Source of the DNA: Eutreptiella sp. 'Long Island Sound 2002'
Taxonomy: Eukaryota; Euglenozoa; Euglenophyceae; Eutreptiales; Eutreptiaceae
NCBI GenBank assembly: GCA_964036045.1
Contig: OZ038382.1
Span: 129,952,556-130,016,555 of the forward strand
DNA: 64,000 bases
Direction of reading: 5' to 3'
How positions within the stretch are numbered: position 1 is the first letter of the stretch; every line of letters starts with the position of its first letter. This document shows positions 1 through 64,000 of the stretch, piece after piece. The translations under genes were made by a program, and so were the position numbers. The notes beneath the pieces are model-generated. The model was not told the DNA's origin. It did no database searches and worked only from the letters and a program-made list of their open reading frames with translations.

Positions 1-164
1 ACTTTCGTACGGATTCTTTCGTACGAAACAGTTGATTCGTACAAAACATAAATCTTTTCCTCCGTTCTGCACACGTTTTCCGCTTTCTGCCATCGTCTTG
101 CTGCCTCCTGCCCAAAATCATTTTGTGCTCCACACCTTTCACACTTGCTTTACCTGCCTTCATG

Positions 165-1395
165 TCAAAAACGAAATGATTTCTTCCTGTTTCTTTTTTC
201 GACGTATTTTCCCCTGTAAAAAACACAATACTTCGTACGAAGCATTGCAACGAAACACATCACGGAGCAAGAAAGGCAAAAATGCAATCGGACCTTCACT
301 GCCACCGTTGCTGGGACTGTCCCTGGCACAACCCATGCCACTGTTCTCCTGTTCTGACTGACTCTCTGTTGGCATCTCACCCTGGTCCTTAGATGGTTCA
401 TCCTTTTCATCATGTCCTTTACCTTTCGTCTCTCAAGGCACATCCTCCTCCAATGCTGTTTCTGCCGCTTCCTTTTTTTTCCCCGCTTCTGCTGTCTCCA
501 TTTTTTGAGACCTTTTCGGGGCTGTTGTGCCCTGGGTTCTTGCACCCCTCACTTTCAGTTCTTTCTCCTTTTTCTTCTTCAGCGTGTGCTTCTCCTCCTT
601 CACCTCTTCGTAAATGTTTGGCAACCTCTTGTTGCACTGCATGGCATGCCTCACTGCATCACTCCTGCGTCCATATTATTTCTTCGAGGCAATGAAGTCA
701 ACCTCCTTCCATTAGTCGGGGCTGTCCGAGTCTTGCGGCATCCAAAAGAGTACTTTTTGTGGTCCTCTGTGGTCAGCTGCACAGTCTCTGCAGGTCGTGT
801 CACATGCCTTGGACGCCAGTCCCTTACCATGCACCAACGGTACGCCTCCAATATCTTCTGCCCCTCTTCCGTCTCTTCTTCTTCCCCGCACGGCACCTAC
901 CATGACTTTAGCCCGTCTTTTGTGTTTTGTGTTGGTGCTGTTGGTTCATCGCCGCTGCTTGCTTTGCCCTCCGATTCCTCCTCTTCCTGCTCTGCCCCCT
1001 CTTGTTCCCCGGAACATACCCCCTCATCGCTTGACTCGTATTTGGGCTTCTTCAGTGCCGTTGGCTTAAGCTTCTCCTTTTTCTTATATTGCTCCAGAAG
1101 CATCCTGAGGCTCTTCTTTGCGTTGCTCCCAATGACGGCTTTCCTGTGCGGCTCCACCTTTGTTGGGGTCTCAAGCTCGCTTTGTGTCAGTGGCCCTGCA
1201 TGCCAGCTGGGCCACCATCCCTGTAGTGCACTCCTTCCGCCGGCCTCATCATGCCAGAGCATCTTCAAAAGGGCCAGCTCCTTGGCCGGTTTCTGTTGCA
1301 GCAGCAACAAAATTGACCCAACTGTCTGAGCAACGTGCCCTCTCGCGGCGCCGGCGCTGACAGGGCATAATGCCCATTGAAATCCTCCTGTACTG
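165..1395 (-). pseudogene. K/E-rich protein remnant, minus strand
   Basis: After the palindrome-bearing stretch at about 1,400-1,480, an open minus frame (about 1,390 to 897) encodes a leucine- and lysine-containing segment (LLLLQQKPAKELALLKMLWH) followed by KKPKYESSDEG and an acidic tail. Downstream frames (896-165) stay very K/E-rich (for example EEVKEEKHTLKKKKEKELK). Charged tails like this are common in nuclear and chromatin proteins and in transposon accessory proteins. A candidate last intron lies at 214-293. No family recognised; probably part of the same decayed element as its neighbours to the right. Confidence 0.35.
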
Positions 1396-1529
1396 GTCTC
1401 CAGGGAGTCAACCAGCAAAGTGTCGTATAGATATTGGGTACGAAACATTTTGCTACATACGAACGGCGTACGAAACAAGTTTACAAAATACACGCATTTT
1501 TGCAACTACCTCATATTGTTCTTGCCGCT

Positions 1530-2437
1530 GATCCATCTCCTTCAGACCGGCGGCCAAAGCGCAGCCCAGGGACAAACGCCAGTTGGCTCTGGGCTACTGG
1601 GGCTCACTTGTTGGATGCGCTGGCTCGTAGGAGTGGGTGGGTGCACCCGACGGCACACTTCTTATGAGGTGCACTTTGGTTTTGCCACGAATAGCGAGTC
1701 AATGCCACCATTATGGAGGGTGTCCATGGGCTGCAAATGAGGCCGTCCACTCAGGCCCCTTCTTCAGTGGGCACAAACGTACCAGTGATACATCAGCAGC
1801 TTCATCAGGACAGTGGAGGGCTGCTTATCCTTCTTCCCCTCAGGCAAATGGGGAGTGGGGCAGGGTTTCTGGCATGCCACAAGATTGGCCAAGAAGTCTG
1901 TGTCTCACTGCATGTGGCAGTTCAAGGGGGAGGCTACCTTGCCCAAGATGAGGCCAAACATCCATACACTGGTCACATGCACCTTGTCGTCGTCGGTGTA
2001 CGGAGGCTGGTTGGATTACAGGACAGCGTTCCCGTACAAGAAGTCCAGCCACACCTCGCCCAAGGGGAGCCCAAGGAGGCGGTCCACCTCGGCAGGTGTG
2101 AAAAAGTCGTCGGCGGGCCCATGCTGGAAGCGCGCTTTCCAAGGGTAACACTGCGCCTGCGCGGGCTTGGTTCCGGGTAGGGACTGGGACTCGGGCCGGG
2201 ACCCGCAGGATTACGGCGATGTCTGCGAACCCGGGCTTGTCATGACTGGCCGTTTGGGTGGTTATACTCGGATGGCCGGCGACGCCGGCACCGTCTGGCT
2301 CCCTTCGGCTGCACATTCTGACTCCAAAGACGGTTGCCATTGCACCCCCACAGTTTCTTGTGGCGTCGCCGTTGGCTTGCCCCCCGTTGTGGCCAAGCTG
2401 CTATGCTGCCTGTGCCACACCTAGACAGTGATGCGAC
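1530..2437 (-). pseudogene. Decayed continuation of the left-edge transposon gene
   Basis: Directly after the candidate intron at 2,438-2,519 a minus-strand frame gives a basic tail (SQRRRHKKLWGCNGNR). Further down, other frames give protein-like pieces such as FTPAEVDRLLGLPLGEVW and DDDKVHVTSVWMFGLILGK (about 1,900-2,110), separated by stops and frame changes. The whole stretch is best read as degraded coding sequence on the minus strand, not as one intact gene. No domain is recognised. Confidence 0.35.
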
Positions 2438-2519
2438 CTTCGTAAACAATATTCAGTACAAAACAAATGGACATTGTCTGAAGCAAAATGTTTTGTACGA
2501 GACAATGATCACCAAATAC

Positions 2520-3021
2520 CTGAAATTTCAACAACTTCCGGTAACCCTCATCAAATGCCAGTTCTCTCATCATTGAAAAGGAGTGCATTGAAACACATGT
2601 TTGGTCTGGGCTTGCCACGCGCCACAATGTGCGAATGCTGCAGCATAAAGAGATACTGCAACATCTGCCTAAGCGCTGCCTACTCCTTAGAAGCAACAAT
2701 ACCACCCCCTCGGCTTGTGAAACGGATATAGATTTGTTTCATCAGCGCATTGACACTCTCCGTCAAATCTCTCGAATACATACCCAGACCAACACCAAGC
2801 AGTGACCGCAACACGTCTGGAAGGTCATGCTCCAGCATGTACACTTTTAACCCCTTTGAGATGGGTGCCACAGCCTTTCGGAACGCTTCTGCCGCATCCG
2901 CCACCTTGTCCGGCAATGGGTCACACTGGGGTGAAGAGCTGTACAGAGCACGAAGGACCACTGCCATATTGGTGCCAGCTACCCGATCTGCTACCAGAAA
3001 AGGTTTCTGGTTTGCCCACAC
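2520..3021 (-). pseudogene. Decayed transposase-like gene, C-terminal part
   Basis: Reading right to left, the frame opens with MWANQKPFLVADRVAG and reaches a conserved-looking stretch containing TESVNALMKQ and FTSRGGG near 2,705-2,760. The pattern 'E-NAL-K ... RGGG' resembles the end of large eukaryotic transposases, but I cannot name the family. An in-frame TAG at about 2,680 interrupts the frame; past it the same frame continues sensibly (RQMLQYLFMLQHSHIVARG), so this looks like a single nonsense mutation. The coding signal then reaches a candidate donor at 2,519/2,520. Likely a partial transposon gene running off the left window edge. Function is inferred only from resemblance. Confidence 0.45.
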
Positions 3022-3960
3022 TTGTGCTTGTTCCTTGTATTTGTTTTTGTCCTTGCTGATTTTCGAAAAGTCAAAATAAGGTCTACAGAAAAAGAAAGTA
3101 GAGGCAGTCCAGGCACCGGATCAATGAAAACAGGCTACCTCTCTCCACAATCAAAACATGTGTACCAAAGAGGGGCTGCAGATGGACAGTGCAGGCTGAA
3201 ATACAAAGCTTCAGTCGCATATGGACAAAGCAAATGATTTTCTAATGAAACCTGACATTAGTCTGGCCACCAAGATAGTCCCTAGCACTTCATGTGAACC
3301 TTTTGACATGCAATGCAGTTGGTTCGGAATCTACGGCAGGTAGGTTGGGCCAGGAGCAGGATATGGCTGGCCAGCATGGCCAAGCAACTGAATTCAGAAT
3401 CAGTTAAAACGTAGAACCACATTAAGTGATAGAAACAATTGAGTATAGGGATCCTGAGGTGGGAGACCACTAGGCCTAAAGGCCTAAGGCATGAAGTGCA
3501 TATTTTTTTTCAGTATTACCTCCGTGACTCACTTGAGTGGTAGGGGTGAACTTCATGCGGAGGCTAGGGTTATAACCCTAGTGACTTTGAAAAATGTACT
3601 TAAAGCCTCAAAAGAGTGATAAAAATGATCAAGTGGTAGTCTGAATAACTTCCCAAGGATTGTGGGCGGCTTGGCCTGGATCAAGTACCCCAAGGAAGAC
3701 ATGGTAGTGACATTTTCCGATTCGCCCCTGGAGTACCAGTTGCTGAAGCTAGTAGAACCAAGAAAAAAGGCTCAAATTACCCCAAAATTACCTCAGAAAC
3801 TGCTTTCACACCAGCAAATGACACTCTCATCAGTTCATAGAAGCTTACTACACTGTACGTACCCTTGAAAAACAGTGTAATGTACCATGAATGATGTTCC
3901 TTCAAAGGGGCATTCCTCAAAAGTCGCCAGCGTGCAGCGAAAGTCTTTGGTAAAAATGTG
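3022..3960. other. Non-coding stretch with a short perfect palindrome
   Basis: No supportable gene. It holds an 18-bp perfect palindrome, CTAGGGTTATAACCCTAG, at 3,564-3,581, and AT-rich sequence around it. Only short open frames without protein character are present. Confidence 0.4.
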
Positions 3961-3964
3961 GGGG

Positions 3965-4050
3965 TATTGGGGTTTCAACCGAGGACCTCCTCCCTACAGT
4001 GTACATGCTGGTCCACTAGGATACTGTCGAACGCTCTACTGCGGACGGCG
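3965..4050 (-). repeat. tRNA-like module (SINE head), minus strand
   Basis: On the minus strand this stretch has an RNA polymerase III A-box-like TATCCTAGTGG (4,013-4,023) and a B-box-like GGTTGAAACCC (3,970-3,980), spaced about 30 nt apart as in a tRNA. The 11-base A-box is identical to that of the module at 51,534. The flanks do not form a full acceptor stem, so a tRNA-derived SINE or tRNA relic is more likely than a working tRNA. Confidence 0.5.
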
Positions 4051-4075
4051 ATTGCTGTGTAAACAGCGTTTTAGT

Positions 4076-6627
4076 AAACGTCCTGACCAAAGGTCAGGGC
4101 GGAGCAATACTCCTGATGGAGTGCAAAAAACTCCAGGAGCTGAAACAAATAGAAAATGTAACCAACAGGGTGTGAATCCTGTGGTTCGGCAGAAGGATTA
4201 GCGATTTCAGAAGTCAAATCGCTAAACGTTGACGAGAACACGTTAGAAATCGTCATCTTTCTTTGAAAACTTATAGTCGCAGATAAGCAGGACTGAGCCG
4301 CACCCGAAAAAAGAGGCTTCGGGGTCTAGTCAACTCTGAGGAGGAAGGTGTGAGCCGTCTCTTCAAAACCTTTTAAAAGAAATGTTTGCACAGTTGCACC
4401 AAAAAAATTATAAACTTTAGGAAAAAGTATGAAACAAGTGGCCACACAACAGAGCAGGCGGACAACCCGCCTCTCGGGTATGTTACCGTCATGACACGTG
4501 TATGCACTGTGTTTGCGTTGTTGGTTTCGTTGAAACGATAGCGTTCTTCCAGCTGTGTTTGTTGGGGGTTTGGGCGCTCACCTTTCTCGCTCTGCAGAGG
4601 TAAATCCAAGGATCACAGTTATGTCCGATGAATGGAGCACGCAGCGCGCACGTAGGGTTAGAGTCTGCCCTGTGCTTCCTATGCATATGCCTAATCTCGG
4701 AATTCAAACGCTGTGGCATTTCCCTTGTGCATCCCTTCACTTCCTTCTTTTCTCCACAGGTCAAAAAGCAAGTGCTTACTCGTGCCTGCTCTCGCTGTGG
4801 CGTTGAAATAGGGTTGTTGAAAAAGCTAGGCTTCTTTTTGTGCTGTGCAGTTGCCCGTCTTTTCACTCTCTGTCTGTCTCTCTCCTGCAGGAAACAAAGG
4901 AAGAAGTGCATAATACACACCATGCATTAATCGCTTAGGGTTGTTTATAAATTGCCGTAGGATTGTTTACACGCTTAGGGTTGCTCTTGCGTTTGTTGTC
5001 CTTCGGCATACACATGATGCGTGGTGAGTAAGGTCAGTAAGCCCAGGAGGAGCTCACCTCTTGGTTGAGTTTCTTCGTGATGGGTTAAATTGTTAGCATG
5101 GAATGTAGGGGAACAAAACAATGTCTTCGACTCGTCTCCCTTCCAGGCCTGCTGCATAATGCAGTAAAGGGCTGTAAGCCACGCGCTGTGCACGCGGTAA
5201 AACCCTTGTTAGCTTACCCAGGGCTCCGCTCTACGGTCGATAAGAGAACAGGCGGAGTCCTTAACGCTTGCTTGCTTGATAGGGCAGCTTCAAGCCAGTG
5301 TATTACTTTTCCTGTCGGAGACCCGTATAATACGGCGAGGCAGGTTAGGTTCCTCCGCTAAACGCTGTACTGCATTTGCCTCTGTTCTCAGGTGGGAAAG
5401 GTTCAGGGGGATTGGTGCACTCCCTTGCCCGGCTAAGAAGGGCGCAGATCCCACAATCAACATGGGCTCCAGCCAGGAGTGGCGAGGACAGAATAACATC
5501 TTCATGTACAACCCTTACTACACGCTGTGCGCACAATGCACAAGTGCACTCCTTCAAAGCACTAGCAGGAAAACGCGCAAGGGCGTCTCCGTCAGGCCAC
5601 AGCAGCCTAGTGGCGCTGCGTTCGTTTGCTCTTTCACAGGAAGGCCAATGAGGCCCGTGACTTCATGGCCACCAACATCCAGTAGCGTGTGTAGGGGTTA
5701 GGGTCAGCAAACCTGGTAGGGACCAGGGTTGCGCATGAACGGACCAGTTTCGAGAACACGTGAAAATGAAACTCCAACTGCGTTCCTGTTCGTGGAGGTT
5801 TTCTGTTCGTCGCGTTCGTGTTCGTAGGTGCGTCATTTTTTCCGAATTCGTGAAAATTTCATCACCCAGATCCAGGGCGAAAATACTCTCCTGTCCTCTC
5901 AAAGAGATCTAAATGTGGCAATTATAAAACAAATGGATTTGGGGAGATCTCTTGTGATTGTAATATCCCCTCCTCTACTGTTGGAACATAAGCCAAAGAA
6001 AATGACACACTTCCTATGTTAGTCTATCCCACATTGGCATGCTAATTTTCAATAACGCAATTAGCAAACACCTTTGAAATGGTTTGTCTCCCTGAATAGC
6101 ATTCCAAAATCTTTGTATGTAAACCTACTTCAACGTTGTTGCAACACCCGGGATATATCACACCAGTACTCCAAGTCTATTTGGCACCCTACACTCAATT
6201 TGCCTTCTATCTTTCCAAAAGGGTCACTTGTTTTCTTCCATACCAGTAATGCGACGTCAATTGACAAGGTACATTTGCCATTACCTCATTGCCTTCCATT
6301 GTTCATCATGCATTGCACCTCTTCATTTCAAACCATTTCCGTCGAAAACACTTTGCATCTTAGCATGCAATCGAATGCTACTTTGCCCAAAGCAATCAAA
6401 TGCTGCTCTACCCCAAATCACTACCTTGATCTCCAAAAGTAGTCCTTTTGCTCAAAAAGCGGCCTGTTATTCCTGCCATTGCCGAATTCACACAACACTA
6501 CTATGCTAAAAGCCGTCACTTTTTGTTTCTCAAAAGGCGATCTTTTTTTAATATTTCATGTCAGAATATGGTTCAAAAACTGCATTTCAGAGCTGCTGAA
6601 TGACTGTTTTGAGGCCAGACAGTAAAC
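4076..6627. other. No gene recognised
   Basis: About 2.5 kb of mixed composition with only short frames. Pyrimidine-rich acceptor-like sites end at about 4,759 and 4,890 on the plus strand, but no flanking exon has protein character. I see no transposon ends, RNA gene or conserved motif here. Confidence 0.35.
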
Positions 6628-6700
6628 AACCGACAGAAACTGTTTTTAACTGACACAAACTGTTTTCAACTGACAGAAACTGTTTTTAACTGACACAAGC
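6628..6700. repeat. 20-bp tandem repeat, about 3.6 copies
   Basis: The unit AACTGACAGAAACTGTTTTT repeats from 6,628 to 6,700 with one or two changes per copy (CGACAG, GACACA, TTTTC variants). No open frame uses it. The following 340 bases to 7,043 hold nothing else I can name. Confidence 0.85.
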
Positions 6701-7043
6701 TCCTGTGACAGCGCAGGTGACCTGGCATCACAACGCACCACAATGGCTTCAAATCTCTACGAAATTTCAAGATTCAACAGCTGATTCCCGTTTTCAGTTT
6801 CGAACATACCATGCAAAGGTTCAATGCAAAATCAATATCCATCCAGCTAAATCAGAATGAACCCTGCAAGGCAGCAAAATAACAGCAAAAATGAACACAT
6901 TAAAGCGCAGCAGGAATGGAAACTTCGCAGCCATTAAATATATGTATCCACTGTGCAGCTCATTCCTCTGGCCTTCCTTCTTATGTAGCCACTCTGCAGC
7001 TCGTTCCTCCGCTTGATTCTTCACGTTCCTCTTTGTTGACTCG

Positions 7044-8377
7044 CTGCCTGCAGTGATGGACAAGCATGTCCAAGTGGTGTGCAAACAACGCAACATTGGT
7101 GTCCAACTCCCAGTACCAGGAACATTCTGGCAAGGCGGAACCAAAGATGAACGACGCAAGCTGCAAAGGTGCACAATCACAGAATGGAGCCCGAAATACG
7201 AATGGAGAGGCAAGAGCAGCCCCGGAGCGTTCCTGTTCACAGTGGAGGGTCAGTCAACAACCTACGCGATGTCCGAGTTCCAGTTCAAGGAGTAAGCAGT
7301 TGAGAAAGCAGTTTTCATTCCTATCGATCAACACAGACAAGACCAAGCCCCTCAGAACACCACAGAGACCCACCTGCCTGCTGCTGAGCAAATTGCCGGA
7401 GATGACAAGAAGAAGGAACCTACCAGATCCAAATCAAATGTGTACGACTTTCTACGACCCGCAGGAGACCTGTCAACATAGCGGTGCAAGCTCTCCCAGG
7501 CCAAGGTCAAGCAAACAGAGAACAGCACCAGTGCGCTGTTCTCTCATCTCAAGAGACATCACTACAACGTCTCTGTTGAGCTCACAATAAAGTCCCGCCG
7601 CTGTCCAGTGATTGGAGTCAACAGAGAAGGCCACGCCTTGCCCCACATGCCGTTCAGGGCCGCGTTCGTCCACCACTACCGAGCTACAGAGTATGTGACG
7701 CCGTCACTGAGGCCTCATGCGACTATGTTGAGGGATCCAGACTTCATCCGCCATCAGGTTCACAACCACCAGCTAAGGAACAGAGGGCAGAAGGAGTTAC
7801 CAACCGATGTCTGGCTCGTTTCAAAGCAGATATGATGAAGACTGGTGAAGATGATGCAAGCACCGCACGTGACAAATACGACAGATTCCTCAGATTCATC
7901 CCCAACATTCAGCAATCCTACCACGATCCAAGAGAACTACCTGGTGTGTTGAATTTCTGGCGGACTCACGGACATCGCTTCTCGGCTCTTGCCGTGATGG
8001 CTGGCCGGTGGTTGCCGAACCCTCCTACCAGCGCAGCTCCATAGCAGGTTGTTTCCAGTTGCGGATTCGTTCTTGATCTGTTGAGGGCAAGGAGACTTCC
8101 TAAGAAGATGGCGGTCGCAATACTTCTGCCATGTAATCCAACAGTGATTCCAGACTCCAGAGCAACAGAAGAGGCCTATTTCAGTAAATTTGGAAAGCCC
8201 GGGGATGAGGACGATGGATGTGATGAATCATTGCCTGGCTGGCAGCATGGGTGCCATGATGCATCTGGAGTCGCACTGCATTACAATACCTTTGAGTTTT
8301 GCTGTTCCCGGTTCAAATCCGGCCCCATGGGCGTGATGGCATGCAGCGGCGTACCGCACAACATCCAAGGGTCCTGA
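7044..8377 (+). pseudogene. Decayed, internally deleted hAT transposase
   Basis: The first exon-like frame (7,053-7,295) encodes TITEWSPKYEWRGK and ends TTYAMSEFQFKE. After a frame change, a degenerate BED-type zinc finger follows (about 7,435-7,565: VYDFLRPAGDLST, stop, RCKLSQAKVK, then ALFSHLKRHHY). Its second cysteine is replaced by serine and a TAG sits just before the first. A C-terminal hAT dimerisation-like segment lies at 7,832-8,100 (ELPGVLNFWRTHGHRF, then PPTSAAP, TAG, then GFVLDLLRARRLPKKMA), the W...tSaa...S.aG...kR.rL pattern of that family. The catalytic core between BED finger and C-terminus is missing. The call rests on the two end domains. Confidence 0.6.
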
Positions 8378-8655
8378 GAATATGGCAGCCACAATATTTC
8401 TGCACCGCAACCTCGCAGCGCAACTGCAGTATATTATCCAGTGCGGTGCACTGCAATACCTGAATTTACATTGTTCAACATTGTTCCAGGTTCAGCGGCA
8501 TCAATTTTGTGGCTTGAAGCGGCCTCAGGTTTTGACAGTGCAAAGACTTCTGCATTACAACCGAGCGTCATATCTGCAGTACCAGAACCGGCTGCACAGT
8601 GCATTAGAATGCCTGTAGTTTTATTGTTCCAGGTTCGATACCTGGACCTCTTGTT
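8230..8655 (+). repeat. Repeated tRNA-like 3' halves (B-box modules)
   Basis: Three diverged copies of the same tail lie about 150-180 bp apart. Each has GCATTA/GCACTG, then an AT-rich spacer, then TGTTCC and a B-box: GGTTCAAATCC at 8,310-8,320, a degenerate GGTTCAGCGG at 8,489-8,498, and GGTTCGATACC at 8,632-8,642. No complete cloverleaf is visible. Best read as tandem tRNA-derived SINE fragments or tRNA pseudogene tails. Confidence 0.45.
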
Positions 8656-8710
8656 GTTTTGATGACCTGAGCGCAGACGCAGACAGGAGCACGCTGCTCA
8701 CATTTGCAGA

Positions 8711-10182
8711 GTAGGTAGGTAGGTAGGTGCACTCGGTTGTGGAGAGGCGCCCCATGGTTCCCCGTGGCGTCGCCCCTGTGACGAACAGGAAGAGGCTCCG
8801 CGCATGAAGAGGGGGGGCGGCTCACATCCCGCTAGACCTGACTGTTGGCCCCCAACGGAGCGGCCCCGGGCAACATCAGGAGGGCTGATCGCCGCCGGCG
8901 TGACGTGCTTGTCTCGCCAGGAGGGTGTGCCCCCGTGCTTGCGCACCTCCCCTCCTTTGGGCGGAACCCTAGAGGTTCACCGGACTTCCTGGCGTATCCC
9001 GTTCCCAAGGCATTCATGCACGTTCTTGGTACCAGGGTTCCGAGGCGCTTGGGTGTCGCACGCTCCACCTCTAGTCCCAAAGCAGCGCAGGCCTTAGGAT
9101 GCAGCCTTACCCCCGGTCTCCGGATCTCGTTTGGCCGGGTCAGCTGCATGGCACGGGCTGCCTCAGTGCCCGGGCTGTGGACACTGGGTTTCCTACTGTT
9201 GTGCGGTGTTTGTGTTTGGGTCCGGGTTGCGGTTGGGTGTGGGTTTAGTTAACCCCGCCAGTCCTGGCTGGGGTCTCGGGCGGGTGTGTTTGGGTACGGT
9301 TTGTGGTGTTGTCCCTCTTTTGCCGGCTGTTTGTGGTGTTCATGGTTTGGCTTGAGTTTTGGCCTGCATATGGAACGTCTGTGGTTGCGTGCGCGCTCCG
9401 CCTGCCCCCCACTGTTTCTGGTTCCGGTGTGCGGTGTGGGCGTGCGTGCTGGGGTTTGGGTTTCGGCTGCGCCCCGCCTCTCCTTGGGGGGGTGTTGGGG
9501 TGTGCGTGTACTCGTGCGCCCGTCCCGCGTGGTCTCCTTCACCTCCTGGTTGGGGTTGCTGTGCGCGGGTAAGTGTTTGTGCGCGCGCCCCGCTTGTTCC
9601 CCGCCTTTTCATGGCTGGGGTGCGGTGTGTGGGCGTGCGTGCTGGGCCCGGGTCTCGGCTGTGCCCCGCCCATTCTTGGTTGGGTTGTCGGCATGTGTTT
9701 TTTGCGCTTCTTTCTTTGGGCGTGTCTTGGTTTGGCTTGGTGGTGTCGGTTGCTGGCTGTCCCTGTCCCGGGCCGTGTGGTCCCTGTCCCCCCACCCCCT
9801 TTCTTTCGGGCTGGACTGCTGGCTCTTTTTTTTTGTTTTCCAGCGTGGTGTGTGTCTGCATGTTTCGGTGTCCCTTTTCCTGGTGGGCCGCTGTTCCTGG
9901 CTTGGTGTTGCCGGTTCGGGCTGGGTGGTCCCCCAGTGCCTCTTTGGGGGTCCTGTCCTCGATGCCTTCTTGGTGGGGGGTTGGGCCGCCTCTTGTGGTG
10001 TTGGCGGGCGGTTTGGTGGCTGTGGGCTGTTTCCTCGCCCCTCCCCCCTCCCCCCCCTGTTTTTCTTTTTGGCCAGGGGTTTGCCTGTTCCTCCCTCTGC
10101 CTTCCCTGAGCTGGGGCACGCACTGGCCCGCGTTCAGTGTGGTCTTCCCGGCTGCTGTTGGCGGTCGCGTTCTGCTTGGGCG
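8711..10182 (-). mobile_element. LINE-1, 3' portion (minus strand), with tetranucleotide tail
   Basis: Plus-strand sequence is G/T-rich, so the minus strand is C/A-rich and encodes only low-complexity P/T/H/R-rich frames, as in the 29.37-32.52 kb block. The minus-strand 3' end is marked by a short (TACC)n microsatellite (plus GTAGGTAGG... at 8,711-8,729), as in microsatellite-tailed LINEs. The right edge is cut at 10,182 by the hAT terminus, and the sequence resumes at 29,371. Assignment to LINE-1 is inferred from composition and nesting; I see no catalytic domain in this piece. Confidence 0.45.
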
Positions 10183-10378
10183 CAGGGTTGGTACCGTACG
10201 CCGTTCATGAACGTGTACTGTCCGCGAACGCGTACTGTCTTGTATTAAGACCGCACAGTACGTGCGTAGTAGAGATGGTCCCGCAGCCAGGCACCGCATT
10301 GCAGCAAGCGCGCACGCTAGACGGAAAATTGCCAGATGAATTGAAATATTGCGAGAAACACGCTGCTGGATCAAAAGT

Positions 10379-10639
10379 TTAATAGCGATGTTGGTAATTA
10401 GCATTATTATGCATTAGGGCACCACTTTTAGTCTTCAATCGTAATGTGACAGTTTTGGTAACATAAGAATGAATTCTGTTAATACTAGTATTGTTGTGAC
10501 CGCGCTGCAAATGCGCATTCAGCGGTGTACGAGTTTTCAGCAGCGGTGCCGTATACGCTGAAAAACACTGATCGCAAGGTTTTAAATCCTTTCTTTTAGT
10601 ACGGCGATGTAAGGAAGTGCTCGTGCAGGACGCGCTCAA
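10379..10639 (-). pseudogene. BED zinc-finger fragment, antisense within the hAT
   Basis: This 86-aa minus-strand frame contains KPCDQCFSAY followed by TPLNAHLQRGH, giving the CX2C ... HX4H spacing of a BED-type DNA-binding finger as found at hAT transposase N-termini. It is on the strand opposite to the hAT C-terminal exon at 10,842 and 28,461, so either an inversion occurred inside this copy or the resemblance is fortuitous. No catalytic region is attached. Confidence 0.35.
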
Positions 10640-10841
10640 AGCCGTCTACAACGACTATCGGAGAAGCACGAGCTGTGCAGGACGCGTGCAAAGGCTTGAA
10701 CAACGAACATAGAGGTACGTGCCGTCCTCCACAATAAAGTGGGTCATCCTCCGCGATCAAAGGATGAAAGCGTCTACGCGAGTGACGCGCGCTGAGACCA
10801 CGACAGGTGCAGACGCGTCAACGCAACCCCAGTCCCCACAA

Positions 10842-10913
10842 ATGGACGAAGACGCGTCGTTGAACGATTATTAGGCAGAGGTGTTCAACCGTCAATGGGA
10901 CATGGAGCGCTTT
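10842..10913 (+). pseudogene. hAT C-terminal exon start, cut by Gypsy-1
   Basis: From the ATG at 10,842 the sequence parallels 28,461-28,530 (MDEDASLNDYWAEVFN there); here a G-to-A change makes TAG in place of TGG (W). The match stops at about 10,910, where the Gypsy-1 LTR begins, and resumes at 27,586 on the far side of that element. Confidence 0.7.
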
Positions 10914-13900
10914 TGACGCCTTCCCGTGGGGGGCCTGGCCACGGGACGCTGCGGTGGACACGCGCAAGTGAGCAGGCAGGCAAAGCACTACGCTCACAGG
11001 GGCATCAATGCGCTCATGTCATGTGACAAAGCGTTTCAGGATCCTTGCCACTCTGCAACAAGGGAACGAAAGTATGTACAGCAACACATCAGGATATGTA
11101 CACATGCAGTTAAGACTGGACTGGGGTAAGGGCATCACAGGACAATGAACACTCAGTCCTAACTCGTATCCCAATCCCAGGTCCGACCCTCTCAGTGGCT
11201 GGTGGGGGCGGGGGCTCAAACACAACCCATGCCCTGCTCAGTCCTGACCCTGAAACGCTGCCAATAGGGGTGGGTGTCCCGCCCAGCCACAGGCGAGTTC
11301 CTCGAAACTAAGTAACTCCAAGGCCAACCGACAGTGGCTCTTCATGCTACCTTAACGACAGGTTCCAACTCCTCTCTGAGCCAGAGATATGGGTCCCCCA
11401 TTATCCCCTAGGAGTGGGTAGCTGAAAATGGGCTGTTTCAGCCCAAACTGATATTAGGTCCAAAATCTCCAGAATTGACCCCTCGTCCGGACCCGCCAGA
11501 GGTAGGGACGAGGCAACTGACCCTATGCCCTTCGAGTACGAACTCCATGGAGCCCTCACCCAACCTGGTTCCCTCTGAGGTTCCGGCATCAGGGCAAAAC
11601 GGATTCGTCAAGTGGGGTCAGGATGCCAAAATCACCAAAATTGGCATCATTCCCACGCGTGGCTCGCCCGGCCAGGGCAAGGCCAATGACTCATAGATTA
11701 GGAGGCAGGACCTGGGACTTCCATCTGAGTGTACAGCATGAAATTAGGTCCGGGGTCCCTGTGGGCATAGAGATATGGGGCCGCCAATTGACCACCCGGG
11801 GGGTTGAGATTGGGGTCCCAAAAGGGGGTCATTTGGGCTGCCTGAAATGAGCCACAATTCGGGGTGCTCCCAATAGTATATCTCCACGCCGGCTTGGAGA
11901 TCGGATCTGCCATTCCATACGCGATCCACCAGGAGTCCAACATAGACTCCACCGCATTTGGCTCACAAAGATATCCATGCCACCTGGCGTGGTGACGATC
12001 CCAATTGGGTCCACAAATGCCAAAATGGCAAAATTGCTCACACTCACTTTGGGCTAGCACCTTAACGAAGGTTGCTCCGCTTCGCCCACGTGGTGTGTGA
12101 ACCATGGGGACCAATATACATAACACCCATGTTATATATGGTCCATTGGTCCATGCGTCCGGCGTGCACGGGTGGGCTGAACATAGTGCACGGCGGGCAG
12201 CAAAAGTGGAAAATTGCTCAAAATGGCCGAAAATGCGCACACTCATGGTTGGGGCAAATGGGGCACATGCGTGACTTGGACCAGAGTGTGCCATAGGATT
12301 GGTATCAAGTCATATGTGTCCAACATATCTTTTGGGCGTCGTCAAACTCCTCCGGTTTTGGGAATGGCAGGGTCGCCAAGTGAGCCCATGATTTGGGATA
12401 GTCCCAAATCGCCAACATGGCGGCCACGGTATGCCAAGCCAAAGAGGAGATATCTGCCGGTTGCAAGATATGTTGGGCACCGAAGTATGTACCCTCATAA
12501 CATACTTGGGTCATGATGTCAATTGAGCGCAACGTTGAGATACACGGTCGCCACTTGACATCATGACGGGCCAAGAATGGCAAAATTGGCACAAAGATAC
12601 ACAAAAGTGCCTTGAAAGGTGCACAATTATATTATAATATCTTCGGCTTGGATCGTGCAATCAACTAATCCTTCCAAACATAATCACTTGACACCAATGA
12701 CCTTCGATTCCACATATGTGCTGCACTTGGGGCGCTTTGAAACGTCACGAGCGCTACTTCCCAAGTGGCCACATGAAATTATGGGAAATTGCAACACACA
12801 CACCTTGCTCCCAACGCATCGCTTCGGGATCGCCACACAAGCTTCCCTTCACGAAGGTTAGGCTTGCAATTAATCGTAGGGAGTATGGAGAAGGGGCTTG
12901 CACAATATGAGGTCCATTGGCGGGTTTGGCTTGGAGCGATAGACCCACCAAATGGGCACGCAACACAACACAAGGCACATACTCCATATTGCCCAAAAAG
13001 GTAGCTCCCCCCACGGTATGTCATGCCCCACCAAGGGCATAACTTTGTGTCAATCGCTCATAGGAACTCAAGAAGAGTTCCTATGCAACACCAACACTCG
13101 CGCGCTACACTCGAAAGTTATCTGGACGCACGCAATATCATGGCCAAAGAGTTATAACGCAAACTGTGCCCTCTTGACCATGATCCATTACACTAGCGCG
13201 CACGTGTGGAGACGCAAGGCATATAAAGCTTCCTAAATTACGTCGGGAGTATTGTGAATACATCCAACGTTTTCTATTGTCATTCCTCGCAAGCGGCAGA
13301 GATATGACCCTTACAAGTGGCCTCAGGAATCAACTTTGTTTTGCCCATATCTCTAAGACAAATGGAGGGCAAGATAAAAGGAAAGTTGATTCGTGCATAG
13401 GGAAGCACGTGGGTCCACTCGAAAGAGGTCAAATCAAGTGCGGGGATGTCGAAGTCGAAAATCCGATTTCGACATCCTGAAAAATTCGGATTAAGGTTGC
13501 GAGTGTAAGATGTGAAAATTGCGGAAGCATCCATGCAATTCCTGAAGACTTTAGAGTCTTCGTCACGATTTGCGCTAAAATATCTGTATATAACAGTTAA
13601 ACTGGCGGTTACGCTAAAGTGGCGAGCTAACCGCCAGCTGCCAAAAAAGTGAATATCAGAACGGAAGCGAAAAAATTGACGGAAACAATATGAAAATAAA
13701 ACCCTGTTGATTCCTGACATTCTGATATACAAATCTCCGCTGGCGGTGCATCGGTTGCCGATGCTGGGCTTTACGGCACAGAGCACGCTCCCGCCGGGCT
13801 CGCACCGGGCATCAACGGGCGCCTTCCGTACATGGGGTTAGTGGACCGGAGACCGGTCTTCCCTTCCGTACATGGGGTTAGTGGACCGGAGACCGGTTGT

Positions 13901-13939
13901 ATGCCCTACCCTAGCCATGGGGTTCTGGGTACCGCTTCA
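10914..13939 (-). repeat. Gypsy-1 3' LTR (left on the plus strand), 3,026 bp
   Basis: Matches 25,109-27,585 along its length at high identity by eye, apart from about 550 bp (roughly 11,805-12,355) present only here. On the minus strand it begins TGAAGCGGTACC directly after the polypurine tract and ends ...GCGTCA, fitting TG...CA ends. It contains two copies of a 36-bp block (13,822-13,857 and 13,862-13,897) and open frames without recognisable protein content; a conserved one at 13,280-13,786 is probably fortuitous. Confidence 0.88.
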
Positions 13940-13950
13940 CCCCCCTCCTT
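13940..13950 (-). promoter_or_regulatory. Polypurine tract of Gypsy-1
   Basis: On the minus strand the sequence AAGGAGGGGGG immediately precedes the TG of the 3' LTR, the expected primer site for plus-strand DNA synthesis in an LTR retroelement. It fixes this LTR boundary at 13,939. Confidence 0.8.
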
Positions 13951-15418
13951 AGAGCAAACCCTGGGGGGGGCTCGATAACACCCACGCATGGCAGCGGGTA
14001 CCCAGGACAATTTCCTGAAGGGGGGGGGTGTCACATCCTCACTTCAGGCTGACGCAGGTTAGGCTGCCCAAATCCCACAGTAAGATAGGTATGATGCTGT
14101 AAAAGCTCGTAGCACATGTATAGTATCAAGTATCCAGTCCCGTGTCCTGGCGGCGATTGTTCGGCATCCAAAGGACCCGTTAACCCACACCAGGCGCACC
14201 AGGTGCCGGCTGCTACGGTCACCACCACAGTGGCAGTGGCATACACGGCCAACATAGGCGTCACACGACGACCGAGGTGGTCCCACAGGTCGAGAGCGAC
14301 CACAAAGATCCATCAGGCTACCCCAAGCTTCCCAAGGCCCGCCGACTGGGGGGAGTCCCGACGGGTCCTTCCTCGGGCGCACCATGTCCATATCCATACG
14401 ACGCGAGTCCACAGTGGTCTTGCTGAACGAGCTCCTCCTTAAGCGATCGAACATCAAGGCCGTCTTTTCCCTCGCCCTATTACCACGAAGGCCATACATG
14501 AGGGAGTCCTCATGCAGTGTGGGCGGAGGCGTCGACTCCTCAAACAACCAGTTTCCCAGGCAGACTGACCGAGGTCAGGAGCACCGGAGGCCGCCATCCG
14601 ACTGCAAGTGCGTCTGCGAGTCGGTAGGCTCACACTGGGACTGACAGTGGCGGACCGCTGGGAGTGTAGTCAGGCAACTGGGCTTCCCGCCTGGCGCCAT
14701 CAGGATCTCCACATCACAGCGAATAGGGCACACGGTATCACGGGCACTCTAACAGATGAATCTGTACTCAGGTACTGGTTCAAGCTGGACCCTATGTAAT
14801 AACATGTAAACGGCGACTCAGGGCGCCCCTGTAATCCGATTCGCATTCCCACAGGGCGGAAAAGGGAGTTTATCCGTCGGTGATGGGCTGACAATCGCAA
14901 CATACAAATGCACATATCTTGTGGAACAGTAAGACAAGCAATAAGCCGGGTAAAGAGGCGTGTAAACACACTCTGGACAGAGCGCCAAACCACGCCACGG
15001 TCAGGATAAGGCGTATGCAGGAGGGTGGACAGGAAAACGCCTGAGTTCAGGCCATATATAGTCGCGACACACGTAGACTGGTCTGGATCCCGCAATTGCC
15101 ATGGGACCAGACCACACACTCAAAAATCGCAATGCCGATGACAGCGGCATCCGTTGCGCAACGTCGTATGGGCTTCAAGGCCCCAAGAGCTCAGAAATAT
15201 GGAGGTCAGTCACCCTACCTGGTTTCCCAAGGATTCAGCAGGGGGGGAGTGACGAATAGAAGAAGAGAGGGGCCTTCCTCCTCTGGATTCAGCAGGGGGG
15301 GGTATATGGCCACTCTGATGGCAGGTCACCGGAAGATGGAGGAGAGCAAGCAAGTAAGGGACGATCCGTCGGCCTCACAAGAGCTCAAAACGCATCAGGG
15401 GAGAGCTCGGGGCGCTGA
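13951..15418 (-). other. Gypsy-1 post-pol region (between integrase stop and 3' LTR)
   Basis: About 1.5 kb lies between the integrase stop and the polypurine tract, long for a Gypsy 3' untranslated region. A 162-codon minus frame (14,059-14,547, starting MFEESTPPPTLHEDSLMYG) and a 139-codon frame (14,700-15,119) occupy part of it but show no domain I recognise. Two copies of ATTCAGCAGGGGGGG with flanking GGCCTTCCTCCTC-like sequence lie at 15,235-15,305. It could be an accessory gene remnant or simply untranslated sequence. Confidence 0.5.
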
Positions 15419-17185
15419 TCAGGCACCCCTGGCTGCAATCGCCTGGGTGAGTGCTGCCAAGTCTGAAACGTGGATCTTGGTCTTGTGCTTGCGGATGTAC
15501 TCCATGAAGGGAGTATTGACCCGCGGCACGAACGAGGAGACGGGTTCCCAGGTGTCGTGGGACGGCCCATAGCCTCGCCAACGAACCTTGAACTCCAGAC
15601 CTCCGGGTGCCGAGGCTTTCGGACGCTGAGCCAGGATCTTCTCGACAGTGTAGTCGTCCTGTTCAGCAGAATCGTCGTCCGAATCAGCCTCATGTGCGGC
15701 ATAGTTCAGGGACACATGTTGGCCACGGAGGTCGGGTTCCCGCACACGGAGTTGACTCTCGTAGCGTTCCCGGAACTGTCTGTGACCCACCTTGATGCGG
15801 TAGGTGTCCTCACCAATCCTGCGGACCACCTCGCCGGGTGTGAACCAGGTCTTTGTGCGGTGGGTGCCCATAGGGCGGGGTCTGATCACCCACACCGGGT
15901 CTCCCACCCTGAACTTCTGCGATGTCGAGCTCGGGGCGGACTTCTGACGCTCAGCATGCTCCTTCTCAAGCTGCTGGCGGATGTCTCGCGCCGTTTGCTC
16001 TTGCAGCGCGAAGAATTCATTGGCATCCATAGCCATGCCATCACCAGACAAGGGAAGTCCCCTACCCAGGGGGTCCCTGCCGAACAGAATCTGGTGAGGG
16101 GACAAACCGCCCGGAGTGGGGGTGTCATGATGGGACTTCAGAGCAGGCCACATCTCCTCAAACCAGTTCCGACGTGGATTGGTGATGTGGATCTTGCGCA
16201 GCTTCTCGAACAGCTGCCGTCCAGCCACTTCAGCACGGCCGTTAGACCGGCTGAGATAGGCGACGCTCTTGGCGTGACGTATTCCCATGAGGGAACACAT
16301 AGCCTTGAACCAGCCACCAGTAAACTGGGGCCCTCGGTCACTGCAAATGGTGCGGGGGATGTCAAAGACGGTCAGCCAATGACGAATCATCATGACTGCC
16401 ACTTCCTTGGCAAGCAACCCCTTTTTGCGTGCCGGAACGGCTACTACGTAGCCGCTGTGGCGATCCACGCAAAGAACCACGCAGTCAAAGGTCTCCTTGC
16501 CAATGTGCACTTCGGGCATGGAGAAGACGTCCATGGCCACGCTCTCCATGGGCTGGTCAGGAACCGGGGTCCATTGGGCTTCCCCCTTGACGTTCCGGTT
16601 GTCGGGATTGCAGGCCTGACAGACCGAGCAACCCTTCCTGACCTTCTTGATCGCGGTGTAGAGAGCGATATGGTCGATCTCGAACCGACGCTGCATGTCA
16701 AGGGCTTGCTTCCTGACCCCTGGCTGCAGCATGTGGTGGTGCCAAGCTCCACAAAGCTCGAGCACCCGGGACTCCGGTACTAGCAGCTTACCATTCCGGT
16801 AGAGCTTGCCATCTTCCTCAGTCAGCCCCTTTGGCCACTTCTGCCCGTCGTCAGGGTCGGTCACAGCCCTATACTCGGCTGCGAAGGCCTCAGACTTGGC
16901 GTAATCGTCCGTCCAGTTGTCCTGGAGGCAAGACTCAGGGAAGAGGTGCTTGTCGGACTCAGCTCCCGCGTCCGGGGCGAGTACTCTGACCGCTCTGCCC
17001 ATCCTCGTTCCGAGGGGGGCATCCGCGGCCATGACGACGAAGCATTTAACACCCTCCTCCTCCATCAGGCGCTCCATTTCAATGATCTTCTTGGCTTCAG
17101 CGGTCTCAGCCTCATCGCCATGGGCAGAGATATCCGTCATGCCCTTGCTGGCGGGATAGACCCACCTGCTGAGACAGTCCGCCAC
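15419..17185 (-). CDS. Gypsy-1 integrase with C-terminal chromodomain
   Basis: 588 codons, continuing the pol frame after an in-frame TAA at about 17,208. In order: the end of RNase H and linker (ADCLSRWVYPASKG), a zinc-binding region (HHHMLQPGVRKQ ... CSVCQACN), and the DDE core (AMDVFSMPEVHIG ... DRHSGYVVAVPA; CSDRGPQFTGGWF; NGRAEVAGRQLFEKLRK). A GPY-type segment follows (FRVGDPVWVIRPRPMG, FTPGEVVRRIGEDTYRIKV). The last about 60 residues form a chromodomain (YTVEKILAQR, then FKVRWRGYGPSHDTWEPV), which in chromoviruses binds histone marks and directs integration into heterochromatin. The frame is otherwise intact. Confidence 0.92.
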   Translation of the reverse strand: MADCLSRWVYPASKGMTDISAHGDEAETAEAKKIIEMERLMEEEGVKCFVVMAADAPLGTRMGRAVRVLAPDAGAESDKHLFPESCLQDNWTDDYAKSEAFAAEYRAVTDPDDGQKWPKGLTEEDGKLYRNGKLLVPESRVLELCGAWHHHMLQPGVRKQALDMQRRFEIDHIALYTAIKKVRKGCSVCQACNPDNRNVKGEAQWTPVPDQPMESVAMDVFSMPEVHIGKETFDCVVLCVDRHSGYVVAVPARKKGLLAKEVAVMMIRHWLTVFDIPRTICSDRGPQFTGGWFKAMCSLMGIRHAKSVAYLSRSNGRAEVAGRQLFEKLRKIHITNPRRNWFEEMWPALKSHHDTPTPGGLSPHQILFGRDPLGRGLPLSGDGMAMDANEFFALQEQTARDIRQQLEKEHAERQKSAPSSTSQKFRVGDPVWVIRPRPMGTHRTKTWFTPGEVVRRIGEDTYRIKVGHRQFRERYESQLRVREPDLRGQHVSLNYAAHEADSDDDSAEQDDYTVEKILAQRPKASAPGGLEFKVRWRGYGPSHDTWEPVSSFVPRVNTPFMEYIRKHKTKIHVSDLAALTQAIAARGA

Positions 17186-17206
17186 AGTGTTATCCTTTCG
17201 GGGGAT

Positions 17207-17497
17207 TTACACAACCGTAAGGTCGAACTTGGCCAAGGTCTCATGCCATCTTGCCCGTCGGGAGGCGGGACCTGAGGGGGTGTCCACGTGCTCCTTGTGC
17301 CACGACTGCAGACTCTGATGGTCGGTGCAGACGGTGACGGGATGGAGGGCTATGTACCCAGCCCATTTCCTGAGAGCCATGACGATGGCATACGCCTGCT
17401 TTTCACGGGGCGTCCACGTCCGTATCTGGCCCTCCGCCAGGACTCGGCTCCAGAAGGCCACGGGCACGTGCCTCCCATCGTCAAGCACTTGCTCCAA
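17207..17497 (-). pseudogene. Gypsy-1 RNase H segment, bounded by two in-frame TAA stops
   Basis: Encodes VPVAFWSRVLAEGQ, then TPREKQAYAIVMALRKW and VTVCTDHQSLQSW, the Ty3-type RNase H that removes the RNA strand during reverse transcription. It is joined in frame to RT on one side and integrase on the other, interrupted by TAA at about 17,514 (TDASD, stop, AVGAV) and at about 17,208 (LTVV, stop, IPRKDN). Related elements usually have tyrosine at both places, so TAC/TAT-to-TAA mutations explain both. Confidence 0.85.
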
Positions 17498-17512
17498 GAC
17501 AGCGCCAACGGC

Positions 17513-18103
17513 TTAGTCGGAAGCGTCGGTGCGCAGGACGAACCCTCGGTCGGGATCCACGAGGTGCAGACCCACTGCGGATAGCAGCGCCTGCTTCATC
17601 CCCTCAAAGGCACGGTCGGACTCATCATTCCAGACCAGAGCCTTCTTGGACCCCTTCTTGGTCTCCTCTCGGTTGCCCTTGACCATGGTCGTCATGGGGG
17701 CTGCATACTCGGCATACATCGTGATATACCCCGAGTAGTAGTTGCAGAACCCCAGATACGCGCGTAGCTCAGAGACCGTTTTGGGCTTTTCCCAGTGCTC
17801 GATCGCGGCCACCTTGCCAGGTATGGGCTTTCGCTGCCCGTTCCCGACTACATGGCCAGCAAAGACCACCTCGCTTACCGCAATGGTGGCCTTGTCACTG
17901 CTGCCCGTGAGTTTGTGCCGAACCAGAAGGTCCAGCACTCGAGTGACGTCCCTTTCATGTGCCTCCAGGAGCTCCTCGTAGCTCATACTGGGGTCCCCGG
18001 ACGCGATGATCACGTCGTCCACCAAGGGGTCCGCACAGTCACGCACCGGCTCAAGCAGGTTCTCCAGCATCCGCTGAAAAGCCGCAAACGCCGTTGGTAA
18101 CAC
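17513..18103 (-). pseudogene. Gypsy-1 reverse transcriptase, palm/thumb half
   Basis: Continues RT after a one-base frameshift near 18,090 (an extra G in AACGGCG converts the expected NAFAAFQR reading to NGVCGFSA). It contains the catalytic box LVDDVIIASG (near residue 30), then LLVRHKLTGSSDKATIAVSE and the LGFCNYYSGYI segment typical of Ty3/Gypsy connection domains. It ends at the TAA inside TDASD-AVGAV, where RNase H begins. Confidence 0.88.
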
Positions 18104-20039
18104 CCATGGGCATCACCTTCCACTGGAGAGGTCCAAGTGGGGTGCTCATGGCTTTGCAGGCACGGGACTCCTCGGCGAGAGGCATCTGATGATAACCATG
18201 TTTCAGGTCAATCACCGTGAAGATCCTCCGCCGGTGTTGCTTTTGCAGCATGTCCTCAATGAGGGGCAGCGTATAGCTGTCGTGCTGCGTTTGGGCGTTT
18301 AGGCCGCGATAGTCGACCACGAGCCGCCACTCACCGGCCACCTTCTTGGGGACGAGGAAGCACGGAGAGGCCCACTCGGAGTGGCACGGCTCAAGCCAGC
18401 CTCTCTCGATGAAGTCACGGAGGTTCTTCTCCATGGCCTCTTTCCTCTCGCCCCTCAGGGCAAACTCCCGGTGCCGGTACACACGGGGGTCCTGCTTCAG
18501 TCGTATCTTGGCCTCGCCATACGGTCCACGCACCGGTGGGGGAAACACAGGCTTACCGCTGAAGAAGGTGTCACCATACTTCTGCTTCAGCCTGGCCCTC
18601 AATGCCTGAATCTTGGGGCAATCATCAGACTCTGCCTTGGCTTTTCTGGGCACTTGGACCACGGAGCTTACTTGAGGGGTAGCAACCCCACTCGATTTCG
18701 GCTCATATGGTCTTCCCAGGTGGCCCAAAGGGCCATCTCTGGTCTTGCCTCGGAACAGATCGCGGTAGGTGGGTGGGTTACCGCCAGGCGGCTCGTCCTG
18801 GCTGGACATGTGATCCAGCACCCTCTGAACGAAGGTATTGCCGTCATAGGAACCGGAGACGATTGAGTCCACTTCCCACCAGGCTTTGTCCTGGCCTTTG
18901 CCCTCACGCTGGTTTCCCCAGTTGTGAAAGGGCTGATCCATATACCCCTGAACCAGATCCAGCTCCTCTTCAGTGAGGGGGTCTTCCGATTCTCCGATGT
19001 CAACAGGGGGAACCGCAAAGCATTGCCTCCAAGGCTCCGCCACGATGCGGTTGACACACACGAAATCCGTGGCGTCGGCCTGATCAAGGCCCCGATCCAC
19101 ATAGTGGAATTCTGTTGGCCATCTCTGGGGTGGCATGGGCTGTCCCTTAGCGTCCTGATAGACACTCTCTCCAGCCGGTAGGACGACCTTGTTTAAGGTC
19201 ATGTTGGTCAATGAGGCTACCCAATGTCGGGTACTTTCCTCCTCGGTGCATCCCATAGGAACAACCAGCACTGCCTTGGAGCGGTCCTTGCGTATCTTCG
19301 CTACCGCCCTTGGAATGTCCCATCGAGGGCAACGGATCCACATCAAGCCCTGATGCGGACCCCAGTGCTTCTTCCACGCGGAGTCCTGGGCGCTCCAGTA
19401 CTTCTCACACACCCGAAGATGGGCGGAGGTTCCTGAAGAGAACGCATCCAGGGCTAGATCCGAAGCTCCCAAGTCCGCGACAACTCGACTCGCCACTTCC
19501 GGCCTTACGCCGTACTCCTGGTTTGCAGGACCAGTTGCCTCAGTGTCCAGTGCGGCCACTTTGAGCTGATTGCGTTCAGGGTGGATCCATTGGCATTCCA
19601 CATGGTGCTCAGGTGACGAAAGCCACGAGAGTTGGTCGTCCTGGTACAGGGTCATGGAGGCCTGGGCCGGGAGAACGCCGGAGTCCGTCTCCATCATGAA
19701 GTCGTACCCAACGATCATGTCCCAGTCCATCTCGGCCTCGTAGAAGCGACCGTGCAGGAGGATTTCCTTGCCGAGGTCTGGGCAGCTCAGCTCACGATGG
19801 TTCACAAACTGCAGCCCGATGGCCGCTTCCTTCGTGCCTCCCACCATGTACTGGCCGTTCGCCACCTTCAGCCTGACAGGTTTCTGACTGTCGGTCAGAC
19901 ACTCTGGTGGAAGTAGGCCAGCCTTGACCAAGCTGACTTGAGCTCCCGTGTCGACCAACACGTCGAAAACCTTTTCCACTTCCCCGCATAAGGCACGGAC
20001 CTTAAGATGCAACTGCCGCTCGCGACCGACACGGCGCAC
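18051..20039 (-). CDS. Gypsy-1 protease, methyltransferase-like domain and RT fingers
   Basis: 662 codons. The aspartic protease active site is VDTGAQVSLV (residues 29-38). Residues about 195-290 (LALDAFSSGTSAHLR, GLMWIRCPRWDIPRAVAKIR, KAVLVVPMG) resemble the degenerate Dam-like module of DIRS-type and some algal retroelements; its role is unknown. RT begins near residue 515, with EWASPCFLVPKK (555-566), VVDYRGLN (574-581) and the catalytic TVIDLKHGYHQ (608-618). It runs out at the frameshift near 18,090. The start is uncertain: the upstream 20,040-20,349 stretch continues in another frame (ELLERPEILSFARRAP) and probably links gag to protease. Confidence 0.85.
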   Translation of the reverse strand: MRRVGRERQLHLKVRALCGEVEKVFDVLVDTGAQVSLVKAGLLPPECLTDSQKPVRLKVANGQYMVGGTKEAAIGLQFVNHRELSCPDLGKEILLHGRFYEAEMDWDMIVGYDFMMETDSGVLPAQASMTLYQDDQLSWLSSPEHHVECQWIHPERNQLKVAALDTEATGPANQEYGVRPEVASRVVADLGASDLALDAFSSGTSAHLRVCEKYWSAQDSAWKKHWGPHQGLMWIRCPRWDIPRAVAKIRKDRSKAVLVVPMGCTEEESTRHWVASLTNMTLNKVVLPAGESVYQDAKGQPMPPQRWPTEFHYVDRGLDQADATDFVCVNRIVAEPWRQCFAVPPVDIGESEDPLTEEELDLVQGYMDQPFHNWGNQREGKGQDKAWWEVDSIVSGSYDGNTFVQRVLDHMSSQDEPPGGNPPTYRDLFRGKTRDGPLGHLGRPYEPKSSGVATPQVSSVVQVPRKAKAESDDCPKIQALRARLKQKYGDTFFSGKPVFPPPVRGPYGEAKIRLKQDPRVYRHREFALRGERKEAMEKNLRDFIERGWLEPCHSEWASPCFLVPKKVAGEWRLVVDYRGLNAQTQHDSYTLPLIEDMLQKQHRRRIFTVIDLKHGYHQMPLAEESRACKAMSTPLGPLQWKVMPMGVTNGVCGFSADAGEPA

Positions 20040-20349
20040 GTCGTGCGAAACTCAGGATCTCAGGCCGTTCCAGAAGCTCAACAAGCGAATGGTGCAGGTC
20101 GTGGACAATGGGCTCAGGCTGCCCATCTGCAGCATTCAGCTGCGGTCCGGGTGATCCTCTGATACTCATCAAACACATTCTTGTTCGCGAATGACGGTCG
20201 GGTGCAAGGGTTCGTGCCCTCACTTGCCCTCACTCCGCCTCCGCGACTGGGTGCCGGACCGGGCCTTCCGCCCGCGGCAGTCCCTTTGTGCTTATCGACT
20301 CCCGACTGGGATGGTTCGGCGCTTCCCACGTCACCATCCTGCGACCGCC

Positions 20350-22692
20350 CTAGCTGGGGCCCTTGGCTGCAGGGGCTCCGCTAGGGGGCGTCGTTTGTGG
20401 AAGTAGGGGTGTTCTCCTCCGCATCAACCTCGTTGACGCCCTTCTTCCTTCCCCCTTTCTTACCCTTCTTGTCCTTGTCCTTGTTCTGGTCATTCTGGTT
20501 GTTCTCCTTGTTCTTGTTCTCCGACCTGGAGCCCAGTTCCTCTTGATCTCCTGGATCTCCTTGGCCAACTCGGTCCCCTGCGACACCAGCTTGGAGAGCT
20601 CGTCCCTGTCCACCTCCACCTTGGCTTCCCGGATACCCGCGGGCGCACGCTTCTTCGACCCGTGCGCCTTCTTGTAAGCCTCCGTGTCGGCCTTGTGGGT
20701 GGGGCATGTTCGTTGGTCATGGTTGAAGCCTTTCTTCCTCCCATAACACACGAAACAGCCCTGAGGGTGAGCTCGTATGAACTCCCCAAAGGACAGCGGA
20801 GGGTCGCCAATGCGGCGAGGGTCCCTCTTCTCCTTCTTCTTCCAACCCGGCTGCAGGGGCTTCCAGCTTCCCCGGTTGTTCCCCGCGCTCAGGTTGTTGG
20901 CCACAAAGGCGCAAACGGCCACCTCGGCGGGCTCATCGTCGTCGTCGTCGTCGACGAGAGTCTCATCGCCGTCGGCTCCCGCTGGGTCCATGGCAGCTTC
21001 CCCGCCAGGTCCCTCGCCAACGTAGTTGACGTCGCGGTCGCCGGGCCTCAACCCGCGAGTGTGGTGGAGGTTCCGGTACTCCTTGAGCACCTCCTCTCCA
21101 ACCCACTCCAGGATCTCGTCGCAGCTCATCCGCGCCGGGATGGCCTGCAGACGGATGGTCTGGCCGCTCAACTCACACTCGTCAAGGTGCCACATCGCGG
21201 TCTTCTCGCGATCGCCCGAGACGGTGATGAGGAGAGCGTTCCGCAGGGAGTGCCGTTTGACATCCCGGGCCACGTTCTTCCTCGTCCAAGCCACCACGTT
21301 CGTATGATACTCTTTGGGAAGCATCATCTTGACCGTGTGATTGGACTTGGCCCGCTTGGATTCCTCCTTGGTGACCCTCTTGATCCATGCTTCCGGCAGC
21401 ATGGAGAGCGGGCGAGCCTGCTCGTCACCCTCGTTCCAATCCTCCACGTTGCGGCGCAGGAGGGTGTAGTGCCCTCGGAAGTCTCGCCAGTCCCGTAGGC
21501 GAATCTCCCGTCCATCATGCTGAAGCTTGATGGACTTCCACCGCTTGGCCGCCACCTGCGGATCGTCCACCCGCTCCTGCTCGTTGAGCCATTTCTTGGC
21601 TTCCTTGAGGGTCTTGATTCTCCCCTCCTTGGTCGCCACGAAGTATAGCTCTCCGAGCACTTCCGGCAGGCGGTACCTGAACCGTCTGAAGACATACTTC
21701 TCCGCATCAGCGGGATGCATGTCCTCAGTAACGGTTACCCCCCAATCGTCCAGCTTCTCCAAGAAGCGGTCGTGGTTGAGGGGGTTGCTGTCGTACATGG
21801 GGGGCTTGATGTCCTTCAAGTCTTCCCACACGGCGGCATCCGCGGCCTTAGAGACCATGAACGCCGGCCGCAAGGTCGACCGAGGTTCCCATCGGCCTCT
21901 CCCACGGACTCCCACGGCCGCCACGTCCATCTCCTCCATGGAATCCCTGTGGCTACGCCGCGGTTCCTCCATGTACGCTGAACCCAGATGTTCACGCCGT
22001 ACTCCTTCCATGTATGCCTCCTCATCACGGCGCCGGCGGCTGCGTTCAGCGGCCTCCCGTCGTACACCACGCGGCGGGCTGATGTCGAACTCCTCCAGGT
22101 CCAGGTCCAAGTCCTCACCTTCGCCGACATCCCACTCCACGTCTCCTCTGTGGACCTCATCCCTGAGTCCACCATAACGTCCACCAGCCATTGGGATTGG
22201 GTCCGGAGCTGGTGCGGGGCGCCGGGGGCGTACCGGTGTCCGCCCTGGAGCACGGCGGTTGCGGTACTCCGCGCTGAGCCACTCATCACGCCAATCCTCA
22301 CTGCCACTGCCGGGCGGCACGCGCTCGTTGCGGCGGCCCGCGCTGCGGTGAGAGGGGGTGGTGAGAGAGGGGGCACTGGCGCTGGGGCGACTCCTGTGGG
22401 CTCCGCCGGGGGCGTGGGGTCTGCCTGGACCTGGTCCGGGTCCCCAGCCGTCGTCCGACGAGCCAGACTCCAGGGGTGGGTGGTCGCTGCAGACGCTCAC
22501 ACGGGCTTCCAGCGCGTCCAGCCTCTGCTGCAGGCCGCTGATGACCGTGTTCAGCTGCCTGGTCTCGGCCCTGGCGATGTCCAGCTCTCTCTGCGCGCGC
22601 GCGGCGACCTTGGAGATGCGAGTCATCTCGCCCTTGCCCGTGTCTACCTCGCACTCGAGGAACTGGACCCTCCTGCGAGGTAGACAATCCAC
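20350..22692 (-). CDS. Gypsy-1 Gag (capsid and nucleocapsid)
   Basis: 780 codons. An N-terminal coiled-coil-like stretch (ISKVAARAQRELDIARAETR ... LQQRLDALEAR) is followed by a basic, disordered P/R-rich region. The central capsid-like segment starts near NPLNHDRFLEKLDDWG and includes RFRYRLPEVLGELYF and a tryptophan-rich helix region. A zinc knuckle near residue 670 reads CFVCYGRKKGFNHDQRTC (CX2CX8HX4C, a slightly long spacing) and binds genomic RNA in this family. The C-terminus is basic with RTRT repeats. An acidic run of aspartates precedes the knuckle. The frame is intact. It overlaps the preceding proline/glycine-rich frame by about 50 bases. Confidence 0.85.
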   Translation of the reverse strand: MDCLPRRRVQFLECEVDTGKGEMTRISKVAARAQRELDIARAETRQLNTVISGLQQRLDALEARVSVCSDHPPLESGSSDDGWGPGPGPGRPHAPGGAHRSRPSASAPSLTTPSHRSAGRRNERVPPGSGSEDWRDEWLSAEYRNRRAPGRTPVRPRRPAPAPDPIPMAGGRYGGLRDEVHRGDVEWDVGEGEDLDLDLEEFDISPPRGVRREAAERSRRRRDEEAYMEGVRREHLGSAYMEEPRRSHRDSMEEMDVAAVGVRGRGRWEPRSTLRPAFMVSKAADAAVWEDLKDIKPPMYDSNPLNHDRFLEKLDDWGVTVTEDMHPADAEKYVFRRFRYRLPEVLGELYFVATKEGRIKTLKEAKKWLNEQERVDDPQVAAKRWKSIKLQHDGREIRLRDWRDFRGHYTLLRRNVEDWNEGDEQARPLSMLPEAWIKRVTKEESKRAKSNHTVKMMLPKEYHTNVVAWTRKNVARDVKRHSLRNALLITVSGDREKTAMWHLDECELSGQTIRLQAIPARMSCDEILEWVGEEVLKEYRNLHHTRGLRPGDRDVNYVGEGPGGEAAMDPAGADGDETLVDDDDDDEPAEVAVCAFVANNLSAGNNRGSWKPLQPGWKKKEKRDPRRIGDPPLSFGEFIRAHPQGCFVCYGRKKGFNHDQRTCPTHKADTEAYKKAHGSKKRAPAGIREAKVEVDRDELSKLVSQGTELAKEIQEIKRNWAPGRRTRTRRTTRMTRTRTRTRRVRKGEGRRASTRLMRRRTPLLPQTTPPSGAPAAKGPS

Positions 22693-23318
22693 CGCCAGGT
22701 GGTATCCGGGTCGCCGTTCCCTGGTGGGTCGTCGGGGTCCCCAGGGGGTCCTCCAGGAGGGCCTCCGCCGGGTCCGCCCGGTCCAGGGGGTCCTCCCCCG
22801 CCCAGTGGTCCGCCTCCAGGGGATCCACTTGGTGGGGGTCCTCCAGGGGGTCCTGATGGTCCTCCGCCAGGGGGTCCCGATGGGTCTCCGCCGGGTCGCC
22901 TCGGTGGGTCCGAGGATGGGCGCTTCTTCGTGATGCCGAAGTCCATGTCGTCATCCTCGTCCATGTCGCCCCACCTGGGCGTCTCGGTCTCGGAAGACTC
23001 CGAGCTCCGGTAGGGAGGAGGGAGATCCTCATCCTCACCTTCCGGTTCCATGGGGACGTCTCCGCCTCCTCCGCCCGTCCAAGCCACCACTTGGCGATGT
23101 CGGCGGCCTCGTTCATTCCCGTCGCTGGCGGTGAAGAAGGGGTCACTGTCGTGGGGGTGTCCGCCCGCTGACCTCCGTGGCCTCTCGGGGGTCTTCCCCT
23201 TACCCTTCCTCCGTCGGTGGGCGGTGGGGCCACTGCTCCCACTGCTGCCCGTGTCGGCCTCGTCCAGCGTCATCTTGGAGGAGGCGTCCCCTTCGAAAAG
23301 CTTTCGAAGGGTCTCCAC
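22644..23318 (-). CDS. Gypsy-1 Gag-linked glycine/proline (collagen-like) region
   Basis: 224 codons starting METLRKLFEGDASSKMTLDE, then basic and acidic low-complexity sequence and a long run of GPP/PGG triplets (for example GGDPSGPPGGGPSGPPGG) between about 22,710 and 22,920. It sits between the N-terminal coiled-coil frame and the main Gag frame, so it is probably part of one Gag polyprotein now broken by frameshifts, although a separate small ORF is possible. Collagen-like stretches are disordered or form multimers. Confidence 0.55.
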   Translation of the reverse strand: METLRKLFEGDASSKMTLDEADTGSSGSSGPTAHRRRKGKGKTPERPRRSAGGHPHDSDPFFTASDGNERGRRHRQVVAWTGGGGGDVPMEPEGEDEDLPPPYRSSESSETETPRWGDMDEDDDMDFGITKKRPSSDPPRRPGGDPSGPPGGGPSGPPGGPPPSGSPGGGPLGGGGPPGPGGPGGGPPGGPPGDPDDPPGNGDPDTTWRWIVYLAGGSSSSSAR

Positions 23319-24685
23319 TCGTGATCTCCCGGGGGAGTCTCGCGGCGGAGTTTGGCCTCTGCCTCCTCCATTGCGGCGGCTGTGGCTGCGGCAGCTCGCG
23401 CTTCGGCTTCCTCCCGAGCACGAGCCGCCTCGGCTTCCCGGGTCTGCTGCAGCCGCGCCTTCTCCGCTTCCAACGCCGCCAACTCCGTCTTCGTCTTGGC
23501 CCTGTCCTCAGCGACCTTCCGTCGCGCCAACTCCATGGCGTCCTTCTTGGCGGCGTCCGCCTGGGCCTTCGCCGTTGCCTCGGCATGGGCCCTTTCCTCC
23601 GCCTCCTTCTTTGCCCTCTATTGGGCAAGCGCCTCTTCCAGCGCCTTCACCTCGGCCTCCTTGCAGGCAATGGCCTCCTGCGTCCGGCGGGCTTCCTCGT
23701 CGGTTGCCCTGATCCGGGCAGCCACTGCCTCATGGGCGGCCGCAGCCGTGAGACCGGCCGCGATGGCTGCCACTTTCGAGGCGTGGTAGTCCATGCCTCT
23801 GCCCCACTCGGTGGCCTCCTCATGGGCGATGCCGACGGCGCCCTCCGCGGCAGCGTTCTGCTGCGTGGCCCGTTGCCGGGCAACCCGAAGGTTGCAGAAC
23901 ACCCCACAGGCGCGCTCACAGGCGCGCGCTACGTCCCTTTGGGCGGGAGCGGCGCTGCTGCTGGAGCTGGCCTGGTCGGCCGGCATCCTCCCGCGGTGGG
24001 CCGACTCCACGTCGCTGCTGGCGCCTGCTGGGGCCTGCTGGGGCCTCAGGAGCAGCGGACGGGGCTTGGCCTTGGTCTGCTTGGCGACTTGGATGAAGTC
24101 GCCAAGGGTGGCGTGGCCGGGGTGGTGACCGCCATTGGCCCGTTGGGGACTGGGGGCTGGGGTTCCGCCCTTGGCGCCTTGGGCGGCTTCGGCGGCCAGG
24201 GACTCATGGTACTCCCGCCACTTCTGGTCTCGCTTCCTGTCCCCGGCGGACCCCCTCTCCTTCCCCGGAGACGCGCTGCTGCTGCCCTGCAGCCTGCGCT
24301 CGCTCCCCGGTTCCGGGAAGTTCTTCTCGATCATGTCCCACATGGAGACATTGATCGAGGCGCCCGACGGGTACGCGTTGGGGTCCTCGTCCTCCTCAAT
24401 CCCGTCGGGGCGCAGCCCTTCGCTGGGCCTGTCTGGCCGGGTCCACGTCCTCCAGCGCCTCTGCTGGAAGCGGAAGGCAAACCCTTCCGCCCGCAGCCAG
24501 TCCTCCACGGCCTGCAGGCGGTCGGGGCCAATGTCCGTGCGGAGCTCGAAGCTCCCGGGCATGCCGCCTTCGCACTGGGGGTGGCTGTGGCGGTAGTGCT
24601 GGTCCCAAACCAACCCACGCAGTAGGTGCGCTGCATGGGGGTGGGGCCGCGACCACGTCCTACCCGCTTCTTGCCAGTTTACCAC
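23270..24685 (-). pseudogene. Gypsy-1 Gag N-terminal region with long coiled coil
   Basis: A 355-codon frame (24,685-23,618) carries a W-rich N-terminal segment (LVWDQHYRHSHP, VEDWLRAEGFAFRFQQRRW) and an alanine/glutamate-rich helical end. After one in-frame TAG (ALAQ, stop, RAKKEAEE) the same frame continues to 23,270 as a strongly heptad-like A/E/K/R coiled coil (ELARRKVAEDRAKTKTELAA and on). One nonsense mutation in a single protein is the simplest reading. The frame is open upstream of 24,685 to about 24,820 without a clear ATG, so the true start is unknown. Confidence 0.6.
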
Positions 24686-25108
24686 GGCAGCGGGGGGCGT
24701 AGTTGGTCTTGAGGTCCTTGGTGTGCACTCGTTCCACTCAACAAACTGGTGGTGGTCGTTGAGGCGGGTGCTGCAGCACTGGACTGGGAGTGCGGCTGGT
24801 GCTGGTCAGCCGGTGGTTGTGGAGGTGGTTGACGCGGCCTTGCTGGTCGGCCGATGGGACTCGCTGATGCAGGAGTCCTGGTCAGTCCACTTCCTTCACG
24901 GTCGCGGCGCGGTCAGGGCGATGCTCTGAATGGCGCTGCTGGCTTTGTGACGAACTCGGCGCTGTCGCTGGGTGGCGCTGCGAGCCGCTGCGCTGCTCTG
25001 CGAGCCGCTGCGCTGCGCTGCGAGCTGTCAGCTGCGCCGCGCTGCTCGGGGTTGGTGGCCCTGAGTGGCACGCGGAGGCTGGGTAACCCCGCGGCGGTGA
25101 AACGCTTT
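24686..25108 (-). other. Gypsy-1 leader between 5' LTR and Gag
   Basis: About 420 bp. Next to the LTR edge no TGG-type primer binding site is visible (minus strand AAAGCGTTTCACCGCC), so the primer is unclear or the site is mutated. A short GC-rich tandem repeat (unit CTGCGAGCCGCTGCGCTG) lies at about 24,976-25,020. Confidence 0.45.
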
Positions 25109-27585
25109 TGACGCGTTCCCGTCGGGGGCCTGGCCACGGGACGCTGCGGTGGACACGCGCAAGTGAGCAGGCAGGCAAAGCACTACGCTCACAGGGGCAT
25201 CAATGCGCTCATGTCATGTGACAAAGCGTTTCAGGATCCTTGCCACTCTGCAACAAGGGAACGAAAGTATGTACAGCAACACATCAGGATATGTACACAT
25301 GGAGTTAACACTGGACCAGGATAAGGGCATCACAGGACAATAGACACTCAGTCCTAACTGGTATCCCAATCCCAGGTCCGACCCTCTCAGTGGCTGGTGG
25401 GGGCGGGGGCTCAAACACAACCCATGCCCTGCTCAGTCCGGACCCTGAAACCCTGCCAATAGGGGGGGGTGTCCCGCCCAGCCACAGGCGAGTTCCTGGA
25501 AACCAAGTGACTCCAAGGCCGACCGACGATCGCTCCCCATACCCCCTTAACAGCAGGTTCCAACTCCTCTCTGAGCCAGAGATATGGCTCCCCCATTATC
25601 CCCTAGGAGTTGGTAGCTGAAAATGGGCTGTTTCAGCCCAAACTGATATTAGCTCCAAAATCTCCAAAATTGACCCCTTGTCCGGACCCGCCCGAGGTAG
25701 GGACGAGGCAACTGACCCTATGCCCTTCGAGTACGAACACTATGGAGCCCTCACCGAACCTGGTTCCCTCTGAGGTCCGGGCATCAGGGCAACACGGATT
25801 CGTCAAGTGGGGTCATGATGCCAAAATCACCAAAATTGGCGTCATTCCCACGCGTGGCTCGCCCGGCCAGGGCAAGGTCAATTGCTCACAGGTTAGGAGG
25901 CAGGACCTATGACTTTTATGGGAGTGTACAACTTGAAATTAGGTCCAGGCTCTCTGTGGGCATAGAGATATGGGGCCGCCAATTGACCACCCGGGGGGAT
26001 ATTGGGAATGGCAGGGTCGCCAAGTGAGCCCATGATTTGGGATAGTCCCAAATAGCCAACATGGCGGCCACGGTATGCCAAGCCCAAGAGGAGTTATTCG
26101 CCGGGTGCAAGATATGTTGGGCACCGAAGTATGTACCCTCATAACATACTTGGGTCATGATGTCAATTGAGCGCAACATTGAGATACACGGTCGCCACTT
26201 GACATCATGACGGGCCAAAAACGGTAAAATTGGCACAAAGATACACAAAAGTGCCTTGAAAGGTGCACAATTATATTATAATATCTTCGGCTTGGATCGT
26301 GCAATCAACTAATCCTTCTAAACATAATGAAATGACACCACCGACCTTCGATTCCACATATGTGCTCCACTTGGGGCGCTTTGAAAGGTCACGAGCGCTA
26401 CTTCCCAGTGGGCACATGAAATTATGGAAAATTGCAAAACACACACCTTGCTCCCAACGCATCGCTTCGGGATCGCCACACAAGCTTCCCTTCACGAAGG
26501 TTAGGCTCGCAATTGATCGTAGGGAGTATGGAGAAGGGGCTTGCACAATATGAGGTCCATTGGCGGGTTTGGCTTGGAGCGATAGACCCGCCAAATGGGC
26601 ACGCAACACAACACAAGGCACATACTCCATATTGCCCAAAAAGGTAGCTCCCCCCACGGTATGTCATGCCCCTCCAAGGGCATAACTTTGTGTCAATCGC
26701 TCATAGGAACTCAAGAAGAGTTCCTATGCAACACCAACACTTGCGCGCTACACTGGAAAGTTATCCTAACGCACGCAATATCATGGCCAAAGAGTTATAA
26801 CGCAAACTCTACCCTCTTGACCATGATCCATTACACTAGCGCGCACGTGTGGAGACGCAAGGCATATAAAGCTTCCTGAATTACGTCGGGAGTATTGTGA
26901 ATACATCCCACACTTTCATTATTGTCATTCCTCGCAAGCGGCACGAGATATGACCCTTACAAGTGGCCTCACGAATCAACTTTGTTTTGCCCATATCTCT
27001 AAGACAAATGGAGGGCAAGATAAAAGGAAAGTTGATTCGTGCATAGGGAAGCATGTAGATCCACTCGAAAGAGGTCAAATCAAGTGCGGGGATGTCGAAG
27101 TCGAAAATCCGATTTCGACATCCTGAAAAATTCGGATTAAGGTTGCGAGTGTAAGATGTGAAAATTGCGGAAGCATCCATGCAGATCCTGAAGACTTTAG
27201 AGTCTTCGTCACGATTTGCGCTAAAATATCTGTATATAACAGTTAAACTGGCGGTTACGCTAAAGTCGCGAGCTAACCGCCAGCTGCCAAAAAAGTGAAT
27301 ATCAGAACGGAAGCGTAAAAATTGACGGAAACAATATGAAAATAAAACCCTGTTGATTCCTGACATTCTGATATACAAATCTCCGCTGGCGGTGCATCGG
27401 TTGCCGATGCTGGGCTTTACGGCACGGAACACGCTCCCGCCGGGCTCGCACCGGGCGTCAACGGGCGCCTTCCGTACATGGGGTTAGTGGACCGGAGACC
27501 GGTCTTCCCTTCCGTACATGGGGTTAGTGGACCGGAGACCGGTTGTATGCCCTACCCTAGCCATGGGGTTCTGGGTACCGCTTCA
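25109..27585 (-). repeat. Gypsy-1 5' LTR (right on the plus strand), 2,477 bp
   Basis: Copy of the 10,914-13,939 LTR with a deletion of about 550 bp near 26,000. It includes the same two 36-bp blocks (27,468-27,503 and 27,508-27,543). It ends at CTTCA (27,581-27,585) and is followed directly by hAT sequence (CTATGCAGAATTTCAG, compare CCATGCAGAATTTCAG at 28,529). Confidence 0.88.
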
Positions 27586-28031
27586 CTATGCAGAATTTCA
27601 GTGGTTGTGTGAGCGAACGCAGATGCCCTGTGTTTCTAGGAACCAATGGTTGCAGCTTGGACGATATAGCAGCATGTGTTGATGCGATCTGGGGATTTTT
27701 CTGAGCCAGCACTGTGGGAGGGGGGGGGTCTGACCATGAGCCCCCTGATGTGGTGGCAGACCTTTTGTTATGATAATGCAACATTGCGTGAGTGTGCACT
27801 GCGAGTGTGTTCTGTAGTCAGTGTTGCGTAATCAGCAGAGAGAAACTGGAGCAACTTTGGGTTCATACACTCCAAGGCCAGAAACAGACTGTATGCAGGT
27901 AAGGCTCAGAAACTGGTGTACATATACAACAATATGCGCATGCTGCGCAAGGTGCGGAACCCTGATTTTCAGGAGCCGTGTGTCCTGCCACATGACAGTG
28001 ACTCTGATGAAGAAGACAGTGTGCAGTAAAG
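27586..28031 (+). pseudogene. hAT transposase C-terminal exon, copy 1
   Basis: Continues the exon cut at 10,910: QWLCERTQMPCVS, WEGGGLTMSPLMWW, then VCSVVSVA, an in-frame TAA, and SAERNWSNFGFIHSKARNRL followed by KLVYIYNNMRMLRKVR and an acidic end. SAERNWS..GFIHSK.RNRL is the hAT C-terminal dimerisation signature. The TAA and its context are identical in copy 2, so the stop predates the duplication. Confidence 0.8.
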
Positions 28032-28460
28032 TCGACGTTAAAGTATTCTTTGTGTCTGAGGAGCAGGGTAGAGCTGAAAAGTCATTTGTAGGGTGTTTTA
28101 AGAAACATTGTCCTTTTGGCTGAGCCGCAGGCAGGGTAGTGCATAGAAGGGAACAAACAATTTAAGGTGTGAATCATTTGCAGGGTGTTTTGAGAAACAT
28201 TTAAAAGCAGGTCTGCGGTAACAAATATTTGTTGAAATTTTCTGGTGTTTTTTGGACAAAAGTTTGGTTGTTGGAATCAGCTTAAATACATCGCAAAACC
28301 ACGGTATGCGGACATTTAGTGGTGCCTACTGGGTCTTCATCGGGCTAGGCGATACCATACAGGACACCGGAGTACTGTATGGTATCGATACCGAACGGTA
28401 CACGTACTGTATGGTACCACCCCTGGTGCAGACGCATCAACGCAACCCCAGTCCCCACAA

Positions 28461-28973
28461 ATGGACGAAGACGCGTCGTTGAACGATTATTGGGCAGAGG
28501 TGTTCAACTGTCAATGGGACATGGAGCGCCATGCAGAATTTCAGTGGTTGTGTGAGCGAACGCAGATGCCCTGTGTTTCTGTGAACCAATGGTTGCAGCT
28601 TGGACGATATAGGCAGCATGTGTTGATGCGATCTGGGGAATTTTCTGAGCCAGCACTGTGGGAGGGGGGGGGTCTGACCATGAGCCACCTGATGTGGTGG
28701 CACACTTTTTGTTATGATAATGCAACATTGCGTGAGTGTGCACTGCGAGTGTGTTCTGTAGTCAGTGTTGCGTAATCAGCAGAGAGAAACTGGAGCATTT
28801 TTGGGTTCATACACTCCAAGGCCAGAAACAGACTGTATGCAGGTAAAGCTGAGAAACTGGTGTACATATACAACAATATGCGCATGCTGCGCAAGGTGCG
28901 GAACCCTAATTATCAGGAGCCGTGTGTCCTGCCATACGACAGTGACTCTGATGAAGAGGACAGTGTGCAGTAA
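28461..28973 (+). pseudogene. hAT transposase C-terminal exon, copy 2 (uninterrupted)
   Basis: Starts MDEDASLNDYWAEVFN and runs through FQWLCERTQMPCVSVNQWL, GGLTMSHLMWWHTFCY, VCSVVSVA-stop-SAERNWSIFGFIHSK and KLVYIYNNMRMLRKVR to DSDSDEEDSVQ, stop. It matches both halves of the split copy without interruption and so shows where Gypsy-1 inserted. It lacks the upstream catalytic exons; a non-coding tail (28,974-29,370) reaches the hAT terminus. Confidence 0.82.
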
Positions 28974-30878
28974 AGTCGACGTTAAAGTATTCTTTGTGTC
29001 TGAGCCGCAGGGTAGAGGTGAAAAGTCATTTGTAGGGTGTTTTCAGAAACATTGTCCTTTTGGCTGAGCTGCAGGCAGGGTAGTGCATAAAAGGGAACAA
29101 ACAATTTAAGGTGTGAATCATTTGCAGGGTGTTTTGAGAAACATTTAAAAGCAGGTATGTGGTAACAAATATTTGTTGAAATTTTCTGGCGTTTTTTGGA
29201 CAAAAGTCTGGTTGTTGGAATCAGCTTAAATACATCGTAAACCCAAGGTATCCGGACTTTTAGTGGTGCCTACTGGGTCTTCATTGGGGCTAGGCGATAC
29301 CATACAGGACACCGGAGTACTGTATGGTATCGATACCGAACGGTACACGTACTATATGGTACCAAACCTGCTTGGCTGTGTCCCGGCCCCATGGGTCGGG
29401 TTGGCTATGTACACGTTGGGCTACGCGCCCCTACCTGCGGGATTAGGTCCTGCCTCTGCCGGCTGGGCAGCTGCGCCAGGCGGCTGCGTGTGGCTCTGGG
29501 TCAGGGGCCTGGGGCTGTCCGTGTCCTTTCTCCTCTGCGGTGCCGGTTTTAACCTTCTGGGTGGTCCGCCACCGTTGTTGCCGAGCGCGCAGTGGCCCCG
29601 TGTGTGGCCCGTGGTGCCGGTGTGTGGCGTGCTGGTGCGGCGCCTTCCGGGGTGTGCGGTGGCTTGTTTCGGTTAGTCCTTCAGGTTAGGGTCAGCCGTG
29701 CCGTGTTGTGCCGCTCTGTGCCGCGTCGCGTCGCGTCGTGCTGTGGCGCGTTGCACTGTGGCGCGCTGTGGTGCGGTGTGCTGTGCTGTCTCGCGTTGTG
29801 CCGTGGTGGGTCAGTGGAGGTCAGCCTTGGCTGTGTCGTGGTGCGGAGTGCGAGCCAGAGTGTGGCTGGCTGGTGGCTGGGGGGTGCGGTTAGGTGTGGG
29901 TGTCTCGCTGGGTCCGTGCTGTGGGGGCCTGGGCGTGCCGCTCGGGCTGGTGGGTCGGGTAGGCGTCCGTGGGGTTGCCCTCCCTGGGGGACTGTGCCTT
30001 GGTCCCGTGTCCTCTGGGGGTCCTGGTCCCTAGCCCTGGTTGCTGTGGCCGTGCCTTCGTCCTCTTCCGGTGCCTGTGTGGTGGCCCTTGTGGCGGACGG
30101 GGTCGTCGCCTGGCGCTGAGGGCGTGGTAGTGCACCGCGCGGCAGCGTTTCCTGCGGCTTCCTCTGTGGGTGTAGCCCGCTCTCCCCGTGTAGGTGTGCC
30201 CTCCATCCCCCGTGTGGTTTCCGGGGGCTGGTGGCTGTGCGCTGTTGTGATCCGTACGGCGTCCGATGCTTGCTTCGGCGGTGCGTGTTGGGGGGTTGCG
30301 CCCCCGGGAGTCGTGCGGCGTTCGTTCGGGGTGAGGCTGCGCTGGTCCCCCCGTCGTGGTATGCTCTTCCTGGGTGTGGGTCGTGGCGTCTGCCCTGGTG
30401 CCCTTTTCCTCTGTGCCTCGGTCCCCGCTCCTGCCCCTTCCTTGTTCTTGGGTGGTTTCCTGCCCCCATGTTGTGTCTCTTCCGGTGCTTTGTCCCTATG
30501 GGTGCCTGCCCTCACTTGGGGCCCGTCCGCGCCCTCTTGCCTGAGTGTCCCCTGCTGTCCCTTGCCCTCCCCTTGCCCTTGCCCTTCCCCTTCCCGGTGT
30601 GGGGGGCTGATGGCCCAGGCCTGGGGGGGGGTGGCCTGGAGCCCTTGGCGGAGGGCTTGGGGGGTGTAGGGGGGGCAGAGGCCCTGGACCGCATCGCGGA
30701 GGAGGGCCTCCCATGCCGCTTGCGGCATGATGGCCTCCGGGGCGGCCTCGTTCGGGTCGGCGGGGGTGCGGGTGCGCAGCTCCTCGACGGTGTGCACAAT
30801 GTGCACCCCTTCTCGCCTTCCCGCTCCCCCGGCCCACTTCACCCAGCGGCGGAGCTCCTGCAAAGCAGGGGCAGACCA

Positions 30879-32381
30879 TCAGGCGAGGTGGGCGGGGGCC
30901 CAGGGGGGGGAGGGGTCCATGCTCGGGGTCCTGGAGCGGCGGGGGGAGGACGTGGACCTGCGGTGGTGGCGGGTGTGGAGGCGCCTGGGGGAGCGGGAGC
31001 GGCGGTGGCGGGGGCTGGGGGTAGAGGACGGGTACGGGCAGAGGGGGGAACGGGAGGGGGAGGTGGACATGGGGCGGCGGTGGCGCGCTCGGTGGCGCCT
31101 GGGGGAGCGGGAGTGGTGGTGGCAGGGGCTCGGGATGGTTGATGGGTATGGGTGGGGGGGGGAACGGTGAGCCCGTCGGGGCCTGTCGGGGGAGGGGGAG
31201 GTGGATGTGGGGCGGCGGTGGCGTGCCTGGCGGCGCCACGGGGGAGCGGGAGCGGTGGCGGCGGGGGCTGGGGGTGTAGGTCGTGTACGGCCGGAGGGGG
31301 GAGGGGGAGGTGTACATGGGGCGGCGGTGGCGCTCCTGGTGGCGCCCCGGGGAGCGGGAGCGGTGGAGCGGGGTCCCGGGGGGTTGTGGTGGCGCCTGGG
31401 GAGCAGGAGCGGCGCGGTGGCGGTGTGGGGAGTGTCGGCGCCGGGGGCGAGTGTGCTGTGCTGGGAGGAGCGGGAGTGCCGCCGTTTGCGGGACCGGGCC
31501 TCATCGCTCAAGTCGGGCCAGTCAGGAGGCGTCGGCGGGTCCTGGGGGGCCTCCCGTGGCGCCGCCTGGTACTGGGGGGGGGGCGGCGGAGGTCCCTCGT
31601 CGTCCATGGATCCGCCACCCAGGGGTGTGGTGGCGCAAGCGGCTGGTGGTATGGGTCGAGTGACGGTCCCTGGCAGGGTTGGGCCCGGCGGGCCCCCTCG
31701 GCGTGGACGTGGTGGCCGGGGGGATACGGTTCCTGGTACGGGGGGGCTGGCTGGTACGGGGGGGGCCGGCCCCTGGTTGTAGGTGGGGTATGCGGGTGGA
31801 GCGCTCGGTTGCTGCCATCCCATACGCTGGTGCTGTTCGTGCACGTGGGGTTGTGGCCCGGTGGGGTAGGGTGGTGGGCAGTGGTGGTGGTGGGGGTGGT
31901 GTTGGTGGTGGTGGTGGTGGGGCCGCTGGTGGCGGTGGCATTGGTAGTGGTGGGGTTGGTGTTGCGGGTATGGCACTAGGACCCCTTGTGGGTATTCCAG
32001 TCCCCCTTGTGGGGGTGGGGGGTCGGGCATCGTGCGCAGCCCCCGGGGCTGTACTATTTGGTCAGCAGGGGGGGCGGGTCGGGGGCCGGGCTTGACGGTG
32101 ACGGTGGTCGAGGGGTCCCACGTCCCTGGGTCGGTTTGGCCGGCGGTGGTGGTGGTTTGTGAAGGATGGATGACGGGGCGCTTGGAGATGGGGATGTTGA
32201 CGAGGGTTTGGATGGGGTCGTGTTGGGTGGCTGCCTCTGCGGTGGCGGTGGCTGCTGATGGGGGGGGGGCGTGGGTTGTGGTGGGTGGGGGGTCCTGGCA
32301 TGGGTTAGGGTTTGGGTTAGGGCGGTGTCGCTTGGGTTTGTGTCGTTGCGTTTGTGGTGTTGTGTGTGCTCGCTTGGGCAC
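30879..32381 (-). CDS. Proline/arginine-rich open frame of LINE-1
   Basis: A 500-codon frame starting MPKRAHTTPQTQRHKPKRH, dominated by P, R, H, T and containing SR-like repeats (RSPRRHRARHRRPMSTSPS). No globular domain is visible. Other frames over the same DNA are also open because of base bias, so coding is uncertain. If translated, it would be a disordered, strongly basic RNA-binding-type tail. Confidence 0.35.
   Translation of the reverse strand: MPKRAHTTPQTQRHKPKRHRPNPNPNPCQDPPPTTTHAPPPSAATATAEAATQHDPIQTLVNIPISKRPVIHPSQTTTTAGQTDPGTWDPSTTVTVKPGPRPAPPADQIVQPRGLRTMPDPPPPQGGLEYPQGVLVPYPQHQPHHYQCHRHQRPHHHHHQHHPHHHHCPPPYPTGPQPHVHEQHQRMGWQQPSAPPAYPTYNQGPAPPVPASPPVPGTVSPRPPRPRRGGPPGPTLPGTVTRPIPPAACATTPLGGGSMDDEGPPPPPPQYQAAPREAPQDPPTPPDWPDLSDEARSRKRRHSRSSQHSTLAPGADTPHTATAPLLLPRRHHNPPGPRSTAPAPRGATRSATAAPCTPPPPPSGRTRPTPPAPAATAPAPPWRRQARHRRPTSTSPSPDRPRRAHRSPPHPYPSTIPSPCHHHSRSPRRHRARHRRPMSTSPSRSPLCPYPSSTPSPRHRRSRSPRRLHTRHHRRSTSSPRRSRTPSMDPSPPWAPAHLA
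30950..31420. repeat. GC-rich minisatellite, units about 108-140 bp
   Basis: Four diverged units start near 30,952, 31,060, 31,200 and 31,310. Each has GTGGACATGGGGCGGCGGTG-like sequence, a CTGGTGGCGCC block, GGGAGCGGGAGCGG and GGGGCTGGGGGT. On the minus strand they make the SR/PR-like protein repeats of the overlapping frame. Confidence 0.7.
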
Positions 32382-32523
32382 CGGCTTGGGTTTGGGGTCG
32401 GGTTTGGGGTTGGGGTCCGGTTATAGGTTGAGGAGGACCTCTGTCCAGAGGTGTGAGGGCGCCGATGTCGGGTCGGGGGTCTTCCCGGTGCGTTGCCGGG
32501 GTGCGTGAGTTGCCTGTGTCTTA

Positions 32524-32542
32524 GCCCACGCAAACTGCACCC
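32524..32542. repeat. Element P left terminal inverted repeat
   Basis: GCCCACGCAAACTGCACCC, an exact inverse of 39,313-39,331. Directly outside is TTA on this side and TAA on the other. Confidence 0.88.
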
Positions 32543-32680
32543 TGTTTTGCGCGCCGAACGCGCAGAAAAAGACCGGTTCGCAACAGGGCAAAAGAACTAT
32601 TTTTTTGGATGTTTGACGAACGTGATTTTAGACGTAGGGAAATAAATTGCTTCTCTAGTGTTCTGCAACTCCGCGCTCCT

Positions 32681-33113
32681 CAATGCGAGGCCTCGCGCAC
32701 TCAAGATATTCAAAGTAGAGTTTATCACGAAACCCAAACACCCGTAAGGACTGGCGTTTGCGGAAATACGCAGCTCGGTACACGGCATTAAAAGTAGGGC
32801 TGTGTTGCCCACGGAGCATTGGAAGTGTAGGACTGTTCGACTTCCCATGTTAGGGGAAACACGTATACTGTAAAGTGAAAATAAACTACAAATTTAGGCA
32901 CCCTGAGTGCGCGAGGCCTCGCGCACTGAGGTCACGTTATGTATTGAATTTGCAGAATGGAAATAACGCGTAGAAATTGTAGGTACGGTACCAGACGGAC
33001 AAACACATTTGATTTTTCGGGTGTATGTGTGTGTAGACACCATGTTGGTCAGATATAACAAGGCATAGAACATTGTCCCACGGAAACAATCAGTGCGCGA
33101 GGCCTCGCGCACT
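32681..33113. repeat. Palindrome copies 1-3 of Element P (left cluster)
   Basis: Copies at 32,681-32,702 (left arm degenerate, AATGCGAGG), 32,906-32,927 and 33,092-33,113 (both perfect, core GTGCGCGAGGCCTCGCGCAC flanked by A and T). They lie between the left terminus and the first gene. The rest of 32,543-33,580 has no supportable coding sequence. Confidence 0.92.
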
Positions 33114-33580
33114 CAAACGACGGAAGAAAATGAAAAAGCAGGCAGGTCAGGTCAGGCACGCCGGTATTTACATTCCCTTTCACGGCTGCCACCTGTGACA
33201 GTCGATTCTACATCGGTAACCTTCGTCATATTTTTCAGGGGATCAGGGGAATGATTTGCTTTTTTTCAACAGCCACTCAATGGCAGACGTGTCCGCTTCT
33301 AATAGCGGCCATAGCCTTCGCTGCCCGATAGATATGGTTTTTTCTTTCCAACTGGGTTTACAAAAGGAAACAGAATAGGAAATTGTGGTTGCGAAAACGG
33401 TTTTCGGTTACTGGGAACGGAGCGCACGCAGACACCAAATACAATCTGCGGCGGCACGCGCACCAGAAATGACGACAGGAAAAGGCCAGATGTTTTGAGA
33501 CACATTGTTTTTAAAGATCGCTGTGCGAAACGATAACCAAAATATGTGGGTAAATCTAATTCCACAGAGAAAGACGCAAA

Positions 33581-35577
33581 ATGCCACTTCGAGGCAGAAA
33601 ATCCGTAACGCATCAGATGATAGCAGAAGTAACCAAAGGAGCAGCAGCACTACGAGAGGCATGCGCGGCAGAACCAGCATACCAAACAGCAGACGACCTG
33701 TGGAAAGGACTCAAACGAAACGACCTGGCGGCGCAACTGGTGTTAACATTTGCACAGCGACTAAGGTTCAACAAAAGAACGCGCCACAGTCCCTTAGCAG
33801 CTAAAAGGCAGGGGGACAAGCGCTGGGTGCGCATTTTGCGACAGGAGGGCTCGAATCTGTACCTGTTGATGCGTCAACGGGCAGTACCAAACAGGAAAAG
33901 ACCAGAAAACAAAACAGGGTACCTAACACAAACAGAAGGACGAACAAAAGTACGACTTGGGCAAGCAGACGCTGCCGCAGATACAGTGGACGAACAGGCA
34001 GCAGCAGCACTTAAAGCAAGTGGTCACTGGTGCTTTCGTCGTGTTGCGTGCTGTGGATAGACAACTGGTACCGGGCACAATACACGACACACCCAGACGA
34101 AAGTGACCGGTGACAAAACTGTACTGCAATAGCAGTACTTCAACTGAAGCAGAGGCCCACGTATTGGGCAGGACATCCAGCCGTTGAGGACCTAGCAGTG
34201 CGGATAACGACAGTGGCAAGGGCTCTGCAACATCGTGAACGAAGAATCCCCCAGACTTTGCGTGACATGGGGTATGCAGATGGGTGTACACCAGACACCG
34301 GAAACGTGAGAGCACCGTTGGATGTGAGGAGGGATGCAACGACCGTGCAGGCACCGGTGTTGCGCCCGTTTGCCCTGTCAAAAGAAAAGGTAACTGGTGG
34401 TGTTGGTCTGTTAAACTTGTTACACTTTGCAAAGGACGTAGCGCAACAGACAAACAGAGTTTTCCCGCTGTTGGTTGACGAGAACATACACTACAGGATA
34501 CTAAGGTTGTTGTACGGTGCCAAGAACCAACGATGGAACATGCGTGCGTACCTGCGTTACGTGCCTGTAGTTTACGGTGTCTGGCATGCCTACAAGTTCG
34601 TTGTTACTCATACTTTTCGGGTGTTCTGGCCCATTCTAACCTACCTACGGAAAGGTCTGCTACGACCTGGTTCCACCATACTATCATACCCCAAACTAAT
34701 AGTTATGGAAAAAACTATTGCTGCGCTGATGCTTGCCACCCCCCGAAGACTACGCCCGTATCGGCGCAAGGCACAAGCTGCAACCGCGATCAGTGGTCGT
34801 GACACTGCGCATGCCAACAGGGCAGCAGTGGCAAACGCAGTCTTGCATTTGTTGTCGGAATGGTGCCCGTTGGTGTTGTACTTGGGCCACGTGGTACGGG
34901 AATGCAACTGGTCAGGGGAAAACAACAGTACAGGGTCACGAGCCCAGGAGGTGTTGCAGTTGAGTTTGTGTTTGTTGAGGAGGCTGCGTCGAGGACCGTG
35001 TGACACCGTACTGAGGTACGAACGCACGATCATGTGCACATTGCTGTACAACAGCAAGTGGCACCAGGACCTGCCCGGTCAGGCACACTCAGAGGAGTTT
35101 GGAGAAGGGATGTTGAGCAAGTTGGTGCGGGACAAGGCGAGAAACACGGGTTCTGTTACTGTTGAGGAGGTCGAAAACAATTACTTGTTACTAAAGGTTG
35201 GTCCTGGTGGCAAACGCGTGGGGTTGCAAAACGTTCCCAAGAACCTGGTACACAGCATGCGACAACGACTGACAAGACTTTTGGCGACAGACCGAATTTG
35301 CATGGGGTATGTGGAATGGGAGTCGGCCAGAGTCAGCACCGTTGCAACTTCGTGGCCGCGGAGGTTACCGAGATTTCCACCCTCACCTACACAACCCCTT
35401 GGTTACGACCACTACCGGCTACTTGGTCACAGCATACTGGATGCCCTCATTGACCAGAAAAAAAATCCCACCAACCAACTGAAACGGAAACTGGATGCTG
35501 TTGTGGGGCGGAGAACAGATATGGATGCCGACAGACAGGAAGCAGCAACACGCAACGTGCGGCAACACTTGCGGTAA
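33581..35577 (+). CDS. Element P gene A, unknown protein (626 aa, two exons)
   Basis: Exon 1 33,581-34,019 and exon 2 34,136-35,577, with a GT..AG intron of 116 nt. The join keeps frame (phase 1), and the exon-2 frame is open upstream of any ATG (QRPTYWAGHPAVEDLAVR), so the exons belong together. The N-terminal third is basic and helical (SVTHQMIAEVTKGAAALREA). The middle has LVDENIHYRILRLLYGAK, then YVPVVYGVWHAYKFVVTHTF, and later SEEFGEGMLSKLVRDKARN. The D/E-ENIHYR, GVWHAYK and EEF motifs could be part of a transposase active site, but that is a guess. No family recognised. The frame has no internal stop. Confidence 0.7.
34020..34135 (+). other. Gene A intron, closed by a long hairpin
   Basis: Donor GTGGTC at 34,020 (or GTCACT at 34,023, same phase), acceptor AGCAG at 34,131-34,135. 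Inside, GTCACTGGTGCTTTCGTC (34,023-34,040) pairs with GACGAAAGTGACCGGTGAC (34,096-34,114) with one wobble and one bulge. The left arm begins at the donor, so the RNA would bring donor and acceptor close together. Confidence 0.6.
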
Positions 35578-35588
35578 CAGACGCCCGC

Positions 35589-35667
35589 AGTGCGCGAGGC
35601 CTCGCGCACTAAACGTTGCGAAAAACAGGTATGTAATGCGATGTGAGTGCGCGAGGCCTCGCGCACT
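35589..35667. repeat. Palindrome copies 4-5 of Element P (between genes A and B)
   Basis: Two perfect 22-bp copies at 35,589-35,610 and 35,646-35,667, just after the gene A stop. Copy 5 lies between a strong donor-like CAG/GTATGT (35,629) and CCTTAG (about 35,691), so it may sit in an intron of the gene B 5' untranslated region. The remaining 35,668-35,826 holds no gene. Confidence 0.9.
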
Positions 35668-35826
35668 GAGTAGTTCGCTAAGTGCCTTAGATTAAGTCAC
35701 AACAGAGATAGTTGTGGAACAGATGTGCGAAAATGACCTGCAAAACACCGTTTCGACTGATTTCAGAGTTCAAATGACCGTGTTTCAAGTCGTGCCATTT
35801 GCCCTTTTTAGGTATCTTTTGGCATC

Positions 35827-38776
35827 ATGAGTGAACCAGGGTCGCCAGAACGTCCGGCACCAGACACAGAGGCCATGGAGTCGTCACCAGGGACCGACCA
35901 AGGGGACACACCGAAGAAAGGACGCAAGAAGAAGGGTGAGAAGAAGCCAATACCGGAGATGAAGATCACAGTCGACGTGCAACAGTGGTTGTGGCAGGAG
36001 AATGGTAAAGCCGTGAAGGTAAAGATTGCTGATTTGAGAGTTGACAAGACCAAGGAGCGCGGACAGATCCGATCCATCAACTATGACGATGTTGCCAGGA
36101 AAGTGACGGGATACCAAGCACTGCCACCAGCTGGACCGTTGCGCGTAACGGCGTGGGAGGATAGTGGTATGACTCGCTTCGCGTTCGATCGAAGACGTTT
36201 CTTCTCTTTGCTTCGGTACATGGTTTGCTTTGCAGATGCCTCCCCTTACGTTCTGAATGGTCAGCATGGCACAGAAACATGCAGAAAGATTCAGGAACTG
36301 CGTCTCGCAGAAGGTAAAGAATTGGAGGACTCGCAGGAGTTTTGCTACGTTGACATTCTGAAGTACGAAACACCTTGGAGGATCCGGGCCAAGGTTGCAG
36401 GATTGCAACAAGCTGGCAGCCAGTCTGTGACGTGGATTCCGCTGTCAGAGGCGCTGGACAATATGTTGTTGTACATTGAGGACCAGAAGCGGGAAAAAGA
36501 ACCACAAGATTTCGAGCGGTTCAAGACTGCTGTTGTCCAGGCCGCCGTCAACTCTGCGTTTCTTGCACCTGAGGCTTTGGAGGAAGCAGGACACACAGTA
36601 TGTATTCGTGTATCGCACAGTTATAATGCGCCAGGCCTCGCGCACTCCATGGCATTGTTTTCCCTTGCAGGACTCGACATTCAAGAACTGGAGGGACATC
36701 TTCTCCCTGGCGTATTACTGCGGTCGTGAGGCGGTTACTGGCATGAGAAACCTCGAGAATAAGAGCAGGAAAGGTGAAGTTACAAGGAATGCCTACAAGA
36801 AGCTGGAGGGGCTGCATCTACCGAGCTTATTGCGGAAAGTCTGTGCGCACATGAACCTGAAGGACTCGACCTTACGCACCACCCGGAACTACATTGACGC
36901 GCAGATTACGGATCAATGGGTTACTTTCCATCTTGACAATCCGGACAATAAGCAGTATGTCAACCAGACGGCAGGTATGCGTCAGTGTCGCAGCTTCAGT
37001 GCGCGAGGGCTCGCGCACTCAACCACGGTTTTCACATCCGTACAGCTGCCGATGCAAAGATCCGAGCAGAAGTCGCAGCACTTGGCACACCGCAACTGAA
37101 AATTGGGCTGGCAAATTGGGGTTACTGGCCGGATACAAGTATGAGGTATCGGTCGCCGTGGCCAAAATGGAAGACGTTGCTCAATGCACCTCTGTGGCGG
37201 ACTGGGGACAAGGGCGCACGTCCATTACCACAGACGCTGGCCGTGCGGAAACAACTGCAAAGGAAGACTGAGGCACCATCATCGGCAGCGTCACAGACAC
37301 AGCTGAGTACTGGCGATGTGATCAATGTCTCCAAGCAGGACGAGCAAGGGAGCAAATTCTCTTTGACGGCGTGCTGTATTGAGGATATTGGAGAGACACC
37401 GCCAGCCCGTTTCCGGGATCTGCAGTACCCATTGTGGGTCATCAACGCTGACCTTTTCGTTGAATATGACACTGCAGGATTTGTTCCGAAGTGGCTGTTC
37501 GATGTGATGATGCTGGGGAAAGACCTCATTTTCTATGGCGAGGCTGATGTTGTGCACCGTATTGGCCGCGACATCCAGAGGCTCTGGCGTATGGAGAAGG
37601 ACAAGGATCCAACCACAGTGCCATTCTACCAAGTTCGGTTGCCGGTATACTCTTGGTTATCGGGTCCCGTGACCAGAAGTACGTATCAGTTCGACGAGCC
37701 CTGTATGTGGATCGGAACAACGAGTCGCTGGGATAAGCAGGTATATCTGCTTCTTTCGCCTGTTACGATGCCGTTCTGTGCGCGAGGCCTCGCGCACTGC
37801 TGCCTCCGTTATTCGTCTTTATACATCACATTTACAGTTGCCGAACTATGTGTCGTATTCCGCTGGACATTTCGAAGAGATGCAGAACAAGAACCTTGGT
37901 GGTTTCATGCCTCTGATTCACGTGCTGTGGTACCTGGGCAAATATCCTTTGGGCAGTGGGTATTCTGATGCAGTGGTTGTTGTGGACGACACACCTGCCA
38001 TGGCCGCAAAAATTGCGATGTCCGACCGACGTACTAAAGTGGCGTTTTTGGCTGTGTCAACGATCAAGCAAAAGGACCTTGGGAATGCCGGTGGAGGTGC
38101 TCTGCAGCATGCAATCATCATGCGGTACATGTTGGAGGCTGATCAGACGGAGCAGAGAGCAACAGCTGCACCTTGGGATACTCAAGAAGAGTGGCTTCAG
38201 CGTGGCATTCCACTGTGGGCTTTGGACAGCAACCGAGGGCATGAAGGGCACCAGCAGGTGCATGCTGCAGAGGCCGTCCAGGAAGATGTCGTGACTGAGG
38301 CCCCCGCTGACGACACTGAGCCTGTTGCGCCTGCACCTGCTTTGTCAATGCAAGCCAAGGTGAAGAAGACTGCCAAAGTTATACCAACTCAGAGTACTGC
38401 AGCCGGAAAGGGAACCCCCTCGAGTAGCAAGAAGCAGGCAAAAGGAAACGAGAAGGAATCGGACAAGCCCACGGAATCAGACGACGATGATACGGACGAG
38501 GAGGAGGAACAAGAGGATCCGGAGCAAGTACTGGAGACCCAGCAGAAGCGCAAGCGGGCAGCCGCCGCTCACTTCGATGCAAGCCCCGCATCTGGTAAGG
38601 AACAGCTGAAGAAGAAAGCGAAGACTGCAGCCACCGCTAGTGCAGAGTTCAAGCCGCCCTCGCGTTCTGGTGCCCAGCCGTCTCGTGGTACCGTTGCCTC
38701 TCCAAGTGGGACAGGTGTGGTGGCAAGAAGCCTGGGTTCAAGGTTGTCTAAGGTTGCCGCACCGAAGAAGAAGTAA
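35827..38776 (+). CDS. Element P gene B, unknown protein (902 aa, four exons)
   Basis: Exons 35,827-36,597, 36,671-36,974, 37,046-37,740 and 37,838-38,776. All three introns are GT..AG and short (73, 71 and 97 nt), and the joined frame is open throughout (257 + 333 + 312 codons). The N-terminus has a nuclear-localisation-like KKGRKKKGEKK (residues 30-40). Residues about 45-560 look globular (VQQWLWQENGKAVKVKIADL; AFDRRRFFSLLRYMVCFADA; FRDLQYPLWVINADLFVEYD; FYQVRLPVYSWLSGP). Exon 4 adds GGFMPLIHVLWYLGKYPLG and DAVVVVDDTPAMAAKIAM, then a disordered tail with an acidic DDDDTDEEEEQEDPEQ block and lysine-rich patches. No family recognised; a nuclear DNA- or chromatin-binding role is inferred from charge only. 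Confidence 0.78.
36598..36670 (+). other. Gene B intron 1 with palindrome copy 6
   Basis: Donor GTATGT, acceptor CCCTTGCAG, 73 nt, phase 0. Palindrome copy at 36,625-36,646 with two changes in its left arm (AATGCGCC). Confidence 0.85.
36975..37045 (+). other. Gene B intron 2 with palindrome copy 7
   Basis: Donor GTATGC, acceptor CCGTACAG, 71 nt, phase 1. Palindrome copy at 36,998-37,019 with one central change (GGGC for GGCC). Confidence 0.85.
37741..37837 (+). other. Gene B intron 3 with palindrome copy 8
   Basis: Donor GTATAT, acceptor ATTTACAG, 97 nt, phase 0. Palindrome copy at 37,777-37,798, perfect except for the first base. Confidence 0.85.
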
Positions 38777-38819
38777 GCCACCATTAACCCAAATGTTTCT
38801 CCTGGTTTTTGCAGTCATG

Positions 38820-38999
38820 TGTGCGCGAGGCCTCGCGCACTCGCCTTCGACGCGAATGCAATTATATGCCCTTAAGCGCTTGTACATTTTTGCCGAGCTT
38901 TTATTTCAGTGTTTGTATATTGTGTGCTTTCTGTCTTGTTTTTGTTCCCTTCTTACACAATTGTTTCCATGACCTTGAGTGCGCGAGGCCTCGCGCACT
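38820..38999. repeat. Palindrome copies 9-10 of Element P (3' region)
   Basis: Copies at 38,820-38,841 (first base changed) and 38,978-38,999 (perfect), downstream of the gene B stop and before the right terminus. The rest of 38,777-39,312 is AT-rich with no gene seen. Confidence 0.92.
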
Positions 39000-39312
39000 C
39001 GGGGACATAAAAAAGCAATTTATTTGACATGACAAACATAGGTGCAACTGGAGACCTGCAGAATGTCAGTTTTGAAAATGAGCTTCCGAACAGGCACACA
39101 CCAGTTGGGTTTTGAAATACAAAAACGACAAGATTGGTAAAACACACCCTTCAAATCAGAAAAAATAATAGCCTATTTTAATTAAAAAAAAAAAGCAGCA
39201 AATTGGGTAAAATTGTATTTTTTCGGTGGTATCTGGGTCATGTGTGTTGCAAATGTCCAAAAAAAATAGTTTTTCAGGCGGTCATTTTTTAGGTCCTTCT
39301 CTTCCAAAACGG

Positions 39313-39331
39313 GGGTGCAGTTTGCGTGGGC
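39313..39331. repeat. Element P right terminal inverted repeat
   Basis: Exact reverse complement of 32,524-32,542. The LINE-1 minus-strand frame that starts at 40,261 reads across this terminus (LAHANCTPV), showing that the element lies inside that LINE. Confidence 0.88.
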
Positions 39332-39342
39332 TAAGTGTGTGG

Positions 39343-41410
39343 GAGTCGGGGGGTCGGTGCGTGCGGCCGCTGCTTTGGCTTTTGCTGTGGCCTTGAGGAT
39401 GAGGGCGGCGGGGAGGGGGGGGTAGGAGGATGAGGTGAAGGAGGTGGATGAGGCTGAGGATGTGGAGGAGGTGGTGGACGCGCGTTGGGCTGTGATGCGT
39501 GCGGGCTTGCTGGCGGCGGCTTCTGCTGCTGCCTCGGCGGGGAGGATGGAGGGCATGTCCTCGGGCCGTAGGTTTGAGGCGGGTGGCTGGGGGGGCCCGG
39601 TTGTGACCTGGCGGGCCCGCGGGCTGATCTGGTTGGCAGCGGCGGGGGAGGGTAGCGCGGGGCTGTGGCCTTCTCCTTCCGGGCTTGGCCCGGCCTTGGT
39701 CCTGCAATGTGTGAGGTTGTGTGGGTTGGTGTCCGCGGGGGGGAACAGTTCGCGTGGGCTGCATTCAGGGGCCGGCGGGGGTGGGTCTGGGTCTTCTGGG
39801 GTGTGCACGGGGGGCATGTGCTGGCCACTAGGTTGGGTGGGCGTGCCGCAGGGCGCGGGGCTCCTCTCGGTGGGTGTGTGCGGAATGTCCAGTGTGGGGG
39901 GTGGTAACGGGTGTCCGGCAGGTGGGTTTGTTGCAGGCGTGTGCTGGTGTTCGGGCGGTTGGGGGAGGCCCGTGTCGCGGGGCCCGGGGGTGCGCGCAAT
40001 GATGGGCGTGTGTGGGTCTCCGGGTGAGCAGCGAGAGGGAAGGGGCATTGGCGGGGATTGTGCCTTGGGGTGTGTTGTGTCGGTGTACGTGTCTGCTCGC
40101 CGCGGCGTGCTTGCGTGGTCAGTTGTAGGCTGGGCGGTTTGGAGGAGAAGCTTGTCGTCTTCTGCTGCCGCGGCAAGGATTTCGCACACGAGCTTGCGTA
40201 TCTGGTGGACCTCCTGGTCAGTGGTGGGAAGGGGGTATGCTAGCTCTGGGCTAAGACCCACGCGGCTGAGGACCCTGTGGATGGCGTGGTACCCGCAGGT
40301 GAGGGAGTGCTGCGGTCTGGGGGGGGGAGTTTGGCCGCGTGTCCGGGTCCGCCTCGATTTGTGTGTGCGCGGTAGAGATGGCCCAAATCCAGGGCACGGT
40401 CCCCGTGGATGGCCAGCGGCGCTGGATCCAGTGGGTCAGGCAGAGCATGGCCAGTCCCAGGTTGTAGCCGGCCTTCCCTGAGGTGATTTGGGCCAGAGCG
40501 CGGGCTGCGGACTTGTCCCCTGGCTGGAGGACGCCCCTGAGGACCCTGTGCGGGGTGGTGGGGTCCCCTACTGCCCCTGGTGGGGCGGCCCCTGGGGCGA
40601 GCATGGTGTCTGTCCCTTTGAGGAGCCAGAGCGGGCAAGGGGGACGTAGCCGTAGCGGCTATCACTTAGTAGTGCCCGCGCTCGAGGACTGTACAACAGA
40701 CCCCCGGCGGGGGGTGGTCACTGTCTGTAGGTGGGGGGGGGGGGTTCGTCGTCTGGGGTGCGGAGGCCGGCGGCGTGGAGGGCGGTGTCGCGGGTTGGTG
40801 CGGTGGCCTGTTCCCACTGCTTCGGGCGGTTCGGGTCCGCTGGCCGGTCCCTCTCCGCTGGGGCCCGTCGTAGGCGTACGGTCCCTCGACGTGTGACATT
40901 GATGTGGGTGTCGTGTGTCAGGGCCTCACCCTACTCAATGGGGGGGATCCAGACGTGCTGGCCTTGGGTGTGTTTGCGGGCTCGCCAGAGTACGAGGTCT
41001 ACGATGGCCTCGTGGAGGCCGTTGCCTGGGGTGGTCAGGTCCCGGAGGGCTTTGACGGTGAGCTTGGTCCAGTCCTCTTGTAGGCGGTACCAGCCCAGGG
41101 GAGTGGTCAGGGCCCTGCCTTGGAGGGTTGCTCGGAGGAGATCGGGGTCGACGATGGTTGCCGGTGTGAGGGGGGGGTGCCCCGGGTCCGGGGGGGGTGG
41201 GCTTGATGGGTTGCGGGGGTCTTGCGCGTCTACGTCGACGTATGGTTGGCCCTGGTCTGGCTCGGCCGGGCTGGGCGGTGCCGGGTGGCTTCTTGGGTGA
41301 GAGATGGGCTTCGGGGTGCTGTGGTGGTGTCTTGGAGACCTGCGGATGGAAATGGGGGGCGCGTGCGGCGCGCGGAGTGGGTTAGCGGACGTCTGGGTCA
41401 TGCACGGCAT
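39343..41410 (-). pseudogene. LINE-1 region downstream of RNase H: possible protease remnant and P-rich tail
   Basis: A 159-codon frame (40,931-41,410) encodes GWYRLQEDWTKLTVKALRDL, then LHEAIVDLVLWRARKHTQGQ and HVWIPPIE, which has the look of the start of a Ulp1/C48-type cysteine protease. Another frame near 40,680-40,250 gives AGYNLGLAMLCLTHWIQRRW, and a third at 40,300 gives QHSLTCGYHAIHRVL, reminiscent of a catalytic CG loop. These pieces need frameshifts to join. After 40,261 a 359-codon frame becomes P/T/A-rich low complexity and reads into the Element P terminus. The protease call is a weak inference. Confidence 0.35.
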
Positions 41411-42803
41411 GGTAATGGATGAGACGCTGCATGTGTTCCCTGGCGGTGGGGTCCGTGAGTTGCTCCGCGTGTGTTAACAGGAGGTGTTTGCGGTGTACCA
41501 TTTGGGCCGTTGCTCTGCGGACTGCTTCTAGCTTGAGGTGCGCTGCTGCCTCCTTGGGGCTTTCCGTGTGTTTGGTGAGGTGTCGGTGCAGGGCCTGTGT
41601 CACCGCCCCACTCATGGTGGCTTCTTTGACAAGGGGATCCCGGAAGAGGTGTTCGGTGGCCTGGTGTGTGTGGCTGTGGGTTGACCATCCTTCGTGTTGT
41701 CGTAGGTTTTCCGCCGGGGACCAGCCCACTAGCGTGTCCCTGCCTGTATGGAGGGGGCATTTCTTGAAGTGTTCCCAGTCCTCTGGGGTGGTGTGGTCGC
41801 ACGGGCAACGGGTGTGTTCTTCGGGGACGTGAATGTGCTTGCGGGCGAGCCATCTGGCGACCCTGGTGAGGAATGGTAGTTGCTCCCTGAGGAGCTGGAT
41901 GGGTCGTTTTTGGAGGTGGGCTGGGACATTTGCTGGGCGCAGTGCTGAGTGGTAGAGGGGGATTTGCAGTCTGTCCTGGAGCTCCTGGATGTGCGCCCGG
42001 CTGTCTGCGTCGCCGAGCACGCGGGCGAGATGTTGGATGGGGTTGGGGTAGTGGTATGCTCCGTCGTAGGAGGAATAGGGGGCGTCCTGTGGTAGCCAGT
42101 CCGCGGTCTTGTGAGGCTCGGGTACGGGGGGTATGTGTTGGAGGTGTGTGTGGTTTCGGCCGAGGTCAGGGATCTGGAGCGTTGGTAGGTGCGTTGTGCA
42201 CTGGTGTACTGCCTGGTTGTCGACCTTACCATTTCCGTACTGGTGTCTGTGGGACTCTTGTTTCACGACGTGGAGTTGGACGTAGGGGGGAAGGCTGCGA
42301 AGGGCTTTCCAGAGCAGCAGTGCCTGGTTGCCGAGGCTCGTCGCGGTGGCTTTGTGAAGTTGTTGCCTTGCTATGCGGAGGAGCAGGTGTGTGTCGACAG
42401 TGGCGTCTACCACGAACCAGACCCGGACAATGTGCGGGAGGTGGGCGGGTAGGTGGGCCGCGATCTCGGCGATGGCGTCGGCCATGGCCCCTAGCTTCCC
42501 GTGGGAGGAGGCCCCGTAGGAGGTGTGGCCCCTGTGGTGGTCCATGTGGTAGTGTCCCCCGGTGTGGGTTAGCTGCAGGGTGGCCCTCCCGGTGATGGGC
42601 GCGAGGGCGGATTCCCTTGAGGCGTCGGTGAAGAAGAGCCGGTCCGCCGGTGATTGTTGTGGGAAGCGGCATGGGTTCATGGGCAGGTAGGCGTATATGG
42701 CGAGGCCCGTGGTGAGGTGGGCTACTGGGGTTGTGGGCTGCAGGACAGGGGTGGCGTACACCCCTATTCCTTTGGAGATCATGTGTTTCGCTTGGGGGGA
42801 CAT
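41382..42803 (-). CDS. LINE-1 RNase H domain with zinc-binding tail
   Basis: 473 codons. The RNase H acidic residues can be placed at FFTDASRES, GKLGAMADAIAEIAAHL, WFVVDATVDTHLLL and GNGKVDNQAVHQ, the D-E-D-D order of LINE RNases H, which degrade the RNA of the cDNA hybrid. After about 130 residues a cysteine/histidine cluster (CPCDHTTPEDWEHFKKCPLH) matches the zinc-binding tails that follow RNase H in algal and plant LINEs. The C-terminal helix region ends at a normal stop. Probably one polyprotein with RT upstream; the link 42,804-43,280 is in another frame. Confidence 0.75.
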   Translation of the reverse strand: MSPQAKHMISKGIGVYATPVLQPTTPVAHLTTGLAIYAYLPMNPCRFPQQSPADRLFFTDASRESALAPITGRATLQLTHTGGHYHMDHHRGHTSYGASSHGKLGAMADAIAEIAAHLPAHLPHIVRVWFVVDATVDTHLLLRIARQQLHKATATSLGNQALLLWKALRSLPPYVQLHVVKQESHRHQYGNGKVDNQAVHQCTTHLPTLQIPDLGRNHTHLQHIPPVPEPHKTADWLPQDAPYSSYDGAYHYPNPIQHLARVLGDADSRAHIQELQDRLQIPLYHSALRPANVPAHLQKRPIQLLREQLPFLTRVARWLARKHIHVPEEHTRCPCDHTTPEDWEHFKKCPLHTGRDTLVGWSPAENLRQHEGWSTHSHTHQATEHLFRDPLVKEATMSGAVTQALHRHLTKHTESPKEAAAHLKLEAVRRATAQMVHRKHLLLTHAEQLTDPTAREHMQRLIHYHAVHDPDVR

Positions 42804-43280
42804 GGCGATGAGTCCCTGTTCCGGCTGTCCTTGTGTGAGGTAGGAGTAGATGTAGTGGAGGATGTAGGCTGTGTCTGGGTTTAGGTCCTGGCATATGAGG
42901 GTTTGTGTTCGGTGCTCCGGTGTGTGGCAGGAGTGGTGGAGCGGATAGTAGGGGTGCTCATGCTTGCCCGTTCTGCCTGGTTCGTATATGCTGTAACGGA
43001 TGGCGACCCCTGCCGGGTTGGGGCGGAGCCAGGTGGGTGTAGTGGTGAAGAGCCATTTCGGCGCGTGGTCGGGGTTCTACGCTACCGTCGGGTTGGTGTC
43101 CGTGCGGTGGAACCATGGGGCTACCAATGTGTAGGCCTGTGGTGGTAGGTGGGCTGTGGGGTGGGTGTCCTGGCGTGCTATGAGGTGTAGTACGGGCCAT
43201 GGCGTGGTTGGTGCCTCGGGGTCACAGGCCCAACATGTGCGTGGCATGCTCTCGGAGTCATGGGCGACCCGTAGTAGGTC

Positions 43281-44654
43281 TCAGGCATTCATGTGGTGCT
43301 TCGGTATGCGCCATTTTGCCCCGTGGTGGATGACGGTGGTCTGCGTGGGTTTGGCTTCACTCGGGGCCAGTAGTAGTATAAGTGGTGGGACTGGGCCCGT
43401 CATCGGGGGGACGGGTTCGTGTTTCGATCCGGTGGGTGCGTAGGGCGGTGTCGCTGGGATGGGTCGGGGGTGTTGCTTTTTAAAATCTCGGTATGCTGCT
43501 CGCATGTCTTTGCTTCCCGGCAGAGTGTGTCCCGCTGCTCGTGCCGTCTGCGTGAGGTACTGGTGGAAGAGGCGGTATTGAGGCCATTCAGGAAGCTGTA
43601 GAAAGGGGGTGTACTGTGCCCCGCTGTGGTGCAGGACCCGCATTTGGGGGAGGGTGACATATACTACGGTGATGGAGGCCCCGACCGGGTCTATGGTGTG
43701 GATGGTGCCCTTGGGGTGATGGTGGAGGTCCCCGCAGAGGACCGCTAGAGGCCCTTCCTCTGGGCACGTGTGGTTGGTGAGTATGGCGTGGTGTGGGGAT
43801 GGGAGGAGAAGCTGCAGGTGGTTCCACAGGCGCGTGTTCATGTCGGTGGGCATGCCCGTTAGGTGGAGTACCGAGCGCAGGGATGTGTTGCGGGCCCGTT
43901 GTGCGGCTTGGAGGCGGATTGTGGTGACCTCACGGACCTCTGGTGAGTGGTTATGGGTCATGCGGTGAAGGAGGAGGGCGGTGTGTCTGGTGTAGGCCGC
44001 TTTCACCTCGTCCCCTATGGCGTCCCCATAGTGGGGCCATGCCGCTTGGATGGCGCGTGCGGGTATGGAGGTGGGCCAGCCCCCGTGTGCTGCCCATTCC
44101 TTGGTCACGGCGCGTGTGGCCGGCTGGAGGGCGGTGGTGGGGTGTGTCAGGTGGAGTGTTTGGAAGCCTATGGAGGCGTTCAAGACCCCGGTGAGGTAGT
44201 ACGCCAGGCTCTTGTGGGACAGGGAGAGGGCCTTGGTGGTCGAGGACGCATATCTGGGGAGATGGGCGAGGTGTGATTGCAACTTGGGAGGGAGGGTGGC
44301 GTCCTCAGGGTTGGCGGCCTGGATTACCCCCAGGTGGGTGGTGGTTGTCAAGACTTGCATGGGGGGCCCTTTTGGCCCCAGGTTGGGGGGTGTGGCAGAC
44401 CCCTTGATCATGGCCACTGACTTTGTGGGGTGCACGATGAGGTTGTTGTGGGAGAGGTAGGAGACAGTCACGTCCAGTAAGTCATTGGCCTGTTGGGTGA
44501 CCGTTGGCCCGGGGTCCGGGGCATGGGGTTCGTGTGGGGTGTGTGCGACCGTGAGGTTGGTGTCGTCCGCAAAGCCCACCAGGGGGGAGAGGAGGGCGTA
44601 GGGTGCGTAGGCCGGGTAATCCTGCTCGGTTGCGAGGTCCAGAGGGAGCGTCAC
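43281..44654 (-). pseudogene. LINE-1 reverse transcriptase, C-terminal half
   Basis: 457 codons containing the catalytic box SPLVGFADDTNLTVAHT, then NNLIVHPTKSVAMIKGSA and THLGVIQAANPE, which is the RT palm followed by the thumb and connection region of a LINE. It is in a different frame from the upstream RT half; the shift is near 44,640-44,700, where GVPQ is followed by unrelated sequence in the upstream frame. Downstream sequence (LSHKSLAYYLTGVLNASIG) is typical of the region before RNase H. Confidence 0.85.
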
Positions 44655-45657
44655 GAGAAGGTACAGGAAGGGGCCTTCTGCTCCTCTTTTGGGGGACCCC
44701 GCTGCCTGGCTCCAGGAAGGGGCCGAGGCCTGCTCCAGTGCGGACCGTGTATTTGCGGGTGCGGATGTAGCCGGAGGCGAAGTTGTAGAAGGGGAGGCCT
44801 AGGCGTTTCCACTCCGCTTCTCCAAGGAGCCAGGGGGTGTTCGAGAAGGCTCCTTTGACGTCGAGGGAGGCGATGATGAAGTCTACCGGGTCCATGTCGG
44901 CGATGGTGTCCTGGAGGAAGATGGCCTCGTGTGGGGACCGGCCTGGGATGGCCCCCCAGATGCTGGCGGGTATGTCGGGGTCCGGGTGGGGGCGGACGGA
45001 GCGTAGGAGGATGGTCCAGACGATTTGGACCTCCGTGACTGCACAGACTATGGGGCGCCAGTTGTCCGGGTTTGCCCAGTCCCCTTTTTTGTAGAGGGGG
45101 CGGACAACGTTTGGCCAGTCTGGTTGCAGGGGGGTCTGCCCCGTGACGATGTCCCAGAGGCGGTGGGCGAGGATGCAGAGGAGGTGGGCAGGCAGGTGGT
45201 AGTATGCCTCCGCGGGGAGGCCGTCGTAGCCTGGGGTTTTGTGTTGCCGGAGACTGTTGACGGCCTTCCGGACTTCGTGGATGGTGAAGGGGCGCTTTTC
45301 CAGTTGCCTCCTCTGGGCGTGGTTGAAGACCCGAGGGAGGCGGTCGATTTAGGCCTGGGTGTCCGCGTCCAGTGTGTCTTGGGTGGGCGCGTGTTGCCGG
45401 AGGGGGCGGACAACGTTTGGCCAGTCTGGTTGCAGGGGGGTCTGCCCCGTGACGATGTCCCAGAGGCGGTGGGCGAGGATGCAGAGGAGGTGGGCAGGCA
45501 GGTGGTAGTATGCCTCCGCGGGGAGGCCGTCGTAGCCTGGGGTTTTGTGTTGCCGGAGACTGTTGACGGCCTTCCGGACTTCGTGGATGGTGAAGGGGCG
45601 CTTTTCCAGTTGCCTCCTCTGGGCGTGGTTGAAGACCCGAGGGAGGCGGTCGATTTA
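44482..45657 (-). pseudogene. LINE-1 reverse transcriptase, N-terminal half, with in-frame duplication
   Basis: In frame with the endonuclease upstream but interrupted by TAA at 45,655-45,657 and again at 45,349-45,351. RT motifs: HKTPGYDGLPAEAYYHLP, YKKGDWANPDNWRPI, and the first catalytic aspartate in FIIASLDVKGAFSNTPW. A 306-bp segment is tandemly repeated, so LPRVFNHAQRR ... VVRPL occurs twice. The frame ends at 44,482 after GAGLGPFLEPGSGVPQ and a shift. Confidence 0.82.
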
Positions 45658-45706
45658 GGCCTGGGTGTCCGCGTCCAGTGTGTCTTGGGTGGGCGCGTGT
45701 TGCCGG
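45095..45706. repeat. 306-bp direct tandem duplication inside LINE-1
   Basis: The block starting GGGGGCGGACAACGTTTGG near 45,097 recurs at about 45,403, with near-identical sequence across 306 bp (102 codons). Both copies contain the same TAA. Confidence 0.92.
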
Positions 45707-46980
45707 AGGAAGCTGTCTTGGGTGGCTTGGAGCACTGTGGCTGGGTCGTTGGTGAGGGAGCCGTCTTCCTGCCGGATCGTGGTGATGGTGCGGTGGCCGG
45801 TGTCGGTCATGGCGTCGTTGAGGTGGCGAATGGCCTTGGAGGGGAGTTCATGTTGCGCATACCGCTCGTGTTCCTGGGCGATGCGCTGTTGCCTGTGGAT
45901 GTGCCACCGCTGCAGGTCTGCCCTGATGTGGGCTATCTGCGTCCTGCAGTGTTGTATCTGGCGGCGGGTTTGGGGGGTGTCGGTGTGGAGGAGGGTCGCC
46001 AGTTGTTGCTTCGCATGCCAAAGGTCATGGAGCATGTCCCCTAGGGCCGTGGGTGGTTGGTCGTTGTCAGTGTGGGGGTGTTGTTGGAAGCCGCAGGCTA
46101 CGGCGGCCGTGCGCATGGCTGTGAGTAGGTCAGTGGGGTCTGGTTGGATGCGCGGGGCGCGGTCTATGGCCCTGTGATATTGGGACCAGGCCTGTTTGTC
46201 ATGCAGTGGGGGCATCTTCAGGGGGGGTGGTAGGCCTTGGTCCGCATCCTCCGGGGGGCTGGGGGGAAGGTTGGGGATGGTGAGGCGGATGTGCAGGGGG
46301 TTATGGCCTTTGGGTCCCAGCGGGAGGGCTCCATATTGGGCCTCCGCCCGGATGATGGTGGTGGGGTTGCCATAGCATACGTCGATGCGGGATGGGGCGG
46401 CATCTGTTTGGTGGGGAAAGTGGGATGGTTGGCCTTCGAGGTTCGCCATCACGTCCACGGGCCCAAGCGCTTCGATGGTGTCGCGGACTGCATGGTCCTG
46501 GGGTGTGGCCTGTCCCCCTCGGTCCGCCGGGGTGGGGGGGGCGTTCATGTCGCCGATGATGATTGTGGGGGCGAACATGGCTATCTGGCGGCATGCCTCG
46601 GCCAGGGCTTGGAGGAAGGGTTCCGTGGCGTCGCCGAAGGGGACATGGGCGTTGATGACGTTGAGTTGCCATCCGTCCCCGACGACCTCATAGACACCTA
46701 GCCTCCCTGGGATGCTGAGGTGGTGGACGAGGTGGACGTGGATGCCGGTTCGGGCGTAGAGGGGGGTCCCCTTGTGCCAGTAGCATTTGTACGCTTTCCG
46801 GTACGGGGTATATATGGGGGTGGTTTCTGGAGGGTCGTCGCATTGTAGGCCTGGTTCCTGAAAGGCGAGGAGGTGGCGAACCCACCCCGGCCCCTGTGCC
46901 ATCAGGAGCTCCTGGAGGGCGGTTGTGGCGTCCTTAGAGTATGTGACGGCCGGTTGGCTGAGGTCCAGGAGGTTGACGGT
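45655..46980 (-). CDS. LINE-1 apurinic-type endonuclease (EEP) domain
   Basis: Open from about 46,980 (NLLDLSQPAVTYSK, before the first ATG at 46,902) to TAA at 45,655. Motifs of the endonuclease/exonuclease/phosphatase fold that nicks target DNA: LLAFQEPGL, WQLNVINAHVPFGD, IIIGDMNAPPTPAD, PSRIDVCYG, and GPKGHNPLHIRLTI in place of the usual SDH (the aspartate is missing and N precedes the final segment), so activity is doubtful. The C-terminal part (YHRAIDRAPRIQPDPTDLL and on) is the helical linker to RT. Confidence 0.8.
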   Translation of the reverse strand, partial: TVNLLDLSQPAVTYSKDATTALQELLMAQGPGWVRHLLAFQEPGLQCDDPPETTPIYTPYRKAYKCYWHKGTPLYARTGIHVHLVHHLSIPGRLGVYEVVGDGWQLNVINAHVPFGDATEPFLQALAEACRQIAMFAPTIIIGDMNAPPTPADRGGQATPQDHAVRDTIEALGPVDVMANLEGQPSHFPHQTDAAPSRIDVCYGNPTTIIRAEAQYGALPLGPKGHNPLHIRLTIPNLPPSPPEDADQGLPPPLKMPPLHDKQAWSQYHRAIDRAPRIQPDPTDLLTAMRTAAVACGFQQHPHTDNDQPPTALGDMLHDLWHAKQQLATLLHTDTPQTRRQIQHCRTQIAHIRADLQRWHIHRQQRIAQEHERYAQHELPSKAIRHLNDAMTDTGHRTITTIRQEDGSLTNDPATVLQATQDSFLRQHAPTQDTLDADTQA

Positions 46981-47871
46981 GGCCTCAGTGGGGGCGGGCC
47001 GGGGCTGTGGAGGCTTGTGCCCTCGGCCCTTGCCCCGTCAGGGAGGGGGACTGGGGCTCAGAGCGTTTTGCCGGTTGGTGGGCGCTTGGGTAGGCGCGGC
47101 GGGGGGGGGCCTTGGCTCCGATCTGGGGGGAGCTCCCCAGTGTATTTGGTGCCTCTGTGGGCCTTGTTCTCGTCGGTGCGGAGCCGGATGGGTTGGGCGC
47201 TGGTGAGCTCCAGGGTGTGGCCTTCAGGCTTGTCAGGGGCGCTGCTGCCTTGGTCTAGCTCTTTTTCGCGGTGCCAGACCACCCAGATCTGTGGCCCCCC
47301 GTTGTCCCCCAGGTCGCGGAGGCGGTACAGGATTGTGCCCTCACACCAGATCCAGTCGCCCGTGTGGTCGTTGCGGAAGGGCTGCTGGACCTTCGCGCCC
47401 TTTTCGAATCCTGGGTACGCCTCTGGCGGGGGCGGTGCTGGTGGCTGGAGGGAGGTTGATGAGGATACCTGGTCCGGGTGGGGCGGCGGTAATGATGGGA
47501 GGGAGGATGACGAGGATGCTTGGTCCGGGTTTGCTGGGTGGGTCGGGTGGGGTGCAGGGGGTCGGGAGGTCGCTGCTTTTCCAGCTTAGTTGGGGGCCGG
47601 TGCGCCCCTTTTTCATCTCGCTTGCTTGGGTGGGACTGGAGGTAGCGGGGCCTTGGGGGGCGTGGGATTTGAAGAAGGGGTGCGTTGCTTGCTGGCCCGG
47701 ATCCCTTAGTGGGGGTTCTGCCGGCGTTTGCATGTTCGCTTTCGCGTGGCTGCGCATGAGGTCGGCGAGCTTGCGCACGGTCTCCGAGGGGGCGGATGGC
47801 CATAACAGTGCAGCCGGGCTGTCGTGGAAGGGGTGGTGAAGGTGGTAGTTACTCATGGCCTTGGCCTGCAT
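46981..47871 (-). other. LINE-1 linker between upstream ORF and endonuclease
   Basis: P/T/R-rich minus frames. One (47,341-47,871) begins MQAKAMSNYHLHHPFHDSP and a following frame gives DNGGPQIWVVWHREKELDQG. These read like continuous protein broken by frameshifts, without a recognised domain. A short gap to 47,949 follows. Confidence 0.4.
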
Positions 47872-47949
47872 GACCCAGGCCTCCGTTGGTTCCGGTGTGT
47901 CTGGGCCGCTGGGGGAGCCTTGAGCCCAGTAGAGTGCTGTGTGGAGGGC

Positions 47950-50217
47950 TTACCACGGGGCGCCTTCGCGGCCTGTGAGAGTGGTGGCCTGGAGGAGTCG
48001 CTGCCGGCCCCATGGGAGGTCTTCCGGGTCTATTTCCGGGGTATAGGCCTGGGCCGCCATGAGGACTCCGTGTGCCCAGTGGAGGACCCACCATTTGGCG
48101 TCCGCGTTGGGGATGTGAATGGCGGGTTGTTGGGGGGGCGTGTCCAGGGTGTCCCACGATGCGATGGTTAGTTCTATCCTGGAGGGGTGGGGGTGTGGGG
48201 TGGCCCTGCGGCCTAGGAGTTGATCGATGTGGAAGGGGGTGACGGGATCTTTGGGGCCCTGCGGTGGTGGGGGCATCGCTGGGATGGTTGTGGGCACCCA
48301 GTGGTGTTCGTAGGCGGCGAGGGTGTATAGGGCGGCGGTGATGATGTGGTGGTCTTGCCCCTCCAGGACGATGTGGCGCTCCGTGCCGAAGTCCTTTGGT
48401 AGGTGGGCTGCGCGGTGGACGGTGATGTGGGCTAAGGCGCGTTGTTGGGCCTTTTTTCCCCCGTCTGGCGCCTGCGTTCGTTTGTCCCCCGGGATGTGCT
48501 GCTGTTGGTGTTTTGGTGGGGGCGGTCCCAGGGCGAGGGATTCTACTCCGTGGAGGGGGATGGCGTGTTCCCTGGACCTGTTGGGCAGGATGTATATGCC
48601 CGGGTCTCCCGGTACGGTGCCCAGGTACATGTTGCCCGTGATGGTGGGGGCCGGCAGCGGTGGGCGCAGGCGCGAGGTGCATGGGGTGGAGCAGGGCTGG
48701 TCATGGTGCTCACACCGGGGGTGGTCGATGCCGTACGGGGTGACGTGTACGGCGAAGGGTCCGATGGCGTGCTGGCGTTTGTGGGGTTGGATGTTGTGGA
48801 GGCGCGCCACCGCCCGTGTGTGGGAGCGCCCTTCGCTGATCCACACGGCGTCTGCCCGCGACGCCGCTGGGTTCAGGCGGTCCGTGATGATGCCTGTGAT
48901 CGTGCGGTTGCGGGTGGCATCTGACACTCTGGCGGGGGGGGCGCTGATGCGGGGGATGGTGTGGTTTTCGTGGAGGGTGTGGGCCTTGCGCCTCGCATCG
49001 TGTCGGTGCTGGGCCTCCTGGGCGGGGGTGTGCATACCTGTGTGTTTGGGCGCCTTGTTGGGGCGGTCTGCTGTATGGAAGGGGCTGGACCAGGAGGGGG
49101 TGTGGTGGAGGGCGGCCTGTGGGAGGTCCCCCCGTGTTGCCCATCTGTACAGGGTGGTCGCGGCGGCCCCTTCCGCCTGTATGGTGTATCGCCTGTCATG
49201 TGGGCGACGGGTGACGAGGACGTTGGGGGCCGTCAGCTCATACACCTGTGTGGTGTGGGGGAGGTGGCGGGTGACGGTGATCTTGGCGACGTCGTTCTTG
49301 CGGGTGGTGGTGTGGGGGATGATGTAGTGGGTCGCCCATTCGTCCTGGGGGGTGTGTTCCGTCGCGTCCAGCTTGAGTCGGGGGTGGAGCGGCTTCGGTG
49401 TTGGGGGCTTTTCTTGGGCCTTTGCGTGGGGCGCCACTTTGGTTTTGACCAGGTATTGTGGGCCCCAGGTTTCCGGGGCCCCTACCTGTGTGGCTGCCGC
49501 TGCTGCGGCTTGGAGGAGGGCGGTTGTGTTGGTGTCTAGAGGGGGGGGCCCTGGTTGGGGGGTGAGAGTGTCGTGGTCTTTGTATGCCCACCAAATGGTG
49601 TAGCCTCGTTCAGTGTTGCAGTGCAGGGTCTGCGTTTGGGCTTGCTGGATGGATAGGGCGGTCTTGATGTCCTCTGCTGCTTGTTGGTTTATGGGTGTGG
49701 TGTACGCCCAGAATCCCGGGGTGTGTATGCCGTGTGGTGCTTGGCCTACTCCTCGTACCGGGTGTAGGGTGTGGTGGGTGCGTGTGAGCCCTAGGTGTTC
49801 TTGCAGGAGGTCCCCCCGGATGTACTCCCACCGTTGCTGCCAGGTGTGTGTGTGGTCATTGGGGGTGGGGTAGGTGATGACGATGGCTTCCCATGGGGTG
49901 GGGCCTGGATGTACCGCCATAGGTGCCGACGATGCTTGCGGGGGTATATGGACGGCGTGGGCGGGGGCTGCTGTTACGGGGTCTCCCTCCGTTGGTGTGA
50001 TTGTGGCATCCCCTTGGACGGTGAGGAAGAGGTGGTGGCGGCCTGTCGGCAGTGCCCAGGTGGTGGTGGGCTCGGTGATCGAGTGGAGGCGGATGGCCTG
50101 GAGCCCCGGTGTGATTTTGTCCCATTGGAATGTGCCGTTGTGGACCGCCCATTCCCGTGGCAGGTCTCGAAACCCGTTGCGGTCCGGGGTGGTGCGGTGC
50201 TGTGGGGGGAGCTCCAT
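47950..50217 (-). CDS. LINE-1 upstream ORF, 755 aa, possible cupin-like N-terminus
   Basis: Intact 755-codon frame starting MELPPQHRTTPDRNGFRDLP. Residues about 55-125 (TGRHHLFLTVQGDATITPTE, HAVHIPPQASSAPMAVHPG) have the spacing of a small beta-barrel of cupin type, though metal-ligand histidines are not clearly conserved. Further on, VSDATRNRTITGIITDRLNP and VWISEGRSHTRAVARLHNI look folded, and CEHHDQPCSTPCTSRLRP is a Cys/His cluster that could bind zinc. It ends with DAKWWVLHWAHGVLMAAQAY. In position it corresponds to the ORF1 of other LINEs, an RNA-binding chaperone, but it resembles none that I know. Confidence 0.6.
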   Translation of the reverse strand: MELPPQHRTTPDRNGFRDLPREWAVHNGTFQWDKITPGLQAIRLHSITEPTTTWALPTGRHHLFLTVQGDATITPTEGDPVTAAPAHAVHIPPQASSAPMAVHPGPTPWEAIVITYPTPNDHTHTWQQRWEYIRGDLLQEHLGLTRTHHTLHPVRGVGQAPHGIHTPGFWAYTTPINQQAAEDIKTALSIQQAQTQTLHCNTERGYTIWWAYKDHDTLTPQPGPPPLDTNTTALLQAAAAAATQVGAPETWGPQYLVKTKVAPHAKAQEKPPTPKPLHPRLKLDATEHTPQDEWATHYIIPHTTTRKNDVAKITVTRHLPHTTQVYELTAPNVLVTRRPHDRRYTIQAEGAAATTLYRWATRGDLPQAALHHTPSWSSPFHTADRPNKAPKHTGMHTPAQEAQHRHDARRKAHTLHENHTIPRISAPPARVSDATRNRTITGIITDRLNPAASRADAVWISEGRSHTRAVARLHNIQPHKRQHAIGPFAVHVTPYGIDHPRCEHHDQPCSTPCTSRLRPPLPAPTITGNMYLGTVPGDPGIYILPNRSREHAIPLHGVESLALGPPPPKHQQQHIPGDKRTQAPDGGKKAQQRALAHITVHRAAHLPKDFGTERHIVLEGQDHHIITAALYTLAAYEHHWVPTTIPAMPPPPQGPKDPVTPFHIDQLLGRRATPHPHPSRIELTIASWDTLDTPPQQPAIHIPNADAKWWVLHWAHGVLMAAQAYTPEIDPEDLPWGRQRLLQATTLTGREGAPW

Positions 50218-50930
50218 TATGGTGATGGGGTGGGTGAGGGGCTCTGTGCGGGGTTTTTTTTTTGTGGGGTTGGTGGGGATGGTGCCTGGGGCATCTCTTT
50301 GTCCGGTTGTTGTGGGGCATTCGCCTCCTGCAGTTCTGCGCTGATGGTGGCGAAGACATCTGGGAGGGTGGGGGAGGCGGGGGGGTGGGGTGCCGGATCG
50401 CTCCAGGTGATGTGGTACTCCTCCAGGTTCTCGGGGCTTTGCTGTACGGTGATGGCGGCGGTGGCGTTGTCTTCAGGTGTCCATCGGTGTGGATTGTGGT
50501 CGAGGGGGTGGTGGGTGATGGTGTGGCGATGTTTCCAGCTGAGGAAAGCTAGGAGGGCGTGGAGGCCGTGCCTAGTGTCCCCGGGCGGGGGGGGGTAGGT
50601 TTTGGCTGCTGCTTCCAGGAAGGCGTCCTTGGTGCCTTTCGAGGTGTCTTCCCAGAGAAGGTCTTCCTCCGTGCCCCACTCGTTGTCGTTCCTTTTCTCC
50701 TGCTTCCACCCCTGGAGGGTCGCGTGGTCTTCAGGGAGGTCTCGTTGGATGGACTGGTAGTACTGCTCGGCGTCCTTGGGGGCTAGGGTGCTGGCCAGTG
50801 TGGCGTAGATGTCCTTTTGGGGGGGGGGGGGCGGTGGGGGCGTGGCGGCGAGGTCGGGGTCGGGTCCCTCTCGCTGGTGTTCCGCGTTCTGGTCTGCGGT
50901 GGACGCGGGAGATATGGAGCGTGGTGGCAT
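50217..50930 (-). CDS. LINE-1 5' small ORF, 237 aa
   Basis: Starts MPPRSISPASTADQNAEHQR and ends SPTPSP. The stop overlaps the next ORF's first bases, suggesting coupled or polyprotein expression. The central part is plausible as folded helix (LASTLAPKDAEQYYQSIQRD; KDAFLEAAAKTYPPPPG; LLAFLSWKHRHTITHH), with proline-rich tails. Function unknown. Upstream (50,931-51,250) only P/T-rich low-complexity frames are seen. Confidence 0.5.
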   Translation of the reverse strand: MPPRSISPASTADQNAEHQREGPDPDLAATPPPPPPPQKDIYATLASTLAPKDAEQYYQSIQRDLPEDHATLQGWKQEKRNDNEWGTEEDLLWEDTSKGTKDAFLEAAAKTYPPPPGDTRHGLHALLAFLSWKHRHTITHHPLDHNPHRWTPEDNATAAITVQQSPENLEEYHITWSDPAPHPPASPTLPDVFATISAELQEANAPQQPDKEMPQAPSPPTPQKKNPAQSPSPTPSP

Positions 50931-51255
50931 GGGGTGGTCGGGCTCCTGCGGTTCCGTGGGTTGCTGGTTGGCTTGTAGGCGCGGGGCCGTGGCTGCCAGT
51001 AGGTGTCGGATGGCCGGGAGGACGTTGTAGTCGTCGTCCTAGCAGTGGGCTGCAGCGCACGTCCTGTCAGGGGAAGCGGGGGGGCGTGTTGTGGAGCGGT
51101 GTACAAGAGGGTGGGCGACACGTGCGGGTGGTGGCGTGCTCGCTCTGCTGTTCCGTTCCCCGCGAACCCTGACCCTTGGGGGGTGGTGGTGATGTTGGTG
51201 GTGTGGGTGCCGGAGTGGATGATTGTGCTGCTGGCGGTGCCGTTGACGAGGGTGG

Positions 51256-52055
51256 TATAGTAAGAAAAAGTGCTTTTCCATTGCTTTGAGGCATACCTTA
51301 GTTGTATTAGGGATGCACTGAGCATCCATGCATTTTTATCTTAGTATTGGTCCAACCAAAAATGGTGATAACACATTTTGGCCTCTGGAACCAAACACCC
51401 AATCAGGATATGGAGTGGACCCCTTAATCCCCTTTCAATGTGAAGTAAAACATCTTTTCCTGAGTTGACTGAGCACTGACATACCTAAAGTAGAGCCTAT
51501 GAATTTATCTATGTTTTTCCATGAATTCTTAGCTATCCTAGTGGTATGCACCCTAGGGGGCTGGGCACCTCTTCTTGAGAGGTCCTGGGTTCAATTCCTG
51601 GTCAGCCTAGCTAAGTAGGAAGATCCCATGTGACATGGCAGTGACCTCATCGCCACATACCATGCCACCTCAGCACATATGGGACCCAAAACAAAGAGTG
51701 CACATCTCCTAAGATGGCACTATGGAGAGAGAGTGATCCTGAGGCAGTTTTCTAACTCTTTTCCCAAAGGATTTCAGCTATCTTTGTGAATATGCATTCA
51801 TTTGTGACCTGAGTTGCAGTTTCTGTGAATATCCAATCATCTTTCACTGTCTACACTGCAGCCCTTCATGCTTTGATCCTGAATTACCTTCTCCTTGCAT
51901 ACTATTGGCTTGGGCTATCCTGGATTGACTTGGCTTTACTGTATTTCAACAAACAAAAGCTTTTCATCATCCAAAACAAGCAGCAGGACACCCTACAGCA
52001 ACAACAAGCAGCAGGAGAAGCAAAAACACAGTGCTGAAAACACTATAAACTTTTC
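51256..52055 (+). repeat. Probable 5' LTR of Gypsy-2
   Basis: Between the LINE-1 edge and a primer binding site lies about 0.8 kb of AT-rich, non-coding DNA, the right place for a 5' LTR. A TG start at about 51,271 is possible. No second LTR copy lies in the window, so the edges are estimates. It contains a tRNA-like module (51,528-51,615). Confidence 0.5.
51528..51615 (+). repeat. tRNA-like module within the Gypsy-2 5' region
   Basis: A-box TATCCTAGTGG (51,534-51,544) and B-box GGTTCAATTCC (51,588-51,598) are at tRNA-like spacing. CTTAGCTA at the start pairs with TAGCTAAG at the end as an acceptor-stem-like arm. A stem with CTTCTTGAG-like anticodon-arm sequence lies between. It could be a tRNA gene relic or SINE; the same A-box occurs at 4,013. 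Confidence 0.5.
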
Positions 52056-52067
52056 TGGTAGCAGAAG
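52056..52067 (+). promoter_or_regulatory. Gypsy-2 primer binding site
   Basis: TGGTAGCAGAAG resembles the initiator-methionine tRNA complement TGGTATCAGAGC commonly used by plant-type LTR elements (9 of 12 positions). It lies about 100 bp before the Gag ATG. Confidence 0.6.
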
Positions 52068-52154
52068 GCTGCCTGTCTCTGTGCACCGGCAGCGACCCCG
52101 CGCCGTACAACCAGTGCTCCGAGCAGGCAAATATAAGCAGAAGGGCGGATTAAG

Positions 52155-53318
52155 ATGGATCCAGGAAGAGTGGACGCCGACGTGAAGACAGCGCCAGCGC
52201 CTGAGGCACCGGCAAGGCCGGCGCCTGGCGCTGTACCTTCAGCGGAGCCCTTACATGGGCCAGTGGATACGGCGGAGGACTCCCTGGATGGCCTCCAGAC
52301 GGCCTTCGGGGCCCTGTCCGTCGAGGAGGTGGTGGCGCAGCCTGCAAAAAGGAAGGGAGAGAGCGAGAAGGATGCTGGAGACGGAGCAGACGAAGGAGAG
52401 GAGCAAGGGCAAGACCCGACGGATGTCCCTACCTTCGAAGGCGCACCAAGCGCTTCTGGCCTCCATGCATCACCCTCTCCCATAACCATCACACTCCCAG
52501 CCGCCGCAACATCCACTTCCACAACCAACCCGCCTATGGCAGAGGGCACAGGCTTTACTGGCATGCCTCACTACCCCGCCTATGGCATGGGCCCACCTAC
52601 CACTGCGCTCCTTGAGGCAACTACTGCCAGTGAGCCGGTGGCTTCCAGCTCTGCGCCGCGATGGTATGCGACTGACCATCCCCATCCACTCCACGCCACT
52701 GGAACCTACATGGAAGTTCCTGGGTATGCTCCTGGGTATGCACCTGGGTATGCACCCTTGAGTGGGTTGAGGAGAGGACCAGAGTCTCTGGGAGGCAGGA
52801 GTAGAGGGTCGGGAAGATCCTCCAACAGGTCTCTGACGCGGTCGGAGATCAACGAGGTGCTCCGAGGAGCCACTTCGCAAATCGTGAGCGACCTCACGCA
52901 AGAGATCAGGGAGAAACTGGAGCCCCTGATGATCCCGTCCCATGCGTCACCTACGACGGTGGAAATATATCACCCCACCAAGTACAGGCTAACCACCTGG
53001 CGGCAGGGTTGACAAATACCCTTGGGAGCCTGAGGAGCCGACCGATGCCGACTCCTGCAGCAGTGCCGAGAAGTCCATTCGTCCCGAGAACGGCCAAGCC
53101 GCCCTACAGCCACGTGACGAACTTGACGAGGGCCGAGCTGGACCAGCTGGGGCTGACAGCCCTAAGGGCTATGGTGGACGTGGAGCCTTATGGCTCCAGT
53201 GATCTAGGCGGAGACCCCTCCGACAACGAGCCGCCGTCGATGGATTCTTCTTTGCCATCGGATGACGAAGACCCTGAGGACCCCGAGGACCCCAAGGGTA
53301 AGAAGAAGAAGAAGAAAA
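52155..53318 (+). pseudogene. Gypsy-2 Gag, N-terminal half (split by LINE-2)
   Basis: The first frame from ATG 52,155 (MDPGRVDADVKTAPAPEAP) runs to a stop at 53,012; after a one-base shift near 53,000 the frame continues (TRAELDQLGLTALRAMVDVE) to an acidic block and a lysine run (DPEDPEDPKGKKKKK) at 53,318. A triplicated PGYAP motif lies near 52,725-52,760. The segment is disordered apart from a predicted helix (EINEVLRGATSQIVSDLTQE). The lysine run is cut by LINE-2 and resumes at 61,387. Confidence 0.75.
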
Positions 53319-53331
53319 AGAACGTGCGCGC

Positions 53332-56063
53332 GTGCGACAACAGGCGCAAGACTTACTGAGGCACAGACGAGTGAATCTTGTCTCTAAACTCTTTCCTTTT
53401 GACGTAAAACTACCTGAAACATCGCTTTCAGAACTTTGCGGTATCTTCAGTGTATTACTCGACACCTACGACGACACTTTATTTTTGTTACCTACTACCG
53501 CGAAATCAATGCCTTCCAAGGAACCAAAATCTCGCACTCCGTCCTCCGCCACCTCACGGTCAAGCAGTGGTATCCAAAAAAATGCCTTTGGCAGTCACGG
53601 CAAATTCCCAAGTGCCCGTAACACCATTCTCTCCCTACTCGATCCTGAGCGTGTGTCTGCCACCACGGCCGTTGACTCTCTATCCGTCGGTTCCCTTGCC
53701 TCCAACTCTTCCTCCATTCCGCTTCCGTTCCCACCCATGGAACCCATTTCCCATGTTGGTTATCAAAAAAATGACGACAACCAAAAAAAAGATGAAGTGC
53801 CTAAAGAAAGTGATGGCTTACAAAAAAATACGACGTCCTCAAAAAAAATGATGACTCAATCTTCGCAACCCCCGCTCCGCGCACGCCTAGTGATGCTCAA
53901 AAAAAAGTCTGGGAAAATAATGAAATAAATGAAGGTGACTCACTTAACCAAAGTTCGGCTAGTGACACCGCGTCGTCCCGTCCAACCGATATGCTATCCT
54001 TACATGATTCTTTAGTCCACGATGGCCCGGGCGTTTCACCCGTTGAAGCCGGCCTCGAAGACTCTACTTCGAATGCAAGTGCAAGGGACCTTGATGATCC
54101 AAGGCATGCCTTCACGTCTCCTTCCCCGAACCACACTCCTCCCAAGCCTTCAAACATGAATAGTGACAAAGGCCCCAATGAAGCATTGAGTGACGTAGTT
54201 ATGTCTCCCAATCCCGAGTCCACCGTGCCTCAAGCAAAACACCTCGAACACAATCCCATAAAAGCCTTAGCGCAACGCTCCTTCCGCCCCCAAGGTGCCT
54301 TGCCAACGGGTTTCCCGGAACCCCGGGACCTTACAAAAGATGTTCAAGGTGGGAAAATTCCCGTCAAAGGCCAAAACCGTTTTTCAAAAATTGACATCCT
54401 CTCCTCGACTCCTACCGTCTATCACGACACCTCACCCCTCCCTCCCCCGGATCTCCTCGCCGCATTGGTCCCCACCCCACAAATACTCCTTTTCGGTGAT
54501 GGCCTCCCATACCGCGGATTTCTTCGGAGTTTTTCAATAGCCGACATGGCTAATTTTGAATGGCAAAAACTCATTGGTCTTGTTTCTTTTGCCATCCTCC
54601 CCACCTTCTCCCCTTTTCAAGACGAACCGCCATTTTTTTCCCACCGCACCATCGTTAAGCAAATTGTTTCAATGCTTCGAGCCGCAAAAAAACAGGACAA
54701 GCCAACCACTTTTTGGCTCGCCTACCAAGCCCGCACAAACGTTGCGGATGTTGAACTCGCTGCCGTCCTAGATAGGAGGATAGACCTTGTACCCTCCCTG
54801 AGTTTTCTTTGGCTTTCAGTCGTTTGCCAAGTGGTACACATGGGCGTGCGATCCCCCGACACTTACAATGTCTCCACCGCACCAAGCCCCTTGGACCAAC
54901 CCCTTGTCATATTACAACTCACTTCATTCCCCCTACCCAAAAACCACATTCCGCAAACCATCGGGTATTTCCCTCGAAATGTAGACTCCGCTGAACCGGT
55001 CCCCTCCCACGTGCACACACCCCAGTCCACTCTTTTCCAAATTCGTGTGGATGTCCCAATAGACATCACACGTGAGGTTGACGGTGTCGAGGTCAAGTGG
55101 CACATTTCTGGGTCGTTGCCACTAATGTTGATGCTAAATGGCCTCAACCCCGATGAGACATCCACTGTTTTGAAAGAACTCACGATCCCCCGCATCACCA
55201 AAACGTTTTGGCCGGTAATTGTGAACTCCGCCCCCGAAGGATATAAAATTTTCGATTTTTTTGTCCCCTTCGATGTTTTGGGGAACTTTTATGATGAACA
55301 ACCGGCGTTGATGGACATGGGGGTGTCCATCGGGCTCCTTGACAAGTCAGTCAAGGAGTCCTCCCTTGTCATCACCAATCAACCCCGCTTTCAAAAGGGA
55401 GGACCTCGCCGCCGCAAGCTCCCCGCCGACGAAGTGCGCACGGCAATTGAAAAGAACCCCGCCCTCTACCGAAAATTTGCGTTTCTTGTGCTGCTGAATC
55501 GCTATGACGTGTTGGGCATGGTCCATGACCCAATGCTGATTCAGCCGGCAGTACAAGAAATTGAAAACCTCGGCGAGATGATTTGTGTCTCGGCCCACAC
55601 AAACAACCGAGTGTTTGCGAAAGATTTTTCCCGTGAAGTCAATCCACCCTACTCCATCGTGAGGTTCCCCCCCACCATCGACATACGAGATGTCGTGAAA
55701 TCCGCCGCCACCTTTGGACCGGTTGACGGCCACCAAATTTTTCAGCAGTCAGGCCTGGTAATGATCAAATACCAAGCCCACCAGTCGGCCCTCACGTCCT
55801 ACGGAGCCACCCTCCCAGGCCCGGTGTACTTCACTTCCGGGAGCTCCGAAAAGGATGTACAAATGTCCATCACCGACAGGTTGGAGCAAGTGCACCTAGC
55901 CTCGCTCCCCAGCCCCAGACTCAATGAAGCAAACCTGGCGGCCGTCTCAGACCCGTTTGGTGCACTCTCCATCCCTGATATTCACTCCACCACCCCTCCA
56001 TCCCCTCATCCCTCTGTCCCCCCTTCTGAGTCCACCACCTCTTCATTTCTCCCTCAGCCATGA
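53332..56063 (+). pseudogene. LINE-2 ORF1, frameshifted at an A-run
   Basis: First part 53,332-53,928 (MRQQAQDLLRHRRVNLVSKL). After a shift near 53,890-53,915 the second part, continuous with MLSLHDSLVHDGP at 53,991, runs to 56,063. The first part is polar and carries repeated QKN/KKD stretches encoded by A7-A8 runs. The second has a large folded-looking region (LLFGDGLPYRGFLRSFSIAD, MLRAAKKQDKPTTFWLAYQA, ALYRKFAFLVLLNRYDVLGM) and a C-terminal VDGHQIFQQSGLVMIKYQ segment. In LINEs, ORF1 binds the element RNA. I do not recognise a standard RRM or zinc-knuckle arrangement. Confidence 0.7.
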
Positions 56064-56860
56064 ATGGGACACGCTCACTACGTGCCTCTGGAGCTACGGC
56101 CCGACGGGTGCTGCAAATACCCAGCAGACGCCAACGCCAACAGACGGACACGTGAGCAATACCTCAGGTTTACGCCATGACACACCCTGCAAAATTTTGC
56201 GGAGCGACCTCATGTGTTTCCTCAGGCACCGAGATACACCACCCACCCCCACGGCATTCACTGCCCCCACACTACGCAATCTCCTCTCCTCCCACTCCTA
56301 CTCAATGCATGCATTTCACAATTGGTCTGCGATTTGCGTTGGTACCCATCGTTTAGTCAATGCCCTGCGAGCCGCAGCATGGTACGCAACGCTCCAACTC
56401 GTGCTCCGCCTCCTTTACATCCCGCACGTTCTCAGAACTGCACCCATAAGCCATGACACCAGGGTATCCCCTTTGTGCGGCTCACCACGTAGTGCGCCAC
56501 GACATCCACTTGCCCTGCCCCACAGCACGTCCGCACTTCGCACAACCCTGCCACAACCAACCCCCCTGCTGCAGCCACCCTCCATTGTTCCAGGGCCGCC
56601 TTTCGAGACGTGCACCTCACTGCCTTCGCCCACCAACGTAGCCCCATCCCAGGCATGCCCTGTGATTGATACTACCGATAACAACTCCAATGTCACACAA
56701 ACAGTGCATTCTGCAACCCCCCCCCAATCCATACCTGCACCCCGGTCACCTGATAAGACTGCCTCCACGCCTTCATTCCCCCCCCCCCGTCCTCAGCACC
56801 GCCAAATCCACACAATGAACCGCACCCTCCCCTGTTCAGAGCACCACCCACTGGGGATGC
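56064..56860 (+). other. LINE-2 spacer between ORF1 and endonuclease
   Basis: C-rich DNA with one long open frame (55,924-56,880, P/T/S-rich) and protein-like pieces in other frames (for example KYPADANANRRTREQYLRF). It probably encodes the disordered start of ORF2 with frameshifts. No domain seen. Confidence 0.4.
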
Positions 56861-58030
56861 CCTTTCCCACGCGTCCCTGAACGTTGGCGGGCCGGAGATT
56901 ACCCCCAATAGGTTGTGCCATCTTCTGAATGGATTCACCACTGCCCCCCACACAATTAGCATACAAGAATTCAAACCTACCGCTACACACCATGTGAAGG
57001 AGTACGAAAGGGTTGCAATGTTTTGGAAATATCACCTACTATACAGCGCCCCCACTTCGAAAAACGGTGTTGCACTTTTCGTGCACACCTCAATCTCTCC
57101 AATACCCCCGGCGCTCACCGTACACATACCTGGCATACTCATCTCCACACAGCTGCATCTCCACCCTGACCCCTTGATCCCCCCACTGAGGATTGCCTCA
57201 TATTACGGCCCCCATACCATGACAGAAAAACGTCGATGCGAACCAGTCCTCAACTCCCTCCTCCGGGAGGCATGTATCATTCTCGGCGACTACAACTGCA
57301 CCACCCATCACTCTCACGCCACCACTCTCACATCTAATCTCTGGCCCTGGCTCATAGCCAAGGAGCGGTCGGGAGCCCTGAGTGATCTACTCCTACCCTT
57401 CACCACCTCCACCCCATATACGCGGGTTAGGCGATATGCTGGTACTAAAAGCTACATTGACCGTGCTTATGGTACCCGTTTGTACCAAGCCTGCTACAGC
57501 CCCTCATCTGCCGAAGTGGTAGATTTTTCTAAAGTGCATGGGTCTTCAGATCATGACCCAATTATCATCCGCTCCATTCCCTGGACCACCCCCCAGATAC
57601 CTGAACCCAGATGTGCACAGTGGAACCGCCGTGACCTGCACAAATTCCGTTCCCTCATGGAACACTCTGTGCATGACCTACAGACCCCCACCAGCTTTCA
57701 CGATGTGGAGTCCACGTACCACACCCTTGTACAGCATATGCTCCACGCAATGCGCACGGTAAACTCTGCCAAGCCAGCCCTCCAGACCAATTCCACAGAT
57801 ATTTCTGACTGGCACCAGGTGGTCAAGCAGCTGACCCGGCAGGCCAAGCGTCGGTCCAAAGTGTTCTACCGACGTATCAAACACACCCTGCTTACTCCTC
57901 CTGCTCCCTCCACCCTCCCCGTACCCTCCCGCAAGATACAGCGCATTCTCCAGCGTAACTCCCCCTGGAGTGCACGTGCATCTGAGCTCATCACCCCCCA
58001 GCCCTTACTGTCTGACCCCCCCCCCCCTCT
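56860..58030 (+). CDS. LINE-2 endonuclease (EEP) domain of ORF2
   Basis: The frame is open before the first ATG at 56,913 (LNVGGPEITPNRL). Catalytic motifs of the apurinic-type endonuclease: TISIQEFKP, LRIASYYGPHT, CIILGDYNCTTHH, KSYIDRAYG and HGSSDHDPIIIRS (the SDH box is intact). It nicks the target to prime reverse transcription; the A-rich target here agrees with that. The frame is lost at a C-run near 58,016-58,027, where RT continues in another frame. Confidence 0.88.
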
Positions 58031-58787
58031 GTGGAGGAACTCCGCATTCTGGCGAAGTCCTCCCGGAAAAAGTCCCCTGGACCCGATGGCGTGCCCCCCT
58101 ATTTGATTGCTGTCCTCCCAGATGCTGCCTTCTCCATAGTACATCAGTGCCTCACACTGTGTTATGATGTTGGAGACATCCCCCACAGCTGGCTTGTATC
58201 AGAGACCCTGTGCATATTTAAAGGTAAAGGTTCCTGGAGGGATCCTGATAGGTGGCGACCCATTGCCATGAGCAATTCGGTGTACCGGCTGCTCATGCGA
58301 TGGATCTATAAAAAACTGTATCCCCTCCTCCCTCCACAACTTCACCCGCGCCAGTTTGGTGGGCGACGAGGCGTCTCAACTGCCCATGCCACACAAACCT
58401 TTTTTGATGACATTGACAATGGCACCAGTTGGGAATCCATCTTTACCTTTGACATGTATCATGCCTTCGACAGTCCACCAAAAATACTCATCAGGGATGT
58501 ACTCCAACGCATGGGGACCCCCACCAAGTTACTGCTTTTAATTTCCACGGTACTTGAGCACGGGTCCACATACATCAGGGGTACACCGGAACCACGGCGT
58601 GAAACAGGGGTGCCCCATTTCCTGCTTCCTTTTTGTCATTGTTTTCGAAATTCCTCTACGCTATATACACTCCCACAATATACTTTTCTCCGCCTATGTC
58701 GACGACATCTCCACCCCCGTTGCACATACGGATGGTCCCAGAGTCGCCTCCATTGTCCAAACTGGCCTCAACCTGATCGGGTGCTAA
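58031..58787 (+). pseudogene. LINE-2 reverse transcriptase
   Basis: RT motifs in order: KKSPGPDGVPPYLIAVL, FKGKGSWRDPDRWRPIAM, RQFGGRRGVSTAHA, the first catalytic aspartate in FTFDMYHAFDSPP, then after a one-base shift near 58,575-58,600 HGVKQGCPISCFLFVIVF and the catalytic FSAYVDDIS. An in-frame TAA at 58,785-58,787 precedes LNVRKSE, a conserved RT segment, so it is a mutation inside the protein and not its end. Confidence 0.87.
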
Positions 58788-60542
58788 CTGAACGTTAGAA
58801 AAAGTGAGTCCCTCCCTGTATCTCCACACTGTACTCCCCCCCCCATGCTCCCCAAGTATTCACATCCGCCCTCACCCCTGCAGGTCTCCGCTGATTTCTG
58901 GGTCCCAGAGAGCTGTTCAACGTGGCCAGACTGGGCAGACTCCACCGAGTACCCCATGGCCAAGGTATCTCACCTCATGCACTTGGGACATCCCATCCCA
59001 AAAAACTTCGATGTCAGCCATGCTTTCCAGCTGATCTTTAGAGAACTACAGGCCCAGCTCGCGGAGCTTAACGCCCTCCCCTCTCAGTCACTTGACAGGA
59101 TACTGGTAGCCAACACATTGATCCTTCCCCGCCTGCTTTACCGATGTGAATGCCTCCCCCTATCTGCCGACCAGCTGAATCCAATTATCCAAGCCATTGA
59201 AAGATATGTGCTTGGAGTCGCGGGGTTACCCTCCCTTCTTGCCAAGAAAACACTGTATACCCACCATACTCATGGCTTGGGATTACGCTACTTTGCTGTT
59301 GTACAGCCCACCCGCATACTCGACTCCCTGCAGACCAACCCACACCTCTTCCACCTCAGCACCCAATCAATATTTCCCTTATCCCCCTGGCGTCTCTTCG
59401 CCACTGCCATTACCCTGCTTGGCCCCCCCCGCGCCTCCCCCATGATCCCCCTCCCCGTCTCATGGGGAGCGAAACGCGCCTTGCGGGGTGCCTCCACAGT
59501 GATCACCGAATCTGGGATCACAGCATACATCTTGCCTGGACCCAACCCCCCCCCAGACTGCACCTACACTGATGGCAGTCAACTTGGTACCCCCCCTGCC
59601 TCAGGCGCATGTGCACTCCTCCCCGATGGGCGCATAGTCGTCTGCCGCGTCCCTGGTCCCCCCAACTCGTACAAGGCAGAGGTTATTGGTATCCTCCTTG
59701 GTTCAGAATTTTCCCCCCCCTCATCCAAAATCAAGGTTGACTGCAAGGGCGCTATCTCCTCCACCACAGGAGACAGGCGCCCTCTACGCTATGCTCATTA
59801 TGTCCAGCTGGCCAGGAAGTCCATCCAAAGCAAATGCCATGCAGTAGAATGGATTGAAGGTCACACGGGCCACCTCTTCCAGGAACGATCCGATGAGTTC
59901 GCCAAGTACGGCTCCACTCTCCCCCTCCCCCCCCCTGCCAAACCTTCCTCCCCGTGGGACGTCGTCCGCCACGGCGAACTCATGTCCCCCCCACACAAGG
60001 TCTGGACACACGACCTGTTTCCTACACACACACACGAGAATTTCCATTCTTCCTCATGGCGACCACTCAAATTTCGTCGCTTGGCGTGGCATAAGTGGCT
60101 CTTTGGCCTCCATACCCGACTGGGGTACAGCCACTATGCAACCTTCTGGAAAGATGATGTGCCCCCCACCCCCTGCCCCCACTGTTCCCTCAGACACAAC
60201 ATGAGCGTCCACGGGTACATAGCACACTGCTCGCCCGCGCACCCACTCGTCCATGCGTGGACAACTGCTTGGCCCGTCTCCTCCACTCCCATCAGATGGC
60301 GAGCCACTGCCCACAAACGTGACCTCAGGATCACTGGGCGCCTTGCAATTCCGATTTCGCTTTTTCGTGCCCTGAGCGCCGCCCACGGTGGCCCCAGGGC
60401 AGCCAGAAAAATAGTGTATAAGTGGCAGGAGAGCGTGATGGATAAAGTGACTGATGCCCTGTCTGACTACATCCCAGCCCCATCGTCCAAGCCCAATCCA
60501 TTTACCCCATCCGATCGGAATGTCACCTCCCGACCAGTTTGA
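58788..60542 (+). CDS. LINE-2 RT thumb/connection, RNase H and zinc-binding tail
   Basis: Same frame as the YVDD part. The connection region (VSHLMHLGHPIPKNFDVS, LLYRCECLPLSADQLNPII) leads to RNase H with all four acidic positions visible: CTYTDGSQLG, SYKAEVIGILLG, IKVDCKGAISS and QERSDEFAKYG. A CX2C...H...C cluster (PCPHCSLRHNMSVHGYIAHC) follows, as in LINE-1 of this window. It ends at a normal stop (60,540-60,542). Confidence 0.87.
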   Translation: MNVRKSESLPVSPHCTPPPMLPKYSHPPSPLQVSADFWVPESCSTWPDWADSTEYPMAKVSHLMHLGHPIPKNFDVSHAFQLIFRELQAQLAELNALPSQSLDRILVANTLILPRLLYRCECLPLSADQLNPIIQAIERYVLGVAGLPSLLAKKTLYTHHTHGLGLRYFAVVQPTRILDSLQTNPHLFHLSTQSIFPLSPWRLFATAITLLGPPRASPMIPLPVSWGAKRALRGASTVITESGITAYILPGPNPPPDCTYTDGSQLGTPPASGACALLPDGRIVVCRVPGPPNSYKAEVIGILLGSEFSPPSSKIKVDCKGAISSTTGDRRPLRYAHYVQLARKSIQSKCHAVEWIEGHTGHLFQERSDEFAKYGSTLPLPPPAKPSSPWDVVRHGELMSPPHKVWTHDLFPTHTHENFHSSSWRPLKFRRLAWHKWLFGLHTRLGYSHYATFWKDDVPPTPCPHCSLRHNMSVHGYIAHCSPAHPLVHAWTTAWPVSSTPIRWRATAHKRDLRITGRLAIPISLFRALSAAHGGPRAARKIVYKWQESVMDKVTDALSDYIPAPSSKPNPFTPSDRNVTSRPV

Positions 60543-61371
60543 TTCCCCTGCTGTACCCCCCCCCCCCCCACTGCTCAGCACCCCCTGCCTCTGACTTCCC
60601 CCCCTGATATACACCACCTTGTCTCTGTGCAGGGTTCAACACAGAGCCGTGAACGAAGAGAAGGCAATCTCCACAGCATGCCCCTCTCTTAAACTAACAT
60701 ATGGCATGCGTGCGTTGCCATCAGGGCACCACAGGAACGTCAGCACAGGCACTGTCATCATCAACATCACTGTGTTTACTGTTCTCAGTCTCTTGCTTTG
60801 CCCACCACTGCATGATGCCCTCATCATTCTGGTGCTGATTTTTGGTGGAAAAAAAAAAAAATCCCCATACTCCCCCTTTTGCCCCATGCACCGACCCCCC
60901 CCCCCCCTACAGGTCCCTGCGACAGCCCCATGGATCAAGAGTGAACAGCCACTGCAGCTCACCCCGAGGTGATACGGGGCAGAGCAATATAAGGGTCACA
61001 GACCAAAGGGAGAGCACTCCCCCCCCCCCTACGCCCACACCACTGCATGGATCCGCTGTATGTCCACTCCCTGCCCGATCTCCCACCCTCCTTCACCATT
61101 ACCCTCCACATTCTCTGGGACTCACAGCACTGGCCACTGCCCGAATGCATGGTACCCCCACTGGCTGTCTTGGCCTCAGGGCCCACAGCACGGGGCGATC
61201 ACCCGCATTATGCCACCTTGTTTAATTACATCTTTCTCAGCATGTACCTCCTCCGCAAGGCCCCCCCATACACTGACCCCTGACCCTCGGGGATGTGGGT
61301 GAATGGCTGTATGATGGGCTGGCCCTTTCCTGATTGGAACATTGCACAAAGGACTTAAGGCATGTGTTTTC
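60543..61371 (+). other. LINE-2 3' untranslated region
   Basis: About 830 bp without coding character, containing C-runs and one internal A13 (about 60,848-60,860), followed by the terminal A15 tail at 61,372. No TSD other than the AAG repeat. Confidence 0.7.
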
Positions 61372-61386
61372 AAAAAAAAAAAAAAA

Positions 61387-62725
61387 GAAGAAGAAGAAGA
61401 AGAAGACCCGACGCCCTGAAGGACGCCGAGCTCAGGAGGCGAAGGCTATTGCCACCTCCAAGATAGTGGTGAACCTGCCTGAGTTCACAGGCAAGGATCT
61501 CAGCGAGTTCGCTGAGAACTTTGGCCGGTTCCTACGACTGACCGGCCAAACCCACGCGAGTGGGCGAGTGAAGTGCGACCTGCTCCTGCAGTGCTGCAAG
61601 ACCAAATACCTGGAGAAGCAGGTCAGGCAGATCGTCACTAACTCCGCCACCTTTGCCGATGTGTTGGTTGCCCTGGAGAGGCAGTACCCAACCTACGAGA
61701 CCGACCTCTCCATCAGGGCCGAGATCCGGAACCTGCCGGTGCTGTCCAACAACCCCAAACCTGGCAGGGTCTCCGAGCTGTTGGCGGACCTGGATCACTG
61801 GGCTGGACGACTGACGCCCGGTTCCTACAGCAGCGACGACCTGCTGTTCTGGTTGTGCGCCAAGCTCCCCCGAGAGCTATGGGACGAGTGCCGTCTGACG
61901 GCTGAGCGCAAGGCTAGATCCCTCCGCTACGAGGATCTATGCGTGCTGCTCCTGGAGATGGCGCTGGAGAAGGAGAGCGACCAGCACCTGAACAACTACC
62001 GTCCTGGTGGTGGAGGTTCTGGAGGCAAAGGGTACCAAGGGTCCCGACCTGGGCAGGGGACTACCCCCAAACACGCCCACGCCCGCCTAATGGAGAACGT
62101 GAAGGAGCTATTCTGGTGTGATGCCAGAGATGAGCAGGGCCACCTGCAGCACGCCTCTGACTGCGAGCAGCGAGACTGCTTCGTCATCCAGGGGAAGCAG
62201 CAGGAGAAGATCACCGGCGCCAAAGTGAAGCTGCCGGATCATTACCGCTGCACCATCACGTGTGCATTCTGCGGTAAGCGGAAGCACTACGAGGATGAGT
62301 GCTACCATAAGCAACGCCCATCGGCGAAGCTTAAGGGGGAAGATCCTGGCAAAGGCTCGGGCAAAGGTGGAGGCAAGGCCAAAGGCAACGACTCCGGCAA
62401 GGGCAAGTCGAAAGGACGTGGTCAAGGTGGTCAAGACAAGGGTCAAGGTGGACGAGGAGGAGGCGCTAACCGCCAGAACGACAACAAGAACAAGGACAAG
62501 AACGGAGGTAACCCCAACCCTAATCCAGGGGGGAACTCCGAGCCCTCTGGACGGCAGTCTGGACCTACCACACGCTCACAGACGCAGGCCCAGCAAGAAC
62601 AAGGAGCCAAGCGTGAGCATGAAGGTGGTGATGACGGCAACGCCAAGAAGAGAAGCTGTTTCATGAGGATGGCCCGCAAATTGCGGAACAAGGGGTTCGA
62701 GGTGACCTGTCCCGCAGAATTCTGA
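61387..62725 (+). CDS. Gypsy-2 Gag, C-terminal half (capsid and nucleocapsid)
   Basis: Resumes at the lysine run and reads TRRPEGRRAQEAKAIATSK, then a capsid-like domain (VNLPEFTGKDLSEFAENFGR, FLRLTGQTHASGRVKCDLLL, LSIRAEIRNLPVL, ARSLRYEDLCVLLLEMALEK), the alpha-helical pattern of retrotransposon Gag. A zinc knuckle CAFCGKRKHYEDEC (CX2CX4HX4C) lies near 62,263. A long glycine/lysine-rich basic tail (GSGKGGGKAKGNDSGKGKSK) binds RNA. The frame ends at TGA 62,723-62,725; pol follows in the same frame. Confidence 0.85.
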
Positions 62726-62734
62726 CGGGGACGC
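62717..62734 (+). promoter_or_regulatory. Putative gag-pol stop-codon readthrough site (TGA CGG)
   Basis: Gag ends GAA TTC TGA and the next codon is CGG in the same frame; the 425 codons after it are open. UGA followed by CGG is a known readthrough context in several RNA viruses. A stimulatory downstream structure was not evaluated. Confidence 0.5.
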
Positions 62735-64000
62735 TCTGGTGGCACCCAAGACCTGGTGTTTTGGGTACGTATCCGACTAGGGGGACGTGAGTACCTGGGG
62801 GTACTGGATACTGGCGCCACAATATCTATAGTGGCCAAGAAAATTTTACTTTGTGGGAGCCTGAAGAACACCATGACCACCGCCGCCATACGCATGGGGG
62901 ATGGACATGTGGTGCACAGCTGCGGGGACTGTGAAGTGGAGGTACCTATGGGCTCTCGAACTATCGCCCATCGGTTCTATGTGATGGATACTGAGGCCTT
63001 CGACTTTGTACTGGGTACTGACTTCTTCGTACAGCACTCCCAGATACAATCCCTGACGCTGCAAGCGCCCTACCTCCTCTACGTGGACCACGGCAGTGGC
63101 AGAGAGTCTGTGCAACTGGAGCAGTCGGAACATACCTCGAGTTACCTGAGACTATCGAAGGAGGAGCCCTCGAACATGATGGCGGCCTCCAAAACTGAGG
63201 ACTTCCAACTATTGGGGGAAGTCCTAGACCAAGGTCTGAAGGAGTTGGGTTACTCCCGAGAAGACCTAAGTGTGGAGCTGTTCGCCAGCGACAAGCAGCA
63301 TGTACTGGACCTATACTGCAGCAAGGGGAAGAACTGCAGCTACAAATTTTACTGGCCCTCTTTCGGGATGGCCTACGGGAACCCCAGATTCAGTGAACTG
63401 GGGAAGGTGCTGACCAAGGTGGCCTTGGAACGTTCCCGTATGGTCCTGTGTTCCCCCGACTGGGGAGCCCATGGGGGCAACGAGTACTGGCGAACCCTCC
63501 TTGACAAGCTGACTATCAGCTCGGTGCGATTACCTGATGACGCCATCTACGTGCCTCTGGGACGCAAGACGCCCATTGGGAAGCCCAGATGGGGGAGTAT
63601 GCTCAGCGTGGTGGACGGAAGTCTTACCACCATCCCCTGGGAAGACCTGGACCCTACTCTGGTCCAGGCTATACAACGAGAAAGCGATGGACTCGCCTTG
63701 GGTGACTTGAAGGATCGCCTACGACCTCAAGATGCTGTTGAAACTACACCCGGAGGAGATGAGTACGTCGTGACTGACATCAACGCCCCCAACTCTCCCT
63801 GTCATGTACCTGTTCCTGATGGAGTCTCTGAGTGTGGACTATCTGGGCTACCTAGCTCTATCGACTCAGACGACGAAACTGAGCACGACGCCTTCTTCGT
63901 GCAGACCGCGGTGGAGGAAGTGGAGAACGCCGAGTACGTCGCCCCACTAAAACCCGTACTCTCCATGAGGGTGGAAGACCCCGTGGACGAGGAGCTGGAC
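62726..64000 (+). CDS. Gypsy-2 Pol (protease and methyltransferase-like domain; continues past window)
   Basis: 425 codons open to the window end, in the gag frame directly after TGA. The aspartic protease is at residues 25-36 (GVLDTGATISIV), with its second-half VLGTDFF at 95-101. Residues about 165-285 (DLSVELFASDKQHVLDLYCS, FGMAYGNPRFSELGKVLTK, RMVLCSPDWGAHGG) match in pattern the extra domain of Gypsy-1 and the Dam-like module of DIRS elements, with an N-P-x-F motif in the place of the methyltransferase DPPY. RT should follow outside the window. There is no ATG near the start, which supports expression by readthrough. Confidence 0.83.

Follow-up and report, generated by a model that had tools for sequence, protein, structure and literature searches.

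Ten copies of a conserved palindrome along a Eutreptiella DNA transposon: putative dyad sites for a dimeric protein

A 64,000-nt stretch of Eutreptiella sp. 'Long Island Sound 2002' (contig OZ038382.1; hereafter the window, in whose coordinates all positions are given) contains a mobile element in which one short palindrome recurs ten times, raising the question of what a dyad placed all along a transposon might be for. The element, its terminal inverted repeats (TIRs), its two genes and the ten palindromes, which have no strand, are arranged as follows.

32520..39335, + strand: whole element, 6816 bp, with TGTGT (5 bp) abutting each end
32520..32542, + strand: left TIR, CTTAGCCCACGCAAACTGCACCC, 23 bp, perfect
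32681..32700: palindrome 1, degraded in the window (2-bp loss; 4 mismatches ungapped)
32907..32926: palindrome 2, exact
33093..33112: palindrome 3, exact
33581..35577, + strand: gene 1, transposase of about 665 aa, read from one exon in relatives
35590..35609: palindrome 4, exact, directly 3' of the gene 1 stop
35647..35666: palindrome 5, exact, in the gene 1/gene 2 spacer
35827..38776, + strand: gene 2, 902 aa, exons 35827-36597, 36671-36974, 37046-37740 and 37838-38776
36598..36670, + strand: intron A, GT-AG, 73 nt in 8/8 copies read
36626..36645: palindrome 6, in intron A, 2 mismatches in the window, exact in L005, L011, L017 and L018
36975..37045, + strand: intron B, GT-AG, 71 nt in 9/9 copies read
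36999..37018: palindrome 7, in intron B, 1 mismatch (central G replaces C in 9/9 aligned copies)
37741..37837, + strand: intron C, GT-AG, 97 nt in 10/10 copies read
37778..37797: palindrome 8, in intron C, exact
38821..38840: palindrome 9, exact, downstream (3') of gene 2
38979..38998: palindrome 10, exact, with the right end 337 bp away
39313..39335, - strand: right TIR, 23 bp, perfect against the left TIR

Two features of a cut-and-paste TIR transposon, perfect TIRs and a target-site duplication (TSD) of fixed length, were found (23 bp and 5 bp, respectively). Among aligned copies none of 1127 pair comparisons at TIR columns differed, and an exact 5-bp TSD, judged by eye, flanks eight of the nine copies with both ends read (the window, L005/L020, L006, L007, L011, L015, L017 and L021; L008 matches at 4 of 5 bases), its sequence varying between copies. 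These ends bear out the earlier note, which had called the element a DNA transposon with perfect inverted termini, although it gave them 19 bp. It had also described both genes as spliced, which holds for gene 2, with three introns and one palindrome in each, but not for gene 1, which is uninterrupted as one exon in relatives P0001-P0003. The gene 1 frame is broken at about 34020-34130 in the window's copy; our first model placed an intron at 34020-34132, and this was rejected, as relatives translate the region as protein and the interruption is therefore a frame break. No Rfam family or tRNA was found in the window.

The palindrome is the 20-mer GTGCGCGAGGCCTCGCGCAC, exact in seven of its ten copies in the window's element, and its dyad spans 20-22 bp (AGTGCGCGAGG/CCTCGCGCACT), extended weakly outward to TGA...TCA in the consensus. 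Nine sites with at most 3 mismatches occur in the 64-kb window, all within the element (0 in 100 shuffles); the degraded palindrome 1 makes ten, as had been claimed, and no other 20-mer in the window comes closer than 6 mismatches. Palindrome 1 is exact in L007, L011, L017 and L021, differs at a single position in L008 and is absent from L005/L020. All ten sites are noncoding in an element that is 69% coding (P = 8e-6 under random placement), which agrees with the earlier observation that coding exons are free of them. Palindrome 4 is translated as read-through in relatives P0013 and P0023.

A search of the window's genome (2.28 Gb) returned 3608 occurrences of the exact 20-mer and none of a reversed control. 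The 50 listed places (15 loci; of 3608 exact) are without exception copies, fragments or derivatives of the element, and no palindrome lies outside element sequence in them. Ten of ten sites (at most 4 mismatches) are present in the window, L007, L008, L011, L017 and L021, and nine of ten in L005/L020. The genome search and these near-full copies, five with ten sites and a sixth with nine besides the window's, thus support two points of the earlier note, that the palindrome belongs to the element and that its positions are common to copies. A protein-level search yielded a sample of 114 copies, of which 69 cover the intron C site and 17 the intron B site; this sample is less biased than L005-L019, which were chosen for holding an exact palindrome, yet its query included the palindrome codons, it admits only copies with an open frame through the intron, and element copies are not independent of one another. 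The intron C site is kept in 64 of the 69 copies aligning across it, 62 of them reading it in the same frame as the window and two, P0167 and P0173, in a different one; seven score below 4 of 6 residues, and five of those seven are damaged. The intron B site is kept in 17/17 copies aligning across it, P0095 reading it in another frame.

Comparison of aligned copies revealed that the palindromes diverge 2-3 times more slowly than neighbouring noncoding DNA, with a pairwise divergence of 0.039 against 0.106 in the noncoding DNA next to them, 0.084 elsewhere in noncoding DNA, 0.0735 in coding sequence and 0 in the TIRs; the choice of L005-L019 by an exact palindrome inflates this conservation, as it does that in the intron and codon comparisons. 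CpGs were changed in 16 of 319 cases in palindromes and 42 of 257 in adjacent sequence. Inside introns the palindromes diverge at 0.044 and the remainder at 0.104. Third codon positions diverge at 0.098-0.111 and first plus second positions at 0.034-0.070, and by this measure, with the same inflation, the palindromes are constrained about as strongly as first and second codon positions. In 67 protein-level copies, site identity was 0.88 where 0.72 was expected from the intron flanks, and in the eight most diverged it was 0.79 where 0.45 was expected. The three bases flanking the 20-mer on each side diverge at a neutral-like 0.109, and constraint is therefore claimed for the 20-22 bp core only; a 26-bp dyad, suggested by the consensus reaching TGA...TCA, was dropped given the neutral rate of these outer triplets.

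A 1.2-kb non-autonomous family (L006, L015 and L016) has only ends and palindromes in common with the element: 29 bp on the left, 82-148 bp at 64-74% identity on the right, and three palindromes. The left gap, from the end to the outermost palindrome, measures 196-198 bp in five full copies, 161 bp in the window and 199, 199 and 188 bp in the derivatives; the right gap measures 337-344 bp in seven full copies and 344 and 345 bp in two derivatives. This comparison draws on one family of three copies, one of them without an end, and the equal spacing of derivative and full element could reflect inheritance as an alternative to selection.

Sites kept while the surrounding DNA decays have, for that reason, the look of docking sites for a controlling protein. 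Going by sequence comparison, we consider it probable that the palindromes are dispersed cis-acting dyad sites bound by a dimeric protein, most likely encoded by the element, for transposition and probably self-regulation. The earlier note had listed dimer-binding sites among several roles, and kept positions, constraint and retention in the derivative make this the best reading, as putative sites. The binder would be a dimer gripping the dyad, and the candidates are the protein of gene 2 and the N-terminal portion of the transposase; it could alternatively be a host protein. Pairing of the ends for cut-and-paste transposition may be helped by the outermost palindromes, which stand about 197 bp in from the left end and about 343 bp in from the right. 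Where palindromes lie further in, between the two genes and in the three gene 2 introns, the same protein might repress or roadblock the element's transcription or, alternatively, hold the element body together. Exons would be free of sites because 20 additional bp would break the proteins. In transposons, repeated binding sites are known from the regions near the ends, where end-binding repeats lie, whereas half of these palindromes lie deep inside, an observation that speaks against the dimer-site reading.

Were the binder instead a host insulator, silencer or activator recruited by the element, the palindromes would shape chromatin and expression and have no role in transposition. The spread of sites across introns, spacer and flanks fits such a factor, and CpG-rich sites that retain their CpGs suit a chromatin or methyl-sensitive one, but the listed exact places hold no site outside element copies and the gene-less derivative retains sites at equal distances from the ends, so that we regard this as unlikely. 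DNA structure itself, with perfect palindromes extruding cruciforms, pausing replication or recombining, would account for the many repeats and for the perfect dyad symmetry of most copies. Against it, the intron B site is non-palindromic at its centre in all nine aligned copies and, by translation, has the same central base in most protein-level copies, single uncompensated changes occur at many sites, and every site is the same in sequence, beyond what symmetry requires; we judge this reading improbable.

RNA hairpins aiding splicing or RNA processing of element transcripts, also raised in the earlier note, gain from the presence of one site in each of the three gene 2 introns (P about 0.015 under uniform noncoding placement) and from the position of the intron B variation within the central 4 nt, the would-be loop. 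The idea nonetheless fared poorly, and we hold it very unlikely: seven of the ten sites lie outside introns, both flanks included, three palindromes persist in the derivative, which lacks both genes, intron fold stability is unremarkable (z +1.22, -1.72 and -0.59), and the observed stem changes are single and uncompensated. The suggestion of short parasites spreading within the element, each palindrome being a 20-bp mobile unit with a TNA target duplication, can be given hardly any credence. Its borders are sharp and identical TNA triplets stand on both sides of five of the ten window sites (TCA/TCA, TGA/TGA), but over 98 sites the 49 flanked by TNA on both sides comprise 23 direct, 21 inverted and 5 other pairs, and with direct about as frequent as inverted triplets we dropped the self-inserted unit. 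The target duplication around the repeat unit that marks introner- or MITE-like units was not found at these 98 sites, and the palindrome is therefore hardly a spreading mini-parasite. Positions are also inherited, being the same even in copies whose exon identity falls to 65%, no copy lies outside the element in the listed places, and no clean empty site was seen.

Which transposases the element belongs with was approached through gene 1, whose product has conserved D161, D300 and E506, possibly those of a DDE/D RNase H-like transposase, and a predicted model nearest, among the matches listed, to the P-element, Hermes (hAT) and RAG1 transposases. Pfam searches with ten members matched no transposase family even at E values as high as 10, giving weak unrelated matches only (best E 0.0091), and solved structures, searched by sequence, yielded a single weak and unrelated hit (1rty, E 0.003). 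Gene 2 likewise had no Pfam match, and its alignment one weak unrelated match among solved structures (E 0.51). Distant transposase relatives (P0055 and P0057-P0062; 25-41% identity to P0002) lie on other contigs; neither the exact palindrome nor the TIR was found in viral contigs, and no encoded relatives were found in viral contigs, prokaryote genomes or phages. P elements and hAT elements both have an 8-bp TSD, unlike the 5 bp found here, and neither P-type transposase sequence nor a hAT domain was detected with Pfam. Transib/RAG elements have a 5-bp TSD, as does this element, and TIRs starting with CAC, whereas ours start with CTTAGCCC and no RAG1 core sequence was matched in Pfam. The TTAA duplication of piggyBac differs from these varied 5-bp TSDs, and the TIR does not start with CACTA as in En/Spm (PMC8195511). 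Its transposases form a further group that no Pfam family covers and that, as judged from the predicted model, stands close in structure to P, hAT and RAG.

In En/Spm the subterminal repeats, built of 10-20 bp units, are the targets of the regulatory protein TnpA, and subterminal regions are retained around unrelated interiors in related elements (PMC8195511). Our element resembles En/Spm, with its TnpD and TnpA, in combining two genes with a short element-specific repeat (PMC8195511); the En/Spm repeats, however, are subterminal, whereas ours are dyads along the full length, introns included, and the element further differs in its TIR start, 5-bp TSD and proteins without a Pfam transposase family. 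Muta1 has a repeated 12-bp motif, and most of its non-autonomous elements share the TIR alone (PMC5225508); such Mutator-like elements thus also pair a repeated motif with non-autonomous elements, but theirs is tandem within long TIRs, with a TSD of 8-9 bp, and not spread across introns. One short site is likewise scattered along a mobile genome in the stoperators of cluster A mycobacteriophages (PMC4351075) and the 17-bp palindrome of cluster O (PMC9283540). These are bacterial viruses, however, the stoperators are asymmetric, and coding regions hold a third of the cluster O palindromes. By analogy, such phage-wide repressor sites may be like the element's palindromes in function. Among the matches listed from the open-access literature, no description was found of this element or of dispersed internal palindromes in any DNA transposon.

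An identical dyad recurs along this whole transposon, in spacer, flanks and all gene 2 introns, and is constrained and kept in a gene-less derivative. More tentatively, and with less confidence than for the dimer-binding sites alone, the element might represent an undescribed superfamily (a P/hAT/RAG-like transposase, 5-bp TSD and CTTAGCCC ends) with an element-wide operator network of noncoding dyads, in every gene 2 intron among other places, through which one self-encoded protein would sense copy number, shut down transcription of the body and pair the ends. If true, this would be a eukaryotic counterpart to phage-wide repressor sites. With a constrained dyad repeated along the element and a derivative that retains its spacing, the self-assembly and self-limitation of a eukaryotic transposon therefore become open to direct test, with two proteins and one short probe.

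The element, a TIR DNA transposon, encloses ten copies of the palindrome GTGCGCGAGGCCTCGCGCAC and two genes, and lies in a window that contains several further features:

32520-39335, whole element, with 23-bp perfect inverted ends CTTAGCCCACGCAAACTGCACCC and TGTGT flanking each side
33581-35577, gene 1 (transposase), single exon, with a frame break in the window copy at about 34020-34130
35827-38776, gene 2 (no Pfam match), three GT-AG introns (73, 71 and 97 nt), clean splicing to 902 codons
3564-3581, 18-bp perfect palindrome with an AT centre, CTAGGGTTATAACCCTAG, unrelated to that of the element, resembling back-to-back telomere-like repeats
18054-20051 (-), LTR-retrotransposon-like frame, matching reverse transcriptase (PF00078, E 3.6e-13) and, weakly, aspartyl protease
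20353-22950 (-), LTR-retrotransposon-like frame, no strong match in a Pfam domain search
28001-52000, long G-rich stretch around the element, GC reaching 0.72 and GC skew largely between +0.2 and +0.34
56757-60539 (+), non-LTR retrotransposon-like frames, matching an endonuclease/exonuclease domain (PF03372, E 3.5e-7) and, weakly, RNase H

The GC content of the element (about 0.53) and its skew are below those of the surrounding G-rich stretch, and TTAGGG/TTTGGG-like runs lie immediately to its left. A window search allowing up to 3 mismatches detected nine of the ten palindromes (0 in 100 shuffles), the tenth, at 32681, having 2 bp missing. Outside the ten sites, every 20-mer in the window is at least 6 mismatches from the palindrome, and of the window's eight perfect palindromes measuring at least 16 bp, seven are sites of the element. 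No exon contains a palindrome (0/10), even though coding sequence makes up 69% of the element (P 8e-6 if sites were placed at random). These results bear out, within the window, the claim of the earlier note that there are ten palindromes, all inside the element and none in an exon.

The same note had described two spliced genes, which holds for gene 2 and its three GT-AG introns. An intron in gene 1 was rejected: its database protein relatives P0001-P0003 read straight through, and gene 1 is therefore a single exon, broken in the window copy. Each gene 2 intron carries one palindrome, and intron lengths and splice signals are constant in all aligned copies covering them (8, 9 and 10 copies for introns A, B and C, including the window). 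Since third codon positions of both genes diverge faster among aligned copies (0.098-0.111) than first and second positions (0.034-0.070), selection maintained gene 1 and gene 2 in the lineage that spread. Distant transposase relatives on other contigs (P0055, P0057-P0062; 25-41% identity to P0002) mark out a broader transposase group to which no Pfam family corresponds.

The exact palindrome occurs 3608 times in the 2.28 billion bases of the genome, the backwards-read control pattern not at all. The first 50 of these places, all on contig C1 and amounting to 15 loci, every one of which was fetched, were inspected. The genome search for the palindrome that the earlier note had proposed placed all 50 of these within element sequence, in full copies, fragments or derivatives, with no free palindrome among them; four seemingly solitary palindromes belong to a truncated copy (L009) and to L006, L015 and L016, which are members of a non-autonomous family. 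Two partial copies 12 kb apart on this contig (L012 and L013, at about 10.98 and 10.99 Mb) share the same three left-part palindromes and flanks, one copy being joined to a right end and the other broken off.

Alignment of several copies, also proposed there, revealed common palindrome positions. All ten sites are found at matching places (at most 4 mismatches) in L007, L008, L011, L017 and L021 (L021 has about 85% identity with the window element), and nine of ten in the copy spanning L005/L020, which lacks the leftmost. A second sample consisted of 114 database proteins from open frames that chance to run through introns. The intron C site is spanned by 69 of the 114, of which 62 retain at least four of the six palindrome codons; it is intact in another frame in two further proteins (P0167 and P0173) and damaged in 5/69. 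All 17 proteins aligning across the intron B site retain the palindrome (P0095 in another frame), and the open frames of P0013 and P0023 continue through site 4, 3' of gene 1. In intron C of P0089, a 34-residue insertion directly before the palindrome, accompanied by a repeat of part of the flank, may be recent.

Pairwise divergence among 10 aligned DNA sequences, some partial, was 0.039 in palindromes, 0.106 in adjoining noncoding sequence, 0.084 in other noncoding sequence, 0.0735 in coding sequence and 0 at the ends, in loci whose selection for holding an exact palindrome biases the comparison toward conservation. CpG changes numbered 16/319 in palindromes versus 42/257 beside them, and within introns palindromes diverged by 0.044 against 0.104 for the remaining bases, the latter near the third-codon-position rate. 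Constraint ends at or just outside the 20-mer, since divergence in the three bases flanking it on each side is 0.109. The protein sample is less biased, although its query included the codons of the palindrome and it admits a copy only where a frame crosses the intron; in it, palindrome codon identity was 0.88 in 67 copies versus 0.72 expected from intron divergence on either side, and 0.79 versus 0.45 in the eight most diverged. No P value is attached to these comparisons because the copies are not independent.

The half-site consensus from 98 sites (window and L005-L019) is tgAGTGCGCGAGg, with A and T bordering the 20-mer in 94 and 85 sites, respectively, and a weak TGA...TCA extension. From the window alone it is tempting to suppose that each palindrome inserted with a 3-bp duplication; TNA triplets on both sides of 49/98 sites are, however, direct in 23, inverted in 21 and otherwise arranged in 5, which largely rules this out. 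Site B (palindrome 7, in intron B) has one and the same central substitution in 9/9 aligned copies, and exact central symmetry is therefore not required.

The derivatives form a 1.2-kb non-autonomous family:

L006, 4748-5959
L015, 3968-5167
L016, to 5125

Their similarity to the element comprises 29 bp of the left end, 82-148 bp of the right end (64-74% identity) and three palindromes, and the remaining matches, among those listed, are anchored on palindromes. From the left end to the outermost palindrome the gap is 198, 197, 197, 197 and 196 bp in L007, L008, L011, L017 and L021, and 199, 199 and 188 bp in the derivatives; in the window copy, where bases have been lost, it is 161 bp. The right gap is 337-344 bp in seven full copies versus 345 and 344 bp in derivatives. 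Because no similarity between full and derivative classes is detectable in the left interval beyond 29 bp, its conserved spacing was either selected, or inherited while the intervening sequence decayed. Two of the three derivative palindromes fall in a duplicated segment (roughly 120 bp); local duplication can thus increase the number of sites. All three copies share the single-base changes found in their second and third palindromes.

To our knowledge, dispersal of a palindrome through introns and spacer sets this element apart from known transposons. Among transposons, the nearest design in the literature surveyed is En/Spm, to which the element does not belong and in which TnpA binds subterminal repeats made of 10-20 bp units (PMC8195511). 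For a site dispersed along an entire mobile genome, the nearest likeness in that literature, again without membership, is to the stoperators (PMC4351075) and the cluster O palindrome (PMC9283540) of mycobacteriophages.

The dyad is family-specific, position-stable, selectively kept, excluded from exons and retained in a derivative, where its distances from the ends are fixed. We propose that it is a putative binding site for a dimer, presumably encoded by the element, with the outer sites serving in the pairing of element ends, while the inner sites may mediate self-repression or compaction.
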